A DNA stretch of 64,000 bases from positions 1 to 64,000 of the forward strand of contig JAAVIC010000001.1 in NCBI GenBank assembly GCA_014799385.1. The letters run 5' to 3'. This stretch comes from Oscillospiraceae bacterium (GTDB lineage Bacteria; Bacillota; Clostridia; Oscillospirales; Ruminococcaceae). The notes under the pieces are model-generated. The model saw only the letters and a program-made list of their open reading frames with translations. It was not told the origin of the DNA and searched no databases. This document shows, one piece after another, positions 1 through 64,000 of the stretch. The position numbers and the translations under genes were made by a program. Position 1 is the stretch's first letter, and each line of letters opens with the position of its first letter.

Positions 1-203
1 CCCACCCCCTTTTTCCTGTGTCATCACAGGAAAGCTGTGTCTATCGGCGGCTGCGGCTTTTGGCGGTTTCGCGCGCAGCGCGAAATGCAATTGCCATAAT
101 GGCAATTGCAAGCCAAAAACGCTAAGCTCTCGGGCGAAGCCCGAGAGCTGACCCACCCCCTTTTTCCTGTTTCGTTTCGGGGAAGTTGTGCCTATTGGCG
201 GCA
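1..203. repeat. Direct repeats flanking two hairpins
   Basis: Positions 1-52 and 152-203 are near-identical direct repeats beginning CCCACCCCCTTTTTCCTG; a third copy lies near 14828-14880. Between them are a perfect 11-bp palindrome (TGCAATTGCCA, about 88-112) and a strong hairpin with arms AGCTCTCGGG (about 126-150). No ORF fits. This is an intergenic repeat cluster; its function is unknown. Confidence 0.6.
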
Positions 204-205
204 CG

Positions 206-377
206 AGTTTAGTACACTATAACCAAAACAAGTGTTCGGTGATTCGTGCAAATTGAGAAAGCGAGCGGCGCGGCATACGCGCAGCGTGTGCCGTGACGCT
301 CGGCTAGTTCAGATGAAATCCGCAAAGCGGATTTCATCTGAACGGTTCTCAATTTGCCATTCAGATAAGGAGTTAAT
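206..377 (+). repeat. 5'-leader palindromic repeat, copy A
   Basis: Long arms GTGCAAATTGAGAA (246-259) and TTCTCAATTTGCCA (346-359) enclose two inner hairpins; the second has arms GTTCAGATGAAATCCGC. The element ends in ATAAGGAG (365-372), which is the ribosome binding site of the next gene. The same architecture recurs upstream of many genes here on both strands. Confidence 0.75.
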
Positions 378-635
378 ATGAAGTACGAATATACACCAAA
401 GGGAGTTTGCTCCCGCAAGATGATTTTTGAGGTTGAGGACGGGATAGTCCGTTCGCTTACGGTGGAGGGCGGCTGCAACGGCAATCTGCAAGGTATTTCC
501 TCGCTGCTTATCGGTCTGTCGGTTGATGATGTAATCAAGCGGCTTGAGGGTATCAAATGCGGAATGAAGCCCACATCTTGCCCCGACCAGATAGCTCAGG
601 CGCTCAAAACATTGAAAACGGAGAGTGCGGAATGA
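378..635 (+). CDS. TSCPD domain protein (TIGR03905-like)
   Basis: An 85-residue protein with the compact TSCPD fold seen as a stand-alone protein in Clostridia and as a C-terminal domain in some ribonucleotide reductases. Visible features are the N-terminal YTPKGVCSRKM stretch, a GGCNGNLQGI motif (about residues 32-41) and the C-terminal CGMKPTSCPDQIA segment, with several conserved cysteines. The start follows ATAAGGAG by six bases. The stop overlaps the metF start in an ATGA junction, so the two are probably co-translated. The role of stand-alone TSCPD proteins is not established; metal or nucleotide binding is only a guess. Confidence 0.85.
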   Translation: MKYEYTPKGVCSRKMIFEVEDGIVRSLTVEGGCNGNLQGISSLLIGLSVDDVIKRLEGIKCGMKPTSCPDQIAQALKTLKTESAE

Positions 636-1498
636 AGATCAAGGAGCTTTTTAAGGGCGGCAAGACGGTGTTCTCGTTTGAGATTTTTCCGCCGAAAAAG
701 GACGGAATGCTGGATAATCTCCAAGAGACACTTGAACAGTTGGCGGCGCTGAAGCCCGATTTCATCAGCGTTACGCACGGCGCGGGCGGCAGCGTCCCCG
801 GGTGCTCAACGGCGGATGTTGCGTCCATAATCAAGGACAAGTTCCATACGGAAACAATTGTTCACCTTACTTGTGTGAACTCCACGTTTGCGGAGGTTGA
901 CGCCGCTATTGAGGATTTGCAGTCGCGCGGAATCGAGAACGTCCTCGCGCTGCGCGGCGACATCAATCCAGATATTCCGCCCAAAAAGGACTTTGCCCAC
1001 GCTTCGGATTTGATCGCGTATATGAAAGAGCGCAGTTCTCTCGGATTTTCGGGCGCGTGCTATCCCGAGGGGCATACCGAATCCGAGTCCCTTGACGCGG
1101 ACATCGCGAACCTGAAGATCAAGGTGAACGCGGGCGCGGAGCATTTGATTTCGCAGTTGTTTTTCGATAACGCGGCATTCTACGAGTTTCGGGATAAGGC
1201 GCGCGCGGCGGGGATTTCCGTTCCGATTGAGGCGGGAATAATGCCGTGTGTAAACGCGAACCAGATTAGGCGAATGGTGTCGACTTGCGGAGCCTCTCTG
1301 CCACAGAAATTTGTGCGGATAATCAGCAGATACGAGAACAACCCGGACGCGCTGCGTGACGCGGGAATCGCCTACGCGATAGACCAGATTATCGACCTGG
1401 CCGCAAACGGTGTTGACGGAATCCATCTCTACACGATGAATAAACCATACATAGCGCAAAAAATCTGCGAATCGTGCTATAATATAGTTAAGTCATAA
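632..1498 (+). CDS. metF: Methylenetetrahydrofolate reductase
   Basis: A 288-residue TIM-barrel flavoprotein that reduces 5,10-methylene-THF to 5-methyl-THF, the methyl donor for methionine synthesis. The N-terminus has FSFEIFPPKKDGM, followed by FISVTHGAGGS, the LTCVN segment, a LALRGD loop and GACYPEGHTES, all typical of MetF. The start is taken at the ATGA overlap with the TSCPD gene, because the longer in-frame ORF would read through that gene and lacks its own ribosome binding site. Length is normal for the family. A promoter-terminator RNA unit follows. Confidence 0.95.
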   Translation: MKIKELFKGGKTVFSFEIFPPKKDGMLDNLQETLEQLAALKPDFISVTHGAGGSVPGCSTADVASIIKDKFHTETIVHLTCVNSTFAEVDAAIEDLQSRGIENVLALRGDINPDIPPKKDFAHASDLIAYMKERSSLGFSGACYPEGHTESESLDADIANLKIKVNAGAEHLISQLFFDNAAFYEFRDKARAAGISVPIEAGIMPCVNANQIRRMVSTCGASLPQKFVRIISRYENNPDALRDAGIAYAIDQIIDLAANGVDGIHLYTMNKPYIAQKICESCYNIVKS

Positions 1499-1584
1499 TT
1501 ATTCACCGCTGTTCTCCTCACGCAAGGAGAACAGCAATTTTATTACAATTTTATTACAATTTTATTACAGTTTTGTAATAATAG

Positions 1585-1612
1585 TTGACATTTCAAAAAA
1601 ATATGGTAAAAT
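1585..1612 (+). promoter_or_regulatory. Sigma-A type promoter of the 1.6-1.9 kb RNA unit
   Basis: TTGACA at 1585-1590 and TAAAAT at 1607-1612, spaced by 16 bases. No ORF with a ribosome binding site follows before the terminator at 1840-1875. Confidence 0.75.
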
Positions 1613-1618
1613 AAAGAT

Positions 1619-1875
1619 ATGGAAAGGCAAGAGCCACGAAACATCTTCACTATCGTTTTATAATTATTCCGAAAATCGCCTTATTCCATCTTCCATTTTC
1701 TTTCGGGTGACTGCCGAATGCAATCTCGGCGTTTCCCTCCCGAAATTGCACAGGTGTACCTTCCGTTAACTGTCAATTTGTTTTGAATCTATCTCTCCCA
1801 ATTTTTTACATTTTGCCTGTGTAATTTTACAAAGTTATTCCCCGAGCCGCTCTATTGCGGTTCGGGGGCTTTTTT
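1619..1875 (+). ncRNA. Candidate small RNA, about 255 nt, family not recognised
   Basis: The interval lies between a good promoter (1585-1612) and a plus-strand rho-independent terminator (1840-1875) and has no plausible ORF on the plus strand. A two-tier hairpin is visible around 1705-1747: outer arms TTCGGG and CCCGAA, inner arms GCCGA and TCGGC. Length would fit a 6S-like or regulatory RNA, but no family-specific motif is recognised. The terminator is oriented for this unit, not for the convergent minus-strand gene, because the T-run follows only on the plus strand. Confidence 0.55.
1840..1875 (+). terminator. Rho-independent terminator
   Basis: Arms CCCCGAGCCGC (1840-1850) and GCGGTTCGGGG (1857-1867) followed by a run of six T. 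On the minus strand the stem is followed by AATAAC, so it works mainly for plus-strand transcription. Confidence 0.85.
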
Positions 1876-1883
1876 GTTTCATT

Positions 1884-3257
1884 TTATCCCGTGCGCTCTG
1901 TGCCGAACATAATGTAGTTGTACTCCCGCGCGAGCGCGTCCCAAGTGGGACTTCCGACATACCCCGACGGCTCCAAGCCGTACAGCCGCTGGAACGTAGT
2001 AACCGCGCGTTCGGTTTCGGGTCCGTAATATCCCGTGACATCTATTACGGGAATCTGCCCGATATTCTGACCGATTACACGCAGATAGGTCTGCATTTCG
2101 CGAACATCGTTGTTGCGCATTCCGGGAGTGATGATGTAGCCGGGGTAAATCTCCGCTGCCGCTCCCTCATAGCCCTCGGGAAGCCCGTTCAGAATATCAT
2201 TATAGATTTTGCTGATAAGCTGCCAGGTGCGGAAATCCACAATACCATCGGGATTAAGACCGTAAAACGTTTCAAACGCTTTCACTTGACGTTCGGTTTC
2301 CGCGCCGAATACTCCCGTTTGGGGAACGGACGGAATTTCGGAATTGAAATACGCGATTACATTCAGGTAGTATTGCAGCGCGCGAACTCCCTGACCGTAA
2401 TCTCCGCGGCGCAAATCCTCGTCCCAGTAATTGGTAACCTCACCGGTGGTAAGTCCCTCGCCGCCCAACTCGGACAGTCCTTTTACGGCTGTGAAGATGT
2501 ACTTTATCTGATACCACGTGGATTTGTTGACAATGCCTGTTACGGGAAGTCCGAACACCTCCTGGAATATCATTACCGCTTGCGTGGTGCTCTCGCCGAA
2601 GATTCCGTTTGCGGGAACGATTCGCGGAATTGCTGGATAGTTCTGCCTGATTCGGTTCAGCTCCACCTGAATAGTGCGAACCTCGTTTCCCGAAGAACCG
2701 AACCCAAACGGTGTGCCGGGATAACTCGGAATATTCTCGGAAATCGGCGCGTTGTACACAATGTCAATATCGTCACCGTAATAGTACTGCAAAATTTCAT
2801 ACGGTGTGTAGCCTTGATTCGCCAGCGAAACCGTTCCCCACTGCGACAATCCTCGACAGGTAACGGTCGTGCCGTTGCAGAACATCGCAAACATCGGCTC
2901 TACACTGCCTCGGCGGACTATGTAGTTGTTGAAGATCTCATCAACAAGCTGAGAGATATTTCCGAAGATGTCGCGCCCGTAAACGAACGCTTGGTCGTAC
3001 TGGGTGGAATTGGTAATATCGAAATCGTACCCGCGCGAGCGATACCACTCGGTGTAGACGCGATTGAGCGCGAACGAAATCTGAACATAGATGTTCGCGC
3101 GCAGAGCCGCCTCGGGCCATGTCGGGAAAATCTCGCTGGAGGCAACGTTTTTGATGTAGTCGGGGAACGTCACGGAAACGTTCGCAGCATCGGAATTGGG
3201 CGTTCCCAGGTGGACTATTATCCGTTCGGGAACAAACGGCAAATTACTCGTTGGCAT
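1884..3257 (-). CDS. SpoIID/LytB-like protein with three peptidoglycan-binding domains
   Basis: A 457-residue protein. Residues 1-170 resemble the SpoIID/LytB amidase-enhancer region: WPEAALRANIYVQ (about 42-54) matches the family's EALKAQAVAART segment, and LSQWGTVSLANQGYTPYEIL matches its C-terminal MSQYGA-type motif. Three PG_binding_1 repeats follow (about 185-260, 285-355 and 370-450), each with a D/N-G-x-F/Y-G-x-x-T/S-x-x-A/Q-V core. No signal peptide is visible, so it may act in the mother cell or leave by another route. It overlaps the end of the upstream minus-strand gene (start 4152) by 14 bases, indicating one operon. A role in spore cortex or wall remodelling is inferred. Confidence 0.8.
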   Translation of the reverse strand: MPTSNLPFVPERIIVHLGTPNSDAANVSVTFPDYIKNVASSEIFPTWPEAALRANIYVQISFALNRVYTEWYRSRGYDFDITNSTQYDQAFVYGRDIFGNISQLVDEIFNNYIVRRGSVEPMFAMFCNGTTVTCRGLSQWGTVSLANQGYTPYEILQYYYGDDIDIVYNAPISENIPSYPGTPFGFGSSGNEVRTIQVELNRIRQNYPAIPRIVPANGIFGESTTQAVMIFQEVFGLPVTGIVNKSTWYQIKYIFTAVKGLSELGGEGLTTGEVTNYWDEDLRRGDYGQGVRALQYYLNVIAYFNSEIPSVPQTGVFGAETERQVKAFETFYGLNPDGIVDFRTWQLISKIYNDILNGLPEGYEGAAAEIYPGYIITPGMRNNDVREMQTYLRVIGQNIGQIPVIDVTGYYGPETERAVTTFQRLYGLEPSGYVGSPTWDALAREYNYIMFGTERTG

Positions 3258-4152
3258 TAGGCACCTCCGTAATTATCTCCGACTCACCGTCATCGGCATC
3301 GGGAACCATCGCCACACGCTGAATCGATTGAACTCCGTCAAACACGGGAATGTCCTTTAGAATCACGTTAGCGTAGCCGTCCATTTTTACCGTTGCATCA
3401 TACAGCGCAAACGGCTGAATGTTATTCTCAACGTGCTGAGAAAGCTCTTTAGACGGCGCAGGGAGCGTCTGCGGAGGAGTCTGACCGCTTTCATCGGTGA
3501 GCATTTCGATGATTTCATGCCGCGAACCGGCGATCTGTTTCGACAGAACGCACCGCGCGCCCTTGATCGGCAGTGCCTCGCGCGCCGTGTACACGCGGAA
3601 TGTAATCGTGCCGCGTCCGATGTTCCGTTCGGTGAACTGTTCATAGCTCTCATACTCAGGCTCGGGATATTCGATTGGAGTTCCTCGGCTTCCACGGGCA
3701 AGTTCCTCATCGGTGGGATTTGCGCCAATAGCGGATTCTCTCTGCAGCGGCTCGGGCATTTCGGGTTCGATTTGATCAACGCTCTCATCGGTATTCTCGG
3801 TAATCTCGTCCGAAATCACGTTGTCAATGTCCTCGCCTCTCTCATCGTTATCGGAGATTTCCGAAATCAGTCTGCCATACTCATCGGGAACTTGCACATC
3901 GTCCTCAACATATCCGATAACACGCGGCTGTTTGATCATTTCGGATTCGGGCAACACCCCGGCTCGGGGTATATCCTCGGCTTGGGGTGGACGGGGTGAC
4001 GGCTGCACGGGCGTCATGGGAGAGGAATCCGTTTCGGGTACCACCCCGGCTTTGGGAGCGGGTTTTGATGCGCTGCCCCGGTTGGGTGAGGATTTCATTA
4101 GATCCATCAGCTCGCGCTTGTATCGTTCAATCATATTTTTAGTGTCTTCCAT
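3244..4152 (-). CDS. Proline-rich linker protein with carboxypeptidase-regulatory-like domain
   Basis: 302 residues. A short helical N-terminus (MEDTKNMIERYKRELMDLM) leads into a long, disordered Pro/Glu-rich linker (about 22-180). A C-terminal beta-sandwich-like domain (about 185-290) contains TITFRVYTAREALPIKGA and a DGYANVILKDIPV segment, resembling carboxypeptidase-regulatory/transthyretin-like domains. The start is placed at 4152, where GGAGG (complement of 4160-4164) sits upstream; an 11-codon longer ORF lacks a site. It is translationally coupled to the SpoIID-like gene, so a structural partner role is likely. Function is not recognised. Confidence 0.75.
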   Translation of the reverse strand: MEDTKNMIERYKRELMDLMKSSPNRGSASKPAPKAGVVPETDSSPMTPVQPSPRPPQAEDIPRAGVLPESEMIKQPRVIGYVEDDVQVPDEYGRLISEISDNDERGEDIDNVISDEITENTDESVDQIEPEMPEPLQRESAIGANPTDEELARGSRGTPIEYPEPEYESYEQFTERNIGRGTITFRVYTAREALPIKGARCVLSKQIAGSRHEIIEMLTDESGQTPPQTLPAPSKELSQHVENNIQPFALYDATVKMDGYANVILKDIPVFDGVQSIQRVAMVPDADDGESEIITEVPNANE

Positions 4153-4278
4153 AAAATTACCTCCGTGATAAAATTCTCTTTTCATTTATATGTTTACGGA
4201 GCTTCAATTATTCATTGTTTTGCAGTCGATATGTTGATATGATGAAAGCGGGATAAAGTCCCGAAAAGTCAAGGCTAG

Positions 4279-4331
4279 TGCAAATTCAAAACGTCTGCGT
4301 GGTTTAGGATTTGCCAATCAAAATAAGGGGG
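4279..4331 (+). repeat. 5'-leader palindromic repeat, copy B (short, degenerate)
   Basis: GTGCAAATTCAAAACG pairs imperfectly with CGTGGTTTAGGATTTGCCA and is followed by AAAATAAGGGGG, the ribosome binding site of the 4338 gene. Confidence 0.6.
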
Positions 4332-4337
4332 TTCTAT

Positions 4338-4595
4338 ATGACTGCTAAGGAAATTAATGTAAGCGATTATTTCAAAAAGAACAATCGGAAGTTCATCAAG
4401 TTCGGGGAGAATTTCGCCAAGCTGCTGAACGATGAGGAGCTTATCAATGAGCTTGCGCGGAAAGACCTAGAAAAGCTCGCCAAGGTGTGGAAGCTGGTGT
4501 TTGAGCTGATGGGCGAACAATCTGCGGATAACGGCGAAAAGCTGGCGGAGCTTATCGGAGTGTACAATGACATCGGAAAGGACATCGAACAATGA
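4338..4595 (+). CDS. Small protein paired with terminase (possible TerS)
   Basis: An 85-residue, mostly helical, charged protein that ends in an ATGA overlap with the terminase large subunit gene. Position and size suggest the small terminase partner, but it lacks an obvious helix-turn-helix, so the assignment is by context. The start follows AAGGGGG by six bases within a 5'-leader repeat. The preceding nine in-frame codons of the longer ORF overlap the repeat palindrome and are unlikely to be translated. Confidence 0.55.
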   Translation: MTAKEINVSDYFKKNNRKFIKFGENFAKLLNDEELINELARKDLEKLAKVWKLVFELMGEQSADNGEKLAELIGVYNDIGKDIEQ

Positions 4596-5818
4596 AGTTT
4601 TCACCGAAACAAGAGCAAGCGCTCGCTCTGATGAAGAGCGGCGGATTGCGGCGGCTGAATATCTTTGAGGGGAGCGTCCGCAGCGGAAAGACCTACATTT
4701 CGATGATTATGTGGGCGTTCTGGGTCGCGGGAAGTCCGCGCGGCAGAGCGTATCTGATGTGCGGAAAAACGCTTACCACGCTCAAACGCAACGTCCTTGA
4801 ACCGCTCAGAGAGCTGCTTGGGGATTCGTTCAGCTATTCCATCACCAAAAAGGAGGGGGAGATGTTCGGGCGGAAAATCTACCTGGAGGGCGCGGCAAAT
4901 GCCGAGTCCGAGAGCAAGATACGAGGAATGACGCTGATGGGCGCGTACTGTGACGAGCTTACGCTGTTCTCCGAGGATTTTTTCGTAATGCTGCTCTCGC
5001 GCCTTTCCGAGGACGGCGCGAAGCTGTTCGCGACCACCAATCCCGATTCTCCGAACCACTGGGTCAAGCGCGATTATCTGGACAACAAAAACGTAGACTT
5101 GCTTGCGCTTAAATTCACTCTCGAAGATAATATTTTCCTGCCCAAGACCTATGTGGAGCAGCTAAAGCGGGAATTTACGGGAGTGTTTTACGACCGCTTT
5201 ATTCTGGGTAAATGGGTGCTCGCCGAGGGACGGATTTACGAGGGATTCTCGCAGAGCAGCATAATCGGCAGAGATGATTTGGAAAACCGTTTGCGCGAAA
5301 ATCCGATAATTATGTCGGTTATTGGGGTGGACTACGGCGGCAGCGGCAGCGCGTCCGCGTTTGTTCACGCGGGATTTGACGCGGGATTCAAGAATGTTTA
5401 CGTCCTCGCGGAATACTACGATCCGCGCAACCGCTCCGCCGAGTGTTTGATTTCCAATTTCGCGGAGTTTGTATCCTCACAAAAGGAGCAGTTCCCTACC
5501 CTCTCGCTTGCGTGCTGCGACAGCGCGGAGCAGCTCCTGGTCAAGAGTTTTCGCCGCGCGGTTCGCATTGAAGTCAAAAACGCGCTCAAACATCCGATAA
5601 ACACGCGTATCAATATGCTTAACCGACTTATCGCATCGGGGAGATTCTTCGTTCTGAACGAATGCCCCCACGTCATTGACGCGATTCAATCCGCCGTCTG
5701 GGACGAACGTGCCGCCCACAAGGACTGTCGACTGGATAACGGCACGACAAACATCGACTCCCTGGACGCTCTGGAGTACGCGTTTGAACGATACGAGCGG
5801 CAACTGTTCCGATTATAG
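4592..5818 (+). CDS. Phage terminase large subunit, PBSX family, isolated
   Basis: A 408-residue packaging motor. The N-terminal ATPase has Walker A GSVRSGKT (about 28-35) and a Walker B-like MGAYCDELTL with catalytic Glu; ATTNPDSPNHWVK is the coupling motif. The C-terminal RNase H-fold nuclease keeps acidic positions in VIGVDYGGSGS, LACCDSAE and the terminal NIDSLDALEYAFE. Length is normal and no reading-frame damage is seen. No portal, capsid, protease or tail genes lie nearby, which is unusual. It could be a phage remnant or a domesticated gene. A terminator follows at 5828-5864. Confidence 0.9.
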   Translation: MKFSPKQEQALALMKSGGLRRLNIFEGSVRSGKTYISMIMWAFWVAGSPRGRAYLMCGKTLTTLKRNVLEPLRELLGDSFSYSITKKEGEMFGRKIYLEGAANAESESKIRGMTLMGAYCDELTLFSEDFFVMLLSRLSEDGAKLFATTNPDSPNHWVKRDYLDNKNVDLLALKFTLEDNIFLPKTYVEQLKREFTGVFYDRFILGKWVLAEGRIYEGFSQSSIIGRDDLENRLRENPIIMSVIGVDYGGSGSASAFVHAGFDAGFKNVYVLAEYYDPRNRSAECLISNFAEFVSSQKEQFPTLSLACCDSAEQLLVKSFRRAVRIEVKNALKHPINTRINMLNRLIASGRFFVLNECPHVIDAIQSAVWDERAAHKDCRLDNGTTNIDSLDALEYAFERYERQLFRL

Positions 5819-5827
5819 GAAACAAAG

Positions 5828-5864
5828 ATTCCCGATTCATCGAGTGTATGAATCGGGGATTTTT
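5828..5864 (+). terminator. Terminator of the terminase unit
   Basis: Arms ATTCCCGATTCAT and ATGAATCGGGGAT around a 7-base loop, followed by TTTTT. Confidence 0.85.
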
Positions 5865-5865
5865 A

Positions 5866-5887
5866 GAGCGTTTATGTGAACACGCTC
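5866..5887. repeat. Deleted copy of a MITE-like end
   Basis: GAGCGT followed by ATGTGAACACGCTC reproduces the terminal repeat of the element at 22651-22902, with the interior missing. Confidence 0.55.
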
Positions 5888-5893
5888 CGGTAT

Positions 5894-5910
5894 ATCGACA
5901 ATATTCGACA
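5894..5910 (-). promoter_or_regulatory. Tandem 0A-box-like sites upstream of spo0A
   Basis: TTCGACA (5904-5910) is a perfect reverse-strand 0A box (TGTCGAA), and ATCGACA (5894-5900) is one mismatch away. They are separated by three bases, giving the 10-bp periodicity usual for tandem Spo0A sites. They lie about 120 bp upstream of the spo0A -35 box, suggesting autoregulation. Confidence 0.5.
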
Positions 5911-6031
5911 AAATCTAAAGCATACATTCCGTTAAATCAACAGCATACCTTTGCCGAATATCCGAAAATGTGCGATTGTTATCGCATTTACAGAAATTTG
6001 GAAAAAATTTACAGAAATTTCCAAAAACCTC

Positions 6032-6060
6032 TTGCATTATTTGCCAGAATATGGTAAAAT
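6032..6060 (+). promoter_or_regulatory. spo0A promoter
   Basis: TTGCAT (6032-6037) and TAAAAT (6055-6060) with a 17-base spacer, about 65 bases before the start codon. Confidence 0.75.
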
Positions 6061-6124
6061 ATAATCAGACGGAAAACGGAAAACAAAATTTTCGTCAGGA
6101 TTAAAACTATTGGAGGAAAATAAA

Positions 6125-6916
6125 ATGACAAATCAAATTAAGGTACTTATCGGAAATGACAGCGCTGACTGCGGAATGGCTTGGGCAGGGGCTTTGAAAA
6201 GCGCGGGAATGTACGCAATAACACGGCGGTGCGATGGAAACTCGGTACTTAACTCCATTAAGTCCGAAGCACCCGACGCGGCGGTTCTTGAGGCAAAAAT
6301 GCCGTTCTGTGACGCAATTGAGGTGATACGGCGGCTTAAATTTGAAAAGAAATACGTTCCGAATGTAATTATTGTGTCGAATGAATCAGACCCCACGCTT
6401 GAGCGCGAGGCGGCGGCTTTGGGCGCGGCTTTCACGCAAAAGCCCGTAGACCCGCAATATCTGGTGTCCACCATTAACAGACTGTGCGGAATGACGGAGC
6501 AATCCCCCGAGGAGCAGCAATCCGACAACAACGAGCTGGAGCTTGCCGTAACGGAAATCATTCACCAGGTCGGAATCCCCGCGCATATCAAGGGGTATCA
6601 CTATCTGCGTACGGCAATTATGCTGTCCGTCACCAATGACGAGATGATCAACTCTGTGACAAAGCTGCTGTATCCGACAGTTGCAAAGCAGTATCAGACC
6701 ACCTCGTCACGCGTGGAACGCGCAATCCGTCATGCTATCGAAATCGCGTGGGATCGCGGGGATATTGACGTTCTCACCAAAATCTTCAGTTACACGGTGC
6801 ATACCTCGCGCGGAAAGCCCACCAACTCCGAATTTATTGCGCTTATCGCCGACTATCTGCGGCTGAAGTTCAAGCAGAAATCCACGCACAGTATGGCGGT
6901 TGCAAGCTACCATTAA
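6125..6916 (+). CDS. spo0A: Spo0A-type sporulation regulator with altered receiver
   Basis: 263 residues: receiver domain (1-125), linker and a Spo0A_C DNA-binding domain (about 140-255). The latter is strongly conserved: IHQVGIPAHIKGYHYLR, TSSRVERAIRHAIEIAW and KPTNSEFIALIADYLRL. The receiver is atypical. The position matching the phosphorylated Asp56 of Bacillus subtilis is Glu56 (AVLEAKMP), the first acidic-pocket Asp is Asn11 (GNDS), and only the conserved Lys (QKPVD) and a Ser at the Thr position remain normal. Start ATG 6125 has GGAGG eight bases upstream; the longer TTG start overlaps that site. It may be constitutively active or respond to something other than phosphorelay. Confidence 0.92.
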   Translation: MTNQIKVLIGNDSADCGMAWAGALKSAGMYAITRRCDGNSVLNSIKSEAPDAAVLEAKMPFCDAIEVIRRLKFEKKYVPNVIIVSNESDPTLEREAAALGAAFTQKPVDPQYLVSTINRLCGMTEQSPEEQQSDNNELELAVTEIIHQVGIPAHIKGYHYLRTAIMLSVTNDEMINSVTKLLYPTVAKQYQTTSSRVERAIRHAIEIAWDRGDIDVLTKIFSYTVHTSRGKPTNSEFIALIADYLRLKFKQKSTHSMAVASYH

Positions 6917-6923
6917 TACATAA

Positions 6924-6955
6924 GATTCCCCTCGCCGTTCGGAGAGGGGAATCCG
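6924..6955 (+). terminator. Hairpin after spo0A
   Basis: Arms GATTCCCCTC and GAGGGGAATC around an 8-base loop. The T-run is missing, so termination may be weak. Confidence 0.5.
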
Positions 6956-6990
6956 CGTTGGAATAATTGTCCGCTTCTCCGCATATCCCT

Positions 6991-7150
6991 ATACTAAATG
7001 CCGACTGAAAGTAGACATTCTTTGCGGTCTATTTTGCGCCCTGCTGCGTCATCGTCCTAGGCAGGCGTCAGCCTGCCGTCGTCCTCTTCCTTGCAGGACA
7101 CAAAATATCCTCGCAAATCATTTGTCTACTTTCAATCGGCAATTAGTATT
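6991..7150. mobile_element. MITE-like palindromic element 3
   Basis: Terminal inverted repeats of about 27 bp (ATACTAAATGCCGACTGAAA at left, its near-complement at the right end) flank nested inner palindromes, including GGCAGGCGTCAGCCTGCC. No coding capacity. It lies between spo0A and the next gene, ending just before the latter's ribosome binding site. Confidence 0.6.
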
Positions 7151-7180
7151 AAACAAACGAAAAACAAAGGAGTATGCAAA

Positions 7181-7864
7181 ATGGAGAATGTTGTTGAAAT
7201 GCCGCGAAATCGTGGAGTAATGCCAAAAATCGAGCCGAACGCTGTTATTACATACGAACGGGAATCGACAGATGACGATGACGAACTGCAAATCCCGGCG
7301 GAGCTTACGGACGCGCTGAGCGAAACAGAGTCCGAATCGGAATCGGACAAGACATATCAGCACGTCCGCGCGCCCGAGATCCGGCGCGGCGGTTCGCGTA
7401 TTCTGATGGCGGCTGCGGGTGTGTGCGGGGCTGCCGCGGGTGCCGCTATGGTGTTCATTGGACAAGTTGTTCCTACTATTCAAAACGGGGACTTCGGCGA
7501 GGTGTTCTTCGGAAGGCTGGCAGTCGGCGCGATTATGCTTGCCGCAGAATTTCTGCTCGGATTTTTCGCCCTCGGGGATTGGCTTGTGTGGAGCGTTCCA
7601 ATGCTCTGCGGAATGGCCTGCGGACTGCGTTTGTGCGCCGATGGAAACTGGGCGGGGTTCATTGGCGCGGCATTTACGCTTATCGGTGTGATTTTTGCAG
7701 CCGCGCGTTCCGCGGATTTCTCGCAGCTACTCTTAAAGCTCTCGCGCGGCGGCACGGTATATATGGAGTCCTCACCACGCCGAAGCTATGCAACCTCGTT
7801 TCTCGGATATTCCGCGCTGGTGATGGCGGGGGCGTTCGCTGCGGGGATTTCAACATTGCTGTAA
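7181..7864 (+). CDS. Predicted membrane protein downstream of spo0A
   Basis: 227 residues. An acidic, soluble N-terminus (1-70, with a Ser/Glu-rich stretch) is followed by about five hydrophobic segments (about 72-95, 105-130, 132-150, 155-175 and 205-225). The arrangement recalls small multi-pass sporulation membrane proteins such as SpoIIM, but no specific motif confirms this. The start has AAAGGAG at the correct distance, and the longer ORF would run through the upstream palindrome. Its position after spo0A hints at a sporulation or envelope role only by context. Confidence 0.7.
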   Translation: MENVVEMPRNRGVMPKIEPNAVITYERESTDDDDELQIPAELTDALSETESESESDKTYQHVRAPEIRRGGSRILMAAAGVCGAAAGAAMVFIGQVVPTIQNGDFGEVFFGRLAVGAIMLAAEFLLGFFALGDWLVWSVPMLCGMACGLRLCADGNWAGFIGAAFTLIGVIFAAARSADFSQLLLKLSRGGTVYMESSPRRSYATSFLGYSALVMAGAFAAGISTLL

Positions 7865-7921
7865 ATTATATCATCAAGCCCATACAGACTGTAGAAAAAA
7901 GCCAATTTAATTCGTATTTCT

Positions 7922-8117
7922 CAGACTGTCGAGAAACACTCGCAGACGAGGAAAAGCCCTAACGGCTAGGCTTTGCCTGCCGCCGAGGTCGCTATGTTGG
8001 CGGCATCCTTGCCGCCTTTTGGCGACCTTGCAGCAACGTCCTGTTGCCGTTAGGGCTTTGACGAAGTAAGCCCCGCCGCAAAGCGGCGGGGCGGTGCGAG
8101 GGTTTATCGACAGTCTG
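7922..8117. mobile_element. MITE-like palindromic element 2
   Basis: Terminal inverted repeats of 23 bp (starting CAGACTGTCGA) with two mismatches flank nested palindromes: AAAGCCCTAACGGC pairs with GCCGTTAGGGCTTT, and the centre holds GGCGGCATCCTTGCCGCC. A partial copy of the end (CAGACTGTAGA) lies just left at 7886. No ORF. Confidence 0.6.
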
Positions 8118-8120
8118 AGT

Positions 8121-8147
8121 GGGCTTGATATTTCATCAAGCCCTTTT
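8121..8147 (+). terminator. Terminator between convergent genes
   Basis: GGGCTTGAT and ATCAAGCCC arms followed by TTTT; it serves the plus-strand gene ending at 7864. Confidence 0.7.
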
Positions 8148-8149
8148 GG

Positions 8150-9097
8150 TTATTTAAGGAATCCCTGTATAATCTTCTCCTCTGCCTGCTCCTTGGTAAG
8201 TCCGAGGGAGCACAGCTTGGTGATTTGTTCGCCCGCGATTTTTCCGATTGCCGCCTCGTGGATAAGCTCCGCGTCAACGTTGTTTGCGTTAAGCGCGGGC
8301 TGAGCGTCTACTCTGCCGTTTTCGGCGATGATAGCGTCACACGCGGAATGCCCCGTGCAGCGGTTATTCCCCTCGACCACGGAATAGAATGCCTGATGGG
8401 AATTTCCTCTTGCCACGGAGCGCGAAACCAAATCCGCGCCGCTGTTCTCGCCGTTTAGCTTAACGGAGAATTTCGTCACCGCGTCCTCCGCGTTATTCGT
8501 CATAATGCGCTCGCGGACGATTATTTTCGCGTTTTTATCAAGCTCCGCACTGGTGGTTCGCGTGGATTTATCCACGCCGCCAAGCTGAACGGTATCCATC
8601 TCAAGCCGCGAATTTTCTTTCAAAAAGCACTCGGTAACAGGGTCGATTTTTTTAAGTCCCGAGCCGCTGCCGATTCCGATATGCTTTTCCTTGTACAAAA
8701 CCGAGGAATTAGGCTCAAGGAAAAATCTATGGATTCCGTTGTGGCGCGCGTCCTCTTCTCCCTCGTTATGAACTCCGCAGCCCGCGACTATCACCACGTC
8801 CGCGCCCTCGCCGATGTAAAAATCATTGTACACCAAGTCGTCCACAGCGGTGTGAGTTACACACGCGGGAATGAACACGGTTTCGCCCTTGGTTCCGGGC
8901 TTGACTATGATGTCGATTCCGGGCTTGTCGGTTTTGGGATTGATGGTGATGTTCTCCGAGGATTTCCGCCCCGCGCACTGCGAATCCTCGCGGATATTGT
9001 ACGCGCCCTTAAAGCCCGTTTTACTGTCGTAATCCGAAATTACCTTCAGCATTTCCCCCGTTATATCATTGAAGTTTATGTTCATAATATCGCTCAT
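8150..9097 (-). CDS. SufB/SufD-like Fe-S scaffold (minimal SMS type)
   Basis: A 315-residue SufBD-family protein that forms the beta-helix scaffold on which Fe-S clusters are assembled. Family traits are the GVHNEGEEDARHNGIHRFFL segment, the long helical-ladder core and the C-terminal NANNVDAELIHEAAIGKIAGEQ motif with a conserved acidic/His pair. The start at 9097 follows GGAGGAG and overlaps the SufC stop in an ATGA junction. The shorter length and single scaffold fit the minimal SufB-SufC system common in archaea and anaerobic Firmicutes; no SufS or SufU is present here. Confidence 0.88.
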   Translation of the reverse strand: MSDIMNINFNDITGEMLKVISDYDSKTGFKGAYNIREDSQCAGRKSSENITINPKTDKPGIDIIVKPGTKGETVFIPACVTHTAVDDLVYNDFYIGEGADVVIVAGCGVHNEGEEDARHNGIHRFFLEPNSSVLYKEKHIGIGSGSGLKKIDPVTECFLKENSRLEMDTVQLGGVDKSTRTTSAELDKNAKIIVRERIMTNNAEDAVTKFSVKLNGENSGADLVSRSVARGNSHQAFYSVVEGNNRCTGHSACDAIIAENGRVDAQPALNANNVDAELIHEAAIGKIAGEQITKLCSLGLTKEQAEEKIIQGFLK

Positions 9098-9816
9098 TGA
9101 CACGCTCCTCCTCTCTTCGGGCAAGAGCAGGTATACTCGCCCTTAAGCAGCGCGGGGAGGATTTCCTCGCGCTTTCCCGCAATGCGGATTTTCCCGTCCG
9201 CAACCACAATGATGTCGTCCGCGATAGACAGGATACGCTCCTGATGTGAAATCACAAGCAGCTCTCCGGACGCGCTGTTCCGAATCTCCTCGAATGTTTC
9301 CACAAGGCGAGAGAAGCTCCACAAGTCGATTCCCGCCTCGGGTTCGTCAAACACCGAGAGCTTAGCGTTCCGCGCAAGCACCGTGGCGATTTCGATACGC
9401 TTTGCTTCGCCGCCCGACAGCGCGCTGCTCATTTCGCGGTCGATGTACTCCTCGGCGCACAAACCCACCTTTGCAAGCAAGTCGCAAAGCGATACCTCGC
9501 GCATATGTTCCCCCGCCGCAAGCTCCAACAGGTCGCGCACTGTCAATCCCTTGAAACGCACGGGCTGTTGGAACGCGTAGGCGATTCCGCGCTTGGCGCG
9601 TTCGGTTATGTCCAGATCGGTAATATCCTCGCCGTTCAGCAGGATCTGCCCCGAGGTGGGCTGCTCCACTCCCGAAATAAGCCTCGCCAGGGTGGTTTTT
9701 CCGCCGCCGTTAGGACCTGTGATTACCGTGAGCCTTCCGCCCGTGGAACAGGAAATTCCGTTTATTATTTCCTCTCCGCTCGGGAGGGAATAATGCAATG
9801 ATTTTAACTCTAACAT
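9094..9816 (-). CDS. sufC: SufC-like Fe-S assembly ATPase
   Basis: A 240-residue ABC ATPase that powers the scaffold encoded immediately downstream. Walker A is GPNGGGKTT (about 34-42), the Q-loop lies in AYAFQQPVRFKGL, the signature is LSGGEAKR, and Walker B is LSVFDEPEAGIDL. The INGEDITDLDITERAKRGI region is typical of SufC. The start follows AAGGAG supplied by the end of a 5'-leader palindromic repeat. The overlapping ATGA with the scaffold gene fixes the operon order. Confidence 0.92.
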   Translation of the reverse strand: MLELKSLHYSLPSGEEIINGISCSTGGRLTVITGPNGGGKTTLARLISGVEQPTSGQILLNGEDITDLDITERAKRGIAYAFQQPVRFKGLTVRDLLELAAGEHMREVSLCDLLAKVGLCAEEYIDREMSSALSGGEAKRIEIATVLARNAKLSVFDEPEAGIDLWSFSRLVETFEEIRNSASGELLVISHQERILSIADDIIVVADGKIRIAGKREEILPALLKGEYTCSCPKRGGACQ

Positions 9817-10060
9817 ATCTTCTCCTTATTTTAATAGCAAATTGCGAGCTGTACAAATGAAAATTGCTTCGCAATTTTCATTTGTACTAGCCTGAGCGTC
9901 ACGGCACACCGCTGCGCCGAGTGACCGCCTTTGTTGCGCGGCGTCCTTGCCGCGCTTTGGGCGGTCACCTTGCAACTTCGTGTCGCGGTATGCCGAGCCG
10001 CTCGCTTTCGCAATTTGCACGAATCACCAATAACTTGCTTTTGGTTATAACGCACTTAGA
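9817..10060 (-). repeat. 5'-leader palindromic repeat, copy C
   Basis: In gene sense: GCGTTATAACC preamble, GTGCAAATTGCGA arm, a module containing GCGCGGCAAGGACGCCGCGC, a terminal hairpin with arms GTACAAATGAAAATTGC, the closing arm CGCAATTTGC and TTAAAATAAGGAG, which is the sufC ribosome binding site. Confidence 0.75.
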
Positions 10061-10179
10061 CTGAAATCCAATAGGCTGTTTTGATTTATAACGCGATAAA
10101 CTTGCTCTCCAAACAGCGGATTTTGGTTATTACTCGCATAACTAACAACCGGCAACTATTTTCCGGCAACTGTTGGAGG

Positions 10180-11094
10180 TTATATCCGCTTATTCAGAAA
10201 CTCCAGAATATCCTCCATGGTCTCCTTGCGGTTTAACTCGAAAATCAGCTCGTGACGCGCTTCGGGATATATCCGCAAATTCGCGTCGCAGCCCTGTTCG
10301 ATATACCTGACGAACGCTCGGCGAACTCCGTTTCCGTACTCTCCGATAGGGTCCATTCCTCCGCTCAGAAACAGCAGCGGCAAATCGGCGGGAGTGTTCT
10401 CAATTACGGGCTTGCTGTTGCAGCAAAGCAGCGCGTTCAACAAGTCGCGATATCCAGAAACAGTAAACATAAAGTTGCATTTGGGGTCGGCGTTATACCT
10501 GTCAACATTCGCCGTGTCGCGGGAGAGCCAGTCATTGGGCGTTCTGCGATTGGCGATACGCAGATTGAATATACCGAACACCGCCTTTCCAAACCGCGTT
10601 CGGTACAAATCCCCGTGATTGCGCACCAGAATATCCAAAGTCCTCCGCAGCGGAATCGAACCTGTAATTCCGCCCGCAGTGCCCATTATCATCGCGCCGG
10701 ACAATCTGTCCCTATATTTTGAGATGTAGATTCTCGCGAGGAAGCTGCCCATACTGTGCCCCATCAAAAAATGCGGAACAGAGGGGAATTTCCGCTCCAG
10801 AATCAGCTTCATTCTGTGCAAATCGCGCACCATATTGATATATCCGCGCTCCTGCCCGAAATAACCGAGCATATCGTCATTCCGCACGGAATTTCCGTGA
10901 CCGATGTGGTCGTTCCCCGCAAGCGCAATATCATTATCGCAAAGGAACTTTGCGAAATCCTTATACCGCTCAATGTACTCGCACATTCCGTGCGACAGCA
11001 TAACTACCGCCTTGGGATTTTCTGGTGTGTAGATATAATAATGTACATCACAAATCCCGCTTGCACTATGAAATTTTCCTGTTATTTTCCGCAT
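10180..11094 (-). CDS. Alpha/beta hydrolase, monoacylglycerol-lipase-like (S33)
   Basis: A 304-residue cytosolic serine hydrolase. The oxyanion region is VMLSHGMCEYIERY (about 32-45), the nucleophile elbow is GHSMGS (about 113-118), an Asp follows in FLSGGMDPIGEYG, and the catalytic His is in YPEARHELIFE. This order and the HGM/HG motif match lysophospholipase/monoacylglycerol lipase homologues. The start codon follows AAGGAG from a 5'-leader repeat (copy D). The natural substrate cannot be read from sequence. Confidence 0.88.
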   Translation of the reverse strand: MRKITGKFHSASGICDVHYYIYTPENPKAVVMLSHGMCEYIERYKDFAKFLCDNDIALAGNDHIGHGNSVRNDDMLGYFGQERGYINMVRDLHRMKLILERKFPSVPHFLMGHSMGSFLARIYISKYRDRLSGAMIMGTAGGITGSIPLRRTLDILVRNHGDLYRTRFGKAVFGIFNLRIANRRTPNDWLSRDTANVDRYNADPKCNFMFTVSGYRDLLNALLCCNSKPVIENTPADLPLLFLSGGMDPIGEYGNGVRRAFVRYIEQGCDANLRIYPEARHELIFELNRKETMEDILEFLNKRI

Positions 11095-11270
11095 TTTTTT
11101 CTCCTTATTTTAATAGCAAATTGCGAACCGTACAAATGAAAATTGCTTCGCGATTTTCATTTGTACTAGCCTGAGCGTCACGGCACACCGCTGCGCGGTA
11201 TGCCGCGCCGCTCGCTTTCGCAATTTGCACTAGTAGCCGATAACTTGCCTTGAGTTATGGAGCGAATTAA
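11095..11270 (-). repeat. 5'-leader palindromic repeat, copy D
   Basis: Very similar to copy C but without the central GC-rich insert. The terminal hairpin again has arms GTACAAATGAAAAT and the element ends in TTAAAATAAGGAG before the hydrolase start. Confidence 0.75.
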
Positions 11271-11280
11271 TCGCTCATTA

Positions 11281-11895
11281 TCAATTATATATTTGATTTA
11301 AGTCCCCGAAATCCAGAAAATCTATGGCGCGTTGGTAAAACGTGGAAAGCGCTTTCGCGTCAATCTTCTCTTGCGCAAGCCGCCGCGCCGTCAAATAATC
11401 TCTGTAACGAATCGCTGTTATTATTATCCCGATGGGGTTTTCATATTCGCCGCTTTCAACGGCTTCAAAAAAGTCCTTTTCCGAAATCGGAGGAACGCTG
11501 TCGAAAATCTCGAACGCTGTCCTTACCATCTTCTCCGTTTCCATGTCGGAAAAATCCGCTGCGTTAATGGTATCTTTCTTGCGTATCAAGCCCTTTACCG
11601 ACCAATCATAATCCGAGTGAACGCCCTTGGACTTGGTTATCCAATCCTTGAAAGCCCGTTCGATTGTCCAGTAGATATTGTCCAGCCACAACGGCTTCGC
11701 CATAATCGTAATGTCGATATGCGGCAGGTTGTTGAGACCCAGCTCATGCAGATACATATAATAAAACATTCCGTCCTTATCATACCAGACGGCGTCGCTG
11801 CGCTTTTTGACCTTAAACGCCTTCGCGTATTCCTTAATATACGCGGCAACTGATTTTCTCCACTCCTTGTTCCTTTGGTTTTCCTCACGAGTCAT
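11281..11895 (-). CDS. Uncharacterised protein, DUF4304-like N-terminus
   Basis: 204 residues, soluble. The N-terminal part (about 15-100), with KRSDAVWYDKDGMFYYMYL and a hydrophobic LNNLPHIDITIMAK strand, loosely resembles DUF4304 proteins. The C-terminal half is helical, containing ISEKDFFEAVESGEY. It overlaps the trmB stop by 11 bases, so it is the second gene of that operon. I do not recognise a catalytic motif. DUF4304 membership is tentative. Confidence 0.65.
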   Translation of the reverse strand: MTREENQRNKEWRKSVAAYIKEYAKAFKVKKRSDAVWYDKDGMFYYMYLHELGLNNLPHIDITIMAKPLWLDNIYWTIERAFKDWITKSKGVHSDYDWSVKGLIRKKDTINAADFSDMETEKMVRTAFEIFDSVPPISEKDFFEAVESGEYENPIGIIITAIRYRDYLTARRLAQEKIDAKALSTFYQRAIDFLDFGDLNQIYN

Positions 11896-12562
11896 GGCTG
11901 ATTGCCTCCAGTCTGTAAATCGGTTGTCCCAAATCGGTGAAACGCTTTTCGTATTCCGTCATAATATTCCCCTCAAAGCCGCTGTTATGTAAGTCCAGAG
12001 TGACGTTTTGAAGCGGGAATCCGCATTGTGAAAACTGCTCAATCGAGAACTCGAAAAAATGCATATTGTCGGTTTTCTGGTGGATCTCCGCGCCGCTTTT
12101 CAGGACTTTCCGATAAATTTCAAGAAACCGCGCGTGAGTCAATCGGTGATTCGCGTACTGCTTTTTCGGAAACGGACAGCTGAAATTCAAGAACAGCCGC
12201 TCCACCGTCTGCTCGTGGAACAAATGGTCGAGATATTCCGCCTGCCCCAGGCAGAACCGCAGATTCGGGAGATTTTCCGCCATCAGCGCCTCCATTCCGG
12301 TAACCAGAACGTTCGGCGTTTTTTCTATGGCAATAAGGTTTATCCCGGGATTCCGCCGCGCGAACTCCAGAGCGAATCCGCCCTTTCCACAGCCGATTTC
12401 AAGATACAGCGGATTATCATTCCCGAACGTTTTCCGCGAATCCGCGAAAAACTCCTCCGACAAAGGCTCGTCCGCGTGTTCGTTCTGACACTGCATATAC
12501 AGCATTACCGGTTTACACGCGGCAATGCGTTCGTCCAAATTCTTCTTTCTCCTCATTCTCAT
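11885..12562 (-). CDS. trmB: tRNA (guanine-N7-)-methyltransferase
   Basis: A 225-residue SAM-dependent enzyme that makes m7G46 in tRNA. Motifs: LEIGCGKGGFALEFAR for SAM binding (about 56-71), NLIAIEKTPN, and the family-defining NFSCPFPKKQYANHRLTHARFL (quoted in part: FPKKQYANHRLTHARF), where tRNA contacts lie. The C-terminus has the FTDLGQPIYRLEA tail. Starts at ATG 12562 or 12556 are equally possible. The upstream leader is palindromic repeat copy E. Confidence 0.95.
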   Translation of the reverse strand: MRMRRKKNLDERIAACKPVMLYMQCQNEHADEPLSEEFFADSRKTFGNDNPLYLEIGCGKGGFALEFARRNPGINLIAIEKTPNVLVTGMEALMAENLPNLRFCLGQAEYLDHLFHEQTVERLFLNFSCPFPKKQYANHRLTHARFLEIYRKVLKSGAEIHQKTDNMHFFEFSIEQFSQCGFPLQNVTLDLHNSGFEGNIMTEYEKRFTDLGQPIYRLEAISHDS

Positions 12563-12700
12563 CTTAAAAGCAAATCGCGAACCGTGCAGACGAGCTTTGC
12601 TCGGCTAGTGCAATTTGCACGAGCCGCCTGTAACTTGATTCCGGTTATAACGCGCTCGAATTACACTCCGATAACGCGTTTTGGATTTGCACTTCACCCC
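12563..12700 (-). repeat. 5'-leader palindromic repeat, copy E
   Basis: In gene sense: GCGTTATAACCGGAATCAAG, GTGCAAATTGCAC, hairpin GCAGACGAGC/GCTCG arms, then CGCGATTTGCTTTTAAGATGAG directly before the trmB start. It is a shortened variant. Confidence 0.65.
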
Positions 12701-12840
12701 ATTTCTTATTTTAATAGCAAACTCAAATTTCCGAACGCTTGGGCTCCACTTCGCCAGCGTTCGGGAACCGGTCAAAATTTCCTGCGGAAATTTTGACACT
12801 TTTGAGTTTGCAAGGCACCCCATTTAGTTGATTTAATTAA
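12701..12840 (-). repeat. Orphan 5'-leader palindromic repeat, copy F
   Basis: Arms CAAACTCAAA and TTTGAGTTTG enclose two hairpins, one with arms TCAAAATTTCC. It ends in TTAAAATAAG followed by an ATG that opens a two-codon frame, so no gene is attached; it precedes copy E. Confidence 0.55.
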
Positions 12841-12854
12841 CACGCGTTTTGGAT

Positions 12855-13220
12855 TCAATTTATCCACGCGCTCTGTAAATTCCAATCGTAATCCCATACA
12901 AGCTCAATAAAATGTCCCGGCATAAATTCCCGATTGGATACACAACACTCTATTGTTCCCTGTTCAAGAACCATTACAAAGCTCTCAAAAATCAGCCGCT
13001 CACACATCTCCTCCGAGGAGCTTACACGCGACTTGTCTACGCCGTAGAAATCGTAAAACTCCGCGTTGAATCCGCTTGAAATCAGCGAATCCGCGTTTTC
13101 CGCAGCATATCTCAGCTTGTCAAGATACAGACGCTTGTCACCCTCGGAAACGCTCTCGCCGATAATATCATAGCCCTCCAAATCCTCCGAAAAACGAGGA
13201 TTTTCGCCTATAATCCGCAA
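12855..13220 (-). CDS. Uncharacterised 121-residue protein, probable TTG start
   Basis: An acidic, soluble protein with no recognised domain; notable segments are YDIIGESVSEGDKRLYLDKL and a C-terminal GHFIELVWDYDWNLQSAWIN. The only suitable start is TTG at 13220, preceded by ATTAAAATAAATAACG, a weakened version of the leader-repeat ribosome binding site. It could encode an immunity-like or regulatory partner, but no evidence supports a function. Confidence 0.5.
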   Translation of the reverse strand: MRIIGENPRFSEDLEGYDIIGESVSEGDKRLYLDKLRYAAENADSLISSGFNAEFYDFYGVDKSRVSSSEEMCERLIFESFVMVLEQGTIECCVSNREFMPGHFIELVWDYDWNLQSAWIN

Positions 13221-13266
13221 AATTTCGTTATTTATTTTAATGGCAAATTCGCCCCATTTCGGTGGT

Positions 13267-14685
13267 TTAATCGGCGGACAGTTCGCGCCCCATCAGAACG
13301 CCCATCACGCTTGCCATCATCAGCCCGCGCGTCCAGCCGCTTGAATCCCCGAGGCAGTGAAGTCCGCGGATATTGGTGTTGAAATGCGCGTCCATCTTGA
13401 CGCGGTTGGAATAGAACTTCAGCTCGGGCGAATAGAGCAGCGTTTCGCCGCTTGCGAATCCGGGAACAACATTATCCACCGCCTTGATGAAGTTTATTAT
13501 ATTGGTCATTGTGCGGTACGGAATCGCCGCCGTGATATCCCCCGCGACCGCGTCAGGGAGCGTCGGACGGACATTCGAGAACGTCAGCTCTTTTTCCCAT
13601 GTGCGCTTTCCGTCGAGAATATCGCCGTAACGCTGCACCAGAATATGCCCCGCGCCGAGCATATTCGCAAGTTCTCCGACCTTTTTCGCGTAGGCAATAG
13701 GCTGATTGAACGGCACACTGAAATTGTGCGAACAAAGTATCGCCAGGTTCGTGTTGTCGCTTTTCAGTTCCTTAAAGGAGTGCCCGTTCACCACCGCAAG
13801 ATTGTTGTCGTAGTTCTCCTGAGCGACAAATCCGCCGGGATTCTGGCAGAACGTGCGTACTTTATTCCTGAACGGCGCGGGGTAACCGATGAGCTTGGAT
13901 TCGTAAAGTACCTCGTTTACCTCCTCCATCACCTCGTTGCGGACTTCCACGCGGACACCGATGTCCACCGTGCCTGAGGTATGGTCAATTCCGTGACGTT
14001 CGCAGACCCCTTGCAGCCAGTCTGCGCCTTTTCTGCCTGTTGCGATAACGATTTCATCACCGTAAACCGTTTTTTCAGCGCTGCCAGCCCGGCTCGGGTT
14101 GTGGTTATCCGCGATAATTGCGCCCTTGCACACCCCGTCTTCAACGATTATATCAAGGCAGCTATGCGAAAACAGAATATCCACGCCATTTTCGAGCAGG
14201 TACTTCTCGATTCGCAGATAAAGCTGCTGAGCCATTTCCGTGCCGAGGTGACGAATCGGGCAATCCACCAGCTTGAGGTTTGCGTTGATTGCCTTTTTGC
14301 GTATCTCGCGTATCTTGTCGGGGTTGGAAACACCCTCCACACGCGTATCCGCGCCAAATTCAAGATATATCTTGTCGGTATATCCGATGGTTTCTTGCGC
14401 AAGCTGTTCGCCAATCAGCTCGGGGAGCGTTCCGCCGACCTCGCATGACAGCGACAGCTTTCCGTCCGAAAACGCGCCCGCCCCCGAAAATCCCGTGGTG
14501 ATGTGGCAATACGGCTTGCAGTTCATACACACCTTGGTTTTTGATTTCGGACAACTCCTCTGTTCCACGGAAACGCCCTTTTCCACTATCAATATCCGCT
14601 TTCCGGAGCTGCGGCGCAGCAGCTCGATCGCCGTGAATATTCCCGACGGACCCGCGCCGATTATTACTACATCATATCGTTCCAT
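13267..14685 (-). CDS. FAD-dependent oxidoreductase, COG2509 type
   Basis: A 472-residue flavoprotein. The N-terminus carries the dinucleotide motif VVIIGAGPSGIFTAIEL (about 6-22), followed by a cysteine-rich CPKSKTKVCMNCKPYC cluster (about 46-61) and the GAGAFSDGKLSLS segment typical of this uncharacterised dehydrogenase family. A second FAD contact lies in VIATGRKGADWL, and the C-terminal GLHCLGDSSGWTRGLMMASVMG closes the flavin site. No membrane segments. The substrate is unknown; the cysteine cluster might bind metal. Confidence 0.85.
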   Translation of the reverse strand: MERYDVVIIGAGPSGIFTAIELLRRSSGKRILIVEKGVSVEQRSCPKSKTKVCMNCKPYCHITTGFSGAGAFSDGKLSLSCEVGGTLPELIGEQLAQETIGYTDKIYLEFGADTRVEGVSNPDKIREIRKKAINANLKLVDCPIRHLGTEMAQQLYLRIEKYLLENGVDILFSHSCLDIIVEDGVCKGAIIADNHNPSRAGSAEKTVYGDEIVIATGRKGADWLQGVCERHGIDHTSGTVDIGVRVEVRNEVMEEVNEVLYESKLIGYPAPFRNKVRTFCQNPGGFVAQENYDNNLAVVNGHSFKELKSDNTNLAILCSHNFSVPFNQPIAYAKKVGELANMLGAGHILVQRYGDILDGKRTWEKELTFSNVRPTLPDAVAGDITAAIPYRTMTNIINFIKAVDNVVPGFASGETLLYSPELKFYSNRVKMDAHFNTNIRGLHCLGDSSGWTRGLMMASVMGVLMGRELSAD

Positions 14686-14713
14686 TTTTCACCTTTCGGG
14701 CTATTGCCTATAA

Positions 14714-15240
14714 AATGAGTATGCTATATGCATTTTACCACATTTTTTCCTAAATGTCAATACCCTTTCTATTATTCCCCGAATCCTTTTCGGGGAGGTT
14801 TCCCCGAGCCCCCACGCCCCTCTTTCCCACTCTCCCCCACCCCCTTTTTCCTGTGTCATCGAGGGAAAGTTGTGCCTATCGGTGACTTGCCACACCATCG
14901 GGCAGTACTCACCCGCAGCGACAAACGTAACAACTGTTTCGTGTGCGTAAACATCGCAACCGAGTGTGAGAGCGTAATGACAATCTCCCCACGAAGATAC
15001 AGCCTTTCCCCTCACTACCACCGAAAAACGGGAAGGGGGTGAGGGGAGATGGGAAAGAGGGATCGGGGGAAAACCCGTAGGGGAGAGGGGGGAATTCCCG
15101 TTTTTGCCGGATTTAGTTTCCCCCCCTCTCCCCGAAGGGTTGTCCCCCGTTATCCGCACGTGGGCTCGGGGAAACTCCCCGAAAAGGGTTGTCCCCCGCT
15201 TTGGGGCGTAGGGGGTTCGCCCCGCATTGAGGCGCAGGGG
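14714..15240. repeat. Large nested palindromic region, non-coding
   Basis: Left arm CCTTTTCGGGGAGGTTTCCC (near 14787) is inverted at about 15160-15190. A second inner pair reads CCCTCTTTCCCACTCTCCCC and its complement near 15040-15065. A copy of the CCCACCCCCTTTTTCCTG repeat from the window start lies at about 14828. No ORF is credible. The region separates divergent transcription units. Confidence 0.55.
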
Positions 15241-15245
15241 TTCGT

Positions 15246-15261
15246 CTTACAAAAATGTAAG
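15246..15261 (+). promoter_or_regulatory. BceR-type operator upstream of bceAB
   Basis: CTTACAAAAATGTAAG is a perfect palindrome matching TNACA-N4-TGTAA, the motif known for BceR-like response regulators that control peptide-antibiotic ABC exporters. It sits about 45 bases before the -10 box of the transporter. Confidence 0.65.
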
Positions 15262-15282
15262 ACAATTGTAAGGGTTTTGCTA

Positions 15283-15311
15283 TGGAAATCCCCAAAATAA
15301 TGTGATATAAT
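15283..15311 (+). promoter_or_regulatory. bceAB promoter
   Basis: A perfect TATAAT at 15306-15311; the -35 region 17 bases away (TGGAAA) is poor, as expected for an activator-dependent promoter next to the palindrome at 15246. Confidence 0.55.
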
Positions 15312-15341
15312 TAAAGCATACAAAAGAAAAGAGGTAGCTTT

Positions 15342-16115
15342 ATGACAAACGAAAACATTCTCCTCGATGTCAGAGGATTGAAAAAAACTTATGTTCCGCG
15401 ATTCAGCGGAAACAAGGTCGAAGCCCTTGCGGGCGTGGATTTCACCGTACAGGCGGGGGAATTTATCGCGATTATGGGAGAGAGCGGTTCGGGTAAGACC
15501 ACACTTCTGAACATCCTGGCAGCGCTTGACCGCCCAACCGCGGGCAGCGTTCTGTTGGACGGGCGCGACCTGACAAAAATCAAGGACAGCGAGCTTTCGG
15601 CATTTCGCCGTGACAATCTCGGATTCGTATTTCAGGACTTCAATCTGCTTGATACGTTTTCGGTCAAGGACAACATTCTGCTGCCGCTGGTGCTGCGCGG
15701 AATGAAGTATTCGGAGATGTCGCCGCTGTTGGAGCGCACCGTGCGTTCGCTCGGAATCGCGGAGCTGGTGAACAAATACCCGTATGAAATTTCGGGCGGA
15801 CAGAAACAGCGTACCGCCGTTGCGAGAGCGATAATCACCGAGCCGAGCATTCTCCTCGCGGACGAACCCACGGGCGCGTTGGATTCCAAAGCCTCGGATG
15901 AGCTGCTGCGGCTGTTCGAGAACATCAACTCCCACGGACAGACCATTCTGATGGTTACGCACTCGACAAAGGCGGCTTCACACGCGCGGAGAGTACTGTT
16001 TATCCGTGACGGGGCGGTATTCCATCAGATTTATCGCGGGCAATCCACCGTGGACGAAATGTACCGCAAAATCTCGGACGCTTTGACCGTAATGGCGGGC
16101 GGAGGAAAACAATAA
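15342..16115 (+). CDS. bceA: BceA-type ABC transporter ATPase
   Basis: A 257-residue ATPase of the peptide-antibiotic resistance/MacB class. Walker A is GESGSGKTT (about 45-53), Q-loop VFQDFNLLD, signature ISGGQKQR, Walker B ILLADEPTGALD and H-loop MVTHST. The partner permease follows with a TAATG overlap. Such pairs sense or remove cell-wall-active peptides, usually with a BceRS two-component system, which is absent within this window although the operator is present upstream. The start has AGAGGTAG seven bases before it. Confidence 0.92.
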   Translation: MTNENILLDVRGLKKTYVPRFSGNKVEALAGVDFTVQAGEFIAIMGESGSGKTTLLNILAALDRPTAGSVLLDGRDLTKIKDSELSAFRRDNLGFVFQDFNLLDTFSVKDNILLPLVLRGMKYSEMSPLLERTVRSLGIAELVNKYPYEISGGQKQRTAVARAIITEPSILLADEPTGALDSKASDELLRLFENINSHGQTILMVTHSTKAASHARRVLFIRDGAVFHQIYRGQSTVDEMYRKISDALTVMAGGGKQ

Positions 16116-18148
16116 TGGGCGGGCTGTATACCCGGCTTGCGGCGGTTGGAATCCGCAAGAACGGCAAGTCATACGCGCCGTACATTATGACTTGCTCGTT
16201 GATGATTATGATTTTCTACATCGTGTCATTCCTCAGCAACAACTACTTGCTTGGAGAAATGCCCGGCGGCGATGGAATGGCATTGATTCTGGCGGTCGGC
16301 ACGGTGGTTATGGCGATTTTCTCGGCGATTTTCCTGTTCTACACCAACTCTTTTCTGATTAAACGGCGAAAGAAAGAGTTCGGCTTGTACAATATTCTGG
16401 GGCTTGGAAAATGGCAGATAGCCCGTGTGCTGATGATTGAAACGCTGCTTGTGTATTTGATTTCGATGATTGCGGGTCTGGGATTCGGAATCCTATTCTC
16501 AAAGCTGGCGGAAATGCTGGCGGCTCGTATGCTTGCGGCGAACCTCAGCTACACGTTTTACGTGGATTTGACGAGCGTGATCATTGCGTTTATCTGGTTC
16601 GCAATTGTATTTGTGGTGATTCTGCTGAACTCACTGCGGCAGCTTTACTTCTCAAAGCCTATTGAACTCCTTCGCAGCGGTAATGTCGGCGAACGTCCTC
16701 CGCGGACGAATATCCCCGGAGCGGTCATCGGGACGATTCTGCTCGGTATCGCGTATTATCTCGCGGTTACGGTCAAAAATCCCGAAGAGGCTGTGCCTCT
16801 GTTTATGCTCGCGGTGATTATGGTAATGATTGCCACATTTCTGCTGTTTATCGCGGGGAGCGTGGTTTTGTGCAGACTATTGCAGAAAAACAAACGTTAT
16901 TACTATCAGACGGGTCACTTTGTTTCGGTTTCGCAGATGGCTTACCGTATGCGGCGGAACGGCGCGGGGCTTGCCTCAATATGCATTCTCGCGACAATGG
17001 TTCTGGTGACGATTTCCTCCACAACAACACTGTTTATCGGAATCGGCGACTATGTTAAAAAGAATTTCCCCTATGACATTACCGCGACGGTTTATGGAGG
17101 AAACCAAGAAACATTTGAGCAATATATAAAGATGTTTGACGAAAAAGTCACGGAGCTTGGCTACACGCCGCAGAACCAATCCACAAAAGTCTATCTTGAT
17201 TTGCGGCACGATATGGTTATCGAGAATATGGGCGTGCCGATTCCCGAGGACGAGAACGATCCCAACGCAATGTATCTTCAGAATGCGTGCGTGTACCTGC
17301 TTGACGACTTTGAGGATGTCAAAAGCGGAATCCCCCAGCTGGGAGAGGGCGAAATTGCCGTATACGAGCCGACAACGGATTTCCTCAAGCACGCGGGAAC
17401 GCTGAAAATCAAGAATGGCAAAGAGTACAAGATAATCCCCGTTGAACACGAACTTACGTTCGACAAGGATACCTATTACGCTTCGCATGGCGTGTCGCTG
17501 TATCTGTTCACAAAAGACGCTGCGGCAATTAAGGAAATAAGCTGTAATCAAGACGATTTTTACGGCGAGGAGTCCACCCCGTACGGCCTGAGGTTTATTT
17601 ATTCGTTTGACGCGACCGAGGGTGGAACTCCCACGGACGAACTGGAGCGGCTTGTTATGGAACTGGAAAATCTTCCGAGGATTTGGGACGATAAATTGAA
17701 TATGGGCGGATTTGACATAGATACTCAGCTTTCGTTCCGCGAGAATATGTGCGGCTATTACAGCGGGCTGTTCTTCCTCGGCGTGCTGATGGGCGGGGTG
17801 TTTATCCTCTCCGTAGCGCTTATTATGTACTACAAACAGGTTTCCGAGGGCTATGAGGACGTGGAACGGTTCAGGATTCTGCGTAAGGTAGGAATGTCCA
17901 AACGCGAGATAAAGTCGGCTATCGGGTCACAGGTATTGGTGACGTTCTTTTTGCCGCTTATTTCTGCGGGAGTTCATATGCTGTTTGCGTTCCCGATCGT
18001 TACACAGCTTTTGAGGATGTTCGATATGACGAATACAGGGCTGTTTGCGTTGACAACGCTCGGCAGCTACATCCTGTTTGCGGTGATTTACATCATCGTA
18101 TATAAAGTAACTTCCAAAAGCTACAATAATATAGTATCCGGCGAATAA
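16115..18148 (+). CDS. bceB: BceB-type ABC transporter permease
   Basis: 677 residues with the family topology: about ten transmembrane helices arranged as one, three, two, one and three, and a large extracellular domain (about 305-535) between helices seven and eight. FtsX-type segments include FLIKRRKKEFGLYNILGLG near helix three and RILRKVGMSKREIKS near the C-terminus. The external domain, of about 230 residues, is thought to bind the peptide target in this family. The gene overlaps bceA by one base (TAATG), so expression is coupled. Confidence 0.9.
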   Translation: MGGLYTRLAAVGIRKNGKSYAPYIMTCSLMIMIFYIVSFLSNNYLLGEMPGGDGMALILAVGTVVMAIFSAIFLFYTNSFLIKRRKKEFGLYNILGLGKWQIARVLMIETLLVYLISMIAGLGFGILFSKLAEMLAARMLAANLSYTFYVDLTSVIIAFIWFAIVFVVILLNSLRQLYFSKPIELLRSGNVGERPPRTNIPGAVIGTILLGIAYYLAVTVKNPEEAVPLFMLAVIMVMIATFLLFIAGSVVLCRLLQKNKRYYYQTGHFVSVSQMAYRMRRNGAGLASICILATMVLVTISSTTTLFIGIGDYVKKNFPYDITATVYGGNQETFEQYIKMFDEKVTELGYTPQNQSTKVYLDLRHDMVIENMGVPIPEDENDPNAMYLQNACVYLLDDFEDVKSGIPQLGEGEIAVYEPTTDFLKHAGTLKIKNGKEYKIIPVEHELTFDKDTYYASHGVSLYLFTKDAAAIKEISCNQDDFYGEESTPYGLRFIYSFDATEGGTPTDELERLVMELENLPRIWDDKLNMGGFDIDTQLSFRENMCGYYSGLFFLGVLMGGVFILSVALIMYYKQVSEGYEDVERFRILRKVGMSKREIKSAIGSQVLVTFFLPLISAGVHMLFAFPIVTQLLRMFDMTNTGLFALTTLGSYILFAVIYIIVYKVTSKSYNNIVSGE

Positions 18149-18159
18149 AAGTAAGGATT

Positions 18160-18317
18160 GGTATCTCAATTTGCTTTTCAAATATTTTGGTATCTCAATT
18201 TGCTTTTCAAATATTATGGCACGTTATAATCCAAAATAACCAACAGGCGGCTAATGCAAATTCAAAACGCGTCGCTCAGCGAACATGCTTGAATTTGCCA
18301 ATTAAAATAAAGGGTGG
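18160..18317 (+). repeat. 5'-leader palindromic repeat, copy G, with a direct repeat
   Basis: GGTATCTCAATTTGCTTTTC occurs twice in tandem (about 18160 and 18190). Then the leader-repeat preamble CACGTTATAATCC, arm TGCAAATTCAAAACGCG and closing arm TTGAATTTGCCA lead to AAATAAAGGGTGG, the ribosome binding site of the next gene. Confidence 0.65.
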
Positions 18318-18321
18318 TATT

Positions 18322-19032
18322 ATGAAAAAGGTTATCAAGCGAATTTTGATCGTTATCGCAATTCTGGCGGGAATTTGCGTTTGTGTGGTCGGGTTCTTTG
18401 CAATAAAGGGGGCTATCATGTGGAATGACGCAAAATCCGCGAATCCAATAACGCAAACGGTAGAGCGGCTGCGCGCCGAGAAAGGGTTCGTCAAATACGA
18501 GGATATGCCACAATTCTACATAGACGCGGTGGTTTCGGTCGAGGACAGGAAGTTCTTCACTCACGGCGGAATTAACCCGAAGTCCATTGCCAGAGCGTTA
18601 TTGCACGATATTTCCACGCTGTCGCTTGAACAGGGCGGCTCCACCATTACTCAGCAGGTTGCGAAAAATTTGTGGTTTACGCAGGAGAAACGGCTCGAAC
18701 GCAAGTTCGCTGAGGTGTTCGCGGCATTCGACCTCGAAAAGGAGCTGTCCAAAGAGGAAATTTTCGAGCTGTATGTCAACTCAATTTACTTCGGGTGTGG
18801 TTATTACGGAATTTCCGCCGCCGCGAACGGTCATTACGGAAAGTCCGTGGACGAGCTTTCGGACTATGAATGCGCGATGTTAGCGGGGCTTCCGAACGCG
18901 CCCTCAATCTACCTCCCCAACGAAAATCCCGGGCTTGCACGGCGGCGGTTGGAGTTGGTTCTGGACAGTATGCTGAACAACGGTGCGATTTCCCAAGAGA
19001 AGCGTGACGAGGTTTCACAGGCGGGCAATTAA
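18322..19032 (+). CDS. Monofunctional peptidoglycan glycosyltransferase (GT51)
   Basis: A 236-residue membrane-anchored enzyme that polymerises lipid II. One N-terminal helix (about 6-28) anchors it. The catalytic region has VVSVEDRKFFTHGG with the general-base Glu, GGSTITQQVAKNLWF, ERKFAEVFAAFDLEKELSK and NSIYFGCGYYGISAAA, covering the five GT51 motifs. There is no transpeptidase domain, so it matches MtgA-like or SgtB-like proteins. The start at 18322 is chosen for its ribosome binding site in the leader repeat; the longer ORF reads through the palindrome. Confidence 0.92.
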   Translation: MKKVIKRILIVIAILAGICVCVVGFFAIKGAIMWNDAKSANPITQTVERLRAEKGFVKYEDMPQFYIDAVVSVEDRKFFTHGGINPKSIARALLHDISTLSLEQGGSTITQQVAKNLWFTQEKRLERKFAEVFAAFDLEKELSKEEIFELYVNSIYFGCGYYGISAAANGHYGKSVDELSDYECAMLAGLPNAPSIYLPNENPGLARRRLELVLDSMLNNGAISQEKRDEVSQAGN

Positions 19033-19044
19033 TCAGGAGGATTT

Positions 19045-19398
19045 ATGAAAAAAGTCATCATTACGGTCATCATTTCAATTATTCTTGCACTTGCGGCAGT
19101 GTTTGTTGTTTCATCATTTCTGTTCGGCAACAAGAGCTATTTCTACACGCAGATCGACAACACCAAATACACGGTTTCCCACCAAAAGGACAAGACCTAT
19201 TATACATATCAGCTAACTGCCTACGACGAGGACGGCAAAGAACACGAATGGAGCTTCGACACCCTCCGTGAGCTTCGCAGTCTTGCGTACCTGAAACTTG
19301 AAACATCGGCGATGGGTGTAATAAACTGGGAGGAGGTTCAATGGTCGGAGATTCCCTCCGCCGCACAAGAGAAACTACGAAAATATTTCTCGTTCTAG
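19045..19398 (+). CDS. YxeA-family (DUF1093-like) exported protein
   Basis: 117 residues with an N-terminal hydrophobic segment (about 3-28) that is a signal anchor. The rest, with YFYTQIDNTKYTVSHQKDKTYYTYQL and EWSFDTLRELRSLAYLKLE (quoted in parts: SYFYTQIDNTKY; FDTLRELRSLAYLKLE), resembles the small YxeA fold. An AGGAGG site lies seven bases before ATG, 12 bases after the glycosyltransferase stop, so it is probably in the same operon. Function in this family is unknown; a cell-surface role is inferred. Confidence 0.7.
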   Translation: MKKVIITVIISIILALAAVFVVSSFLFGNKSYFYTQIDNTKYTVSHQKDKTYYTYQLTAYDEDGKEHEWSFDTLRELRSLAYLKLETSAMGVINWEEVQWSEIPSAAQEKLRKYFSF

Positions 19399-19447
19399 CG
19401 ATATATGAGAATTATCGGACAATTCAAGAAAAATTTTCAAAAACCCC

Positions 19448-19476
19448 TTGACAAATCAAGTTAATCGTGGTATAAT
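19448..19476 (+). promoter_or_regulatory. tRNA-Arg(ACG) promoter
   Basis: Perfect TTGACA (19448-19453) and TATAAT (19471-19476) with a 17-base spacer, 34 bases before the tRNA. Confidence 0.9.
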
Positions 19477-19510
19477 AATATCGTTGTCGGAGTTCCGACA
19501 GCGATGTTAT

Positions 19511-19587
19511 GCGCCTGTAGCTCAGCTGGATAGAGTATTTGGCTACGAACCAAAGGGTCGGGGGTTCGAATCCCTCCAGGCGTACCA
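19511..19587 (+). tRNA. tRNA-Arg(ACG)
   Basis: Cloverleaf with acceptor GCGCCTG/CAGGCGT, D-arm GCTCAGCTGGATAGAGT, anticodon loop CTACGAA and T-arm GGGGGTTCGAATCCCTC. CCA is encoded. The ACG anticodon, presumably modified to ICG, reads CGU, CGC and CGA codons. Confidence 0.95.
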
Positions 19588-19596
19588 ATCGAGGAA

Positions 19597-19626
19597 AATC
19601 CCCTTGCTTTCGCAAGGGGATTTTTT
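19597..19626 (+). terminator. Terminator after tRNA-Arg(ACG)
   Basis: AATCCCCTTGC and GCAAGGGGATT arms around TTTC, followed by TTTT. Confidence 0.9.
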
Positions 19627-19775
19627 CTCGACGCAATGGCATTTGCGGCTCGCCTTTGGCGAACCGCAAACGCTCATTGCTAGCGCACTTTTTCCTTTGC
19701 GGACTTCGTCCGCAATTTTGCTTCGCAAAACCGGAAAAAGTGCGCGGGTTTGTTCTTCTCTTATGAAAATCTTTT
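19627..19775 (+). repeat. tRNA-downstream palindromic repeat T1
   Basis: Starts CTCGACGCAATGGCATTTGC, holds a hairpin TTTGCGG/CCGCAAA, then GCTCATTGCTAGCGCACTTT and a second hairpin ending AAAGTGCGC. Two other copies follow tRNA terminators at 21859-22018 and 47617-47760. Confidence 0.65.
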
Positions 19776-19800
19776 TGGTAACAATGTCACAGTCTAGGAT

Positions 19801-19829
19801 AATCCCCATGCTTACACAAGGGGATTTTT
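19801..19829 (+). terminator. Second terminator-like hairpin
   Basis: AATCCCCATG...CAAGGGGATT with TTTTT. It resembles the tRNA terminator at 19597 and may be a relic of another transcription unit. Confidence 0.6.
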
Positions 19830-19977
19830 GCTTGCTATAATGATGCAGCTGACTTTTAACAGTCAACCGTTTCAGCATCCGGTCTTGGTGATTTTCACTA
19901 TACACGCTACAAATTTTTTGTCGATTTCGCCGAAAATCCGTTTTTGCATTATTTTATGCCCTCCAAGCCGAAGTTTT

Positions 19978-19987
19978 ATGCTATAAT
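19978..19987 (+). promoter_or_regulatory. Extended -10 promoter of the beta-helix surface protein
   Basis: TATGCTATAAT gives an extended -10 (TGnTATAAT). No good -35 lies 16-18 bases upstream. It is 38 bases before the start codon. Confidence 0.55.
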
Positions 19988-20025
19988 ATAAATATAGGAA
20001 CATAACTAAAAGCGAGGGTATACTT

Positions 20026-21768
20026 ATGTTTATCTCAAAAAGAAATATGAAGTATATTTTAATTACAATCGCGGCGGCAATGACGGCTGCGGTTGTTTTG
20101 GTGTTTGCGGTGAAACGTCCCGCAACGGCGGATACGCCCGAACACCAAAGTCACAACAATGTAGAATGGACAGAGTGGACGGACACTGACGAACTCCCGA
20201 CAAGCGGAAGCATTTACCTTTCGGACGATGTAACTCTGTCGTCAACAATAACACTGGACGGTGACCTTACGCTGTGCCTGAACGGGCACTCGATAAGCGG
20301 AACAACAACTAAATTCACTGTTCCGGAGAACACAACCTTAAACATCTGCGATTGCAGCACTGGGGAAAGCGGGAAATTGACGGGGACGACAGATGATTCC
20401 GCCGTAATTGTTGATGGCGGTACTTTCAATTTGTACAGCGGCGAGATTTCGGATAACAAAATAACCGCTGACAGCAAAAATGGCGGCGGAGTATGTGTTG
20501 AATATGGCTATTTTGAAATGTACGATGGTATAATTTCGGACAACACCGCAGCAGAAAACGGCGGTGGAGTATGTGTTGACTCAAATGGTATTTTGACTAT
20601 TAACGGCGGCGAAATTTCCGACAACACCGCAAACCAAAACGGTGGTGGTGTATATTTAAACCGTTCTATGGGACCTAACAACAATGTGAAGGACTTCACA
20701 ATTTCCGGCAACACCGCAACAGACGGCGGCGGTGTATATTTAAAAAACGGTATTTTTGTGATAAACAATGGAACGAACACAATCTCGGAAAACAAGGCAA
20801 CCGGCAACGGCGGCGGCGTATATTATTCTGACGGTATGTTTGTAATTAACGGTGCTGCCAATATAACCGACAACCATAAGACTACCAAGACCAAAAGCGA
20901 TACAGATACCGCTAACAATGTTTATCTTCCCAACGGTAAAACCATTACAATAGGCGGTTTTAACGCCGCTAATTCGGAGATAGGCGTTACTGTTGAAAAT
21001 CCTGCCGTGAACTGCCAAGCATATGTTCCCGTTACAAGTAGTTGCTCCTCGGGTACTGAAAACGGTTTCACATCGGACGATGAGGATTGTGATGTGATGT
21101 ATGCCAACGGTGTTGTGAATCTGACCGGTCCTCACGATTGGGAGGATGGCGAAATTACACCACCTACTTGCACGGAGGACGGTGAAAAGCCTGTTATCTG
21201 CACCATCTGCACCAAAGCAACGACCAAGGCGATACCCGCAACAGGACATGATTGGGGCAAGTGGGAAACCGATGATGATAATCATTGGAAAACTTGCCAA
21301 AACGGCTGCGGAACACAAAGTGAAGAAGATGGTGAGCATACGTGGGACAATGATGAGGGCGTAGTTACGACACCGGCAACTACCACCTCAACGGGTGTGA
21401 GAACCTATACCTGCACAGTTTGCCAACATCAGAAAACGGAAAATATACCTAAGCTCGAAAACAGCGACCCTGACAACAGCACCACGAGCAGTAGTACCCC
21501 GAGTGGTGGTGGCGGCGGAACGCGTCCGATTGAGAGTGAACTGAGTGAAAGTACCCCGACAGAGAGCAGCGAAACTCCTCCCGAAAGCAGCGATCCCACA
21601 CCAAGCGAGAGCGATTCTTCGAGCGAGGAAAGCAGTTCCGAGCCGAGTGAAGTCGCGCCGCCCATAAGCGACAATCCCCCAACGGGAATCGCGGTTTCAA
21701 TGTTACCCGTGGCTTCTCTGCTGACGATTTTAGCAATTGCCGCCAAGCGGAAACACACAAAGAAATAA
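20026..21768 (+). CDS. Sortase-anchored surface protein with right-handed beta-helix
   Basis: 580 residues, exported. Signal peptide about 1-36. A beta-helix region (about 60-310) is built from repeats such as SDNTAANQNGGGVYL and NGGGVYYSDG. It is followed by two Cys-rich modules (HDWEDGEITPPTC, CTVCQHQKTENI) common in clostridial surface proteins, a Ser/Thr/Glu-rich wall-spanning linker (about 485-545), then the sorting signal NPPTG, a hydrophobic helix and KRKHTKK. NPPTG is an LPXTG-like variant. Adhesion or polysaccharide binding is plausible, but no catalytic residues are recognised. Confidence 0.85.
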   Translation: MFISKRNMKYILITIAAAMTAAVVLVFAVKRPATADTPEHQSHNNVEWTEWTDTDELPTSGSIYLSDDVTLSSTITLDGDLTLCLNGHSISGTTTKFTVPENTTLNICDCSTGESGKLTGTTDDSAVIVDGGTFNLYSGEISDNKITADSKNGGGVCVEYGYFEMYDGIISDNTAAENGGGVCVDSNGILTINGGEISDNTANQNGGGVYLNRSMGPNNNVKDFTISGNTATDGGGVYLKNGIFVINNGTNTISENKATGNGGGVYYSDGMFVINGAANITDNHKTTKTKSDTDTANNVYLPNGKTITIGGFNAANSEIGVTVENPAVNCQAYVPVTSSCSSGTENGFTSDDEDCDVMYANGVVNLTGPHDWEDGEITPPTCTEDGEKPVICTICTKATTKAIPATGHDWGKWETDDDNHWKTCQNGCGTQSEEDGEHTWDNDEGVVTTPATTTSTGVRTYTCTVCQHQKTENIPKLENSDPDNSTTSSSTPSGGGGGTRPIESELSESTPTESSETPPESSDPTPSESDSSSEESSSEPSEVAPPISDNPPTGIAVSMLPVASLLTILAIAAKRKHTKK

Positions 21769-21858
21769 CAGTTATCCCAAACAACTGTAACGGTAGTTCG
21801 GGATTATCTTTCAATTTTATATTACAGTTGTCTTGCATTCAATAGCATATTTTTTATA

Positions 21859-22018
21859 AGAGAAGAACGACTCCGCGCAGTTTTTGCGTATTTTGCGCAG
21901 AGCGCAAAATTGCATTACCATTAGGGCAATGCACAAACCTGTTTGACGCAAAAAGTGCGCTGGCAATGAGCGTTTGCGCACTCCGCGAAGCGGGGTGTAC
22001 AAACGCCATTGCGCCATA
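21859..22018 (-). repeat. tRNA-downstream palindromic repeat T2
   Basis: In minus sense it starts GGCGCAATGGCGTTTG after the tRNA operon terminator and contains GCTCATTGCCAGCGCACTTT, matching T1. The arms differ in sequence but remain complementary. Confidence 0.6.
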
Positions 22019-22051
22019 TGAAATATCCCTACGCTTTGCGTAGGGATATTT
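22019..22051 (-). terminator. Hairpin after the four-tRNA operon
   Basis: GAAATATCCCTACGC and its complement GCGTAGGGATATTTC around AAA. The T-run is short, so termination strength is uncertain. Confidence 0.6.
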
Positions 22052-22055
22052 CATA

Positions 22056-22131
22056 TGGTTGGGATAGTTGGATTCGAACCAACGGAATGACAGAGTCAAA
22101 GTCTGTTGCCTTACCACTTGGCTATATCCCA
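22056..22131 (-). tRNA. tRNA-Gln(TTG)
   Basis: Minus-strand cloverleaf with acceptor TGGGATA, D-arm GCCAAGTGGTAAGGC, anticodon loop CTTTGAC and T-arm GTTGGTTCGAATCCAAC. CCA is encoded. Last gene of the tRNA operon. Confidence 0.95.
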
Positions 22132-22195
22132 ATAGATGTAAGAGGCTAGAGGTAAGAATTTTCATCTTACATCTAACCTCTTACCGATGAAAAAA

Positions 22196-22273
22196 TGGGG
22201 TGGGTAGTGGGAATCGAACCCACGATCTTCAGGACCACAATCTGACGCCTTAACCGACTGGGCTATACCCACC
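22196..22273 (-). tRNA. tRNA-His(GTG)
   Basis: Minus-strand cloverleaf with acceptor GTGGGTA, an extra G at -1 opposite discriminator C73 (the histidine identity pair), anticodon loop TTGTGGT and T-arm GTGGGTTCGATTCCCAC. Confidence 0.95.
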
Positions 22274-22346
22274 ATGTGGAAATTAGAAATTTGAGAGGTA
22301 AGAAAACATATTATAATCTTTTACATCTAAATCTCTAACCTCTAAT

Positions 22347-22423
22347 TGGTACGCCATGAGGGATTCGAACCTTCGACCTACCGCTTAGAAGGCGGTTGCT
22401 CTATCCAACTGAGCTAATGACGC
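22347..22423 (-). tRNA. tRNA-Arg(TCT)
   Basis: Minus-strand cloverleaf with acceptor GCGTCAT/ATGGCGT, anticodon loop CTTCTAA (reads AGA and AGG), T-arm GAAGGTTCGAATCCCTC and encoded CCA. Confidence 0.95.
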
Positions 22424-22488
22424 GCGTAGGGCAATGCCGTAGGCGAATGCCAAACAAATAAACAAAATCCACCGAGAAACGGCGGAAA

Positions 22489-22562
<74 letters not shown>

Positions 22563-22578
22563 GATTCAATGCTTTATT

Positions 22579-22607
22579 ATTATACCATACTTTTACGGAT
22601 TTGTCAA
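22579..22607 (-). promoter_or_regulatory. Promoter of the four-tRNA operon
   Basis: On the minus strand TTGACA (22607-22602) and TATAAT (22584-22579) with a 17-base spacer, 16 bases before tRNA-Gly. Confidence 0.9.
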
Positions 22608-22650
22608 GGGGTTTTTTATAATTTTTTTATTTTTTATCAAATTTTGTCTA

Positions 22651-22902
22651 GAGCGTGTTCACATCAACGCTCAACGCCCGTCTTGGTGCAAACGCCTTTT
22701 ATGCGCGGCATCCGTGCCGCACTTGGGCGTTTGCCTTAAGACATCGTGTCTTTCGGCTGATTTTCCGCATAACTTCGTTGAAGATTCTTGAAGAGACGAC
22801 GGAACGTCGTCTGATACATTACAGTACGTCTGCGAATTTTCGCCTTGTTCTGCGAAAAATCCGCTTCGAAATCCGAGCGTTTCGGTTAATGTGAACACGC
22901 TC
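22651..22902. mobile_element. MITE-like palindromic element 1
   Basis: Perfect 14-bp terminal inverted repeats GAGCGTGTTCACAT enclose about 225 bases with nested hairpins, including GCGCGGCATCCGTGCCGCAC flanked by GCAAACGCC/GGCGTTTGC. No ORF on either strand. The deleted copy at 5866-5887 shares the ends. Confidence 0.65.
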
Positions 22903-22986
22903 CAAAACCTCTCGAAACACATATAACCTTGCGGTTCTCCCCCCCGCTTGCAGCGGGGAGAGCCGCCGTTCTCTATCGGTATTTGC

Positions 22987-24429
22987 TTACTTTTCCTTAT
23001 TGTTTACGCGGTCGACAAAGGTCTGCGCATCGTTCAGAATCTTATCGTACTTGGTGTCGCCGCTTGAAATCACACTCTTAAAGAACGACAGCAGTTTTTT
23101 GTTGGAGTCCTGACCCATAACGCGCCGCGCGACATATTCATGAGCCGCCGACAGCTCGGAATTGTCCATGACCGCGATGGCAAAGTCCACAAAACGCTTT
23201 GTGTCGGTAAACTGCAAATAGTTGCATGCCGTAACAATGCTCGAATAATAATTCGGAGATACGATAATCTCCCCGTTGCACTCCACATCACCGGCAAGCA
23301 AGCAGTTGAGCTGCGCGTCGGAAAGGCTGTCGATTGCGTAAGCGGAGCTTATCATCTCGCTGTCGGGCATCTTATCCGCAGCGTCCAAAACGGGAAACGG
23401 AAGAACGTTGTTGCTTACGGATTTGCGCCGCATAGTGCCGAGCTTAGCAATCAGCGTGTTGAAATTTCGCGGCTTGTATTCCGCTCTGCCCTCGATAAGC
23501 ATTTTAAGCATCTCTTTCGGAATGTCGGCGAGCGGGAGCTTCACAGACGCGCTGCGGAAACCCGTCACGCCATCGCTTACGGGAACAAGCTCCTCGAGTT
23601 GGGGGGACGGCGCGGGCGCCTTTGTCTGCTTCTCGGTATTCTCGGGATTTTCGGAATCCTCCTCCGTTTCCTCGGTGGGAGCGGTTTTAACGGGTTGTGG
23701 GGGCGCTTTTACGGAGATCACATCGGTATAGGGCTCGGTGATCTTCTCGATAACCGCGCAAGTAAACGGAATCCCCCTTTCGGTACAGGAAGCCGCGCTG
23801 TGATGTCCCTTAAGCAACACGGAATGCAGCCCCGACAGATGATACGCGATACCGAGAACGCGCCGCGATTTCGCTGAATCATCGGTAGTCATCTTGGTGC
23901 GCGCCTGGAAATAGTCCAGCGGCTGACTCGGAATCAAAAAGCACGGTTTATACGCGCGGTTGCCGATAACGCGGCTGTGCTCCGCCGTTCCCTGAATCTC
24001 GTGCGAGATGTTGTATGCGCCCCAAAAGAAATTTCCGCTGCCGTCGGTGGGGTAATAATCCGACAGATAAGCGACATAAACTCCGTCCTGAAGTACGCCG
24101 AAAATGTCTTTAAGCGCGGAGCTGAGCGATTCTCCCTCATTGAGCTTCTTGTAACCAATGCCTATTGCCTCATTGATTTTAGGCTCATAGCCCTGAAATC
24201 CCGGGCAAAACGAAATCAGCTTGTCGCTTTGCTTATTGCCGAAATTCGGCGCGATAAGACTGATAATTGGGTCGTTGCCAATATAAAACAGGCGCGTAAG
24301 AGCACTCGCGCTGTTTTCGATATGACCGGCGCAGCAAGTGCCGATAATGCCATCGCCGTTTCGCACGGACACCAACAGCACGCTCTTTCCATTAATATCA
24401 ACGATCTCCGACTTTATTTCAGCCGCCAA
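22987..24429 (-). CDS. Uncharacterised 480-residue protein with ParB/Srx-like motif
   Basis: Soluble protein, no signal peptide. An N-terminal region (about 1-170) is unrecognised. Around residues 190-235 the segment LGIAYHLSGLHSVLLKGHHS followed by AASCTERGIPFTCAVIEKI resembles the GHHR-A-x(4)-G-x-P/V-CIVI core of ParB/sulfiredoxin-like domains, though Arg is Ser. An acidic Pro/Glu linker (about 240-285) separates it from a C-terminal domain of about 190 residues. The start is TTG 24429, with AAGGGG upstream from leader repeat copy H; no ATG is available nearby. Function unknown. Confidence 0.7.
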   Translation of the reverse strand: MAAEIKSEIVDINGKSVLLVSVRNGDGIIGTCCAGHIENSASALTRLFYIGNDPIISLIAPNFGNKQSDKLISFCPGFQGYEPKINEAIGIGYKKLNEGESLSSALKDIFGVLQDGVYVAYLSDYYPTDGSGNFFWGAYNISHEIQGTAEHSRVIGNRAYKPCFLIPSQPLDYFQARTKMTTDDSAKSRRVLGIAYHLSGLHSVLLKGHHSAASCTERGIPFTCAVIEKITEPYTDVISVKAPPQPVKTAPTEETEEDSENPENTEKQTKAPAPSPQLEELVPVSDGVTGFRSASVKLPLADIPKEMLKMLIEGRAEYKPRNFNTLIAKLGTMRRKSVSNNVLPFPVLDAADKMPDSEMISSAYAIDSLSDAQLNCLLAGDVECNGEIIVSPNYYSSIVTACNYLQFTDTKRFVDFAIAVMDNSELSAAHEYVARRVMGQDSNKKLLSFFKSVISSGDTKYDKILNDAQTFVDRVNNKEK

Positions 24430-24600
24430 AATTTCTCAACCCCTTATCTAAATTAGCAAATTCAAAACCACACAGACGAGCTTCGCTCGTCTGTGTTCGC
24501 CGAGCGAGCCACTGCACGCTACGCGTGCAGTGCCTCACTCGCGTTTTGAATTTGCACGAATCACCAAAAACTTGATACGAATTATAGCGTTCCGAATTTG
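24430..24600 (-). repeat. 5'-leader palindromic repeat, copy H
   Basis: In gene sense: CGCTATAATTCG, GTGCAAATTCAAAACGCGAG arm, hairpin with arms CACTGCACGC, hairpin with arms ACAGACGAGC, closing arm TTTTGAATTTGCTA and GATAAGGGG. Confidence 0.75.
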
Positions 24601-24607
24601 CGCACTT

Positions 24608-25474
24608 TTAACGCTGCTCCAAATGCAGCGCGATTATATCAGCAATTCCGCTTACCATTTTTTTATCGAATGCCTTTTTGGGAATATATGCCAACGGTGA
24701 TTTCCCCTTATACAATATAAACATCTTATCCGACTCGACAAAATAATCCACCGCTTCCCAAGGAACCAAATCGCGGCTCTCATAGGTGCTGCTCTCGCAC
24801 GCGGCAAATCCCTGATGGCTCACAATAAACGTAATCGGCTGCCGCGAGGCAATATCCCCGTCAGCCAGCGACTTGAACCGTGCGCGGGCAATCGCGTGGG
24901 TGATTATGTACACCAAAAGCACGGTGATTCCGCCCGCCGCTAGCGAAATCGGAATAAAATACAGGAAATTATCGCGTGTAATGCCGATAGTGAAATGCAA
25001 GATTCCCATCACGACCAGCGAAATCAGGATAGCAATAAGCCACAACAGCTTCACCAATTTAATGTTCAACAGCATTATGAATGCCGCCGCAGTGTCGCTT
25101 TCGTCCAACAGACCCTCGCCCTTGTACACGTTCTTGCCCATGGAGCGCTCCTCGTACAACAGCTTCATCGGAATCATTCGTTGTTCGTGAGCGTAGCCGA
25201 AACCAAATTCTTTCTGCTTGCACTCGATTATCGCAATCGCGCGAAGCAGCTCCTCCTCGCTGTCAAACATCTTATTCGACACGGTAAACGTTCTGTTCCC
25301 CGCCACTATCGTAATATCGCGCCGCATAACCGCCGCAGACTTGACCTGATCCCAACTGTAAACCGCCGGAATATCGGAGCTTAGCTCATAAACGGCGAAG
25401 ACCCCGCCGAATATATATGTATTGCCATTCTTCTCATCACTTGCGCGCGCGGATTTCAAATCCCGAAACGCCAT
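24608..25474 (-). CDS. Two-helix membrane protein, YcxB-like
   Basis: 288 residues. A cytosolic N-terminal PH-like beta domain (about 1-130) contains YSWDQVKSAAVMRRDITIV. Two transmembrane helices follow (about 137-160 and 170-195). The C-terminal portion, with FIVSHQGFAAC, PWEAVDYFVESDKMFILY and YIPKKAF, closely matches the YcxB-like C-terminal domain pattern. The start at 25474 has AAAGG at a suitable distance; a GTG three codons upstream overlaps it. The role of YcxB-like proteins is unknown. A separate promoter with TATAAT lies upstream, near 25530. Confidence 0.75.
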   Translation of the reverse strand: MAFRDLKSARASDEKNGNTYIFGGVFAVYELSSDIPAVYSWDQVKSAAVMRRDITIVAGNRTFTVSNKMFDSEEELLRAIAIIECKQKEFGFGYAHEQRMIPMKLLYEERSMGKNVYKGEGLLDESDTAAAFIMLLNIKLVKLLWLIAILISLVVMGILHFTIGITRDNFLYFIPISLAAGGITVLLVYIITHAIARARFKSLADGDIASRQPITFIVSHQGFAACESSTYESRDLVPWEAVDYFVESDKMFILYKGKSPLAYIPKKAFDKKMVSGIADIIALHLEQR

Positions 25475-25585
25475 TTCAATCACCCTTTGCCTTAATTTGC
25501 GTACGCCCTTAAATACAATCTCTTTCTATTATAACATACTTTTCCGAAAAAATAAAGGGGGTTTATGTTGATTTTGTGAAATTTT

Positions 25586-25790
25586 TTGCAAAAAAGCAAA
25601 AGCAGGAAACCCGAAGATTCCCTGCCCTGTTCTTTTAATGAACTACCGCCTTGCCGTAGGGTGCAATATAAAACCCGGTACGCAACAGGGTGGGTAAGAT
25701 CGCCCAACGTTTTCACGCTCCCGCCAACCGCAAGGAGAACCTTGCGCGAGGTCTGCAATCCGCCGCCGGAGTCGAAATCCCTTTAATTAA
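25586..25790 (-). ncRNA. Structured small RNA, about 205 nt, possibly 6S-like
   Basis: A minus-strand intergenic unit with no ORF that ends in a terminator (arms GCAGGGAA and TTTCCTGC, then TTTTGCTTTTTT). It has a perfect CGCAAGG-TTCT-CCTTGCG hairpin, a GTTCATTAAAAGAAC hairpin and a CTACGGC...GCGGTAG pair. A TATGAT -10 lies near 25802. The segment TTGCGGTTGGCGGGAGCGTG recalls the bubble region of 6S RNA, but long pairing between the ends is not evident. RNase P, tmRNA and T-box motifs were sought and not found. Confidence 0.5.
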
Positions 25791-25858
25791 TTGTTGGATC
25801 ATAATGGCACACGTATGCGAACAAAGCAGTAATAATAATTTGTACGGTTTTCGGAGGT

Positions 25859-26401
25859 TTATTCGTCCACCTCATCGCCCTCTTCGGCGAACCTTTCGAG
25901 AAACAAATTGCCGATTTCCTCATATTCGTTGTCATCGTCAATCGTACCGAAAGAAATCCCGTCTTCCTCAAAGGACTGTTTGAGTACCACAAAGCTGTCG
26001 TCATCGTCCACGGGAATTACCGCGTGATAGATCACGCCATTATGCTCCATACTGTCGATAAGCTCAAACTTAACGGGTTCTCCGTTCTCATCGCTCAACT
26101 CGAAACAGCCATCCTCATCGGTGATGTTTTCAATTGCGCTGACCCCTTGACGGGCAATCATCATATCCAGAGCATCATTAAACTCCTTGGAGTTTTCAAC
26201 GGGCACAAGTTCGATTTCGCCCAGTTCGTCAACCTTTTCCTTTTCCACCATCATATGGCAGTCCGCGTCCGGGATACCGTTCTCATCGCACTTTATCAGC
26301 GCGTGATATACAACTCCGTTTATTTCGGCTTGATCCACATCAAGAAACCAACGGTTTTCATCGGATACGCGAAGCTCGATCAATTTAGCGTCCTTGTTCA
26401 T
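25859..26401 (-). CDS. Tandem DUF1292-like protein
   Basis: 180 residues, very acidic and soluble. Two copies of a small beta-rich module are visible: residues about 6-65 (LIELRVSDENRWFLDVDQAE and EINGVVYHALIK) and about 95-155 (CFELSDENGEPVKFELIDSM and HNGVIYHAVIPV). This is the DUF1292 pattern found in YrzB-type Firmicutes proteins, here duplicated within one chain. The start has AAGGAG from leader repeat copy I. Function unknown. Confidence 0.8.
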   Translation of the reverse strand: MNKDAKLIELRVSDENRWFLDVDQAEINGVVYHALIKCDENGIPDADCHMMVEKEKVDELGEIELVPVENSKEFNDALDMMIARQGVSAIENITDEDGCFELSDENGEPVKFELIDSMEHNGVIYHAVIPVDDDDSFVVLKQSFEEDGISFGTIDDDNEYEEIGNLFLERFAEEGDEVDE

Positions 26402-26480
26402 AAAAACTCCTTAATTTTAATAGCAAATTGCGAACCGAGCAGACGAGCTTTGCTCGCTTTTGTAATTTGCGCAATCGAAT
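26402..26480 (-). repeat. 5'-leader palindromic repeat, copy I (short)
   Basis: In gene sense: CGCAAATTACAAAAGCGAG, hairpin GAGCAAAGCTC, arm TTCGCAATTTGC and TTAAAATTAAGGAG before the DUF1292-like gene. Confidence 0.65.
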
Positions 26481-26661
26481 AAAATAGCGTTTTCTAAAGA
26501 CTCACATCTAAAAACATTATACACCAAACACGGATTTTTGTCAAGAGGAATTTAGCGGAAAAATGCCCCGAACAGGAGTTTTCACGAAATATCGTTGAAA
26601 ATCGCCAAAACCAAGCCCGAAAATATGTACAAAACATCAATAAGAAAATTAAAAAAATCTA

Positions 26662-26690
26662 TTGACTTTTACTAAAAAATATGGTATCAT
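26662..26690 (+). promoter_or_regulatory. Promoter of the large RNA
   Basis: TTGACT (26662-26667) and TATCAT (26685-26690) with a 17-base spacer. Confidence 0.75.
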
Positions 26691-26696
26691 TTAATC

Positions 26697-27304
26697 AAGG
26701 AACAGAGAAACCGAAGGCAAGCCGAGAGGTCGGTACGGAATCTCTAATCCAAATCCACCGAAAGGAGAACGGTCCGATGGAAACTTAAGTTCGGGTTCTG
26801 AGCGAAGGCTTGGTAGAGTCTAGCTCATCACTTACGAAAGGGAGTTATTCCAATGGGTTGTTAAACTCACGGCGAAAAAATTCAGCTAATTGCAGAAAGG
26901 CGGGCGAATCCAATGGAAAGTGGAGAACCATCTTACATATTGTCTGCGGAGTCGCTGTCCGCTCGGAAGTGACGGTTGAATAGAGGGCGATGGTTTGCAT
27001 AGATGCGCGATGACATCTGAAAGTGCAAAAATCCGCTGAAGCGAAGGCGTTTATGCCGATAAAACCGCACAGAGCGCAGATAACGCAGATTCCTTACCGC
27101 GTAATGCGTTTACATATATTCACAATGGTATGATCGTTTAACGCGTTAAATTTTATCTGAAAGGAATGAGTCCGATGTCCGGAAAAATTTGCTCAACACA
27201 CAAATTTTGATAAGGAGTACGGTCCAATGTAATATCTGTTATCAAGCGAAATTTTTAATTGAATATGATAATCAACTCCCCCTCGGTTTGAGGGGGAGTT
27301 TTAA
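26697..27304 (+). ncRNA. Large structured RNA of about 0.6 kb with five repeated mini-start sites
   Basis: Transcription unit bounded by a promoter and a strong terminator, with no long ORF. Five times it repeats an AAGG-rich ribosome-binding-like stretch, then TCC-R-ATG: ATG at 26777, 26853, 26913, 27175 and 27227. The frames opened are 3, 3, 19, 11 and 1 sense codons long. GGA and TCC around each start can pair. The rest contains many short complementary stretches. Size and looks suggest a large ornate RNA such as ROOL, but I cannot confirm a family by eye. Confidence 0.7.
27274..27304 (+). terminator. Terminator of the large RNA
   Basis: AACTCCCCCTC and GAGGGGGAGTT arms with a 5-base loop and TTTT. 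Confidence 0.9.
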
Positions 27305-27357
27305 TAGTTGATATTTAATAGTTTGTGCGCCGCGTAAGCGGCGCACAAACTATTAAA

Positions 27358-27750
27358 TTATTCAGAGATATTCTCCTGCTCAGCCGCCTTTTCGGGTAGC
27401 TTTGCGCCGCACTTGGGACAGAATGCGTTATCGTTCTTGGTCTTTGCGCCGCACTTCGAGCAAGTAACCTCGCTGCGCAGCTCGTCAAGCTGAGCGGCAA
27501 TCTCAGCCAGCCCCGCATAGCACTCGTCCAGCTCGGCGATGTACTTGTTAAATTCCTCGTTATCCTTGTCGCCGGACTTCGACATCTGATAAATCAGTTC
27601 GCCCAACTTCTCGTATTTGTTCTTGATGTCGCTGCTCAGCGAGCTTTCTTTCAACTTCAGCTTAGAAAAGCGAACGACCTCATCGGTCTTTTTTCCCGCA
27701 GTGGAAACCGCGCTCTTGCCGGTGGAAATTACGTCATCAATAAAGCTCAT
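27358..27750 (-). CDS. Zinc-ribbon protein
   Basis: 130 residues. The N-terminal 90 residues are helical and charged, probably coiled coil, with LKLKESSLSSDIKNKYEKLG and a following acidic helix. The C-terminus has a zinc ribbon, CSKCGAKTKNDNAFCPKCGAK (four cysteines; quoted in part: CSKCGAK and FCPKCGAK). The start at 27750 follows AAAGGAG, and a TTG two codons earlier overlaps that site. This layout is common in Firmicutes proteins of unknown function. Confidence 0.8.
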   Translation of the reverse strand: MSFIDDVISTGKSAVSTAGKKTDEVVRFSKLKLKESSLSSDIKNKYEKLGELIYQMSKSGDKDNEEFNKYIAELDECYAGLAEIAAQLDELRSEVTCSKCGAKTKNDNAFCPKCGAKLPEKAAEQENISE

Positions 27751-28025
27751 TGTCAAATACTCCTTTCAAAGCACCAAATAATGGGAATCATTCCCGCAAT
27801 CCGTATAAAAACCCGATTTATGCATTCCTCCCCTGCCTGCGGCGGGGGAGGAATGCGCCTAGGTTTTTATATGCAGTCTGAGTGGAAATTTTTTCCGAAA
27901 ATTCCCTTATGTGTATTATATCACACTTTCACCAAAAAAGCAAGCGATTTTTGTGGAATTTTTGTGATTATTTCGTAAAATCCACGCGAATCGCGCTTAA
28001 AATTATTACAATCCTGTCATAATTC
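27751..28025. repeat. Intergenic palindrome between divergent genes
   Basis: A perfect 12-bp-arm hairpin GCATTCCTCCCC/GGGGAGGAATGC (27820-27855) is flanked by a further pair GTATAAAAACC/GGTTTTTATA. The sequence CAGTCTGAGTGG just after it matches the right end of MITE-like element 2. No gene is seen. Confidence 0.55.
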
Positions 28026-28054
28026 TTGACATTTCGGAAATTTTGGTGTATAGT
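28026..28054 (+). promoter_or_regulatory. Promoter of the PASTA pseudokinase gene
   Basis: TTGACA (28026-28031) and TATAGT (28049-28054) with a 17-base spacer, about 80 bases before the start codon. Confidence 0.8.
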
Positions 28055-28133
28055 ATAAGTATTGTATTATGTGGAGTGTTTCGTAGAACAAAACATTCCG
28101 AGATGGAAAGATTAGGATGGTGAATTAATCCCG

Positions 28134-29873
28134 ATGATCAAAGAAACGTCACTTTGTATGGGCTGTATGAACGATAAGACCTATGACGGTCCGTGCAAGC
28201 TCTGCGGTTACAGCGACCTTGACCCGTGCATTCCCACGTATCTCGCCCCCAAGACCTATCTCAACGACCGCTACATCATAGGGCGGCTTTTGTCGTATAA
28301 CGGCGAGGGCGCGACCTATATCGGCTATGATACCGCCGCGGGCGTGAAAGTCACGATCAAGGAGTTTATGCCCGATACGCTGTGCACGCGCAAAAAGGGC
28401 GAAACCGACATTGTTGTCAATCCCAACAACAGCGCTCTGTACAAAACATATCTTTCCGAGTTTGCCGACCTTAACCGCACTCTGATGAAACTGCGCGGAA
28501 TGGCGCATATCCAGACCGTTCTGGACGTGTTTTTCGAGAACAACACCTGTTATGCCGTTTTTGAGTTTATCAGCGGAATCTCGCTGAAAACCTATCTCGC
28601 GAACTCCTCGGGCGGGCTTATGTGGGAACAGGTAAAAGAGCTGTTTCCGCCGATACTTACAACTATTTCCATTTTCCACGAGTCGGGATTTATCCACCGC
28701 GGAATCTCGCCGCAAACCATCTTCGTCACCGATAAAATGGAGCTTTTGCTCGCAGGATTCTGTATCACCGCAGCGCGTACCACCAACACCGAGATAGCTT
28801 GCGAAATCTTCAGCGGATATGCCTCTCCCGAACAATACACCAACGATGTCAACGGCACATGGACGGACGTTTACGGTATTTCGTCCGTGTTGTACCGCGT
28901 TCTTACGGGCGCCGCGCCCACCGAGGCGATTGCGCGCACCAAGGGCAGTATGCTTGAGCCTATGATGATAAACCGAAATGTTCCGCCGAACGTTTCCAAG
29001 GTGATTATGCAGGGAATGCGGCTTTCGCCCGAAAACCGTATCCAGTCGATTCGCGAGTTTGTGGATCTGCTGTTCGCGCCGCCGAGGTATGTTCCTGGAG
29101 AAAATTCCGCGCGCACGGAGAATGTCCGTACCTATCCGCCCGCCCCGCGCGAGGAAAAACGCTACCGTAAACAAAAAAAGGAAGAGCGTAAATTCTTCAT
29201 TATTTTGTGCGGAATCGGTGCGCTGCTGATTGCGTTCGCGATTGCCTTCGCGATTACGTTCTCGGGGGCTTGCACCCCGGAGGAAACGCTCTCCTCAACT
29301 AATTCAAGCTCGACCAATTCTTCAAGCAATTCCTCCACGTCATCGGGCGAAAGCTCCGACACATCGGATACGTCATCAAGCACGGGAGAGGAAAGCTCCG
29401 AGCCGATTTCCAACATCTCGACCGTGGAAGTCCCCGATTTCACCAACTACCGATACGAATCCACCGTCACAACATATTCGTCAATATTTACGTTCGTTCC
29501 GAATTATGTATATTCCGATACGGTCGCTGCGGGGCTGATGTACGACCAATCCATCGAGCCGGGCGAGGAAGTTCCGTTCGGTACGCAGATCAAGGTTAAG
29601 GTAAGCAAGGGGCGCAGTATAGTTCCGCTTCCCGATTTTAAGGGGCAAAGTGAAACCGAATATGTGGAACAGCTCACCAGGCTGAACATAAAGTATGACA
29701 TCGAAACCGAGAAAAACAATGATGTTATCAACGGCAGAATCATACGCTGCAGCAAGGAAGTCGGCGATTTGGTGGACGTTGAAAACGGCGAAACGATTAC
29801 GGTATATGTCGCGGAGAACTTCGAGGAATCCGAACCGACAAGCGATCCGGAATCCTCGTCAACGGAGGAATAA
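28134..29873 (+). CDS. PASTA-domain membrane pseudokinase with zinc-binding N-terminus
   Basis: 579 residues. A Cys4 motif (CMGCMNDKTYDGPCKLCGY, 8-26) precedes a protein-kinase fold (about 40-320). The VAIK-type Lys is present (VTIKEFMP), but the HRD Asp is replaced (FIHRGISPQT) and the DFG motif is LAGFC, so both catalytic aspartates are missing. A juxtamembrane basic stretch, one TM helix (about 365-385), a Ser/Thr-rich linker and two PASTA repeats (about 430-500 and 500-570) follow. PASTA domains bind peptidoglycan or muropeptides. It is likely a sensor or scaffold, not an active kinase. pheA follows after three bases. Confidence 0.85.
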   Translation: MIKETSLCMGCMNDKTYDGPCKLCGYSDLDPCIPTYLAPKTYLNDRYIIGRLLSYNGEGATYIGYDTAAGVKVTIKEFMPDTLCTRKKGETDIVVNPNNSALYKTYLSEFADLNRTLMKLRGMAHIQTVLDVFFENNTCYAVFEFISGISLKTYLANSSGGLMWEQVKELFPPILTTISIFHESGFIHRGISPQTIFVTDKMELLLAGFCITAARTTNTEIACEIFSGYASPEQYTNDVNGTWTDVYGISSVLYRVLTGAAPTEAIARTKGSMLEPMMINRNVPPNVSKVIMQGMRLSPENRIQSIREFVDLLFAPPRYVPGENSARTENVRTYPPAPREEKRYRKQKKEERKFFIILCGIGALLIAFAIAFAITFSGACTPEETLSSTNSSSTNSSSNSSTSSGESSDTSDTSSSTGEESSEPISNISTVEVPDFTNYRYESTVTTYSSIFTFVPNYVYSDTVAAGLMYDQSIEPGEEVPFGTQIKVKVSKGRSIVPLPDFKGQSETEYVEQLTRLNIKYDIETEKNNDVINGRIIRCSKEVGDLVDVENGETITVYVAENFEESEPTSDPESSSTEE

Positions 29874-29876
29874 CAG

Positions 29877-30995
29877 ATGGATTTAAGCGAAATACGTGTA
29901 AAAATAGATGAGATAGATGATAAAATCCTCGATTTGTTCATCGAACGAATGAACCTTGCCACCGATGTTGCGAAATACAAGGCGGCGAACAATATGGTGG
30001 TGTTCCAGAGCGACCGCGAGAAGTTCATAATCGATAATGTAAAGCAAAACTCCCCCGAGGAGCTGCGGAAGAGCGCGGCATTCCTGTTTATGAACATTAT
30101 GGATATATCCAAGGTTTCGCAGATAAACGCGATAACCCCGGATATCGAGATTCCGTATACTGCGGAAGCCAAACCGCGACCATCCGTAGCGGTTCAGGGA
30201 ATCGAGGGCGCGTATGGTCACGCTGCCGCCAAGCAATTGTTCCAAAACGGCAGCATCAGCTTTTATGCGGCATTCCACGAGGTATTTGAGGCTGTGGAAA
30301 ACGGCGATGTCGACTACGGAATAATCCCCGTGGAGAACAGCACCGCAGGTGAAGTTACGGTGAATATGGAGCTGCTCGAACGGCATAACGTCTACATCTG
30401 CCGCACCACGTTCGTGGAGTGCGCGCACATTCTGGCGGCGCGTAAGGGAGTCCGCGAGGAGGACATAAAGATTCTTCTCGGACACGAACAGGCGATTCGC
30501 CAATGCGAGGACTATATCCGGAAACGTCCCGAAATCACGGTGATTCCCTATCACAATAACGCGGCGGCGGCGAAGATGGTATCCGAAAATCCCAGTGCCG
30601 AGATGGGCTGTATCTGCTCGGCGGAATGTGCCTCTCTGCACGGGCTTGATATAGTACGTCCGCAAATCGCCACCGACCCCGACAACCGCACGCGGTTTAT
30701 TTGTATCACTAAAAAACCCGAGGTCTATGACAGCGCGGACACGGTGGCGGTTTCGCTGTCGATTCCGAATATTTCGGGAGCGTTGTATCGGCTGCTTACA
30801 AAGTTCGCGGTGAACGGTCTGTCGATGACGAAAATCCAGTCCAAGCCGCTCCCGACGCATATCAAGCAGCAGTTCCCCGATGATTATATGTTCTATATCG
30901 AGTTTACGGGCAGCTTGAATCAGCCTGTAATACGCAAGCTGCTGCGCAATTTCGAGGACGAGCTGAATTATTTTAAGTTCCACGGGAATTTTTGA
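29877..30995 (+). CDS. pheA: Chorismate mutase / prephenate dehydratase
   Basis: A 372-residue bifunctional enzyme for phenylalanine synthesis. Residues 1-85 are AroQ-type chorismate mutase (EIRVKIDEIDDKILDLFIER, with the catalytic Arg/Lys pattern). Residues about 105-285 are prephenate dehydratase: VQGIEGAYGHAAAKQLF, DYGIIPVENSTAGEV and the RTRFICI segment with the catalytic Thr of T-R-F. The C-terminal ACT domain (about 290-365, SIPNISGALYRLL, LSMTKIQSKPL) gives phenylalanine feedback. Adjacent to the pseudokinase without a promoter gap, so probably co-transcribed. Confidence 0.95.
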   Translation: MDLSEIRVKIDEIDDKILDLFIERMNLATDVAKYKAANNMVVFQSDREKFIIDNVKQNSPEELRKSAAFLFMNIMDISKVSQINAITPDIEIPYTAEAKPRPSVAVQGIEGAYGHAAAKQLFQNGSISFYAAFHEVFEAVENGDVDYGIIPVENSTAGEVTVNMELLERHNVYICRTTFVECAHILAARKGVREEDIKILLGHEQAIRQCEDYIRKRPEITVIPYHNNAAAAKMVSENPSAEMGCICSAECASLHGLDIVRPQIATDPDNRTRFICITKKPEVYDSADTVAVSLSIPNISGALYRLLTKFAVNGLSMTKIQSKPLPTHIKQQFPDDYMFYIEFTGSLNQPVIRKLLRNFEDELNYFKFHGNF

Positions 30996-31019
30996 GTGTA
31001 TGAGTGGGGTGAGTGTGGG

Positions 31020-31149
31020 GGCTCTGCCCCCACGCCCCCGCTCAAGGGGCAATGCCCCTTGAGAATCCCAACTCCAATATAGTGTGGTTTTTAATTGAAG
31101 GTTTTCACTGTTGGAATAGCAGTTGTGAGCTTTGTTCTACGTGCCACGC
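31020..31149. repeat. GC-rich palindromes after pheA
   Basis: CTCAAGGGGC and GCCCCTTGAG form a perfect 10-bp hairpin around AAT (about 31047-31069), preceded by a GGGGGC/GCCCCC pair. No T-run follows; termination is uncertain. Confidence 0.5.
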
Positions 31150-31458
31150 TGAGGGTTGCGAATTTAGTGCGTTATAGCCCTAAGCAACTTACCGGCGACT
31201 TGTGCAAATCCGAAATGCGAGCGGCGCGTTGCACCGCAGGTGTAACGGGTCGCCAAATCTCGCTTGCGAGATTTAATGCAAGCACAAATGAAATCCGTTT
31301 TCGGATTTGCTATTTAGATAACGCAATGGCGGCGCAGACAAATCGCGAAAGCCGCCGTTAAAGCGCAGCGAAGCGGAGCTTTAACGGCGAGGCTAGTGCA
31401 GATGAGCGCAGCTCATCTGCACGGTTCGCGATTTGCTTTTTTAAGATAAGGAGAAAAG
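31150..31458 (+). repeat. 5'-leader palindromic repeat, copy J (two modules in tandem)
   Basis: The first module runs from GCGTTATAGCCC and GTGCAAATCCG to GGATTTGCTATTTAGATAA (about 31325). The second is closed by CGCGAAAGCCGCC and GGTTCGCGATTTGC, contains hairpin GCAGATGAGC/GCTCATCTGC, and ends in AAGATAAGGAG, the ispD ribosome binding site. Confidence 0.7.
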
Positions 31459-32154
31459 ATGGTATCTGTTATTATTGTCGCGGCGGGCAATTCCACGCGA
31501 ATGGGCGGTGTAAACAAACAGCTTGAAAAAATCGCCGACACGCCCGTGTTTATAATGAGCGCACTGCGGTTCAACAAGTTGGATAAGGTGGGCGAGATCA
31601 TCATTGTCGCGCCCGAGGACGAAAAAACGCGCTACGAAAAGTTCGCGATGAACTTCGGAATCTCAAAGCTCACGGCAATTGTCGCGGGCGGAGATACGCG
31701 GTTTAAGTCCGTGAAAAATGCCCTGGAGGCGGTTTCCCCCAAGGCGGATTACATAGCTATTCACGATGGCGCGCGCCCGCTTATCGAGAGTGAGGATATA
31801 GAGCGGATATTGGCGGACGCGGAGAAATACAACGCAGCCATTGCCGCCGTTCCCGCAACGGACACAGTGAAAATCGTTGCGTCCAACGGTTTTGTGGAGT
31901 CGACTGTTCCGCGTGAGAAGCTCTACTACGCGCAAACGCCGCAGGTGTTCCAAAAAAAGCTGTATCTCTCGTGCCTGGAAAAGATTGGCTGTCAAGCCGA
32001 ACAGGTTACGGACGACAGCAGTATTCTGGAGCTTGCGGGAGAATACGTGAAAGTCACCGAGGTGAAAAGTACCAATCTTAAAATCACTCACCCCGACGAC
32101 CTTATTGCCGCGCAAGCAATTCACGATAACCGCCACACGGTGAAAATCATATGA
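31459..32154 (+). CDS. ispD: 2-C-methyl-D-erythritol 4-phosphate cytidylyltransferase
   Basis: A 231-residue enzyme of the MEP isoprenoid pathway that activates MEP with CTP. The nucleotide loop is [17 protein letters not shown] (about 5-21), followed by [15 protein letters not shown], the IHDGARPLI signature (about 98-106), PATDTVK and YAQTPQVFQ. The start follows ATAAGGAG. The stop overlaps ispF by an ATGA junction, the usual clostridial arrangement. Confidence 0.96.
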
Positions 32155-32633
32155 GAATTGGTATCGGATACGATGTTCATCGGCTGGTCGAGGGGCGGCG
32201 GCTGGTTCTGTGCGGAGTGGAGATTCCGTATGAGCGCGGACTGTTGGGGCACTCGGACGCAGACGTGGCGGTTCACGCGCTGATGGACGCGGTTCTCGGC
32301 GCGCTCGCTCTTGGGGACATCGGCAAGCTGTTCCCCGACAGCGACCCGCAATACAAGGGCGCGGACAGTATGAAGCTGTTGGATACGGTTATCGGTAAAA
32401 TGCGTGGGAAAGGCTTTTCCCTCTGCAACCTGGACATTACGATAATCGCGGAAAAGCCAAAGCTCTCGCCGTATATCGAGCAAATGCGCCAAAACCTCGC
32501 AAAAGCGTTCGGCTGCGATATTTCGCAAATCTCCGTAAAGGCGACAACCGAGGAGGGCTTGGGGCTTGGCGGCGCGGGAATCGGCGCGAACGCGTTCGTG
32601 CTGCTCTCCGCGCGGAGCGTGAAAGCGAAGTGA
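32151..32633 (+). CDS. ispF: 2-C-methyl-D-erythritol 2,4-cyclodiphosphate synthase
   Basis: A 160-residue homotrimeric enzyme that follows IspE in the MEP pathway. The zinc-binding GYDVHRL (8-14) and [20 protein letters not shown] (about 31-50) motifs, [11 protein letters not shown] and the C-terminal [19 protein letters not shown] are all present. Overlaps ispD. Full length. Confidence 0.96.
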
Positions 32634-32723
32634 AACGGAGCTTTCACACGACTGTAGCGCGGCTTTTGCAAATCGAAGATTTGCAAAAGCAAGCGGCGCG
32701 GGAGCAGCATATTGTAAAATCAA

Positions 32724-33227
32724 TTACTGGAATAAATACCGCACCTCGTCCATAAACTTTTCGCGCTCGTATATTTTCGGGTAGAAACCGAACACAAGGT
32801 CGTAAAACTGCGAATCCGAGAGCGCGTCGAACTCCCCGAACAGAAAGCCGGGATAGCTCTTCATCGCGCTTTTCATGGATTTTGCCTTGTCAAGCTCCCC
32901 GCGGACGATTTTCGCGCAGATTTTATCGTTCCCGCAGATAATCCCCGGAATGTGCTTTACCGCCTTGTCAAAATCGTAGTTCAAAACGGGATAGATTCTC
33001 GCGAAATACCGCTCCGCAAGATGATAAAAAGCCTTATCCGCCGCCTTGATTTCGCGCTTTAGCTGCGGAAGAGTTTTCGCAATCGGCTGTTTTTCGTCAT
33101 TGATATGTGAAAGCGTCGCGGAAAGATTGTCCAACAGCGGCACAATATTGTCAATTCCATCGCGTCCGTACAAAGCCTTGAGTATCAACAACACGCGCCC
33201 AAGAGCGTTTTTCTCTGTATTCGGCAC
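32724..33227 (-). CDS. Uncharacterised helical protein
   Basis: 167 residues, almost all helical and without membrane segments or signal peptide. Segments such as LKREIKAADKAFYHLAERYF and GFYPKIYEREKFMDEVRYLF show no family motif known to me. It is convergent with ispF and 59 bases downstream of hpf on the same strand, so it could be co-transcribed with hpf. Function unknown. Confidence 0.65.
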   Translation of the reverse strand: MPNTEKNALGRVLLILKALYGRDGIDNIVPLLDNLSATLSHINDEKQPIAKTLPQLKREIKAADKAFYHLAERYFARIYPVLNYDFDKAVKHIPGIICGNDKICAKIVRGELDKAKSMKSAMKSYPGFLFGEFDALSDSQFYDLVFGFYPKIYEREKFMDEVRYLFQ

Positions 33228-33286
33228 AACATCACCCCGTGGTTATAAATTTCCCCCGCTCCTCGGAACGGGGGATTTTGATGTCA

Positions 33287-33805
33287 TCAGTTTTCGGGAA
33301 CAAGCACGGCGTAATTGCCCTCATCGCGCTTGTACACAACGTTTACAGCTCCTGTTTCGGCGTTCTTGAACATAAAGAACTTGTGATCCAGAAGGTTCAT
33401 CTGCAAAATCGCCTCGTCCACGGTCATCGGACGCATTTCAAATTTCTTGTAGCGGATAACCTCGTAAGCCGGCTCCTCCTGCTCTGCGGCAAGTCCCTCG
33501 AACGCGTTTGCGCGCAGACTCTTCTCGACCTTGGTCTTTTGCTTGCGAATCTGACGGATAATCCTATCCACGGTAACATCAAGCGCGTCATTCTTATCCT
33601 TAGCGGTCTGCTCGGCACGGTAAATTATACCGTTATATTTTACGGTAAGCTCAAGGATAATCATATCGCGGCGCTCTGCCAGGGTGATTTTTGCCTCTGC
33701 CTCCTCCGGGAAAAATCTGTCCAGCTTTGTGTTCAGCTTCTTTTCCGCATACTCGTTAAACGACTGCGAAATGTTCAGCTTCTTGGCGGTAATAGTAACC
33801 TTCAT
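33287..33805 (-). CDS. hpf: Ribosome hibernation promoting factor, long form
   Basis: 172 residues. The N-terminal domain (about 1-100) has the S30AE fold, beginning MKVTITAKKLNISQSFNEYA, and binds the 30S decoding region. The C-terminal domain (about 115-170), with YEVIRYKKFEMRPMTVDEAI and FFMFKNAETGAVNVVYKR, mediates 100S dimerisation. Full length for long HPF. A good promoter lies at 33927-33899. Confidence 0.95.
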   Translation of the reverse strand: MKVTITAKKLNISQSFNEYAEKKLNTKLDRFFPEEAEAKITLAERRDMIILELTVKYNGIIYRAEQTAKDKNDALDVTVDRIIRQIRKQKTKVEKSLRANAFEGLAAEQEEPAYEVIRYKKFEMRPMTVDEAILQMNLLDHKFFMFKNAETGAVNVVYKRDEGNYAVLVPEN

Positions 33806-33898
33806 AAAATCATTCCTTCCGTTTTGTAAATCGGAGCGTTAAATCAGACTTTTCCTCGGAAAAGGAAGCAAAATCCAACTCGACTGCTCTATACATTT

Positions 33899-33927
33899 AT
33901 TTTAACATATTCAATCAAATTTTGCAA
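33899..33927 (-). promoter_or_regulatory. hpf promoter
   Basis: Minus-strand TTGCAA (33927-33922) and TAAAAT (33904-33899), 17-base spacer. Confidence 0.75.
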
Positions 33928-33977
33928 GTACTTATAGTTATTTTTGGGTATTTTGCACAATTTTTTCAATGAAATTT

Positions 33978-34763
33978 CTATATGTTTACAAATTCGGGCT
34001 TACGATTACGGAATATCGCGTACCTCTCAAACCCGGCGGATCGCAGCGTCTGCTCCGCTTTGTCGAAACCTGCGGCAATTCGAGAGCCATCGTGCGCGTC
34101 CGAGCCTATGGTGACGATCTCGCCGCCAAGTTCCTTGTATCGCTTCAAAATCCACATATTCGGGTGAACATATCCGAGCGAATCCAAGCCCTTGGTGTTT
34201 ATTTCAATGCCCTTTCCCCCGGAAATCACGGTTTTGAGTATCTCATCGAGAGTCTCGCGGTAGTCGAGCGGATCGTAGCTTTTTTCGGGGGAATAGCGCA
34301 CCATATAATCCAAATGCCCCAGCACATCAAAGTCATCAAACGCTTTAACAGCCGAAAGCATACACTCAAAGTACCGCAAAATCGCGTTCTTTCCTATTTT
34401 CTCATAGTGTTCGGGATAATAAGGGTCCAAACGGTCCACAAGGTGAATAGACCCGATTACAAAATCGAAATCCCAAGCGGACGAATATTCACAGAGAGTT
34501 TCCGCGAGATAGTCCGCAAGACCCAGTTCCACACCGAACAGCAGTTCAAGCCTGTCCGAAAGCTCCCCGCGAACACGCAGAAGCTCCTCGCGGTAAGCAC
34601 GCGTATCAAGCTGAAACTCCCCTGTCGGGTAGTCAAAATCCATATGCTCTGTAAGGCAGAGAGTCTTTAAGCCCTTTTTTATCGCGGATTCGCCCATTTC
34701 CAAAAGCGGTTCGGTGCTGTCGGTGGAAAACGATGAGTGCGTATGTAAATCTGCGGTTATCAT
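33978..34763 (-). CDS. PHP-family phosphatase, histidinol-phosphatase-like
   Basis: 261 residues. The metal-binding PHP motifs are clear: DLHTHSSFSTD (5-15), LTEHMDF (about 36-42), GSIHLVD (about 100), HLDYMVRYS and the final SDAHDGSRIA. These match HisK/HisJ histidinol-phosphatases, but no his genes lie nearby, so the substrate remains open. The start at 34763 has GGAGGG upstream, and the gene begins one base after the preceding lipoprotein gene ends. Confidence 0.85.
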   Translation of the reverse strand: MITADLHTHSSFSTDSTEPLLEMGESAIKKGLKTLCLTEHMDFDYPTGEFQLDTRAYREELLRVRGELSDRLELLFGVELGLADYLAETLCEYSSAWDFDFVIGSIHLVDRLDPYYPEHYEKIGKNAILRYFECMLSAVKAFDDFDVLGHLDYMVRYSPEKSYDPLDYRETLDEILKTVISGGKGIEINTKGLDSLGYVHPNMWILKRYKELGGEIVTIGSDAHDGSRIAAGFDKAEQTLRSAGFERYAIFRNRKPEFVNI

Positions 34764-34764
34764 A

Positions 34765-35919
34765 TTATCCCTCCGGAAGATTGTAATAATCACGGTATTC
34801 TGCGGTGTTGCAAATATGGTTCTGCGAGAACGTTTCAATACCTATATCAAAGTACTTGTAACCGATTCCGTGGCGCTCGTATGCGCCGCTTGAACGGAAG
34901 TAGTTGTAAGAGTTCCACCCCGAATCGATCCAAATCACGCGTCCGCCAATCACAGCGTAGTTCCACTCGTGATACCCGCCGATGTCGGGCTTTTCGGCAT
35001 AGGTAACATCGCCCAATACCGCTTTGCCCTTGATGTTGTAACACTTGATTCCCTGCGCCGCGCACAACGCCGAGGTCATATTCGAATATCCCCCGCAGAC
35101 GCTCGAATGCTTGTCCAACATATACTCCAATGACAGGCACTCTTCGGGTATTCCCGCATCGTGCGCGGGGTTATCGTAGTAGATATTGTCCGAAACCCAG
35201 CGTGAAATCGCGCGGAGCTTGTCATAATCGGAATCCAATCCCTCGCATATCTCGTCCGAGATTTCGCGGACTTTATCAAGAATCACGTTTACATCGCCGT
35301 TCTCCTTAGTGGTGACATAACGCTTTACCAACGCGGGGGCGAGATTTGTCGGGGTTTCGGCAACTTTGATGTTTTTTTGGACTATCTCATCGGGAAAAAC
35401 ATATGAAAGCTGCTTGTCCGCCGCGCTGTACTTAAGGCGGTAGGAATCGATATGCCCGCCCCTGTCGGTGATTCTCAAATCTGTATATCCGTCACAACCG
35501 GCGGAAACACCCAGCGTAACGGAAAAACCCTCGGCGTTCCTTTGCGGTGCGCCGCTCTCGCCGTTATCCAATGAGATCCATTGGATTCCCATATCCGTGT
35601 CCTTGCCGTAAACCGTCACCTTATCGCCGTCCAAACGGATATTAACCTCATTCAACGGGTCGCGGACAAGGCGAAAAACATTCGGCTCTTCTATCGGCTC
35701 GAGAACCTGCGAAACCTCCGTTGATTCTGTGGAAACGGTTTCCGAACTCGATTGAACGCTTGACAAAAAACTTGACTGAGAGCTTGACTGCTCACCGATT
35801 TCCGAACTTGACTCCGTACTTGATAAAACGCTTGCGGATTCGCCGCCGTTATTACAGCCGACAAGGCTCATCGCGGCGAAAATCGCCGCAAACAGCCCCA
35901 ATAAACGTCTTTTGTTAAT
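34765..35919 (-). CDS. Transglutaminase-like lipoprotein, copy 1 (probable ATT start)
   Basis: 384 residues. The signal peptide reads (M)NKRRLLGLFAAIFAAMSLVGC, with the lipobox cysteine at about residue 20 (quoted in parts: NKRRLLGLF, LVGC). A Ser-rich spacer is followed by a beta domain (about 70-190) and a transglutaminase/protease-like domain with Cys in HSSVCGGYSN, His in GYHEWNYAV and Asp in VIWIDSGW. The start is taken as ATT at 35919, nine bases after GGGAG. The GTG of the longest ORF lies at the ribosome binding site. The tandem paralogue is exactly the same length with the same ATT start. Confidence 0.75.
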   Translation of the reverse strand: MNKRRLLGLFAAIFAAMSLVGCNNGGESASVLSSTESSSEIGEQSSSQSSFLSSVQSSSETVSTESTEVSQVLEPIEEPNVFRLVRDPLNEVNIRLDGDKVTVYGKDTDMGIQWISLDNGESGAPQRNAEGFSVTLGVSAGCDGYTDLRITDRGGHIDSYRLKYSAADKQLSYVFPDEIVQKNIKVAETPTNLAPALVKRYVTTKENGDVNVILDKVREISDEICEGLDSDYDKLRAISRWVSDNIYYDNPAHDAGIPEECLSLEYMLDKHSSVCGGYSNMTSALCAAQGIKCYNIKGKAVLGDVTYAEKPDIGGYHEWNYAVIGGRVIWIDSGWNSYNYFRSSGAYERHGIGYKYFDIGIETFSQNHICNTAEYRDYYNLPEG

Positions 35920-35939
35920 AAGTAACAACTCCCTTTTAT

Positions 35940-37094
35940 TCACTCAAGAAGCCTGTAAAAATCGCGGTATTCCGCGCTGTCGCACATATGATTCTGCGAA
36001 AATGCCTCAATGCCAATATCGAAATACTTAAAACCGATTCCGTTGTAGTCATATGTACCGTTCGAACGGAAATAGTTGTAGGAATTCCACCCCGAATCGA
36101 TCCAGATAACGCGTCCGTCAATCACGGCGTAATTCCATTCGTGATAAGCCGCCGAGCCGTGAGCCTCATCATAGGTCTCATCACCTTGGAGAGCGTGACC
36201 CTTTATGTTATAGCATTTGATTCCCTGAGCGGCGCACAATGCTGAGGTCATATTCGCGTAACCGCCGCAGACGCTCGAATGCTTGTCCAGCATATATTCC
36301 AGCGACAGGCACTCCTCGGGAATACCCGCGTCATGGGCGGGATAGTCATAATAGATGTTGTCCGAAACCCAGCGTGAAATGGCGCGGAGCTTGTCATAAT
36401 CGGAATCCAGACCCTTGCATATCTCGTCCGACAGCGAACGGATTTTGCCGAGGATCGCGTTTACATCGCCGTTTTCCTTAGTGGTGACATAGCGTTTCAC
36501 TAATGCGGGAGCGAGAATCGGCGAATTCTCAGTAACCTTGTTGTTCTGCTGAATCGACCCCATAGGGACGACAAATGACAGCGACTTCTCCGCCGCGTTG
36601 TACTTCATTCGATAGGAATATGTATAACCGCTTTCGGTAATCAGCCAAAGATTGACAAAGCCGTCTTTCCTTAGGGAAACGCTCAGTGTGCAGGTAAAGT
36701 TATTCCCGTTTTTTTCCGGCTCGTCATCATCGCCGTAATCGATCGAAATCCATTGTATATTCAGGTCGCTGTCCTTGCCGTAAACAGTCGCTTTATTGCC
36801 GTCAAAGCGGATGTTCACTTCGTTTCGCAAGTCGCGGATAAGATTGAACACATTTGTCTGTTCAATAGGTTCGGAGATTACGGGTGGTTCGGAAGATATG
36901 CCGCTTTCGGGGGATTCGGAGGATATTCCGTTTTCCGTACTTTCGGCGGGCGAGGAAACCGATTGCGAACTTGATACGGGTTTCGATGAGATGATCGGCG
37001 AGGGCGCGCTGACGGATTCCCCGCCGCCGTTATCACAGCCGGAAAGAATCACAGCGAAGCACATTACCGCCGCAAGTAAACGTTTCTTATTAAT
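35940..37094 (-). CDS. Transglutaminase-like lipoprotein, copy 2 (probable ATT start)
   Basis: 384 residues and closely similar to the copy at 34765-35919. Signal peptide (M)NKKRLLAAVMCFAVILSGC with lipobox ILSGC, Ser/Pro-rich spacer, beta domain and the same catalytic set (HSSVCGGYAN, AYHEWNYAV, VIWIDSGW). The first in-frame ATG lies inside the signal peptide and would remove its basic end. ATT at 37094 sits nine bases after AAAGGGG, as in copy 1. A gap of 20 bases separates the copies. Function as wall-associated peptidase or crosslinker is inferred. Confidence 0.75.
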   Translation of the reverse strand: MNKKRLLAAVMCFAVILSGCDNGGGESVSAPSPIISSKPVSSSQSVSSPAESTENGISSESPESGISSEPPVISEPIEQTNVFNLIRDLRNEVNIRFDGNKATVYGKDSDLNIQWISIDYGDDDEPEKNGNNFTCTLSVSLRKDGFVNLWLITESGYTYSYRMKYNAAEKSLSFVVPMGSIQQNNKVTENSPILAPALVKRYVTTKENGDVNAILGKIRSLSDEICKGLDSDYDKLRAISRWVSDNIYYDYPAHDAGIPEECLSLEYMLDKHSSVCGGYANMTSALCAAQGIKCYNIKGHALQGDETYDEAHGSAAYHEWNYAVIDGRVIWIDSGWNSYNYFRSNGTYDYNGIGFKYFDIGIEAFSQNHMCDSAEYRDFYRLLE

Positions 37095-37159
37095 ATATAA
37101 CAGCCCCTTTCAACGTGTTCATAATATAATTGTACTACAAACGCGCTGAAAAGTCAAGC

Positions 37160-37606
37160 CTATTTCTTGGCAAGCACCGTAACAAAGCCGTTCGCCGCCG
37201 CAGAGCTTATGTCCGCGCCGACAATTTCTCCGTCAATCACAATTAAATTGGCATAAATTGGTACAATCGGATCGGTACTGTCATAATTTTTTATACTATA
37301 TGTATATTTCATTGCGGTATAGGCGCGGTATTTCCGCAAGTCAAAGCCCTGCTCTTTCTGGATAGCGTTGTATTGGGTATACGCGTCGTCAAACCGCGTG
37401 GGAATGCGTATCTCGCTAACTTTATCGGGCACTGCCCCGGTATCCCACCCAAACGACCGGATATACGCGATTCGTTCGTTGTTTGTTTCCCCCGGGATAC
37501 CCGCCGCACCGTTAGTCACAAGCCGTATAATCACCCACACCGCCGCCGCAATAAGCAGCGTGATTCCCACAAGCGCCGCTTTCGATTTATGCTTACCCTT
37601 TGCCAT
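37160..37606 (-). CDS. DUF4830 membrane-anchored protein
   Basis: 148 residues with one N-terminal TM helix (about 9-28) and an extracytoplasmic domain that matches the DUF4830 pattern: NNERIAYIRSFGWDTG, IRIPTRFDDAYTQYNAIQ and KEQGFDLRKYRAYTAMKYTY. The function of the family is unknown. It precedes the twin lipoproteins on the same strand by 65 bases. Confidence 0.8.
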   Translation of the reverse strand: MAKGKHKSKAALVGITLLIAAAVWVIIRLVTNGAAGIPGETNNERIAYIRSFGWDTGAVPDKVSEIRIPTRFDDAYTQYNAIQKEQGFDLRKYRAYTAMKYTYSIKNYDSTDPIVPIYANLIVIDGEIVGADISSAAANGFVTVLAKK

Positions 37607-38040
37607 AATATACCCCCTATAAATAACGTGCCTGTTATTGTAAATTCTATTCGTTTTAGTGATTTTCTATGCGTTTTGACGGAATATCTCGGTGATTTAT
37701 AGGCAAAAATACAACATATTGTGCTAATATCACCAAATAAACCCACCTTTGTTTGTAGGAAATGCCAAAATTTTGGCTTGAAAATTTCAAACGGCGAAAA
37801 AACGCCCTTATTTTTGTGCAAAATGACAACAGAACGGCGTTTTTCAGGGTGCGTTTTTGTAATTGTTGGTGAATATGTATAAAGTCACCCCCTAAATATT
37901 GTTCATTTAGGCTCTTTTATTTTTCGTAAAGTTTTGGTAGAATAGTATTAGAGGAATGTTGCTGAACATGAGCCTGTTTACACTTCTACGGTCGTGCAAG
38001 CACACTCTGAGTTATATTTCATTTTCAGGAGGTTATATAA
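37607..38040. other. Divergent intergenic region
   Basis: 434 AT-rich bases between the DUF4830 gene and the ABC ATPase gene. A possible -10 (TAGAAT, 37938-37943) for the ABC gene is present without a clear -35. No ORF, tRNA or strong hairpin is seen. Confidence 0.5.
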
Positions 38041-39192
38041 ATGGCAAGTTTATCATGTAGAGGCATTTACAAGCGTTACCCCGGCGGCGTTGTTGCCGTA
38101 TCGGACTTCACCATGAACATCAAGGATAAAGAGTTCATCGTATTTGTAGGTCCTTCCGGATGCGGTAAATCCACCACACTGCGTATGATCGCGGGTCTGG
38201 AGGAGATTTCCGAGGGTGAGCTGTACATCGGTGACCGCCTTGTAAATGACGTTGCTCCCAAGGAAAGAGACATTGCGATGGTATTCCAGAACTACGCTCT
38301 GTATCCTCATATGACGGTATTCGACAATATGGCGTTCGGTCTTAAGCTGCGTAAAGTTCCCAAGGAGGAGATCAAGAAACTCGTTGAGGAAGCGGCTAAG
38401 ATCCTGGACATCTCCCACCTGCTCGACAGAAGACCGAAGGCATTGTCCGGCGGTCAGAGACAGCGTGTTGCTTTGGGTCGTGCAATCGTACGTGATCCTC
38501 AGGTATTCCTGCTCGATGAGCCGTTGTCCAACCTGGACGCAAAGCTCCGTGCTCAGATGAGAACCGAGATCGCAAAGCTCCACAAGAAGCTCGGAACTAC
38601 ATTCATCTACGTAACCCACGACCAGACAGAGGCTATGACGATGGGCGACAGAATCGTAGTTATGAAGGACGGTTACATTCAGCAGATCGACTCCCCGATC
38701 AATCTTTATGAGTCGCCTTGCAACAAGTTCGTTGCGGGATTCATCGGCTCTCCTCAGATGAACTTCGTAAATGCGAAGCTGATTATGCAGGACGGCAAAT
38801 ACACCGTAGAGTTCGGCTCCAATGATGTAAAGGGCGGCTCGGGCAGAAAGTTCTATGTAGAGCTTCCCGCATCGCTGGCTGATGATGACGCTCTCAAGTT
38901 CTACGTTGACAAGGAAGTTATCATGGGCATTCGTCCCGAACATATCCACGATGAGGAGATGTTCCTGTCGGCGGCTAAGACCGGTATTATCGAGGCTGAT
39001 GTAGAAGTAACCGAAATGCTCGGTGCTGAAACGTACCTGTACGTAACCTGTGAGGGTGTTCCGCTTACTGCGCGCGTATCGTCCAGATGCACCGCACGTC
39101 CCGGCGATACCACCAGACTGGCTATCGATGCGAACAAGATTCACCTGTTCGACCCGAACGATGAGCACAGCCTGCTCGACAAACTCAACTAA
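38041..39192 (+). CDS. Sugar ABC transporter ATPase, UgpC/MsmK type
   Basis: A 383-residue ATPase of the carbohydrate-uptake CUT1 class. Walker A is GPSGCGKST (about 37-45), Q-loop [11 protein letters not shown], signature [14 protein letters not shown], Walker [13 protein letters not shown] and H-loop VTHDQTEAM. The C-terminal TOBE-type regulatory domain (about 240-383) includes [13 protein letters not shown]. No permease or binding protein is adjacent; in many Firmicutes one such ATPase serves several sugar importers. Biased codon use suggests high expression. AGGAGG precedes the start. Confidence 0.93.
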
Positions 39193-39255
39193 TGCTTATT
39201 TTAAGCGGCACGGCGCAAAAGCCGCGCCGCTTTTTATTTTGAAGGGAGTTGTGCT

Positions 39256-39681
39256 ATGAAAAAAGTTCTCGCGATTATTCTGTTGATAGCAGGATCTCTC
39301 TTGGTATCCTACGGAATTTCGTGGCTTGCAATCATTCTCACGTTGGAAATTTATCCCTTTGGAATCGTAATCGCGGTCTTGGTTGCGGCGGGTGACGCGC
39401 TTTTGTTGGACTTTCTGCGGCGTTTGTTCAAACGGCGTTTCGACCTGTCCACGCCGAAGTTTTTCCTCTGCGCTTATGCTCCGCCTATTATTGGCGCGGC
39501 GGCAAGCTGGATTTACTATCTCGTCATGGAAAACGCAGACCGTTTTCTCGGTTTTATGGCGGGGTTGGGTGAGTTTCTGTTTGCATTTACTTACTCAATC
39601 GCTTCGGGAGTGTTTCTGGTTTTCGGAATGATTTGGTTAGGCATTTTTACGGCGGTCGGGAAAAGGCGAAAAAACCGATGA
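39256..39681 (+). CDS. Membrane protein of unknown function
   Basis: 141 residues with four predicted TM helices (about 5-25, 28-50, 70-90 and 105-130) and a short basic loop (LRRLFKRRFD). No family motif is recognised. AAGGGAG precedes the start. Two further small membrane proteins follow with coupled starts, forming a three-gene unit. Confidence 0.65.
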   Translation: MKKVLAIILLIAGSLLVSYGISWLAIILTLEIYPFGIVIAVLVAAGDALLLDFLRRLFKRRFDLSTPKFFLCAYAPPIIGAAASWIYYLVMENADRFLGFMAGLGEFLFAFTYSIASGVFLVFGMIWLGIFTAVGKRRKNR

Positions 39682-39696
39682 AAGAGTGGGGATAAT

Positions 39697-39873
39697 ATGA
39701 GCAAAACGAAGAAGCTTATCCTTTTGTCTGTCGGCAGCGTCCTTACCGTACCTGTCACGGCGGCTTTCGAAATGTTGACGTTGCGGTTTGCTTGGGCGGG
39801 AGCTTTTGTGGGAATCGCGGCGCTTATTGGTATTGCCTTTGCGTTGAACGCGAATGATGGGAGAAAAAAATGA
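39697..39873 (+). CDS. Small two-helix membrane protein
   Basis: 58 residues: basic start (MSKTKKL), two hydrophobic helices (about 6-25 and 30-50) and a charged tail. GTGGGGAT precedes the start. The stop lies in an AATGA overlap with the next gene. It lies between two membrane protein genes and keeps their codon bias, which supports a real gene. Confidence 0.6.
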   Translation: MSKTKKLILLSVGSVLTVPVTAAFEMLTLRFAWAGAFVGIAALIGIAFALNANDGRKK

Positions 39874-40316
39874 AGAAATTATCCGCGATTGTACTGCTGA
39901 TATTCGGCGGATTGGCTGCCTGTCTTGCAATTGCCGCGCTGAACTATTTTTGGTGCTTTGATGATAGATTCAGAGATTTCGCAAGCGATGAAGCACGGTT
40001 GATATTGGCAATTCCGCTCACAATTGCGGTTTCCATTCCAATCGAGCTTTTACGAAAGCTGTGCCATAATAATTGGGGTATGAAAACATGGGTATTCTAT
40101 ATGTTTACCTGTATGCCGTCAATTTTATTTTTTGGAGCGTCGTTTATCATAATAATACGGTTGGCTCGCAACGGATATTTTGGCGATGGTATGTTTTCCG
40201 GGGTTGCGCAACTTTTAGCTGCCCTTGCCGGACTCGCAACGGCAATACTGATGTTATCAGGCGGAGCGATTGGCTTTGGAATCTCTTCCATTATCAAAAG
40301 GTCAAATCACACATAG
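39870..40316 (+). CDS. Membrane protein of unknown function
   Basis: 148 residues, four predicted TM helices (about 5-25, 45-65, 75-98 and 115-140). The N-terminus (MKKLSAIVLLIFGGLAAC) resembles that of the 39256 protein, suggesting distant paralogy. It starts inside the stop of the upstream small gene. MoxR follows. Confidence 0.6.
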   Translation: MKKLSAIVLLIFGGLAACLAIAALNYFWCFDDRFRDFASDEARLILAIPLTIAVSIPIELLRKLCHNNWGMKTWVFYMFTCMPSILFFGASFIIIIRLARNGYFGDGMFSGVAQLLAALAGLATAILMLSGGAIGFGISSIIKRSNHT

Positions 40317-40353
40317 CAATTATTTAATTTGTTAAAGAAAGGAAACAAAACAA

Positions 40354-41268
40354 ATGAATCCCAAGGTTGAACAACTTATAAACAACATAGATAACGTAAT
40401 CATCGGCAAGCACGATGTTATTGTGAAGATCGTCTGCGCGATGATTGCAGGCGGTCATGTGCTGATTGAGGACGTTCCGGGAGTCGGTAAGACGCTCCTC
40501 GCGGAAACCCTCGCGAAGTCCGTTTCGGGCAGCTTCGGGCGCATTCAGTTCACGCCCGACCTTATGCCCTCGGACGTTATCGGTTACACGGTTATCGACC
40601 AGAAGACGGGCGATACATCCTATCGCGCGGGCGCGGCTATGTGCAACTTCCTGCTCGCGGACGAAATCAACCGTACCTCGCCGAAGGTTCAGTCCTCGTT
40701 GCTGGAGGCAATGGAGGAGCTGCAAATCTCGGTGGACGGTGTAACGCACAAGCTGCCAATGCCGTTTATGACGCTAGCAACGCAGAACCCGATCGAAACA
40801 TACGGCACATATCACCTCCCCGAGGCACAGCTCGACAGATTCCTGATGCGTATCTCAATCGGCTATCCAGACCGCTCGGCGGAACTTTCAATGCTCGAAA
40901 AGATGCCGCAGAAGATGGCGGTTCAGCCCGTGATGTCGCTTGACGAGGTGTTGGAGCTTCGCGAGAGCGCGTCCAAGGTCGCGGTGTCCGAGCAGGTAAA
41001 GGCGTACATTCTGATGATCGTCGGAGCTACCCGAAATCGGCGCGAAATCAAACTGGGAGCGTCCCCGCGCGGCTCAATCGCGCTCTATCGCGCAACACAG
41101 GCGATGGCACTGATAAACAACCGAGCGTTCGCCACTCCCGATGATGTTAAGCAAATGGCTTCCGCTGTGCTTTCGCACAGAGTGATACTCGCGGCGGGTC
41201 AGACGGAGTTCGTTTCCTCCGAGGAGCTTATCGGAAAAATCCTTATGGATACAACTGTTCCGGTTTGA
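40354..41268 (+). CDS. MoxR-family AAA ATPase
   Basis: 304 residues. Walker A GVGKTLLAETL (about 45-55), Walker B FLLADEINRTSPKVQ (about 105-119), Sensor 1 in TLATQNPIETYGTY and an Arg finger segment AQLDRFLMR place it in the MoxR branch. These ATPases act as chaperones, often with VWA-domain or DUF58 partners. None is adjacent; only the small helical protein below is coupled by an overlap. Confidence 0.93.
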   Translation: MNPKVEQLINNIDNVIIGKHDVIVKIVCAMIAGGHVLIEDVPGVGKTLLAETLAKSVSGSFGRIQFTPDLMPSDVIGYTVIDQKTGDTSYRAGAAMCNFLLADEINRTSPKVQSSLLEAMEELQISVDGVTHKLPMPFMTLATQNPIETYGTYHLPEAQLDRFLMRISIGYPDRSAELSMLEKMPQKMAVQPVMSLDEVLELRESASKVAVSEQVKAYILMIVGATRNRREIKLGASPRGSIALYRATQAMALINNRAFATPDDVKQMASAVLSHRVILAAGQTEFVSSEELIGKILMDTTVPV

Positions 41269-41627
41269 TGATGAGCTCGAACAATTTATCAAGTGCGCTT
41301 ATTAAACTGCGTTACGCGCTTTTGAGCGGCGACCCCGCGGGAGCTATTGAACGTCTGGCGGAGGTTCGCACGGCTGATTCGGCACTTGCTGCAGAGTTTT
41401 GCGAACTGCGTCTGTTGATTGATTCCGCAGCCAATCGAATCGAGGAACTGCTAAATCTTGGCGAGGTTGAGCACGCGTGTGACCTCGCGGACGCGATTCC
41501 GCAAATAATAGCAGAGCAAAACGCGGATATTCGGAGCTTTGAAAAATGCTTTGTGAAACCATTCGCCCAAAAATGGAGCGACAGATTTTTTGATGAGTTT
41601 GACCTAACTAAGATATTTAAGCGTTGA
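41268..41627 (+). CDS. Small helical protein coupled to MoxR
   Basis: 119 residues, helical, with an HAT/TPR-like appearance (LIKLRYALLSGDPAGAIERL, GEVEHACDLADAIPQIIAEQ) and no membrane segment. The start overlaps the MoxR stop. A strong terminator follows. Probably a MoxR partner; no family recognised. Confidence 0.65.
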   Translation: MMSSNNLSSALIKLRYALLSGDPAGAIERLAEVRTADSALAAEFCELRLLIDSAANRIEELLNLGEVEHACDLADAIPQIIAEQNADIRSFEKCFVKPFAQKWSDRFFDEFDLTKIFKR

Positions 41628-41628
41628 A

Positions 41629-41665
41629 AATCGCGGCAATCTCCCGAGGATTGCCGCGATTTTTA
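41629..41665 (+). terminator. Terminator after the MoxR unit
   Basis: AATCGCGGCAATC and GATTGCCGCGATT arms around TCCCGAG, then TTTT. Confidence 0.92.
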
Positions 41666-41707
41666 CTTTTTATCTTTAGGAGAATCCCATTTCACGCACA
41701 TCACGTT

Positions 41708-42325
41708 TCATTGGTTTTCCTCGCTTTCGCGGCGAGAGAACACGCACCCGCAGTAGTTCTGGCGGTACAAACCGTACTCGCGGCTCAGCTCGATGGAGCG
41801 CAGATAGCCGCCTTTTTTCTTGAAGTTGTTCGGGAGGTTCGGGATCTTGTAGATCTCGGACAGCTCCTCGCCGATTTCATTGAGTTTTTGCGCGTTTTTC
41901 AGCGGGCTGATTGACAGTGTGGAACAGAAATAATCGAATCCGTGCGCGGCAGCATACCGCGCGGCGCGCTCCAGACGCAGCCGATAGCACACGAAACACC
42001 GCTCGCCGCCCTCCTTGCAGTCCTCCAAGCCCTTCACCGCGCTAAAGAACTCGTTCGGGTCGTAATCGTCCACGACCAACTCCACGGGATTCTTCGTTGG
42101 AAGCTCGGAAATCAGCCGCCGCTGCTCCTCGGCGCGTTTGAGGAACTCCTCGCGCGGCGAGATGTTCGGATTGTAATAAAGCACCGTTATCGCGAAATAC
42201 CGCGACAGATACTCCAGACAATAGCTCGAACACGGCGCGCAGCAGCTATGGAGCAGCAACTTAGGAGTCTCCGAGAGATTGTTTATCAGCTCGTCCAGTT
42301 TTCGTTGATAGTTTATTTTCTGCAT
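41708..42325 (-). CDS. queH: Epoxyqueuosine reductase QueH
   Basis: A 205-residue DUF208 protein, the alternative to QueG for the last step of queuosine synthesis. The metal-binding cysteines are visible as LHSCCAPCSSYCLE (about 26-39), with further cysteines in EGGERCFVCYRLR and NYCGCVFSR. The start at 42325 is placed after GGGGAAA and next to the rnhA stop; the longest ORF lies inside rnhA. Length is usual. Confidence 0.92.
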   Translation of the reverse strand: MQKINYQRKLDELINNLSETPKLLLHSCCAPCSSYCLEYLSRYFAITVLYYNPNISPREEFLKRAEEQRRLISELPTKNPVELVVDDYDPNEFFSAVKGLEDCKEGGERCFVCYRLRLERAARYAAAHGFDYFCSTLSISPLKNAQKLNEIGEELSEIYKIPNLPNNFKKKGGYLRSIELSREYGLYRQNYCGCVFSRRESEENQ

Positions 42326-42326
42326 A

Positions 42327-42770
42327 TCATTTCCCCGCATAGATGTCGCGCTGAGCCACCGCAAGCCTGTCGCAGCGTTCGTTCTCGGCGTGCCCTGCGT
42401 GACCCTTGATCCAACAGAACTCCACCTTGTGAATCTCCAACAACTTCAGCAGCCGTTCCCAGAGGTCGGAGTTGAGCGCAGGCTTGCCATCGGACTTCTT
42501 CCACCCGCGCCGCCGCCAACCGACAGCCCAATTCTTGTTTATCGCGTCCACAACGTACTTACTGTCGGTGGTAAGGCGCACCTCGCACGGGTACTTGAGC
42601 GCTTCGAGTGCGGAAATCACGCCCATCAATTCCATACGGTTGTTGGTGGTGTGAGCCTCGCCGCCGCTTATCTCCTTTTCCTTGCCGTTGCAGCGGAGAA
42701 TCGCTCCGTAGCCGCCCGCGCCCGGATTTCCGCTGCACGCGCCATCGGTAAAAATTTCCACAAACATCAT
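42327..42770 (-). CDS. rnhA: Ribonuclease HI
   Basis: 147 residues. The four catalytic acids are visible in [14 protein letters not shown] (Asp), [13 protein letters not shown] (Glu), [12 protein letters not shown] (Asp) and the late NERCDRLA (Asp), with the basic substrate-binding region [14 protein letters not shown]. It removes RNA from RNA-DNA hybrids. It is followed two bases later by queH. Confidence 0.95.
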
Positions 42771-42872
42771 TTTTCAGCTCCCATTATTACGGTGTTTTTG
42801 TTAAACGTTTTCGCTGTACGGCTATAACGTTTTCTTATATTATAGCAGATTCCAATGGAAATGTCAAGCACG

Positions 42873-42899
42873 AAAAACCCCTCCGAGAGATCGGAGGGG
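42873..42899 (-). terminator. Terminator of the cohesin-like gene
   Basis: CCCCTCCGA and TCGGAGGGG arms around TCTC, followed by TTTTT on the minus strand. Confidence 0.92.
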
Positions 42900-42936
42900 G
42901 AAAGTTATTCAACCTTATTTCGTCGGAGAGAAGAAA

Positions 42937-43497
42937 TTACTTTCTCTTCTTAGCAGCAACTACAACAGCAGCGCCTGCGATTACAGCAGGAACAACTGCG
43001 AGTGCGATACCGGAGTTGGGGTTGGAAGGATCAGTGTCGCTGTTGTCATCGGGAGTAGAAGTGCCAGCACCAACAGTTGCGGTGATAGCGTCACCCTCAA
43101 CGATGCCCTCATAACCCTGATCAGCGTTGCCGGTAATAGCAAAGCTTACCTCTTCGCCCTCAGCAGCGGTAACCTCAAATTCCAGTGTAACGATGTCATC
43201 ACCGGTATTGAAGCCGTCGCCATTAGAGAAAGCGATCTTCTTGGTCTCGTCGCTGTACTGAGCGAGAGCGCCGTTCTTGTTCTCAAACTTGAGACCGCTG
43301 TACTCTACAACGAGCTCGCCATCCTCTACGCCGTCCTGAGTTGCCTTAACAGCGATAGAAACCTTGGTACCGGTAACGAAATCGCCGTCAACCTTTTCAG
43401 CCTTAACATAAGCGCCGGTGGGGTTCTCAGCAAAAGCTGCAACAGATGTCAGTGCCAGCACTGCAGAAGCAATGCCCATAGAGATAATCTTCTTCAT
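42937..43497 (-). CDS. Surface-anchored cohesin-like protein
   Basis: 186 residues. Signal peptide about 1-23 (ending VAAFAEN), one cohesin-like beta-sandwich (about 25-140) with ELVVEYSGLKFENKNG, FNTGDDIVTLEFEV and a final ITATVGAG strand, an Asp/Ser-rich linker, then NPNSG, a hydrophobic helix and KKRK, which look like a sortase signal. The start at 43497 has GGAGG upstream. Codon bias suggests high expression. The dockerin protein next door makes it a candidate anchoring partner. Cohesin identity is by pattern only. Confidence 0.7.
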   Translation of the reverse strand: MKKIISMGIASAVLALTSVAAFAENPTGAYVKAEKVDGDFVTGTKVSIAVKATQDGVEDGELVVEYSGLKFENKNGALAQYSDETKKIAFSNGDGFNTGDDIVTLEFEVTAAEGEEVSFAITGNADQGYEGIVEGDAITATVGAGTSTPDDNSDTDPSNPNSGIALAVVPAVIAGAAVVVAAKKRK

Positions 43498-43609
43498 ATT
43501 ATTTTCCTCCATAATTTTGTTTATTTTAATAAACCCATATGCGGGGGATTCCCCGCATTGGGATTATTATTTACCAAAGATGTCCGAATTAAACCCTCAA
43601 GCGGGAAAA
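43498..43609 (-). other. Intergenic hairpin between dockerin and cohesin-like genes
   Basis: ATGCGGG and CCCGCAT around GAATC (about 43542-43562 on the minus strand) without a T-run; it may stabilise or partly end the upstream transcript. Confidence 0.45.
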
Positions 43610-46600
43610 TCAATCCCACTTTTCGTTAACGAGGTACTTAAGAACTGCGGTAGCGTCAGCTGCGGTTATACCGGTCTTACCATCAGCAGCAGCAGCATTC
43701 TTTTCACCATCAGCAGTCAGTTCAGCAGAACCAACAAGGTACTTCAAAATTGTTGTTGCGTCAGCTGCAGTAACAGAACCGTTATCGTCAGCATCGCCGC
43801 GGAGCTTGCACTCGATAGGCTCGTCGGTGGTGTCGCCATCCTTAGCCTTCAGCATTGCATTCCATGCTGCCAACAGCTCTGCCTGGCTGTCAGACTGCTT
43901 GTTAGGATCACCACTATCGGTAATGTTGTTTACACGGTTGTTCGGGTAGAACTTACGATATACATCGAATGCCTCAAAGTCAGGGCCTACATATCTGCCA
44001 GATGTGGGAGCCTCAACATTGGACAATGCCAATGCGCATCTCATGATGGCCTTCTTGTAGTCCTCACTGGGGTTATTCTTGTAGTCAACCTCGCAAGCGA
44101 TGATGTCGTTTGCAATCTGACCGTAAGTTACCTTGAACTTGCTCCAGATATTATACAAGTCATCATAAGCCTTCTTCAAGCCATGATACATCTCATCAGA
44201 GTTCATAAACTTTGTAGCATGAGACAAATCAGCATTTCCATCATTGCCGGCAACACCACCACACAGACCAGTAATAGTACCATCTGTATCAACATTGAAG
44301 TACTCAGGGTTATCAATCTGAGAAGCACTTATGTCACGGTTGTTGGTATTGTCCTTCCATGCATAGTTGGTAAGAGACTTTCCATACCACTTATCAGCAT
44401 CGTTAGCAGCTCTGTATGCAGCATCCCACTCAGTCGAGAAAATCTTCTCAGACTTGGTCTGATCAAGCAACCATCTCAGGTTCTCTTCCTGCTCATCGAG
44501 CAAGCTCTTAACATCTTTTCTGGTGTGAGCCTTTACATTAGCGCTAGAATCGTTGGAAGTATTGCCATAAACGTCCTGCAAAGCGTAATTTACATAGTTG
44601 TAAACATTTGCCCACTCATACTGTGTAGCGTTGTTCTCGCCATGTGTGTAATGAGCAACAGTGCTGTCATCAGCCAGAGTCTGATACTTACGAGTGATAA
44701 AGTCACCGTTTGTATCAATATCAACATCAAGGTAAGCCTTCTCGTTCGCAATAACAGCCGGATTCGCACCATTAGAAACCTTAACAACAAGAGTAGTCTC
44801 ATCGTTTACGGTAGACAATGCAGTAGCACCATTGTGTGCATCACCTGCGCAATAAGTGTACTTACCGTTCAGGTAAAGACCAGCAAGCTCAATAGCCATA
44901 TCAGCGTCAACAATTGTACCAAGAGAAGTTTGCTTACCGGACCAGTTAACACCGTGAGTGCTATTGTCTACTACACTAGCTACATTGCTTGTCAAACCAC
45001 CGTTTGCGAGACCGCCCCACAAAAGACCAGCAGAGGTGCTAAAGAAGTCAAAGCTATTGAACGGATTGTTGATTGCAATCTTAGTACCGTTGTCTGTTGT
45101 ACCAGAAACACCAATAAACCAGTCAGTATCAGCCGCTGCACCATCTCTTACGCCGTTGCCAACGTTGGTGTCTCTTGTGCTGAGTACGCTTGTAGCTCCA
45201 CTTACAAGCTCGGTAGAATTCATAGGCGCTTTAATCTGACCGAAAGTAGAAGTCGAATCAGGATCAGTTGTGTTTAAGATGATCGCCTGTGTTACATCGA
45301 TATGATCCGAGAGGTTGAACGGTGCGCCATACTGAACAGGCACCCAAGTGTAGCCGCTGTTTGTGCCGGTCGGGTTATTCTTTGCGTATGTATTGTCCGC
45401 AAAAGCAACCCACTTCTTAGTTTTATTATTCTCCAAAGCCATAAAGCTACCCTTTTTGTTATCGTCAGCAGTAACTTTAAGCTCCAGCTCAGCCTTACCG
45501 AGCTTACCATCATCACCCCAGTTCAAAGACCACATTTCTCTGAGAACGGGATTCTTTTCAGCATCGCTTTCGTCAACTTCTTTCCACTCCTCAGCAGCCT
45601 TTGAGCCACTCGAATTGAAATTAGCAGCCTTTACGTTGTATTCAAGCTTCAAACCAACAGTGCCATCTGCTGCAATATCGGTAGCACCATTGTTGATAAC
45701 TTCCTTCAAAGACTTCAAAAGAGCCTCGGTTTCATCACCGGCAGCATAACCGTTGTAAGACGGATTGAAAGTACCTGCCACACCACCAACAGTATCAATA
45801 ATATCAGTGGCTTCGTTATCTGCAGCCGTAATGCCATCCCACTTATCGGTGTTACTGTTTATTCCGATTGTGGTGTAGTTAAACGCCAATCTGTTGTGGT
45901 ATACATTGTTGATGAGATTATCAACATCGCCCGCATAAGCAGTCTTCTTATAACCCTGAACGAGCTTTTCAGCCTCATTGCCGTTTACGCAGCTGTCAAG
46001 GCACTCCAAAAGGGTTACGAAATCCTTAAAGCTGTTAACATACTTGATGTTCGAGGTCTTCTTGATAGCCAAACCGTTGAACTCTGTGAAAACCTTATCA
46101 AGCTCGTTGTAAATCTTCTCCATAGCCCACATATAGTAGCCATAAGAATATGTACCGTTAAAGCCCGCAACGTTGTTCTTAACGTTAACACGAGTCCAAG
46201 CGTCATACTTGTTTCTCTCGCCGAGGAGCGCGTAGCACTTCTTAACGATTGCGTGGAACTCATCATCTGTAACAGTATCCATCAATACAAGATTGCACGC
46301 CTCAAGCTTGTCGTAAGCGTCATCAATTGCGATTCTGTCATCGCTCTTGTTGTCGATAACGTCCTGAGCCTCATCAACTGCCTTGCGCTGATTGGTGTAA
46401 GAAGCGTCAGTCCAGTTAAGGTCGTACTCCAAACCATCCTTGAGCTTGTTGCCGCCCTTGATTTCTTCCTCTTTCTTGTTCTTCAGCTCAATAAGATCCT
46501 TAAGCTCAGTGTGAGTCATCTTGCCTGCAGCTGCAGCCAGCTCACGGTATGCAGCGGTAGTTTCGTCAACCGCAGCGGAACTTCCGTTATCGAGAACATA

Positions 46601-46855
46601 CGTAGCATAGTTGTATGCCTTCATGAAGTTAGCGGTTCTGATGGTGCCGTAATCGTTAGCTTCAAGTCTCTCCTTGATGTAATTGCTTTCCATATACGCC
46701 TTAAGCGCAGCTGCGTCCTTCTTTGCGAAGGCTTCGTTATCATAACCGGGATTGGTAGGATCCTGGTCAGGTCTTGCCGCGTTGGCAACCGTGCAAATGG
46801 AAGTAAGCGCCATTACGGAAGCCATCGAGGATGCAAGAATTCTCTTTTTCAACAT
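43610..46855 (-). CDS. Large secreted dockerin protein
   Basis: 1081 residues. Signal peptide about 1-27 (SMASVMALTSICTVANA). A long N-terminal helical region (about 30-330) with repeats such as YTNQRKAVDEAQDVI suggests coiled or FIVAR-like bundles. The central beta-rich region (about 380-780) is unrecognised. The C-terminus is a type I dockerin with two calcium repeats: RGDADDNGSVTAADATTILK and DGKTGITAADATAVLKYL. The start at 46855 follows AGGAGG. No hydrolase motif is seen. Preferred codons and a perfect promoter suggest abundant expression. Confidence 0.85.
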   Translation of the reverse strand: MLKKRILASSMASVMALTSICTVANAARPDQDPTNPGYDNEAFAKKDAAALKAYMESNYIKERLEANDYGTIRTANFMKAYNYATYVLDNGSSAAVDETTAAYRELAAAAGKMTHTELKDLIELKNKKEEEIKGGNKLKDGLEYDLNWTDASYTNQRKAVDEAQDVIDNKSDDRIAIDDAYDKLEACNLVLMDTVTDDEFHAIVKKCYALLGERNKYDAWTRVNVKNNVAGFNGTYSYGYYMWAMEKIYNELDKVFTEFNGLAIKKTSNIKYVNSFKDFVTLLECLDSCVNGNEAEKLVQGYKKTAYAGDVDNLINNVYHNRLAFNYTTIGINSNTDKWDGITAADNEATDIIDTVGGVAGTFNPSYNGYAAGDETEALLKSLKEVINNGATDIAADGTVGLKLEYNVKAANFNSSGSKAAEEWKEVDESDAEKNPVLREMWSLNWGDDGKLGKAELELKVTADDNKKGSFMALENNKTKKWVAFADNTYAKNNPTGTNSGYTWVPVQYGAPFNLSDHIDVTQAIILNTTDPDSTSTFGQIKAPMNSTELVSGATSVLSTRDTNVGNGVRDGAAADTDWFIGVSGTTDNGTKIAINNPFNSFDFFSTSAGLLWGGLANGGLTSNVASVVDNSTHGVNWSGKQTSLGTIVDADMAIELAGLYLNGKYTYCAGDAHNGATALSTVNDETTLVVKVSNGANPAVIANEKAYLDVDIDTNGDFITRKYQTLADDSTVAHYTHGENNATQYEWANVYNYVNYALQDVYGNTSNDSSANVKAHTRKDVKSLLDEQEENLRWLLDQTKSEKIFSTEWDAAYRAANDADKWYGKSLTNYAWKDNTNNRDISASQIDNPEYFNVDTDGTITGLCGGVAGNDGNADLSHATKFMNSDEMYHGLKKAYDDLYNIWSKFKVTYGQIANDIIACEVDYKNNPSEDYKKAIMRCALALSNVEAPTSGRYVGPDFEAFDVYRKFYPNNRVNNITDSGDPNKQSDSQAELLAAWNAMLKAKDGDTTDEPIECKLRGDADDNGSVTAADATTILKYLVGSAELTADGEKNAAAADGKTGITAADATAVLKYLVNEKWD

Positions 46856-46904
46856 AATAGTCCTCCTAAATAATTTGGTTTTTAACAACATCTGAGTTAT
46901 CGGG

Positions 46905-47050
46905 CACTCGATGCATTAAACGGATTTCCCTCCGCTCTAATCGGGTAGTCGCGGTTTTTCTCAAAAAAGTTTCAGCATTTTGCAGATTTTTTTGATTTCC
47001 GTTTCAAACCCGTAGTCACGGGGATTTTCGGAAAAGTTTCGGGTTTCCGA
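46905..47050 (-). promoter_or_regulatory. Tandem structured motif in the dockerin gene leader
   Basis: In gene sense the 5'-UTR repeats a unit: GAAACTTTTCCGAAAATC followed by CCGTGACTACGGG...AACGG, and GAAACTTTTTTGAGAAAAA followed by CCGCGACTACCCG...AGCGG. The second parts agree at about 15 of 23 positions and each is closed by CCG/CGG pairs. This looks like a duplicated RNA element, such as a riboswitch or stability element; I recognise no family. Confidence 0.5.
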
Positions 47051-47090
47051 AATTTTTTTCAGGGAATTACATATTTTTGTCCCTGTTAAT

Positions 47091-47119
47091 AATATAACAT
47101 TTTATGCGCGATAAGTCAA
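47091..47119 (-). promoter_or_regulatory. Promoter of the large dockerin gene
   Basis: Minus-strand TTGACT (47119-47114) and TATATT (47096-47091), 17-base spacer; the leader is about 230 bases long. Confidence 0.75.
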
Positions 47120-47264
47120 TGTGCATTTTGTATAAAGTTTCACTTATTTTTCACGATTTTTATGACGAATCCATTAATTTCGCCAAAACGGACTTTGGGT
47201 GCGTCAAAAATTACAGATTTTTACGGGAGCTTTTGGCAATTTTGCACAAAAACGCGGAAATGGC

Positions 47265-47293
47265 TTGAAATCATCATTATAATATGGTATAAT
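47265..47293 (+). promoter_or_regulatory. Promoter of the 50-residue protein and tRNA-Arg
   Basis: TTGAAA (47265-47270) and TATAAT (47288-47293), 17-base spacer. Confidence 0.85.
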
Positions 47294-47311
47294 ATATAAA
47301 GAGGTGTTTTT

Positions 47312-47464
47312 ATGACTTCACAGGAAAGAGTTAGAATCATACTTGGACTTCGTGCCGCCGGCTGGGAAGAAAAAGCGATTACAGACTTTATGTTGTATAT
47401 AGTGTCGGGCGAGGAACAGTACAAGCCCAAGCCGAATGACAATAAGGAAACAAACACCAAGTAA
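47312..47464 (+). CDS. Small 50-residue protein
   Basis: A short ORF not previously expected from length, supported by a perfect promoter 19 bases upstream, an AAAGAGGT ribosome binding site and a hairpin after the stop. The sequence starts MTSQERVRIILGLRAAGWEE and has two helices followed by a charged tail. The helix AAGWEEKAITDFMLYI suggests a small helix-turn-helix or adaptor. No family recognised. It precedes tRNA-Arg(CCT). Confidence 0.65.
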   Translation: MTSQERVRIILGLRAAGWEEKAITDFMLYIVSGEEQYKPKPNDNKETNTK

Positions 47465-47501
47465 ATCCACAAATCCTCGGCGCAGCCGAGGATTAACATA
47501 T

Positions 47502-47578
47502 GCGCTCGTAGCTCAGCAGGATAGAGCGGCCGCCTCCTAAGCGGCAGGTCGGGGATTCGAATTCCTTCGGGCGCGCCA
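47502..47578 (+). tRNA. tRNA-Arg(CCT)
   Basis: Acceptor GCGCTCG/CGGGCGC, D-arm GCTCAGCAGGATAGAGC, anticodon stem-loop GCCGCCTCCTAAGCGGC with anticodon CCT, T-arm and encoded CCA. Reads AGG. Confidence 0.95.
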
Positions 47579-47588
47579 CAATTGAGGT

Positions 47589-47616
47589 AAATCCCCTTGC
47601 TCGCGCAAGGGGATTT
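47589..47616 (+). terminator. Terminator after tRNA-Arg(CCT)
   Basis: AAATCCCCTTGC and GCAAGGGGATTT; nearly identical to the terminator after tRNA-Arg(ACG) at 19597. Confidence 0.85.
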
Positions 47617-47760
47617 CTGCTCAACGCAAAGGCATTCGGGAACACCGCTGCGCGATATTCCCGAATGCTCTTTGCTAGCGCAATTTTTTCTTCGCGGACT
47701 CCGTCCGCGATTTCGCTTCGCGAAACCGAAAAAACTGCGACAGGTTGCTTACCTATTATA
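47617..47760 (+). repeat. tRNA-downstream palindromic repeat T3
   Basis: ACGCAAAGGCATTCGGGAA, a hairpin closed by TTCCCGAATGC, then TCTTTGCTAGCGCAATTTTT and a second hairpin. Compared with T1, both arms of the first hairpin have changed together. Confidence 0.65.
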
Positions 47761-47765
47761 ATAGA

Positions 47766-48818
47766 TTACTTCTGCGGGGCGGATATTGATGTGCTGCTCT
47801 GCGTGGAGCTTGTATCTCTCGAATCCCCCGCGGGAGTGTCGCCCGACAGCGGAACGCCGTCCTTGCCTATCTGCGCCATTACCTCGGCGGCAAAGGGCTG
47901 AAGCTCGCTCGGAAGCGCGCTGAGGTCGCCGTTCTTGATTGCGTTTCTCGCCGCTTGGATCTGCTCATCGGTGATTCCCGCCGCCTTGATTTTGTCGGCG
48001 TTCTGCGCCAGAACCTGTTCAAGGCGTTCCTCTGTCAGCTCGATGGAGCTTTTCACCGCGGGGACTTGCTTGCCTTGCGCGTCAATGCTGTAGTTTTCCG
48101 TGTAAATCATATCCTTTACGGTTACGAACTCATAACCCTCGGACTTCAGCTTTTTGAGAATTTCGGGCAGAGCCTCGGTGGTATTCTCGAGGTCGTTGTG
48201 GAACAGCAGAATCGACCCGGACTTCACGCCTTTAAGGACTTTCTTCTGTATCTGCGCCGCAGTGGGCTTTTTCCAGTCAACGCTGTCCACGTCCCACTGA
48301 ATCACTTTCAACCCCATACCGTCCATTGTAGTGATCAGACTGTCGTCAAACTCGCCGTAGGGCGCGCGGTAAAGAGTGGGTTCAACGCCGGTGATCATCT
48401 TGATTTTTCTGGAGCACTCACGGGTATCGTTGATCAACTCGTTGACGTTCATTCCCTCAACATGCGGGTGATTGTTCGAGTGGTTCTGAATGTCGTGTCC
48501 CGCGTCAAAGAACATCTTCACGTCCTCGGGATAGCGGTCGCACCAATCCCCCGTAACAAAAAACGTAGCTTTCGCATCGTTTTCTTTAAGTATATCTATC
48601 AACTTCTGTGTATTTGAGTTCTCCCACGCCACATCAAAGGTAAGCGCGATTTTCTTGTCGCCGCGTTCCACGCAGTAGATCGGCAGCAGCCGTTCCGCCG
48701 CGCGCGTCCCCACGGAAGTCATTACCACGGTAATCGCCACTGCCGCAGCGGCAACAGCTCCCGCCGCGATTGCCGCCGCGCGGGTGATCTGCTTTTTGGT
48801 GAATGTCAATGCTTTCAT
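47766..48818 (-). CDS. Polysaccharide deacetylase (NodB family)
   Basis: 350 residues. An N-terminal TM helix or signal anchor (about 10-35) precedes the NodB domain (about 60-240). Metal motif 1 is ALTFDVAWE (Asp), motif 2 is HDIQNHSNNHPHVEG (His-x3-His), motif 3 is YRAPYGEFD and the later ILLFHND carries the catalytic His. It probably removes acetyl groups from peptidoglycan or surface glycan. A Ser/Thr/Pro-rich C-terminal tail follows. The start at 48818 has GGAGGG upstream; the ORF extends 32 codons further without a signal. Confidence 0.9.
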   Translation of the reverse strand: MKALTFTKKQITRAAAIAAGAVAAAAVAITVVMTSVGTRAAERLLPIYCVERGDKKIALTFDVAWENSNTQKLIDILKENDAKATFFVTGDWCDRYPEDVKMFFDAGHDIQNHSNNHPHVEGMNVNELINDTRECSRKIKMITGVEPTLYRAPYGEFDDSLITTMDGMGLKVIQWDVDSVDWKKPTAAQIQKKVLKGVKSGSILLFHNDLENTTEALPEILKKLKSEGYEFVTVKDMIYTENYSIDAQGKQVPAVKSSIELTEERLEQVLAQNADKIKAAGITDEQIQAARNAIKNGDLSALPSELQPFAAEVMAQIGKDGVPLSGDTPAGDSRDTSSTQSSTSISAPQK

Positions 48819-48920
48819 TATTTTCCCTCCATCATAGATTGGTTTTGCTCTAGAAATATGAAAACAAAGGGACAAATATGACAAGTTCCGAAATAATACA
48901 AAAAAATTTCTCAAAAGCTC

Positions 48921-48949
48921 TTGACAAAATCACAAAAATGTAATAAAAT
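48921..48949 (+). promoter_or_regulatory. comFB promoter
   Basis: TTGACA (48921-48926) and TAAAAT (48944-48949), 17-base spacer. Confidence 0.85.
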
Positions 48950-48992
48950 GTAAATAAGTATCACAACAACACTCTTGATTCGGAGGTATATT

Positions 48993-49271
48993 ATGGCACT
49001 TGTAAACGTTATGGAAAAAATCGTTGAGGAGAAGCTCGATATTATGCTTAACGAACGCGACTGCTGCAAATGCGAGCGTTGTATCGAGGATATGAAGGCA
49101 ATGGCGCTTAACCGTCTGCCCGCGAAGTATGCAAGCACTCACAACGGCGAACTGTTCTCCAAGTTGGATTCCACCGCACGGCAGAACTCCGTGGACATCA
49201 ATGTTGCGGTTGCCAATGCGATTGACTGTGTTTCGGTACGCCCTTCGCATGAGGTCGAAAAGGGTGAATAA
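48993..49271 (+). CDS. ComFB-like protein
   Basis: A 92-residue helical protein of the late-competence ComFB family. The conserved region is EEKLDIMLNERDCCKCERCIEDMKAMALNRLPAKY (quoted in part: DCCKCERCIEDM and ALNRLPAKY), with the paired cysteines typical of the family. Some ComFB proteins bind cyclic dinucleotides; whether this one does is not visible. The start has GGAGG upstream, with a promoter 44 bases before it. Confidence 0.88.
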   Translation: MALVNVMEKIVEEKLDIMLNERDCCKCERCIEDMKAMALNRLPAKYASTHNGELFSKLDSTARQNSVDINVAVANAIDCVSVRPSHEVEKGE

Positions 49272-49273
49272 AT

Positions 49274-49495
49274 ATGTATCGAAACAGACTCATAAGAAGG
49301 GTAATCTTTTATTATCTGTCAGATCCATCGCTCTATGGCATAAGCACCAGAGTGCTCGTGTCTAATGTGTATGACATCTTGAAGCCAGTGCTGCCCACAC
49401 TGTCCAAGGCACATATCTGGGGGAACATTTCTTACATTCTCAGATACGCTGCCAAACTTCGAGTTAGGAGCGCGGGTTATTCACTAATTGCGTGA
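49274..49495 (+). CDS. Doubtful 73-residue ORF
   Basis: Starts two bases after comFB and ends before a terminator, so an operon is possible, but the ribosome binding site is poor (AAAGGGTGAATAAAT). The product is basic and hydrophobic in part (RRVIFYYLSDPSLYGI). Base use is less GC-biased than in neighbours. It resembles nothing I know. It may be a real small protein or a gene fragment. Confidence 0.35.
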   Translation: MYRNRLIRRVIFYYLSDPSLYGISTRVLVSNVYDILKPVLPTLSKAHIWGNISYILRYAAKLRVRSAGYSLIA

Positions 49496-49517
49496 AAAGC
49501 TTTATCTTGTTTCAAAC

Positions 49518-49548
49518 AAAAACCGTCCATAATATATGGGCGGTTTTG
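49518..49548 (+). terminator. Terminator between convergent genes
   Basis: AAACCGTCCAT and ATGGGCGGTTTT arms. It can act in both directions, for the comFB unit and for recR. Confidence 0.75.
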
Positions 49549-49551
49549 TAT

Positions 49552-50148
49552 TCATAACTCGTTTCTGTTTTCAAGTGCCTTGACGAGCGTCACATCATCG
49601 GCGAACTCCAACGCGGAGCCTGCGGGCAATCCGTATGCCAACCGCGTGACTTTAATTCCCATCGGTTTGATCAGCCGCCCGATATACATCGCGGTCGCCT
49701 CGCCCTCCACCGTGGGATTGGTTGCCATAATAACTTCTTTGACGTCCGCCAGACGCGAAATCAGCTCCTTGATTTTCAAGTCATCGGCGGTTATTCCGTC
49801 AATCGGCGACAACAGCCCGTGCAGAACGTGATACATTCCGTCAAATCCGCCCGCGCGCTCGAATGCCGAAACGTCTTTGGGGTTTTCCACCACGCAGATT
49901 ACACCCTTGTCGCGGTTATCATCGGCGCATATCTCACAGATTTCGCGCTCGGTGAAATTTTGACAGCAGCCGCACAAATGGACGCTCCGCCGCGCCACGA
50001 TAAGATTCTCGGAGAACTCCTCGACCTCCGCCACGGGCAGATTCAACAGATGATATGCCAACCGCTGAGCGGTCTTGATTCCGATTCCGGGCAGCTTAGC
50101 AAACTGCTCTGCCGCGAGTGCCAGCGGCATTGAAACAAATTCCGACAT
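49552..50148 (-). CDS. recR: Recombination protein RecR
   Basis: 198 residues. Helix-hairpin-helix KLPGIGIKTAQRLAYHLL (about 18-35), the C4 zinc finger CGCCQNFTEREICEIC (about 56-71) and a Toprim domain with VVENPKDVSAFE and ATNPTVEGEATAMYI. It loads RecF/RecO at DNA gaps. It lies at the end of the dnaX-ebfC block, here with comEC in between. Confidence 0.97.
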   Translation of the reverse strand: MSEFVSMPLALAAEQFAKLPGIGIKTAQRLAYHLLNLPVAEVEEFSENLIVARRSVHLCGCCQNFTEREICEICADDNRDKGVICVVENPKDVSAFERAGGFDGMYHVLHGLLSPIDGITADDLKIKELISRLADVKEVIMATNPTVEGEATAMYIGRLIKPMGIKVTRLAYGLPAGSALEFADDVTLVKALENRNEL

Positions 50149-50216
50149 TTTATCCTCACATTTCAGCTTATTGATAAATCAGTGAATCAACCTCAGTTAG
50201 CGGGCTAAAGCGCCCC

Positions 50217-52244
50217 CTAGAAAGCGGGCAAATCCACCTTGAAATCCTTATCGGCGCAGATATTCACACCATTCTCGGGAATCTCCGCCTCATCGGGTAG
50301 AAAGTACACCGCCAATCTCGCGGGGGTTTGCGGCGGATTCAGCATTCTGCCGCGATACAGCACGATATCCACAGCAGTTTCGACATCGGAAACCGTCGCA
50401 GAACCGACTGACAAATTGCCTACCACGAGCATATCCGCCTCGGGGGCAGCGACAACAGGCAGCTCCGGAAGCAGCTTTTCCGTCAGTTCATTTGCGTATA
50501 TCACATCGATTTTCACCATCTCGGACAGCTCACGAAGAGCCAGCGAACCGCTGTAATCGGCATTTGGCGCAGCTATACATACAACATTCACCGCGCCGTG
50601 CGCGCGAAGGCACTGCGAAATGTCATCGGCAAGTCCGCCTCCGCCGCCCGATATGTACACCGCCGCTGTGCTCCCGCGCATTATGACCGCCGCGGAGGTC
50701 ACATAATCCCCCACAAAGCGGATCTCATGACGGTTGAATATCATCTCCTGCGCAATAACCAACGAGCAGAGCAAGGAAATCACCGTGCAGCGTATCATCG
50801 GCTTAAACAGTCTGATTCTGCCAAATGCGGCAATGGAAATCAACACCGCGCAAGCCAACGGAAACAGCCACGAGCCGACAGAGTCCATATTGATATACAT
50901 CAGCCTCCACTTTCCGAAAAAGCGGATAGTCGCCGCCGCTATGCGCATTGACCACTCGATCGGAACGGTGAAGACCCACAGCCCCGTCACTGCCGCCGCT
51001 GCCATTGATACCATCGCCGCAACCATCAGCGGAGCGAGAATCAGCGTTACGACCGCCCCGAGCATCGAAACACCGCCAAATATTGCCGCGCTTAGCGGCG
51101 CGGTACAAAGTACGGCGCTTATCGAGATCGTCATTGCCCTCACCGGGAGATTCAGCCATTCCGCGCGTTCAGGAATCCTCATCATGAGTCTGTCCGCAAG
51201 TTTTGGACCTACCACGCCCGCGCCGAACACTCCCATCACGGACATTGCAAATCCCACATCAAGGATATTCTGCGGACGAAACACCGTAATCAGGATAATT
51301 GTCACGCACAGCGAATTAAGCGTATCGGCTCTGCGTTTGAAAAATCCCGCCAGACCGCCTATAAAGAACATCGTAGACGCGCGAATCACGGATTTTGTAG
51401 GTCCGAAAAACAATATTCCGCTGAATGCCAGCACCAATGAAAACACAGACTTCACTCTGCGGCGATCTTCCGACACCATCTCAAGAAGTGCTGCGGACAA
51501 TATCGCAAAATGCGCTCCCGAAACCGCCGTGTAGTGTAAAGCGCCGCACACACGCATATTATCTTCCAGTGACGCCGAAAGTCCGTTGTCGATTCCCAAC
51601 AGCATAGACTGCATAAGCATTTGCGAATCTCCCGACCCGGAGGATAGAAAATCGTTAAACAAGCCTCTGCGAAGAGCTTTTATTGCCCGAGATACCCGCC
51701 TTCCACCCGAGGAAACCGGTATAAACTCCGTAATCTCGCCCTCCAACAAAATTCCGTTCGAGAGAACAAAAACCATATCGTTCTTGACAGGCTCGGTAAC
51801 GTCTATCGTTGCGATAACGCGCTGACCCTCTTCCAGGATGTCGCTGCAGACAAGACCCATTATAACATCGATTCCGTTAATTTTTCCGTGCGCCACCATC
51901 AGCCTTACTCCATCGCGCGTTAGAGTAACATCGGTGACCTCGATTTCGGTTGTGACTGTTTCCCCCGAAATTCGGGCAACCGGCAAAGCGACGCTTTTTA
52001 TCCACACAAGCATCGAAGCGATCCCGAATACTGCCGAAATCGTGCAGATACACAACGTGTTACGTTTTGACACAAGAAAAACCGTAACGAAAATCAAGAC
52101 CGCAATCGAAATTACCGAGGCAACATCGCCGAAAAGAAATGCCAACAGCATTCCCGCCGCCATAGGCGGAGCAATTTTCACCGACAACAGCGAAAGCCTC
52201 CCCATATCGGCGGATCTCAGCTGTCGGATATCAGCCTTGTTCAA
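50217..52244 (-). CDS. comEC: ComEC/Rec2-like DNA uptake channel
   Basis: 675 residues, many TM helices. The N-terminal OB-like region (about 85-165) is followed by the competence domain (about 200-480), whose signature here is LHYTAVSGAHFAILSA and FVFGPTKSVIRAS-like FFGPTKSVIRASTMFFI. The C-terminal beta-lactamase-like domain (about 530-675) is degenerate: the usual HxHxDH motif is APNADYSG, so nuclease activity there is unlikely. The apparent start is TTG 52244, seven bases after ebfC; an ATG at 52205 is an alternative. It probably moves single-stranded DNA across the membrane. Confidence 0.85.
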   Translation of the reverse strand: MNKADIRQLRSADMGRLSLLSVKIAPPMAAGMLLAFLFGDVASVISIAVLIFVTVFLVSKRNTLCICTISAVFGIASMLVWIKSVALPVARISGETVTTEIEVTDVTLTRDGVRLMVAHGKINGIDVIMGLVCSDILEEGQRVIATIDVTEPVKNDMVFVLSNGILLEGEITEFIPVSSGGRRVSRAIKALRRGLFNDFLSSGSGDSQMLMQSMLLGIDNGLSASLEDNMRVCGALHYTAVSGAHFAILSAALLEMVSEDRRRVKSVFSLVLAFSGILFFGPTKSVIRASTMFFIGGLAGFFKRRADTLNSLCVTIILITVFRPQNILDVGFAMSVMGVFGAGVVGPKLADRLMMRIPERAEWLNLPVRAMTISISAVLCTAPLSAAIFGGVSMLGAVVTLILAPLMVAAMVSMAAAAVTGLWVFTVPIEWSMRIAAATIRFFGKWRLMYINMDSVGSWLFPLACAVLISIAAFGRIRLFKPMIRCTVISLLCSLVIAQEMIFNRHEIRFVGDYVTSAAVIMRGSTAAVYISGGGGGLADDISQCLRAHGAVNVVCIAAPNADYSGSLALRELSEMVKIDVIYANELTEKLLPELPVVAAPEADMLVVGNLSVGSATVSDVETAVDIVLYRGRMLNPPQTPARLAVYFLPDEAEIPENGVNICADKDFKVDLPAF

Positions 52245-52250
52245 GCGTGA

Positions 52251-52601
52251 TTAAAACAGTCCCGGCATTGAAACCCCGCCGGTTACTTTCTCCATCTCTG
52301 CCGCGCTGTAATCCTCAATCTCCTGTATGATTTCATTTACACCGCTGATGATCAGATCTTCAAGCATCTCCACGTCATCGGGATTAACAGCCTCGGGGCT
52401 GAGCTTTACGGACTTCAGCTTCTTATCGCCCGTCATAACAAGCTCCAACGCACCGCCGCCCACGGTCTTTGTAAATTCTTTCTGCTCCAACTCGCCCTGA
52501 ATGCGCGTGATGTCCTCCTGCATTTTCTGGGCTTTACGCACCATCTGATTCATATTCGATGCGCCTGCGTTCTGATATTCCTTAGGTAATCTGGACTTCA
52601 T
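52251..52601 (-). CDS. ebfC: YbaB/EbfC nucleoid-associated protein
   Basis: A 116-residue DNA-binding protein. The N-terminal NMNQMVRKAQKMQEDITRIQ helix and the middle VGGGALELVMTGDKKLKSVK strand are typical. It lies directly after dnaX as in most Firmicutes, but a leader repeat (copy K) with its own ribosome binding site separates the two. Confidence 0.93.
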   Translation of the reverse strand: MKSRLPKEYQNAGASNMNQMVRKAQKMQEDITRIQGELEQKEFTKTVGGGALELVMTGDKKLKSVKLSPEAVNPDDVEMLEDLIISGVNEIIQEIEDYSAAEMEKVTGGVSMPGLF

Positions 52602-52775
52602 AATCTTCTCCTTATCTAAATGGCAAATTCAAAACCGTGCAGATGAAATCCGCTTTGCGGATTTCATCTGCACTCGCTAAGCGACCCGCAACACCACTTC
52701 GTGGTGTTGCGCGCCGCTTGCGTTTTGAATTTGCACTAATCTCTTATAACTTGCTGTGAGTTATAACACGCCAAA
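52602..52775 (-). repeat. 5'-leader palindromic repeat, copy K
   Basis: In gene sense: GCGTGTTATAACTCACAGC, GTGCAAATTCAAAACGC arm, hairpin GCGCAACACCACGAAGTGG-type, terminal hairpin GTGCAGATGAAATCCGC, closing TTTTGAATTTGCCA and GATAAGGAG. The terminal hairpin core is identical to that of copy A, 52 kb away. Confidence 0.8.
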
Positions 52776-52838
52776 CTCACATCACCAATAGGTCGCTGTG
52801 GGATTTAACGTGCCGGAACTGCCGACCTATTTGCCGCC

Positions 52839-54530
52839 TTAATCTGTAACCTTAACCTCGACACCGAGCCGCTGTGCGTTCGCGAGGACGCGCTCCAATG
52901 GGCTAAGCTCCGATTCATTCTCGGGGGCTTCCCGCCGCTCGATCTGCATAGACACCGAAAACCCGAGAGCCTGCGAAATAATGCCGTTCAGCCGCGTCAG
53001 TTCCTCGTCCTTGGCATTATTAAGCAGCATTTGGTTGTCCGAGCGAACTATCAGCGTCTTTCCGCTAAGACTCGCCTCCGAATCCTTAAACATACTCGAC
53101 ACCATAATATCGCACTTTGAAACTGCCTCAGCCCACCGCTCGGAAGTGATCTCCGTAAGCGGCGGAAGTTCCGCTTGGGTGGGCGGTTCGGGAACATCTT
53201 CCGCGGGAGGTTCGGGCGGAATCTCATCTATGGGCGGCGGTTCGCCGATTGGAGGAGCTTCCTCCGCCGAATCGGACTTATCGTATTCCGCCATTAATTC
53301 GCGTGTTTTTTGAATATTTTTCCGCTGAACCGGCGTCAGCTGTTCCTCGGGAATCTCAATCTTCGGGATTTCCGGTTTCTCGGGGAACTTCACTGCCGGA
53401 GCGGGATTCACGACCGTCTTTACAACGGGGCTTGCCGCGCTTACGGAGTTGATTCCCGTACACATCTGCACCAGGCACATCTCCGCAACGATTTCCCGCT
53501 GCTTCACCTTGCCGATTCCGTCCGCGCATTGCCGCAGCAACGTCAGGCAGCGCAGAATCCCCTCAAGCGTGTACATTCCGCAGATACGCTCAACCTCCGC
53601 GTACTCATCGGGCAGTGCGGAGAGCAGATCCATCGCCTCGGGAGCGGTTTTATACAGCATTAAATCACGGAAGTGTCCCGAAAGCTCGTCCACAACCGCC
53701 GCAATGTCTTTAGAACCTTTGCGCAGCTCCCTCAGCAGCCGAATACAGCCCGCCGTATCCTTATTCGCGACCATCTCCGAAAACGCGAACAAATGCTTAT
53801 CCTCGGCAACTCCCGCGCAATCGCGAACGATCGCCGCAGTAATGTGCTTGTCCTCGGAAATGCAGCGGTCGAGAATCGACAGCGCGTCACGCATTCCACC
53901 GTCCGAAAGCCGCGAAATCAAATCCGCCGCGTCCGCGTCCAGAGCTACGTCCTCTTTTTCCGCGACTTCAAGCAGCCGCGCCGAGCTGTCCGCGATGTTC
54001 ACGCGCCGAAACTCAAACCTCTGACACCGCGACAAAATCGTTGGCAGCACCTTATGCAGCTCGGTGGTCGCGAGTATGAACTTCACATGGGGCGGAGGCT
54101 CTTCAAGCGTTTTAAGCAGCGCGTTGAACGCTTGTGAGGACAGCATATGCACCTCATCTATAATATACACGCGGTATTTGCAGCTTACGGGTGTGTAAGC
54201 CACTTCGTCCCGCAGTTGGCGCACATCGTCCACGCCGTTGTTGGAAGCTGCGTCCATCTCCACAATATCGGTGGACGAGCCGTCCAAAATCTCGCGGCAG
54301 CGTTCACACTCCAGGCACGGATTTCCGTCACGGGGATTCAGACAATTCACCGCCATCGCGAGGATTTTCGCGCAGGTGGTTTTCCCCGTTCCGCGCGACC
54401 CAGTGAACAAATACGCGTGACCGGCAGTCCCGGTCTTGACTTGGTTCTTAAGAGTAGTGGTGATATGCTCTTGCGAGATAACATCATCAAACGTCCGCGG
54501 ACGGTATTTCCGATACAACGCAAGATACAT
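52839..54530 (-). CDS. dnaX: DNA polymerase III subunits gamma/tau
   Basis: 563 residues. AAA+ clamp-loader ATPase with YRKYRPRTFDDVISQEH, Walker A GSRGTGKTTCAKI, zinc-binding CLNPRDGNPCLECERC, Walker B VYIIDEVHMLS and the SRC sensor LSRCQRFEF. The C-terminal tau-like part (about 370-563) has a Pro/Glu linker and a polymerase-binding-like end. The start at 54530 follows AAGGGG from leader repeat L1. A GTG three codons upstream overlaps that site. Confidence 0.95.
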   Translation of the reverse strand: MYLALYRKYRPRTFDDVISQEHITTTLKNQVKTGTAGHAYLFTGSRGTGKTTCAKILAMAVNCLNPRDGNPCLECERCREILDGSSTDIVEMDAASNNGVDDVRQLRDEVAYTPVSCKYRVYIIDEVHMLSSQAFNALLKTLEEPPPHVKFILATTELHKVLPTILSRCQRFEFRRVNIADSSARLLEVAEKEDVALDADAADLISRLSDGGMRDALSILDRCISEDKHITAAIVRDCAGVAEDKHLFAFSEMVANKDTAGCIRLLRELRKGSKDIAAVVDELSGHFRDLMLYKTAPEAMDLLSALPDEYAEVERICGMYTLEGILRCLTLLRQCADGIGKVKQREIVAEMCLVQMCTGINSVSAASPVVKTVVNPAPAVKFPEKPEIPKIEIPEEQLTPVQRKNIQKTRELMAEYDKSDSAEEAPPIGEPPPIDEIPPEPPAEDVPEPPTQAELPPLTEITSERWAEAVSKCDIMVSSMFKDSEASLSGKTLIVRSDNQMLLNNAKDEELTRLNGIISQALGFSVSMQIERREAPENESELSPLERVLANAQRLGVEVKVTD

Positions 54531-54534
54531 AATT

Positions 54535-54668
54535 TTCACCCCTTATTTTTTAATAGTAAATTGCGAATCGCGCAAACGAAAATTGCTTTGCAATTTTCGT
54601 TTGTGCTAGCCTGAGCGTCACGGCACACCGCGAAGCGGTATGCCGTGACGCTCGCTTTCGCAATTTGA
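54535..54668 (-). repeat. 5'-leader palindromic repeat, copy L1
   Basis: Hairpin with arms CACAAACGAAAATTGC, closing arms CGCAATTTAC and CGCAATTTG, and AAAAATAAGGGG as the dnaX ribosome binding site. Confidence 0.7.
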
Positions 54669-54815
54669 TGATTTTAATAGCAAATTCAAAACCGCAAAGA
54701 CGAGCTTTGCTCGCCTGAGTGCCGTATCACACCGTTTCACGGTGTGATACGGCACTCGCGTTTTGAATTTGCACCAGTCACCGTAACGCTGACGAGAATT
54801 ATAGTAAACTTAACG
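54669..54815 (-). repeat. 5'-leader palindromic repeat, copy L2 (tandem)
   Basis: In gene sense: ACTATAATTC, GTGCAAATTCAAAACGC, hairpin GTGCCGTATCACACCG and closing TTTTGAATTTGC. It lies directly upstream of L1. Confidence 0.7.
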
Positions 54816-54911
54816 TACTCCGCCACAGTGTTAATTGAGAAATTTCACACGATGTTACAGCGTTTCCCCAGGCAATAAAAATACGCAAAAAATCAATTTA
54901 CGCACAAAAAA

Positions 54912-55040
54912 ATGCTCTCGATTATGGGAACAGACTTGCTGCGGCACACAGGGCAATCCGCTTAATGCTGCTCGGTTCCCCGCCTGACATGGTTCACAGC
55001 GCTCTGTTGCACAGGGTCTGCCCCCATAATCGAAAGCATT
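54912..55040 (-). ncRNA. ffs: Signal recognition particle RNA
   Basis: Minus-strand RNA closed by a long stem (AATGCTTTCGATTATGGG with CCCATAATCGAGAGCATT). The apical domain has TGTCAGGCGGGGAACCG and AGCAGCATTAAG, the conserved GGAA-loop and asymmetric bulge that bind Ffh. The T-run after the stem (54912-54906) ends the transcript. It lies upstream of dnaX, as in many Firmicutes. Confidence 0.95.
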
Positions 55041-55080
55041 TGTACATTGTTTTGCCGACCATTCGACAAATTATATTTAT

Positions 55081-55109
55081 ATTATACTACACTTTTCCGA
55101 AAAAATCAA
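55081..55109 (-). promoter_or_regulatory. ffs promoter
   Basis: Minus-strand TTGATT (55109-55104) and TATAAT (55086-55081), 17-base spacer. Confidence 0.8.
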
Positions 55110-55159
55110 GGGGTTTTTGATTTTTTCTTGCATATATCGGAATTTTTTCGCGAAATATA

Positions 55160-55188
55160 TTGACAAAAAGCGGAAAATAGGATATAAT
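55160..55188 (+). promoter_or_regulatory. mgtE promoter
   Basis: TTGACA (55160-55165) and TATAAT (55183-55188), 17-base spacer; the resulting leader is about 370 bases. Confidence 0.85.
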
Positions 55189-55219
55189 AGTAGTAGTTGG
55201 CTGTTGATAGGCACAGTTT

Positions 55220-55345
55220 GGAACCTATGATTCAGAACAACGCTATGTGATACGACAAGCAAATTCAAAACGCGAGCGTTGCCGAGCACTGCAAAGCGGC
55301 ATTACAAGAGCGTGGTTTTGAATTTGCCATCAAAATAAGGGGTGA
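55220..55345 (+). repeat. 5'-leader palindromic repeat, copy M
   Basis: GCAAATTCAAAACGCGAGCG and CGTGGTTTTGAATTTGCCA arms, then AAAATAAGGGG. It precedes a GTG-started 40-codon ORF, not mgtE itself. Confidence 0.6.
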
Positions 55346-55350
55346 GGAAA

Positions 55351-55473
55351 GTGGCTAACCAATCAGGCGGTGACAATGCGGGAGTAGGGCGAAGTACGTG
55401 CGCTCGGTTATTTCACGCCATGCGCGGGTTCCGAAGGGTTTGCCGCTTTTCGGGAATGCTCGGCGCGGCTTGA
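55351..55473 (+). CDS. Possible 40-residue upstream ORF in the mgtE leader
   Basis: GTG start ten bases after AAGGGG of leader repeat M; encodes a basic peptide beginning (M)ANQSGGDNAGVGRS and rich in Arg and Gly. It lies in the mgtE leader before a possible attenuator hairpin (55497-55523). It could be a leader peptide or an unused frame. Confidence 0.35.
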   Translation: MANQSGGDNAGVGRSTCARLFHAMRGFRRVCRFSGMLGAA

Positions 55474-55496
55474 TTTAATCGAACATAGCGAGTACT

Positions 55497-55523
55497 CCCC
55501 CGCTCCATGGCAGGGGAATTTTT
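55497..55523 (+). terminator. Possible attenuator before mgtE
   Basis: CCCC and GGGG arms with inner GC pairs, followed by AATTTTT, 40 bases before the mgtE start. The stem is short. Confidence 0.4.
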
Positions 55524-55563
55524 CGTCCGTTTTTAAGATTATATGAAACGGAGGATCGTATCT

Positions 55564-57003
55564 ATGGAAGATGAAAAGAATACGGAAATTATTGGTCAAG
55601 CTGAGGGCGAAGTCGCCGTAAAGCCCGACTACGAAAGCGAGATCATCGAGATTGTCCGCGGTAATAACACTCCCATCGTTATGCGCAGCAAGCTCGAAAA
55701 TTACCACGAAAATGACATCGCCGAGGTCATTCAGCAGTTGTCGGCGGTCGAGCGGAAGAAACTCTGCCGCGTGTGTACAACAGAAATGTTGTCGCTGGTG
55801 TTCGAACACCTTGATGAGGAGTTGGCGGCGGCTTACCTGTGCGAGATGGATTTGATGAAAGCGGCGGCTGTTGTCGGCGCGTTGGAAACCGATACAGCCT
55901 CGTCTATCCTCCACGAGATTGACAAGGAACGCCGCGAGCTGCTTATTGACGCGCTCGAACCCGATACCAAAAAAGAGATTCGCTTGATTGCGTCCTTTGA
56001 CGATGACGAGATAGGCAGCCGTATGACAACCAACTGTATCGTTATCCGCGAGAATCTGGACGTTAAGGGCGCTATGAACGAGCTTGTGGCGCAGGCGGAG
56101 GAGAATGACAACATCTCCACGATTTTTGTCGTGGACGACAGCGAAACGTTCTACGGCGCAATTGACCTGAAAGATCTGATTATCGCACGCAAGGGCGACA
56201 GTCTTGAGAGCCTTATCGTAACTTCGTTCCCGTATGTATACGCAAATGAACAAATCGCGGACTGTATCGAGCGTCTGAAAGACTACTCTGAGGACTCGAT
56301 TCCCGTGTTGGACAATTCCAACAAGCTGCTTGGCGTAATCACCTCGCAGAACGTCATTGAGGTCGTTGATGACGAAATGGGCGAAGATTACGCGAAATTC
56401 GCGGGTTTGACCGCCGAGGAAGATTTACAGGAGCCGCTCTCGCTGTCAATCAAAAAGCGTCTGCCGTGGCTATTGGTGCTGCTCGGTCTGGGACTGATGG
56501 TTTCGGGCGTTGTGGGCGCGTTTGAAAAGGTCGTGGCGCAGCTTACCATTATAATGGCATTCCAGTCGCTGATTCTGGGAATGGCAGGAAATGTCGGAAC
56601 GCAGTCGCTGGCGGTTACAATCCGCGTGCTGATGGACGAAAACCTCACCGCCGCGCAAAAACTCCGACTGGTCGGAAAAGAAGTTCGCGCGGGGCTGTGC
56701 AACGGCTTGATTCTCGGAACATTGTCATTCGGACTGGTAGGTCTGTATATCTTCTTTTTCAAAGGTAAGTCGATCGGATTCTCATTTGCGGTATCGGGGT
56801 GTATTGGTTGTTCGATGATGCTGGCAATGCTGATTTCCGGCGCGGTGGGCACACTGATTCCGCTGTTCTTCAAGAAAATAAAAATCGACCCTGCTGTGGC
56901 TTCGGGACCGCTTATCAGCACGGTAAACGACCTTGTGGCGGTAGTTACCTATTACGGAATGAGCTGGATTCTGCTGATTAACGTGTTTGGATTTACGGGA
57001 TAA
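55564..57003 (+). CDS. mgtE: Magnesium transporter MgtE
   Basis: 479 residues: N-terminal superhelical domain (about 30-145), two CBS domains (about 155-275), then five TM helices (about 300-475). The channel signature PLISTVNDLVAVVTYYG is in the last helix pair, and GNVGTQSLAVTIR lies in TM2-3. The start at 55564 follows GGAGG; an ATG seven codons earlier overlaps it. Magnesium binding between the cytosolic domains gates transport in this family. The long leader suggests RNA-level control, but M-box motifs were not found. Confidence 0.95.
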   Translation: MEDEKNTEIIGQAEGEVAVKPDYESEIIEIVRGNNTPIVMRSKLENYHENDIAEVIQQLSAVERKKLCRVCTTEMLSLVFEHLDEELAAAYLCEMDLMKAAAVVGALETDTASSILHEIDKERRELLIDALEPDTKKEIRLIASFDDDEIGSRMTTNCIVIRENLDVKGAMNELVAQAEENDNISTIFVVDDSETFYGAIDLKDLIIARKGDSLESLIVTSFPYVYANEQIADCIERLKDYSEDSIPVLDNSNKLLGVITSQNVIEVVDDEMGEDYAKFAGLTAEEDLQEPLSLSIKKRLPWLLVLLGLGLMVSGVVGAFEKVVAQLTIIMAFQSLILGMAGNVGTQSLAVTIRVLMDENLTAAQKLRLVGKEVRAGLCNGLILGTLSFGLVGLYIFFFKGKSIGFSFAVSGCIGCSMMLAMLISGAVGTLIPLFFKKIKIDPAVASGPLISTVNDLVAVVTYYGMSWILLINVFGFTG

Positions 57004-57074
57004 CGGGAGATATTGGAAACCGCCGGAAATTTTGCATAATATTAAATCCGCTCCGATTGCTCGGAGCAGATAAT

Positions 57075-57734
57075 TTATTCAATCCCGACCAAGGACTTCA
57101 GAATCGCCGTTGCGTCTGCGGCGGTCACTTTGCCGTTCTGATCCATATCGGCATTTACGCTGCCCACATAGGAAAGTTCCATTATGCCCGTCAAATGTTT
57201 GAGGACTGCTGTTGCGTCCTCGGCATTCACCCTGCCGTCGCAATTTGCGTCGCCCTTTTTCCAAGTCGGAGTAGGTGTAGGTTCGGGAGTGGGCGTAGGT
57301 GTTGGTGTTGGGTTGGGGGCGGGATTAGGTTCGGAGTTGGGGTCAATTTTATCAAAGCCCACACCAACTTCTACTTTTTCTACGATTGCGTTTACGGGAA
57401 TTGCAAATGTATATTCCATTTTGTTGGTTGAGATGCCGTCATCTGCCTTTCCCCAAAAACAGTATAGTTCTGTGCCACGATGAAATATAGTGAAAAGAAC
57501 AATATAACAGCCGGGATCGGGTGTCACGGTTACGGTTACTTCTTCTCCCAAACTGATATTTTCAAGTTTGCTTACATTTATTGTTCCCGATGAGCCCGGT
57601 GACATACGGACATCGTTAACTTCGATGTCGTATGTGTTCGCCGCGTTTGCCGTTATCGTTGTGCCGAGTGAGCTTGCCGCAACGATTGCCGAAAGAGCGG
57701 CTGCCATAATTGATTTTTTACCTTTGAATTTCAT
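57075..57734 (-). CDS. Secreted protein with complete dockerin
   Basis: 219 residues. Signal peptide about 1-33 (ending TITANA). A beta-rich domain (about 35-140), then a PNPTPTPTPTPEPTPTP linker and a C-terminal dockerin with two calcium repeats (DANCDGRVNAEDATAVLK and DMDQNGKVTAADATAILK). The start at 57734 follows AGGAGG. No catalytic motif is visible. It should bind a cohesin such as those of surface scaffolds. The linker-dockerin DNA is near-identical to that of the next gene, suggesting duplication. Confidence 0.85.
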   Translation of the reverse strand: MKFKGKKSIMAAALSAIVAASSLGTTITANAANTYDIEVNDVRMSPGSSGTINVSKLENISLGEEVTVTVTPDPGCYIVLFTIFHRGTELYCFWGKADDGISTNKMEYTFAIPVNAIVEKVEVGVGFDKIDPNSEPNPAPNPTPTPTPTPEPTPTPTWKKGDANCDGRVNAEDATAVLKHLTGIMELSYVGSVNADMDQNGKVTAADATAILKSLVGIE

Positions 57735-57914
57735 TGTTTTCCCTCCTGTGAAAAAATCGAGTTTAGTTTCTTGCAAATGAGCATTTTCGCAAATTTGCGA
57801 ATTGAAACCCACTTTTATTAGACTGCTTTAACGAACAAAACCTCACACAATTTAACGAAACATTTCACGAATGTATGGGGAAAACCATAAACTATTGATA
57901 CTGCTTTTCCGAGT

Positions 57915-58469
57915 TTACGGATTGCCGACAAGCAGTTTTAGAATCGCCGTTGCGTCCTCGGCATTCACCCTGCCGTCGCAATTTGCGTCGCCCTTTTTCC
58001 AAGTTGGAGCGGGCTCGGGGTCGGGTGTGATTGGCTCGGGAGGATTTATCGGATTCACCGGAGTGATGGGTTCATCGGGGACAGTGACTACAGTTACAGT
58101 CATATTAGAAGTAATACCCCTAAAAGTATACGTGTAGCCTCGGACGGGACTACTCGTTCTCGAGGTCTTTGTTTCTCCATTATCATATTTCATAATGACT
58201 TTACTGACTTTATGTCCCTCATTAGCCCAGACCATTATATTAACCAATTGGCCGAATGTGTAGCTTGATATTTGGTTTCCCTCGGAATCAACAACCGTTA
58301 CATCCGCATTGCCGGTGTCGGCTATGTTAATGGAATAGGACTGCTGTCCATCATCGCTTTCGGTGCTGATGTCGGACACATCGGCTGATGCCGCTGTCAT
58401 TGCCGTGCCGAATGTACCCGTTGTGAGAGCCAAAGTCATCACAGCGGCAATTATTTTCTCGAATTTCAT
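57915..58469 (-). CDS. Secreted protein with half dockerin
   Basis: 184 residues. Signal peptide about 1-30 (AMTAASA), a beta-sandwich-like domain (about 35-130), a Pro-rich linker, then WKKGDANCDGRVNAEDATAI and LKLLVGNP, which is only the first dockerin repeat. The stop comes where the second repeat should start. The end matches the neighbouring gene almost base for base. It may be a truncated copy or use a partner for binding. Start at 58469. Confidence 0.8.
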   Translation of the reverse strand: MKFEKIIAAVMTLALTTGTFGTAMTAASADVSDISTESDDGQQSYSINIADTGNADVTVVDSEGNQISSYTFGQLVNIMVWANEGHKVSKVIMKYDNGETKTSRTSSPVRGYTYTFRGITSNMTVTVVTVPDEPITPVNPINPPEPITPDPEPAPTWKKGDANCDGRVNAEDATAILKLLVGNP

Positions 58470-58670
58470 CGTGATTTCCCCATATCCTCGGAATCTGTCA
58501 TCTGTGTTTACATCTGATATATACAGTGTAACACATCTGTTTCCGTTTGTCAAGTGGATATTGGGGATTAAAATCGTTCTATATCCAAAAATTTTAAGGG
58601 GAATTTGTGCATTTTGTAAAATTTTTCAAAAAATTTCAAAAAACATCTAGCAATTTGTGCAAATATCTGT

Positions 58671-58676
58671 TATAAT
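58671..58676 (+). promoter_or_regulatory. ppdK -10 region
   Basis: TATAAT at 58671-58676; a weak -35 TAGCAA lies 17 bases upstream. Confidence 0.6.
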
Positions 58677-58779
58677 AGTATACAGATAGTGGGTACGATA
58701 AAATGTAACCGCTAAAATGACGTTTTACTCCGTGCGCACGGAGTATGGCGTTAATTTCAAAATCAGGAGGAATATTCCA

Positions 58780-61419
58780 ATGGCTAAGAAGTATTGTTAC
58801 ATGTTCTCCGAGGGCGACGCTTCCATGCGTGAGCTGCTCGGCGGCAAGGGCGCGAACCTCGCAGAGATGACCAAGATCGGTCTTCCCGTTCCGCAGGGTT
58901 TCACCATCTCGACCGAAGCGTGCACTCAGTATTACGAGGACGGCCGCAAGATCAGCGATGAGATCATGGCAGAGGCTATGGCGAACGTTAAGAAGATGGA
59001 AGAGATCAACGGCAAGAAGTTCGGCGACAAGCAGAATCCGCTGCTCGTATCCGTTCGTTCGGGCGCGCGTGCGTCTATGCCGGGTATGATGGATACCATT
59101 CTGAACCTCGGTCTGAATGACGAAGTTGCTGCTGCGATGATCGCGGGCAACCCCGACCCCAAGTTCGAGCGTTTCGTTTACGACTCTTACAGAAGATTTA
59201 TCCAGATGTTCTCCGACGTTGTTATGGAAGTCGGCAAGAAGTACTTCGAGAAGCTCATCGATGAGATGAAGGAAAAGAAGGGCGTTAAGTTTGACGTTGA
59301 GCTTGACGCTAACGACCTCAAGGAGCTTGCTAACCAGTTCAAGGCTGAGTATAAGAAGCAGCTCGGCACGGACTTCCCGTCCGACCCGATCGAGCAGCTC
59401 AAGCTCGCTATCGAAGCTGTATTCCGTTCATGGGACAACCCCCGTGCGAACGTTTACCGCCGCGACAACGACATTCCGTACAGCTGGGGTACAGCCGTAA
59501 ACGTAATGCCGATGGTATTCGGTAACCTGAACGAAGAATCCGGCACAGGTGTTGCGTTCACACGTGACCCCGCTACCGGCGAAAAGAAGCTGATGGGCGA
59601 GTTCCTTACCAACGCACAGGGCGAGGACGTTGTTGCGGGTGTTCGTACACCTATGCCCATCTCCGAAATGGAGAAGCTGTTCCCCGATGCTTACAGAGAG
59701 TTCATCGAGGTTTGCGGCAAGCTCGAAAACCACTACCACGATATGCAGGATATGGAGTTCACCGTTGAGAACAAGAAGCTCTATATGCTCCAGTGCCGCA
59801 ACGGTAAGAGAACCGCTCCCGCAGCTCTGAAGATCGCTTGCGACCTCGTTGACGAGGGTATGAAGACCGAGGAAGAGGCAGTTGCAATGATCGATCCTCG
59901 TAACCTCGACACTCTGCTCCACCCGCAGTTTGACGCTAAGGCTCTTAAGGCGGCTACTCCCGTTGGCAAGGGCTTGGGCGCGTCCCCCGGAGCAGCTTGC
60001 GGTAAGGTTGTATTCACCGCTGATGACGCGGTTGAGTGGAACTCCCGCGGCGAAAAGGTTGTTCTGGTTCGTCTGGAAACCTCTCCCGAGGACATCACCG
60101 GTATGAAGGCTGCACAGGGCATTCTGACCGTTCGCGGCGGTATGACCTCTCACGCTGCCGTTGTAGCGCGCGGTATGGGTACTTGCTGTGTATCCGGCTG
60201 CGGCGACATCGCAATGGATGAGGAGAACAAGAAGTTCACTCTGGCTGGCAAGGAATACCATGAGGGCGACTGCATCTCCATTGACGGTTCTACCGGTAAC
60301 ATTTATGACGGTCTTATCCCCACTGTTGACGCGACCATCGCGGGCGAGTTCGGCAGAATTATGGGCTGGGCTGACAAGTTCAGAAAGCTGAAGGTTCGCA
60401 CCAACGCGGATACTCCCGCAGACGCTAAGAAGGCACGCGAGCTGGGCGCAGAGGGTATCGGTCTTTGCCGTACCGAGCATATGTTCTTCGCTGAGGACAG
60501 AATCGCGGCATTCCGCGAGATGATCTGCGCGGATACCCTTGAAGAGCGCGAAAAGGCTCTCGACAAGATCCTTCCGTATCAGCAGGGCGACTTCGAGCAG
60601 CTCTATGAGGCTCTTGAGGGCTGCCCCGTAACTATCCGCTTCCTCGACCCGCCTCTGCACGAGTTCGTTCCCACTGATGAGGCTGACATCAAGAAGCTGG
60701 CTGACGCACAGGGCAAGAGCGTAGAGCAGATCAAGACTATCATCTCCTCTCTGCACGAGTTCAACCCGATGATGGGTCACCGTGGCTGCCGTTTGGCGGT
60801 AACTTACCCCGAAATCGCAAAGATGCAGACAAGAGCGGTAATCCGCGCGGCTATCAACGTTCAGAAGAAGCATGCTGACTGGAATATCGTTCCCGAGATC
60901 ATGATTCCGCTGGTTGGCGAAATCAAGGAGCTGAAGTACGTTAAGGACGTTGTTGTGGCTGTTGCCGATGAGGAAATCAAGGCAGCGGGCAGCAATATGA
61001 AGTACGAAGTAGGTACAATGATCGAGATTCCGCGTGCGGCTCTCACCGCTGATGACATCGCTAAGGAAGCTGAGTTCTTCTGCTTCGGTACAAACGACCT
61101 GACTCAGATGACTTACGGTTTCTCGCGTGATGACGCGGGCAAGTTCCTGAACGCTTACTATGACGCTAAGATCTTCGAGAACGATCCGTTCGCGAAGCTC
61201 GACCAGACAGGCGTCGGCAAGCTGATGGAAATGGCTATCAAGCTCGGCAAGCAGACCAGACCCGATATGCACGTTGGTATCTGCGGCGAGCACGGCGGCG
61301 ATCCTTCGTCCGTTGAGTTCTGCCACAAGATAGGTTTGACTTATGTTTCCTGCTCGCCGTTCCGTGTTCCGATCGCAAGACTCGCGGCGGCTCAGGCGGC
61401 TATCAAGGATAAGAAGTAA
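58780..61419 (+). CDS. ppdK: Pyruvate, phosphate dikinase
   Basis: 879 residues. It interconverts pyruvate, ATP and phosphate with PEP, AMP and PPi, and in many anaerobes works in glycolysis or gluconeogenesis. The N-terminal ATP-grasp domain (GGKGANLAEMTKIGLPVPQG, SVRSGARASMPGMMDT), the central phosphohistidine domain with GGMTSHAAVVARGMG, and the C-terminal PEP domain (GLCRTEHMF, GTNDLTQMTYGFSRDD, CGEHGGDPSS) are complete. The start at 58780 follows AGGAGG. Strong codon bias indicates high expression. Confidence 0.97.
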   Translation: MAKKYCYMFSEGDASMRELLGGKGANLAEMTKIGLPVPQGFTISTEACTQYYEDGRKISDEIMAEAMANVKKMEEINGKKFGDKQNPLLVSVRSGARASMPGMMDTILNLGLNDEVAAAMIAGNPDPKFERFVYDSYRRFIQMFSDVVMEVGKKYFEKLIDEMKEKKGVKFDVELDANDLKELANQFKAEYKKQLGTDFPSDPIEQLKLAIEAVFRSWDNPRANVYRRDNDIPYSWGTAVNVMPMVFGNLNEESGTGVAFTRDPATGEKKLMGEFLTNAQGEDVVAGVRTPMPISEMEKLFPDAYREFIEVCGKLENHYHDMQDMEFTVENKKLYMLQCRNGKRTAPAALKIACDLVDEGMKTEEEAVAMIDPRNLDTLLHPQFDAKALKAATPVGKGLGASPGAACGKVVFTADDAVEWNSRGEKVVLVRLETSPEDITGMKAAQGILTVRGGMTSHAAVVARGMGTCCVSGCGDIAMDEENKKFTLAGKEYHEGDCISIDGSTGNIYDGLIPTVDATIAGEFGRIMGWADKFRKLKVRTNADTPADAKKARELGAEGIGLCRTEHMFFAEDRIAAFREMICADTLEEREKALDKILPYQQGDFEQLYEALEGCPVTIRFLDPPLHEFVPTDEADIKKLADAQGKSVEQIKTIISSLHEFNPMMGHRGCRLAVTYPEIAKMQTRAVIRAAINVQKKHADWNIVPEIMIPLVGEIKELKYVKDVVVAVADEEIKAAGSNMKYEVGTMIEIPRAALTADDIAKEAEFFCFGTNDLTQMTYGFSRDDAGKFLNAYYDAKIFENDPFAKLDQTGVGKLMEMAIKLGKQTRPDMHVGICGEHGGDPSSVEFCHKIGLTYVSCSPFRVPIARLAAAQAAIKDKK

Positions 61420-61455
61420 TCCGATTTTGACGGATATGCTTACTGCATAAACACG

Positions 61456-61487
61456 AATCCCCTCATCGAAAGATGAGGGGATTTTTG
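61456..61487 (+). terminator. ppdK terminator
   Basis: AATCCCCTCATC and GATGAGGGGATT around GAAA, followed by TTTTT. Confidence 0.93.
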
Positions 61488-61677
61488 GTTTTATTATGCT
61501 GTTTTCTCCGCCGAAATTCATTAACCGATGTGTGGAACTTATTCCCACTCGCTCCCGACAAACAAATCTTAAACGTATTTGTATAGGTGATTTAGCTTGT
61601 GGTATTTATATTATCTGTATTATCTATGAGATATAGGCTATCCGATTTTTTGTTGCCAAAATGTTGCCATTACCCCT
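61488..61677. other. Left boundary region of the AT-rich island
   Basis: About 190 bases in which base composition shifts from balanced to AT-rich. GTTGCCAAAATGTTGCCATT holds a direct TTGCCA repeat about 61650. No gene, tRNA or clear attachment site is seen. Confidence 0.4.
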
Positions 61678-62463
61678 TTAATTGCTTCCCGATTTTAGAT
61701 TTTTGATAAATCTTTCTAGTTCAATATACATTGCCCTGCTATTTATCACCTTACCTAAATTTAGAAAACTTTTTACATCCACATTATTATGTAACATAGG
61801 TTGCGAAATTACACCGACAAATAATAATCTATTGCCAAGTGCAATTCCGTCCTTAATCGGATAAGTTCCTTGATTATAAATGAAAACCGGGCTGCCGCTT
61901 GAGCCTGGAAATACTCCAGCATCAATTAAGAAAGCACTTTCGCCTTTAAAGTCATTCCAGATTGGCGTGGCAGTAATTCCTTCTCTAATGACAGAAATTT
62001 TATTTTTTTCATCATATAAACCGTTAGGATATCCAATGAAAGTTATTTTTTCAATTGCAGAAAAATTCTCACATTGCTCATCTGTTGGAATTATATTTTG
62101 ATCAACACTTCTAAAAAAAATGTTAATATTGTTTTTTTGAAGTTCTGTTAATGTTGCTGCAATTGGCACAGCTATTAAATCCAATTCCCCAAGCTTATTG
62201 TCTCCAACAATTGAGCTATCAAATTTAACTTTAGTGCTTCTTTTGGTTGGTATATTATTTTCTCCGATATGAAACTCAATATAACCCGCTTTTGTATTTT
62301 CCAAAACATGGTAATTTGTAATCAATAGTGGAATAGATGTATCGTCGTTTTCTACAATTGAAAAAATAAATCCTGTACCTGTTGATTCTTCTCCATTATA
62401 TTTTTGCACATAAATAGGTACTGTTGTATAAATTAACTGCGTACTAAGATCGTTTATGTTCAT
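61678..62463 (-). CDS. Trypsin-like serine protease in an AT-rich island
   Basis: 261 residues, no signal peptide, so probably cytosolic. Chymotrypsin-fold triad: His in LLITNYHVLENT (about 48-59), Asp in LGELDLIAVPI (about 97) and Ser in GVFPGSSGSPVF (about 190-201). No PDZ domain. The start overlaps the stop of the upstream membrane-protein frame by an ATGA junction. Proteases of this fold occur in several anti-phage systems; here the neighbours are a membrane protein, Vsr and a DNA methyltransferase. The role is inferred. Confidence 0.85.
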   Translation of the reverse strand: MNINDLSTQLIYTTVPIYVQKYNGEESTGTGFIFSIVENDDTSIPLLITNYHVLENTKAGYIEFHIGENNIPTKRSTKVKFDSSIVGDNKLGELDLIAVPIAATLTELQKNNINIFFRSVDQNIIPTDEQCENFSAIEKITFIGYPNGLYDEKNKISVIREGITATPIWNDFKGESAFLIDAGVFPGSSGSPVFIYNQGTYPIKDGIALGNRLLFVGVISQPMLHNNVDVKSFLNLGKVINSRAMYIELERFIKNLKSGSN

Positions 62464-62902
62464 TCTTTATCCCTCCCAGCAACATTGTCAATATTTTTAA
62501 TACATTCCTCTATCTTTTCTGCAAATTGTTTAATATCATAAGTATCTTTCTTCCTGTGAAAAAAATATCCGACTCCGCATCCGATACCACAAACAGGGCA
62601 AATCGAGTAGAAGAAAACACTTATTAATTTAAGCTCATATGGAACTTTTGAAAGTATTGCACTAAAAAAAGCGCCTATTAAAAGTGAGGATACTCCTAAA
62701 AGAACTTCTCCATATGGAAATGACGTTTTTTTGGCTTTTTCACACTCGTCCTGTATTTTTTTACAGAAGATTCATCCAGTATTATTTTTGCTTCTGCTTT
62801 TGGAATGCGCACATTATATGTTTGACTAAACTGTAACTCAGCATTACTGTAGTTATGTATTGTAGCGTCTTGAACAATTTCAGCATCCTCCATACCAATC
62901 AT
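62460..62902 (-). CDS. Membrane protein read through a -1 frameshift site, or frameshifted gene
   Basis: Two overlapping frames. The first (62902-62696) encodes 68 residues starting MIGMEDAEIVQDATIHNYS. The second has no good start but encodes a hydrophobic domain (SSLLIGAFFSAIL, LISVFFYSICPVCGIGCG) and ends in an ATGA overlap with the protease. They join at seven consecutive A (62732-62726), where cca-aaa-aaa read as A-AAA-AAA allows a -1 slip to give KKTSFPYGEVLLG. The fused product would be about 147 residues with two TM helices. A plain mutation or base-calling error in the A-run is the alternative. Confidence 0.55.
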
Positions 62903-63000
62903 TTTTAATCCTCCTTACCCAAAATATAAAACACCCAAACGGGAAACCCGTTTTTTTATAACAATTTTATCAAAAGTCTATAACGAAAACTTAAATGTAA

Positions 63001-63420
63001 TTAATTTTTTCTATATAGCCTATGTATGACTTCTGCCATTAATTTTTCAAAATTCTTTTCAATCTCGCACTCCCAAATCACAATCACATTCCACCCGTCG
63101 GATTTCAGCTTTTCGATATTTTTCTTATCGCGCTCAGCGTTTTGGGAAAGTTTTTCAATCCAATAGCTGCTGTTGCTTTTAGGAATATTCGATCTGTAAC
63201 AATTATCGTGCTTATGCCAAAAACAACCGTTTATAAAAATAACCGTGTTGTATTTTTTCATAACAATATCCGGCTTGCCGGGCAAAGACTTAACATTGAT
63301 TCTGTAACGGAATCCTTTACTGAATAAGTATTTTCGTACTTTGAGTTCAAGAGATGTTCCCTTGCTATGTATACGGGACATATTCCAGCTTCTTTTGTCC
63401 TTAGTAAGATTATCAGCCAT
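63001..63420 (-). CDS. vsr: Very short patch repair endonuclease
   Basis: 139 residues. MSRIHSKGTSLELKVRKYLF (about 13-32), PGKPDIVMKKYNTVIFINGC (with the catalytic Asp) and FWHKHDNCYRS, with His and Cys for zinc, match Vsr. It nicks T:G mismatches caused by deamination of 5-methylcytosine. The start at 63420 overlaps the methyltransferase stop by eight bases, matching the usual dcm-vsr coupling. Confidence 0.93.
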   Translation of the reverse strand: MADNLTKDKRSWNMSRIHSKGTSLELKVRKYLFSKGFRYRINVKSLPGKPDIVMKKYNTVIFINGCFWHKHDNCYRSNIPKSNSSYWIEKLSQNAERDKKNIEKLKSDGWNVIVIWECEIEKNFEKLMAEVIHRLYRKN

Positions 63421-64000
63421 TTGTTTTACCCTCAAGCTGTTTCTTTGCAGCATTGGCAATATGCCAAAACATCACAAGAGGAATCGCATTGCCTAATGCA
63501 CGGTATTGCGCACTTTCTGATTGAACCAGCTTAAAACTTTCCGGAAAAGATTGAATCCTTGCAACTTCACGCGGCGTAAATCTCCGGTACCGCTCACCTT
63601 CCATAAGAACCGGATCGGTACTGTTAAGGGAAACTTTCGCAAGATGAGCACCTACGGTATTGCAAGGCTTGGTTATATCTTGTGCACGTCCTTTGTTCAT
63701 CGAATCCCTGTTTTTCAGCATACCTTTTACAGCTTTTTCGCTGAAAAAATATTTTTCGTCGACTTTATCGTCGATAACTTTTTTCAGAGGGGTAAAAAGC
63801 GCTTCGTCGGTTATAGGGACATTGGGAAATTCGAAATGGATATTTAAGTCCTCCCTAAAGCCAACAATAATAACACGCTCTCTTTTTTGAGGCACACCAT
63901 AATTGGCAGAATTCAAAATGTCATGTTTTACAATATAACCGCATTTTTCGAACTCTTCAAGTATTAAAGGAAATGTTTCGTTGTTATTTGCCGAGAGCAA
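63413..64000 (-). CDS. DNA (cytosine-5)-methyltransferase, C-terminal part
   Basis: The last 195 residues; the 5' part lies beyond the window. Motif VIII is GVPQKRERVIIVGF, the target-recognition region is about 60-130, motif IX is RFTPREVARIQSFPESF and motif X is YRALGNAIPLVMFWHIA. The catalytic PCQ motif lies outside. It belongs to a type II or solitary dcm-like enzyme; Vsr follows. A restriction enzyme could lie outside the window. Confidence 0.9.
   Translation of the reverse strand: MLSANNNETFPLILEEFEKCGYIVKHDILNSANYGVPQKRERVIIVGFREDLNIHFEFPNVPITDEALFTPLKKVIDDKVDEKYFFSEKAVKGMLKNRDSMNKGRAQDITKPCNTVGAHLAKVSLNSTDPVLMEGERYRRFTPREVARIQSFPESFKLVQSESAQYRALGNAIPLVMFWHIANAAKKQLEGKTNG

Follow-up and report, generated by a model that had tools for sequence, protein, structure and literature searches.

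Start sites on a free-standing RNA

What is the role of a short stretch of bacterial DNA that is framed by a promoter and a terminator, contains no long gene and carries a row of well-formed ribosome start sites? We addressed this question for a locus in a 64-kb window (the whole stretch of DNA analysed, 64,000 nucleotides) from a genome of 2.69 Mb in 33 contigs. The preliminary description of the locus had placed five ATGs at 26777, 26853, 26913, 27175 and 27227, and all five were confirmed exactly. Its frame lengths of 3, 3, 19, 11 and 1 codons were re-read as ATGGAAACTTAA, ATGGGTTGTTAA, 19 codons, 11 codons and ATGTAA, and the promoter and the terminator were also found where it had put them (Table 1). 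Judged by its sequence, the locus is a free-standing unit of about 0.6 kb, presumably transcribed, with a row of start sites most of which stop almost at once.

Table 1. Features of the RNA unit and its neighbours in the window (-stop, stop codon)
Feature	Position	Strand	Evidence or remarks
Promoter TTGACT-17-TATCAT	26662..26690	+	10/12 consensus positions, TG before -10, A-rich block upstream
Site 1, AAAGGAG-AACGG-TCCG-ATG, ORF1 of 3 codons (MET-stop)	26761..26788	+	relatives MES-stop, MER-stop, MG.-stop
Site 2, AAAGGGAG..TCCA-ATG, ORF2 of 3 codons (MGC-stop)	26837..26864	+	relatives MGR-stop, MAR-stop, MA-stop
Site 3, AAAGGCGG..TCCA-ATG, ORF3 of 19 codons (MESGEPSYILSAESLSARK-stop)	26896..26972	+	17-23 codons in 30/30 genus copies
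Folded central domain, closing stem 26942-26950/27073-27081, inner hairpin ~26986-27037	26942..27081	+	RNAalifold, covariation, 28 sequences
Conserved element GCGTTTACAT	27106..27115	+	one variant among 30; ORF4 next in relatives, degenerate in the window
Site 4 (ORF5), AAAGGAATGAG-TCCG-ATG, 11 codons (MSGKICSTHKF-stop)	27160..27210	+	motif scan and genus alignment
Site 5 (ORF6), AGGAGTACGG-TCCA-ATG-TAA, bare start-stop	27213..27232	+	ATG-TAA in 28/30 genus copies
Conserved AATTGAATA directly 5' of the terminator	27257..27265	+	near-invariant in 30 genus copies
Intrinsic terminator hairpin, GC-rich	27275..27301	+	letters vary among relatives
DUF1292 gene, divergent from the RNA	25859..26401	-	PF06949, E 2.3e-16
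6S RNA gene	25639..25835	-	RF00013, 44.9 bits, E 6.8e-8; 1.5 bits below the Rfam cut-off
Zinc-ribbon gene, next downstream of the RNA	27358..27756	-	opposite strand to the RNA

Of the 11 copies of the pattern AAAGGN{5,11}TCCRATG in the 2.69-Mb genome, four lie inside the 0.6-kb unit, whose fifth site starts with ATAAGG and hence falls outside this count. A looser form of the motif was found in the window 13 times on the plus strand (five in the unit) and 16 times on the minus strand; when a stop within three codons was also demanded, the counts were four (three in the unit) and zero. A plus-strand frame of 57 codons with a TTG start (26810-26983) overlaps the RNA interval. Folded as a single sequence, the whole window RNA shows a modest gain in stability over its shuffles (z -1.80, 20 shuffles).

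Two further elements flank the unit. Directly after the terminator, positions 27313-27358 form a near-perfect palindrome of 46 bases (95.7%, self-BLAST), which is missing in the near twin L002. Upstream of the -35 element, at ~26620-26640 and at the equivalent place in the genus copies, lies a conserved block, AAAATATATACAAA, from which the window differs by one base; its exact form has zero occurrences in the window's own genome. This block is perhaps a regulator site common to the divergent DUF1292 promoter.

Conservation of the short frames within the genus

Among 100 relatives, counting the own genome, BLAST detected the RNA in 32. All 32 belong to the same genus, which contributed 43 genomes to the sample, and the other 11 of the 43 gave no BLAST match. 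Thirty of the 32 copies (L001-L030) were read; as they are related, the counts from them are not independent events. An exact 20-mer scan identified a near twin (L031), a metagenome-assembled uncultured Clostridia bacterium with ~96% identity across the RNA region, and one other match (L032), which was an unrelated protein-coding sequence.

Five sites are present in 24 of the 30 copies, four in four copies and three in two. They open 142 motif-led frames, including 78 of 1-3 codons (28 of one, eight of two and 42 of three), 28 of 11-12 codons, 30 of 17-23 codons and six of other lengths (5, 5, 5, 6, 7 and 57); longer first or second frames occur in a few copies (5, 5, 5, 6, 12 and 57 codons). 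All 30 copies have a promoter of the same type, an ATG-TA(A/C) near the end, which reads ATG-TAC-TGA in the two copies without the bare start-stop, and TTGAATA, or a variant of it by one or two bases, 5' of the terminator. In most relatives one more short frame, ORF4 (beginning MCAL or the like), brings the number to six and stands between the third and fourth sites. A regular expression matched it in 27 of 30 copies; L024 deviates from the expression, and in L001 and L002, which are of the window's own kind, ORF4 is degenerate (27106-27160 in the window).

The preliminary description had named independent drift of ATG and AAGG among homologues as evidence against its reading, and no such drift was seen in the alignments. 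The stop codons of the genus frames interchange (TGA 73, TAA 63, TAG 6). The ORF3 frame survives a 3-nt deletion in L013, whereas in L019 deletions of two bases and one base leave the middle in a shifted frame and restore an equivalent stop; in some copies the ORF3 stop lies 1-4 codons later. Translation of these frames is thus argued for by the joint conservation of the Shine-Dalgarno (SD) sequence, UCCR, AUG and early stop, by the interchange of stops and by the indels that keep the frame.

If translation served the products, the locus would be a micropeptide operon in which ORF3, ORF4 and ORF5 give functional or regulatory peptides and the frames of 1-3 codons tune their translation. The longer frames do have genus-wide patterns (ME..EP....SAES, MC.L....GKF and MS.KIC...KF), those of ~11 codons (ORF4 and ORF5) often end in KF or KY, and frames of 17-22 and ~11 codons are found at matching places in the transcripts of other genera. 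However, the pN/pS values of 0.76 for ORF3, 0.79 for ORF4 and 0.66 for ORF5, obtained from 17, 12 and 15 equal-length sequences of 29, 27 and 27, respectively, were equally low in 24, 20 and 14 of 100 column shuffles, and the +2 frame gave still lower values (0.71, 0.63 and 0.51). In addition, L019 reads the middle of ORF3 in another frame, and M, MA or MY followed by a stop are no functional peptides in the usual sense. We consider a micropeptide operon decidedly unlikely. Since amino-acid selection was not apparent in this weak test, selection seems to act on the start and stop of ribosomes more than on a product.

Related arrays in other genera

More distant relatives were searched with R1, a sequence-only profile of the 3' part of the RNA that contains two of the motifs. 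At E ≤ 0.01, R1 matched 59 of 396 genomes in the family sample (29 of 126 genera, own genus included) and 18 of 295 genomes in the order sample (14 of 148 genera). Outside the genus, 67 distinct genomes were matched, each of them weakly when taken individually (E 3e-6 to 0.01). Initially 39 short loci were viewed, and longer stretches were then taken for 40 of the 67 genomes. Over the whole of these 40 stretches, both strands together contain 122 frames of 1-3 codons, versus three in the reversed sequence. Loci chosen by R1 favour motifs inside the match, and the fairer count is that of motifs outside it and within 1.5 kb. The RNA strand has 109 such motifs, of which 57 stop within three codons, compared with 10 (zero stopping so early) on the opposite strand and six (one) in reversed sequence; the outside-match frames on the RNA strand have a second length cluster at 16-20 codons.

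With the match included, at least two frames of 1-3 codons led by SD-CCN-ATG stand on one strand in 34 of 40 loci, and at least three in 27; six loci have fewer than two, and the two micro-frames of L156 come from a unit that is present twice. When the match is left out, one or more micro-frames remain in 32 of the 40 loci and two or more in 14. The distances between ATGs show a common spacing. Among 87 distances below 200 nt, 37 measure 50-56 nt. For 64 of the distances at least one of the two ATGs lies outside the match, and here the counts are 25 at 50-56 nt, 36 at 44-67 nt and 12 at 96-110 nt. Several of seven other-genus transcripts keep the order of parts, with a long ORF3-like frame followed by ORF4-like frames of ~11 codons and then the array, while L157 has the array alone; arrays in other genera can also be longer. 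A promoter-like pattern lies upstream in 16 of 40 loci, and CAATT[GT]AATA is present in 12 of 40. These sequence comparisons indicate that there are related RNAs in other genera and that the window RNA is part of a wider class.

No arrays were seen in the class and phylum samples. In the class sample four of 291 genomes matched at E ≤ 0.001 (own, one of the same family, one of the same order and one outside the order), and the match outside the order (L207) has a single micro-frame. In the phylum sample, which was compared with a backward control by eye, the pattern AAGGN{4,9}TCCRATGNNNTRA occurred in at least 136 of 398 genomes among the matches listed, mostly at single places, and the only close pair seen among these matches was the known G144 locus.

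The micro-frames of other genera encode M, MA, MY, MV, MNC, MER and alike, each directly followed by a stop, and bring to mind the bar minigenes of phage lambda. In an RNA of that type, frames of 2-3 codons would cause drop-off of peptidyl-tRNA and thereby tie up certain tRNAs or report on the activity of peptidyl-tRNA hydrolase. Frames of two or three codons with a strong SD are numerous here, two-codon frames led by an SD occur in the relatives (the window itself has frames of 1, 3, 3, 11 and 19 codons), and TAA makes up 65 of the 115 micro-frame stops in other genera. The most toxic minigenes are described as short, led by a strong SD and ended by UAA (PMC8708949), and bar minigenes as lowering free tRNA (PMC8012679). 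Against such a role, the second codons of the two-codon frames are diverse (A 19, Y 16, K 9, R 8, V 7 and others), a bare ATG-TAA carries initiator tRNA only, and drop-off toxicity would presumably be costly for a conserved chromosomal gene. A bar-type role is improbable in our estimate.

The start-site motif and the 16S rRNA tail

The motif was analysed in 317 copies, 142 from the genus and 175 from other genera. In 277 of them CC is preceded by T, and position -1 is A in 148, G in 130, C in 34 and T in 5. The distance from SD to AUG varies, whereas the place of TCC before AUG is fixed. ATG follows [AG]GG..TCCR 244 times, and the second most frequent codon in that place is CAG (13 times). As an exchanged start codon GTG was rejected, because its three cases, two of them with a short frame (L147 and L160), are too few against CTG (8) and AAG (11).

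Pairing of GGA with TCC, from which the preliminary description had derived repeated hairpins mimicking start sites, is allowed by the letters but is not backed by covariation. The base that follows GG can form a standard pair with the one preceding CC in 203 of 317 copies, versus 201.4 +/- 4.6 with shuffled partners; GG and CC are fixed by the search pattern, so that this check covers only the flanking pair. Because the flanking bases do not covary, the hairpin is unsupported. The 22 bases 5' of AUG also self-fold little beyond ordinary SD regions, with means of -2.36 and -1.96 versus -1.83 kcal/mol. A related candidate, a sponge for CsrA/RsmE, was rejected as well. Such sponge RNAs show repeated GGA in hairpin loops, and here no more than 169 of 317 copies have A following GG, and pair covariation is lacking in the motif.

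The same results bear on whether the RNA is purely structural and untranslated, its motif resembling start sites by chance. The folded central domain (see below) and the motif copies without AUG would suit such an RNA, but the early in-frame stops, their interchange, the indels that keep the frame, the good SD sequences and the missing pair covariation in the motif make it very improbable. Serial capture of ribosomes at start-stop sites is favoured over hairpin mimicry because SD, AUG and early stop are kept jointly across genera while the intervening sequence diverges.

The CC before AUG distinguishes the micro-frames from other short frames. Among frames of 1-3 codons led by an SD in the 40 stretches, 114 on the RNA strand and zero on the other strand have CC at -3,-2, and 32 and 20, respectively, lack it; none of the latter has CC at six other offsets tried. 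A slightly different rule for SD-led short frames gave 115, 40 and 23, in agreement with these counts. Among 210 SD-led ORFs of at least 120 codons in the same stretches, which were uncurated, none has TCC at -4..-2 and 11 have CC.

The fixed UCC may be connected with the 16S rRNA. In three relatives of the order (L208-L210) the 16S tail reads GGCTGGATCACCTCCTTTCT, in one genus member (G030) it was found as TGGATCACCTCCTTTC, and in the tails of relatives UGGA stands just 5' of the anti-SD. A search for the tail found none in the own genome and none in 20 relatives with E. coli-like letters; a shorter pattern was present in eight of 100 relatives. Predicted duplexes with the tail average -15.9 kcal/mol for genus copies and -14.3 for the others, versus -12.0 for ordinary SD regions, and take in positions -4..-2 in 312 of 316 copies versus 120 of 209 ordinary sites, the share of CC in the duplex being partly built in because the motif pattern demands CC. 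For pairing with the tail, TCC ranks fourth of 64 triplets, behind CCA, GCC and CCG, and at -1 A is best, followed by G (computed on 60 of the 174 other-genus copies). With an E. coli-like tail containing GGUUGG, TCC ranks first of 64; the tail of the three relatives has GGCUGG. As a lead from these duplex predictions, UCC right before AUG could extend the pairing with the 16S tail. On the other hand, a fixed UCC-AUG together with a variable distance between SD and UCC is unlike what simple pairing predicts, and a UCC so near to AUG may miss the tail once the P site holds the AUG.

A second form of the motif, GGAGTGAGTCCRCC or near to it, lacks the AUG and was observed in L137, L142, L143, L147 and L148, often after an ORF4-like frame of ~11 codons. 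Its letters come close to the complement of the 16S rRNA tail.

Folding of the central domain and of the 3' part

From ORF3 up to CGCAGA the RNA folds into a central domain, a conclusion drawn from covariation in aligned copies. It consists of a closing stem of nine pairs, the 5' strand of which lies inside ORF3, and an inner hairpin. In the alignment of 28 sequences, which leaves out L002 (a near copy) and L005, 95.1% of cells are paired, and pairing drops to 29-49% with slid partners. Two-sided changes were counted in 38 cells versus 12.6 after shuffling (0/500), and further pair types were unexceptional (24 versus 22.1; 50/500). Five of the nine closing pairs are invariant, and two of the nine are non-standard in the window itself. 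For the 3' part, 30 sequences gave no consensus fold except a weak A/T hairpin within ORF5, and its letters are conserved.

A folded domain inside a long AU-rich RNA raises the possibility of self-protection, with ribosomes at the micro-frames shielding the RNA from nucleases or Rho and the function residing in the central domain or in a partner. The excess of two-sided changes in the domain is consistent with this, as is the two-codon minigene of axe-txe, described as acting in cis and possibly protecting its mRNA (PMC8708949). However, the recurrent spacing and the early stops surpass the needs of shielding, and arrays elsewhere can be longer. We regard self-protection as unlikely.

Genomic neighbourhood

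The RNA has conserved neighbours on its upstream side. A DUF1292-like frame lies divergently upstream in all 30 genus loci and in 25 of 40 loci from other genera. A match to 6S RNA was present in 11 of 12 genus genomes (one over the cut-off) and adjoins the RNA in all 11. In other genera, the scan covered 29 of the 40 stretches, and 16 of these 29 (9 of 14 and 7 of 15) have a 6S RNA scoring over the cut-off, always on the strand opposite to the array. As this layout recurs in the genus and in other genera, 6S RNA, DUF1292 and the RNA are, on present sequences, an old cluster, which is not complete in every relative.

Downstream, no gene family is kept directly after the RNA on its strand in 21 genus stretches. 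Attenuators typically combine short frames with a terminator, and in this the unit is like a leader with upstream frames controlling a downstream gene. Without a kept co-directional gene in these 21 stretches, and with the downstream neighbour in the window on the other strand, an attenuator or uORF leader was rejected and is scarcely credible.

Other genes were seen repeatedly near the RNA. Families represented in the window by minus-strand genes at 22990-24429 (no Pfam match) and 24611-25483 (a weak YcxB match) occur near it in 11 and 9 of the 21 genus stretches, respectively, and a protein of ~900 aa in 9 of 21. A phage element was also considered and rejected. The 15-base AGGAGTGAGTCCRCC occurs in 38 viral stretches, which was taken as chance because there is a single match per stretch, and a DUF1292 query against viral contigs found no relative.

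Comparison with known RNAs

The preliminary description had suggested ROOL or a similar large RNA class, and this membership was not borne out. The ROOL, GOLLD and OLE families are present in the Rfam library. At gathering thresholds, Rfam assigned no family to the window RNA or to the arrays of other genera. Covariance models run on the interval 26400-27500 gave 15 matches at E ≤ 10 with no ROOL, GOLLD or OLE among them; the best sub-threshold match was AaHKsRNA41 at the terminator repeat (24.5 of 97 bits, E 0.0029). Location argues in the same direction. ROOL and GOLLD are described in prophages or phages, often near tRNA islands (PMC12286853), whereas this RNA adjoins DUF1292 and 6S in the genus and its nearest tRNA gene is 4 kb off. 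Like ROOL, GOLLD and OLE, it is a long conserved bacterial RNA with folded parts and a function not assigned, but it differs from them in its little 3' structure and its chromosomal place beside 6S, outside phage tRNA islands.

At the level of titles and abstracts, the open-licence literature yielded no tandem-array RNA of this kind, and the nearest parallels are single sites. In lambda bar an SD-led start is followed by a stop after two codons. The mini-ORFs of bar and axe-txe, as described, share SD, start and stop after two codons with the window RNA (PMC8012679, PMC8708949); they occur singly or in pairs inside other transcripts, whereas the class described here strings three to five or more on a free-standing conserved unit. 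A bare start-stop at which ribosomes stall is described for the AUGUAA of Arabidopsis NIP5;1 (PMC11915504), and ATG-TAA in the window RNA, read from sequence alone, has the same form. The NIP5;1 site belongs to a eukaryotic 5' leader and acts on its own mRNA, in contrast to the bacterial, tandem sites of the window RNA, which have no downstream gene.

Proposed function and implications

The reading that we prefer, although with a little less than even confidence, is that of a stand-alone RNA with tandem start-stop sites at which ribosomes are captured, a role suggested by the sequence and by analogy. The 16S rRNA tail would pair with AAAGGAG, and the pairing would, unusually, continue over UCCR as far as the AUG and bind the 30S subunit tightly. 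The ribosome would then start, translate 1-3 codons or, at ORF3-ORF5, a short peptide before it meets a stop, and be released or restart. With the common spacing of ~52 nt, ribosomes could sit side by side on neighbouring sites. The simplest reading of the design is a ribosome sink or gauge. The RNA may act in this way on initiation factors as well as on ribosomes, and would then be the counterpart in translation of the adjoining 6S RNA. Several observations weigh against capture: ORF3, ORF4 and ORF5 exceed the length that a trap needs, some motif copies in relatives lack the AUG (GGAGTGAGTCCRCC), the R1 matches outside the genus are weak one by one with six of 40 loci below two micro-frames, and 11 of 43 genus genomes are without a BLAST match.

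6S RNA mimics promoter DNA for RNA polymerase, and the decoy principle proposed here for ribosomes is the same, the two genes being neighbours; the likeness proposed is one of principle and gene position, not of sequence or fold. 6S RNA binds the RNA polymerase holoenzyme (PMC9130861). More tentatively, we suggest as a possibility that the RNA represents a new class, spread over many genera and genetically linked to 6S, that exists in order to be initiated on. Its over-paired start-stop array would serve to sequester or meter ribosomes, and decoys for both RNA polymerase and the ribosome would thus be encoded at one locus.

Under the rival readings too, the locus contains a conserved RNA unit that matches no Rfam family and keeps its place on the chromosome. 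If ribosome capture is true, bacteria would have a dedicated RNA on which ribosomes start without making the usual protein, an RNA standing between mRNA and non-coding RNA. It would provide natural material for studying initiating ribosomes at AUG-stop sites, and the metering of free ribosomes by a decoy, comparable to that of RNA polymerase by 6S RNA, would become directly testable.
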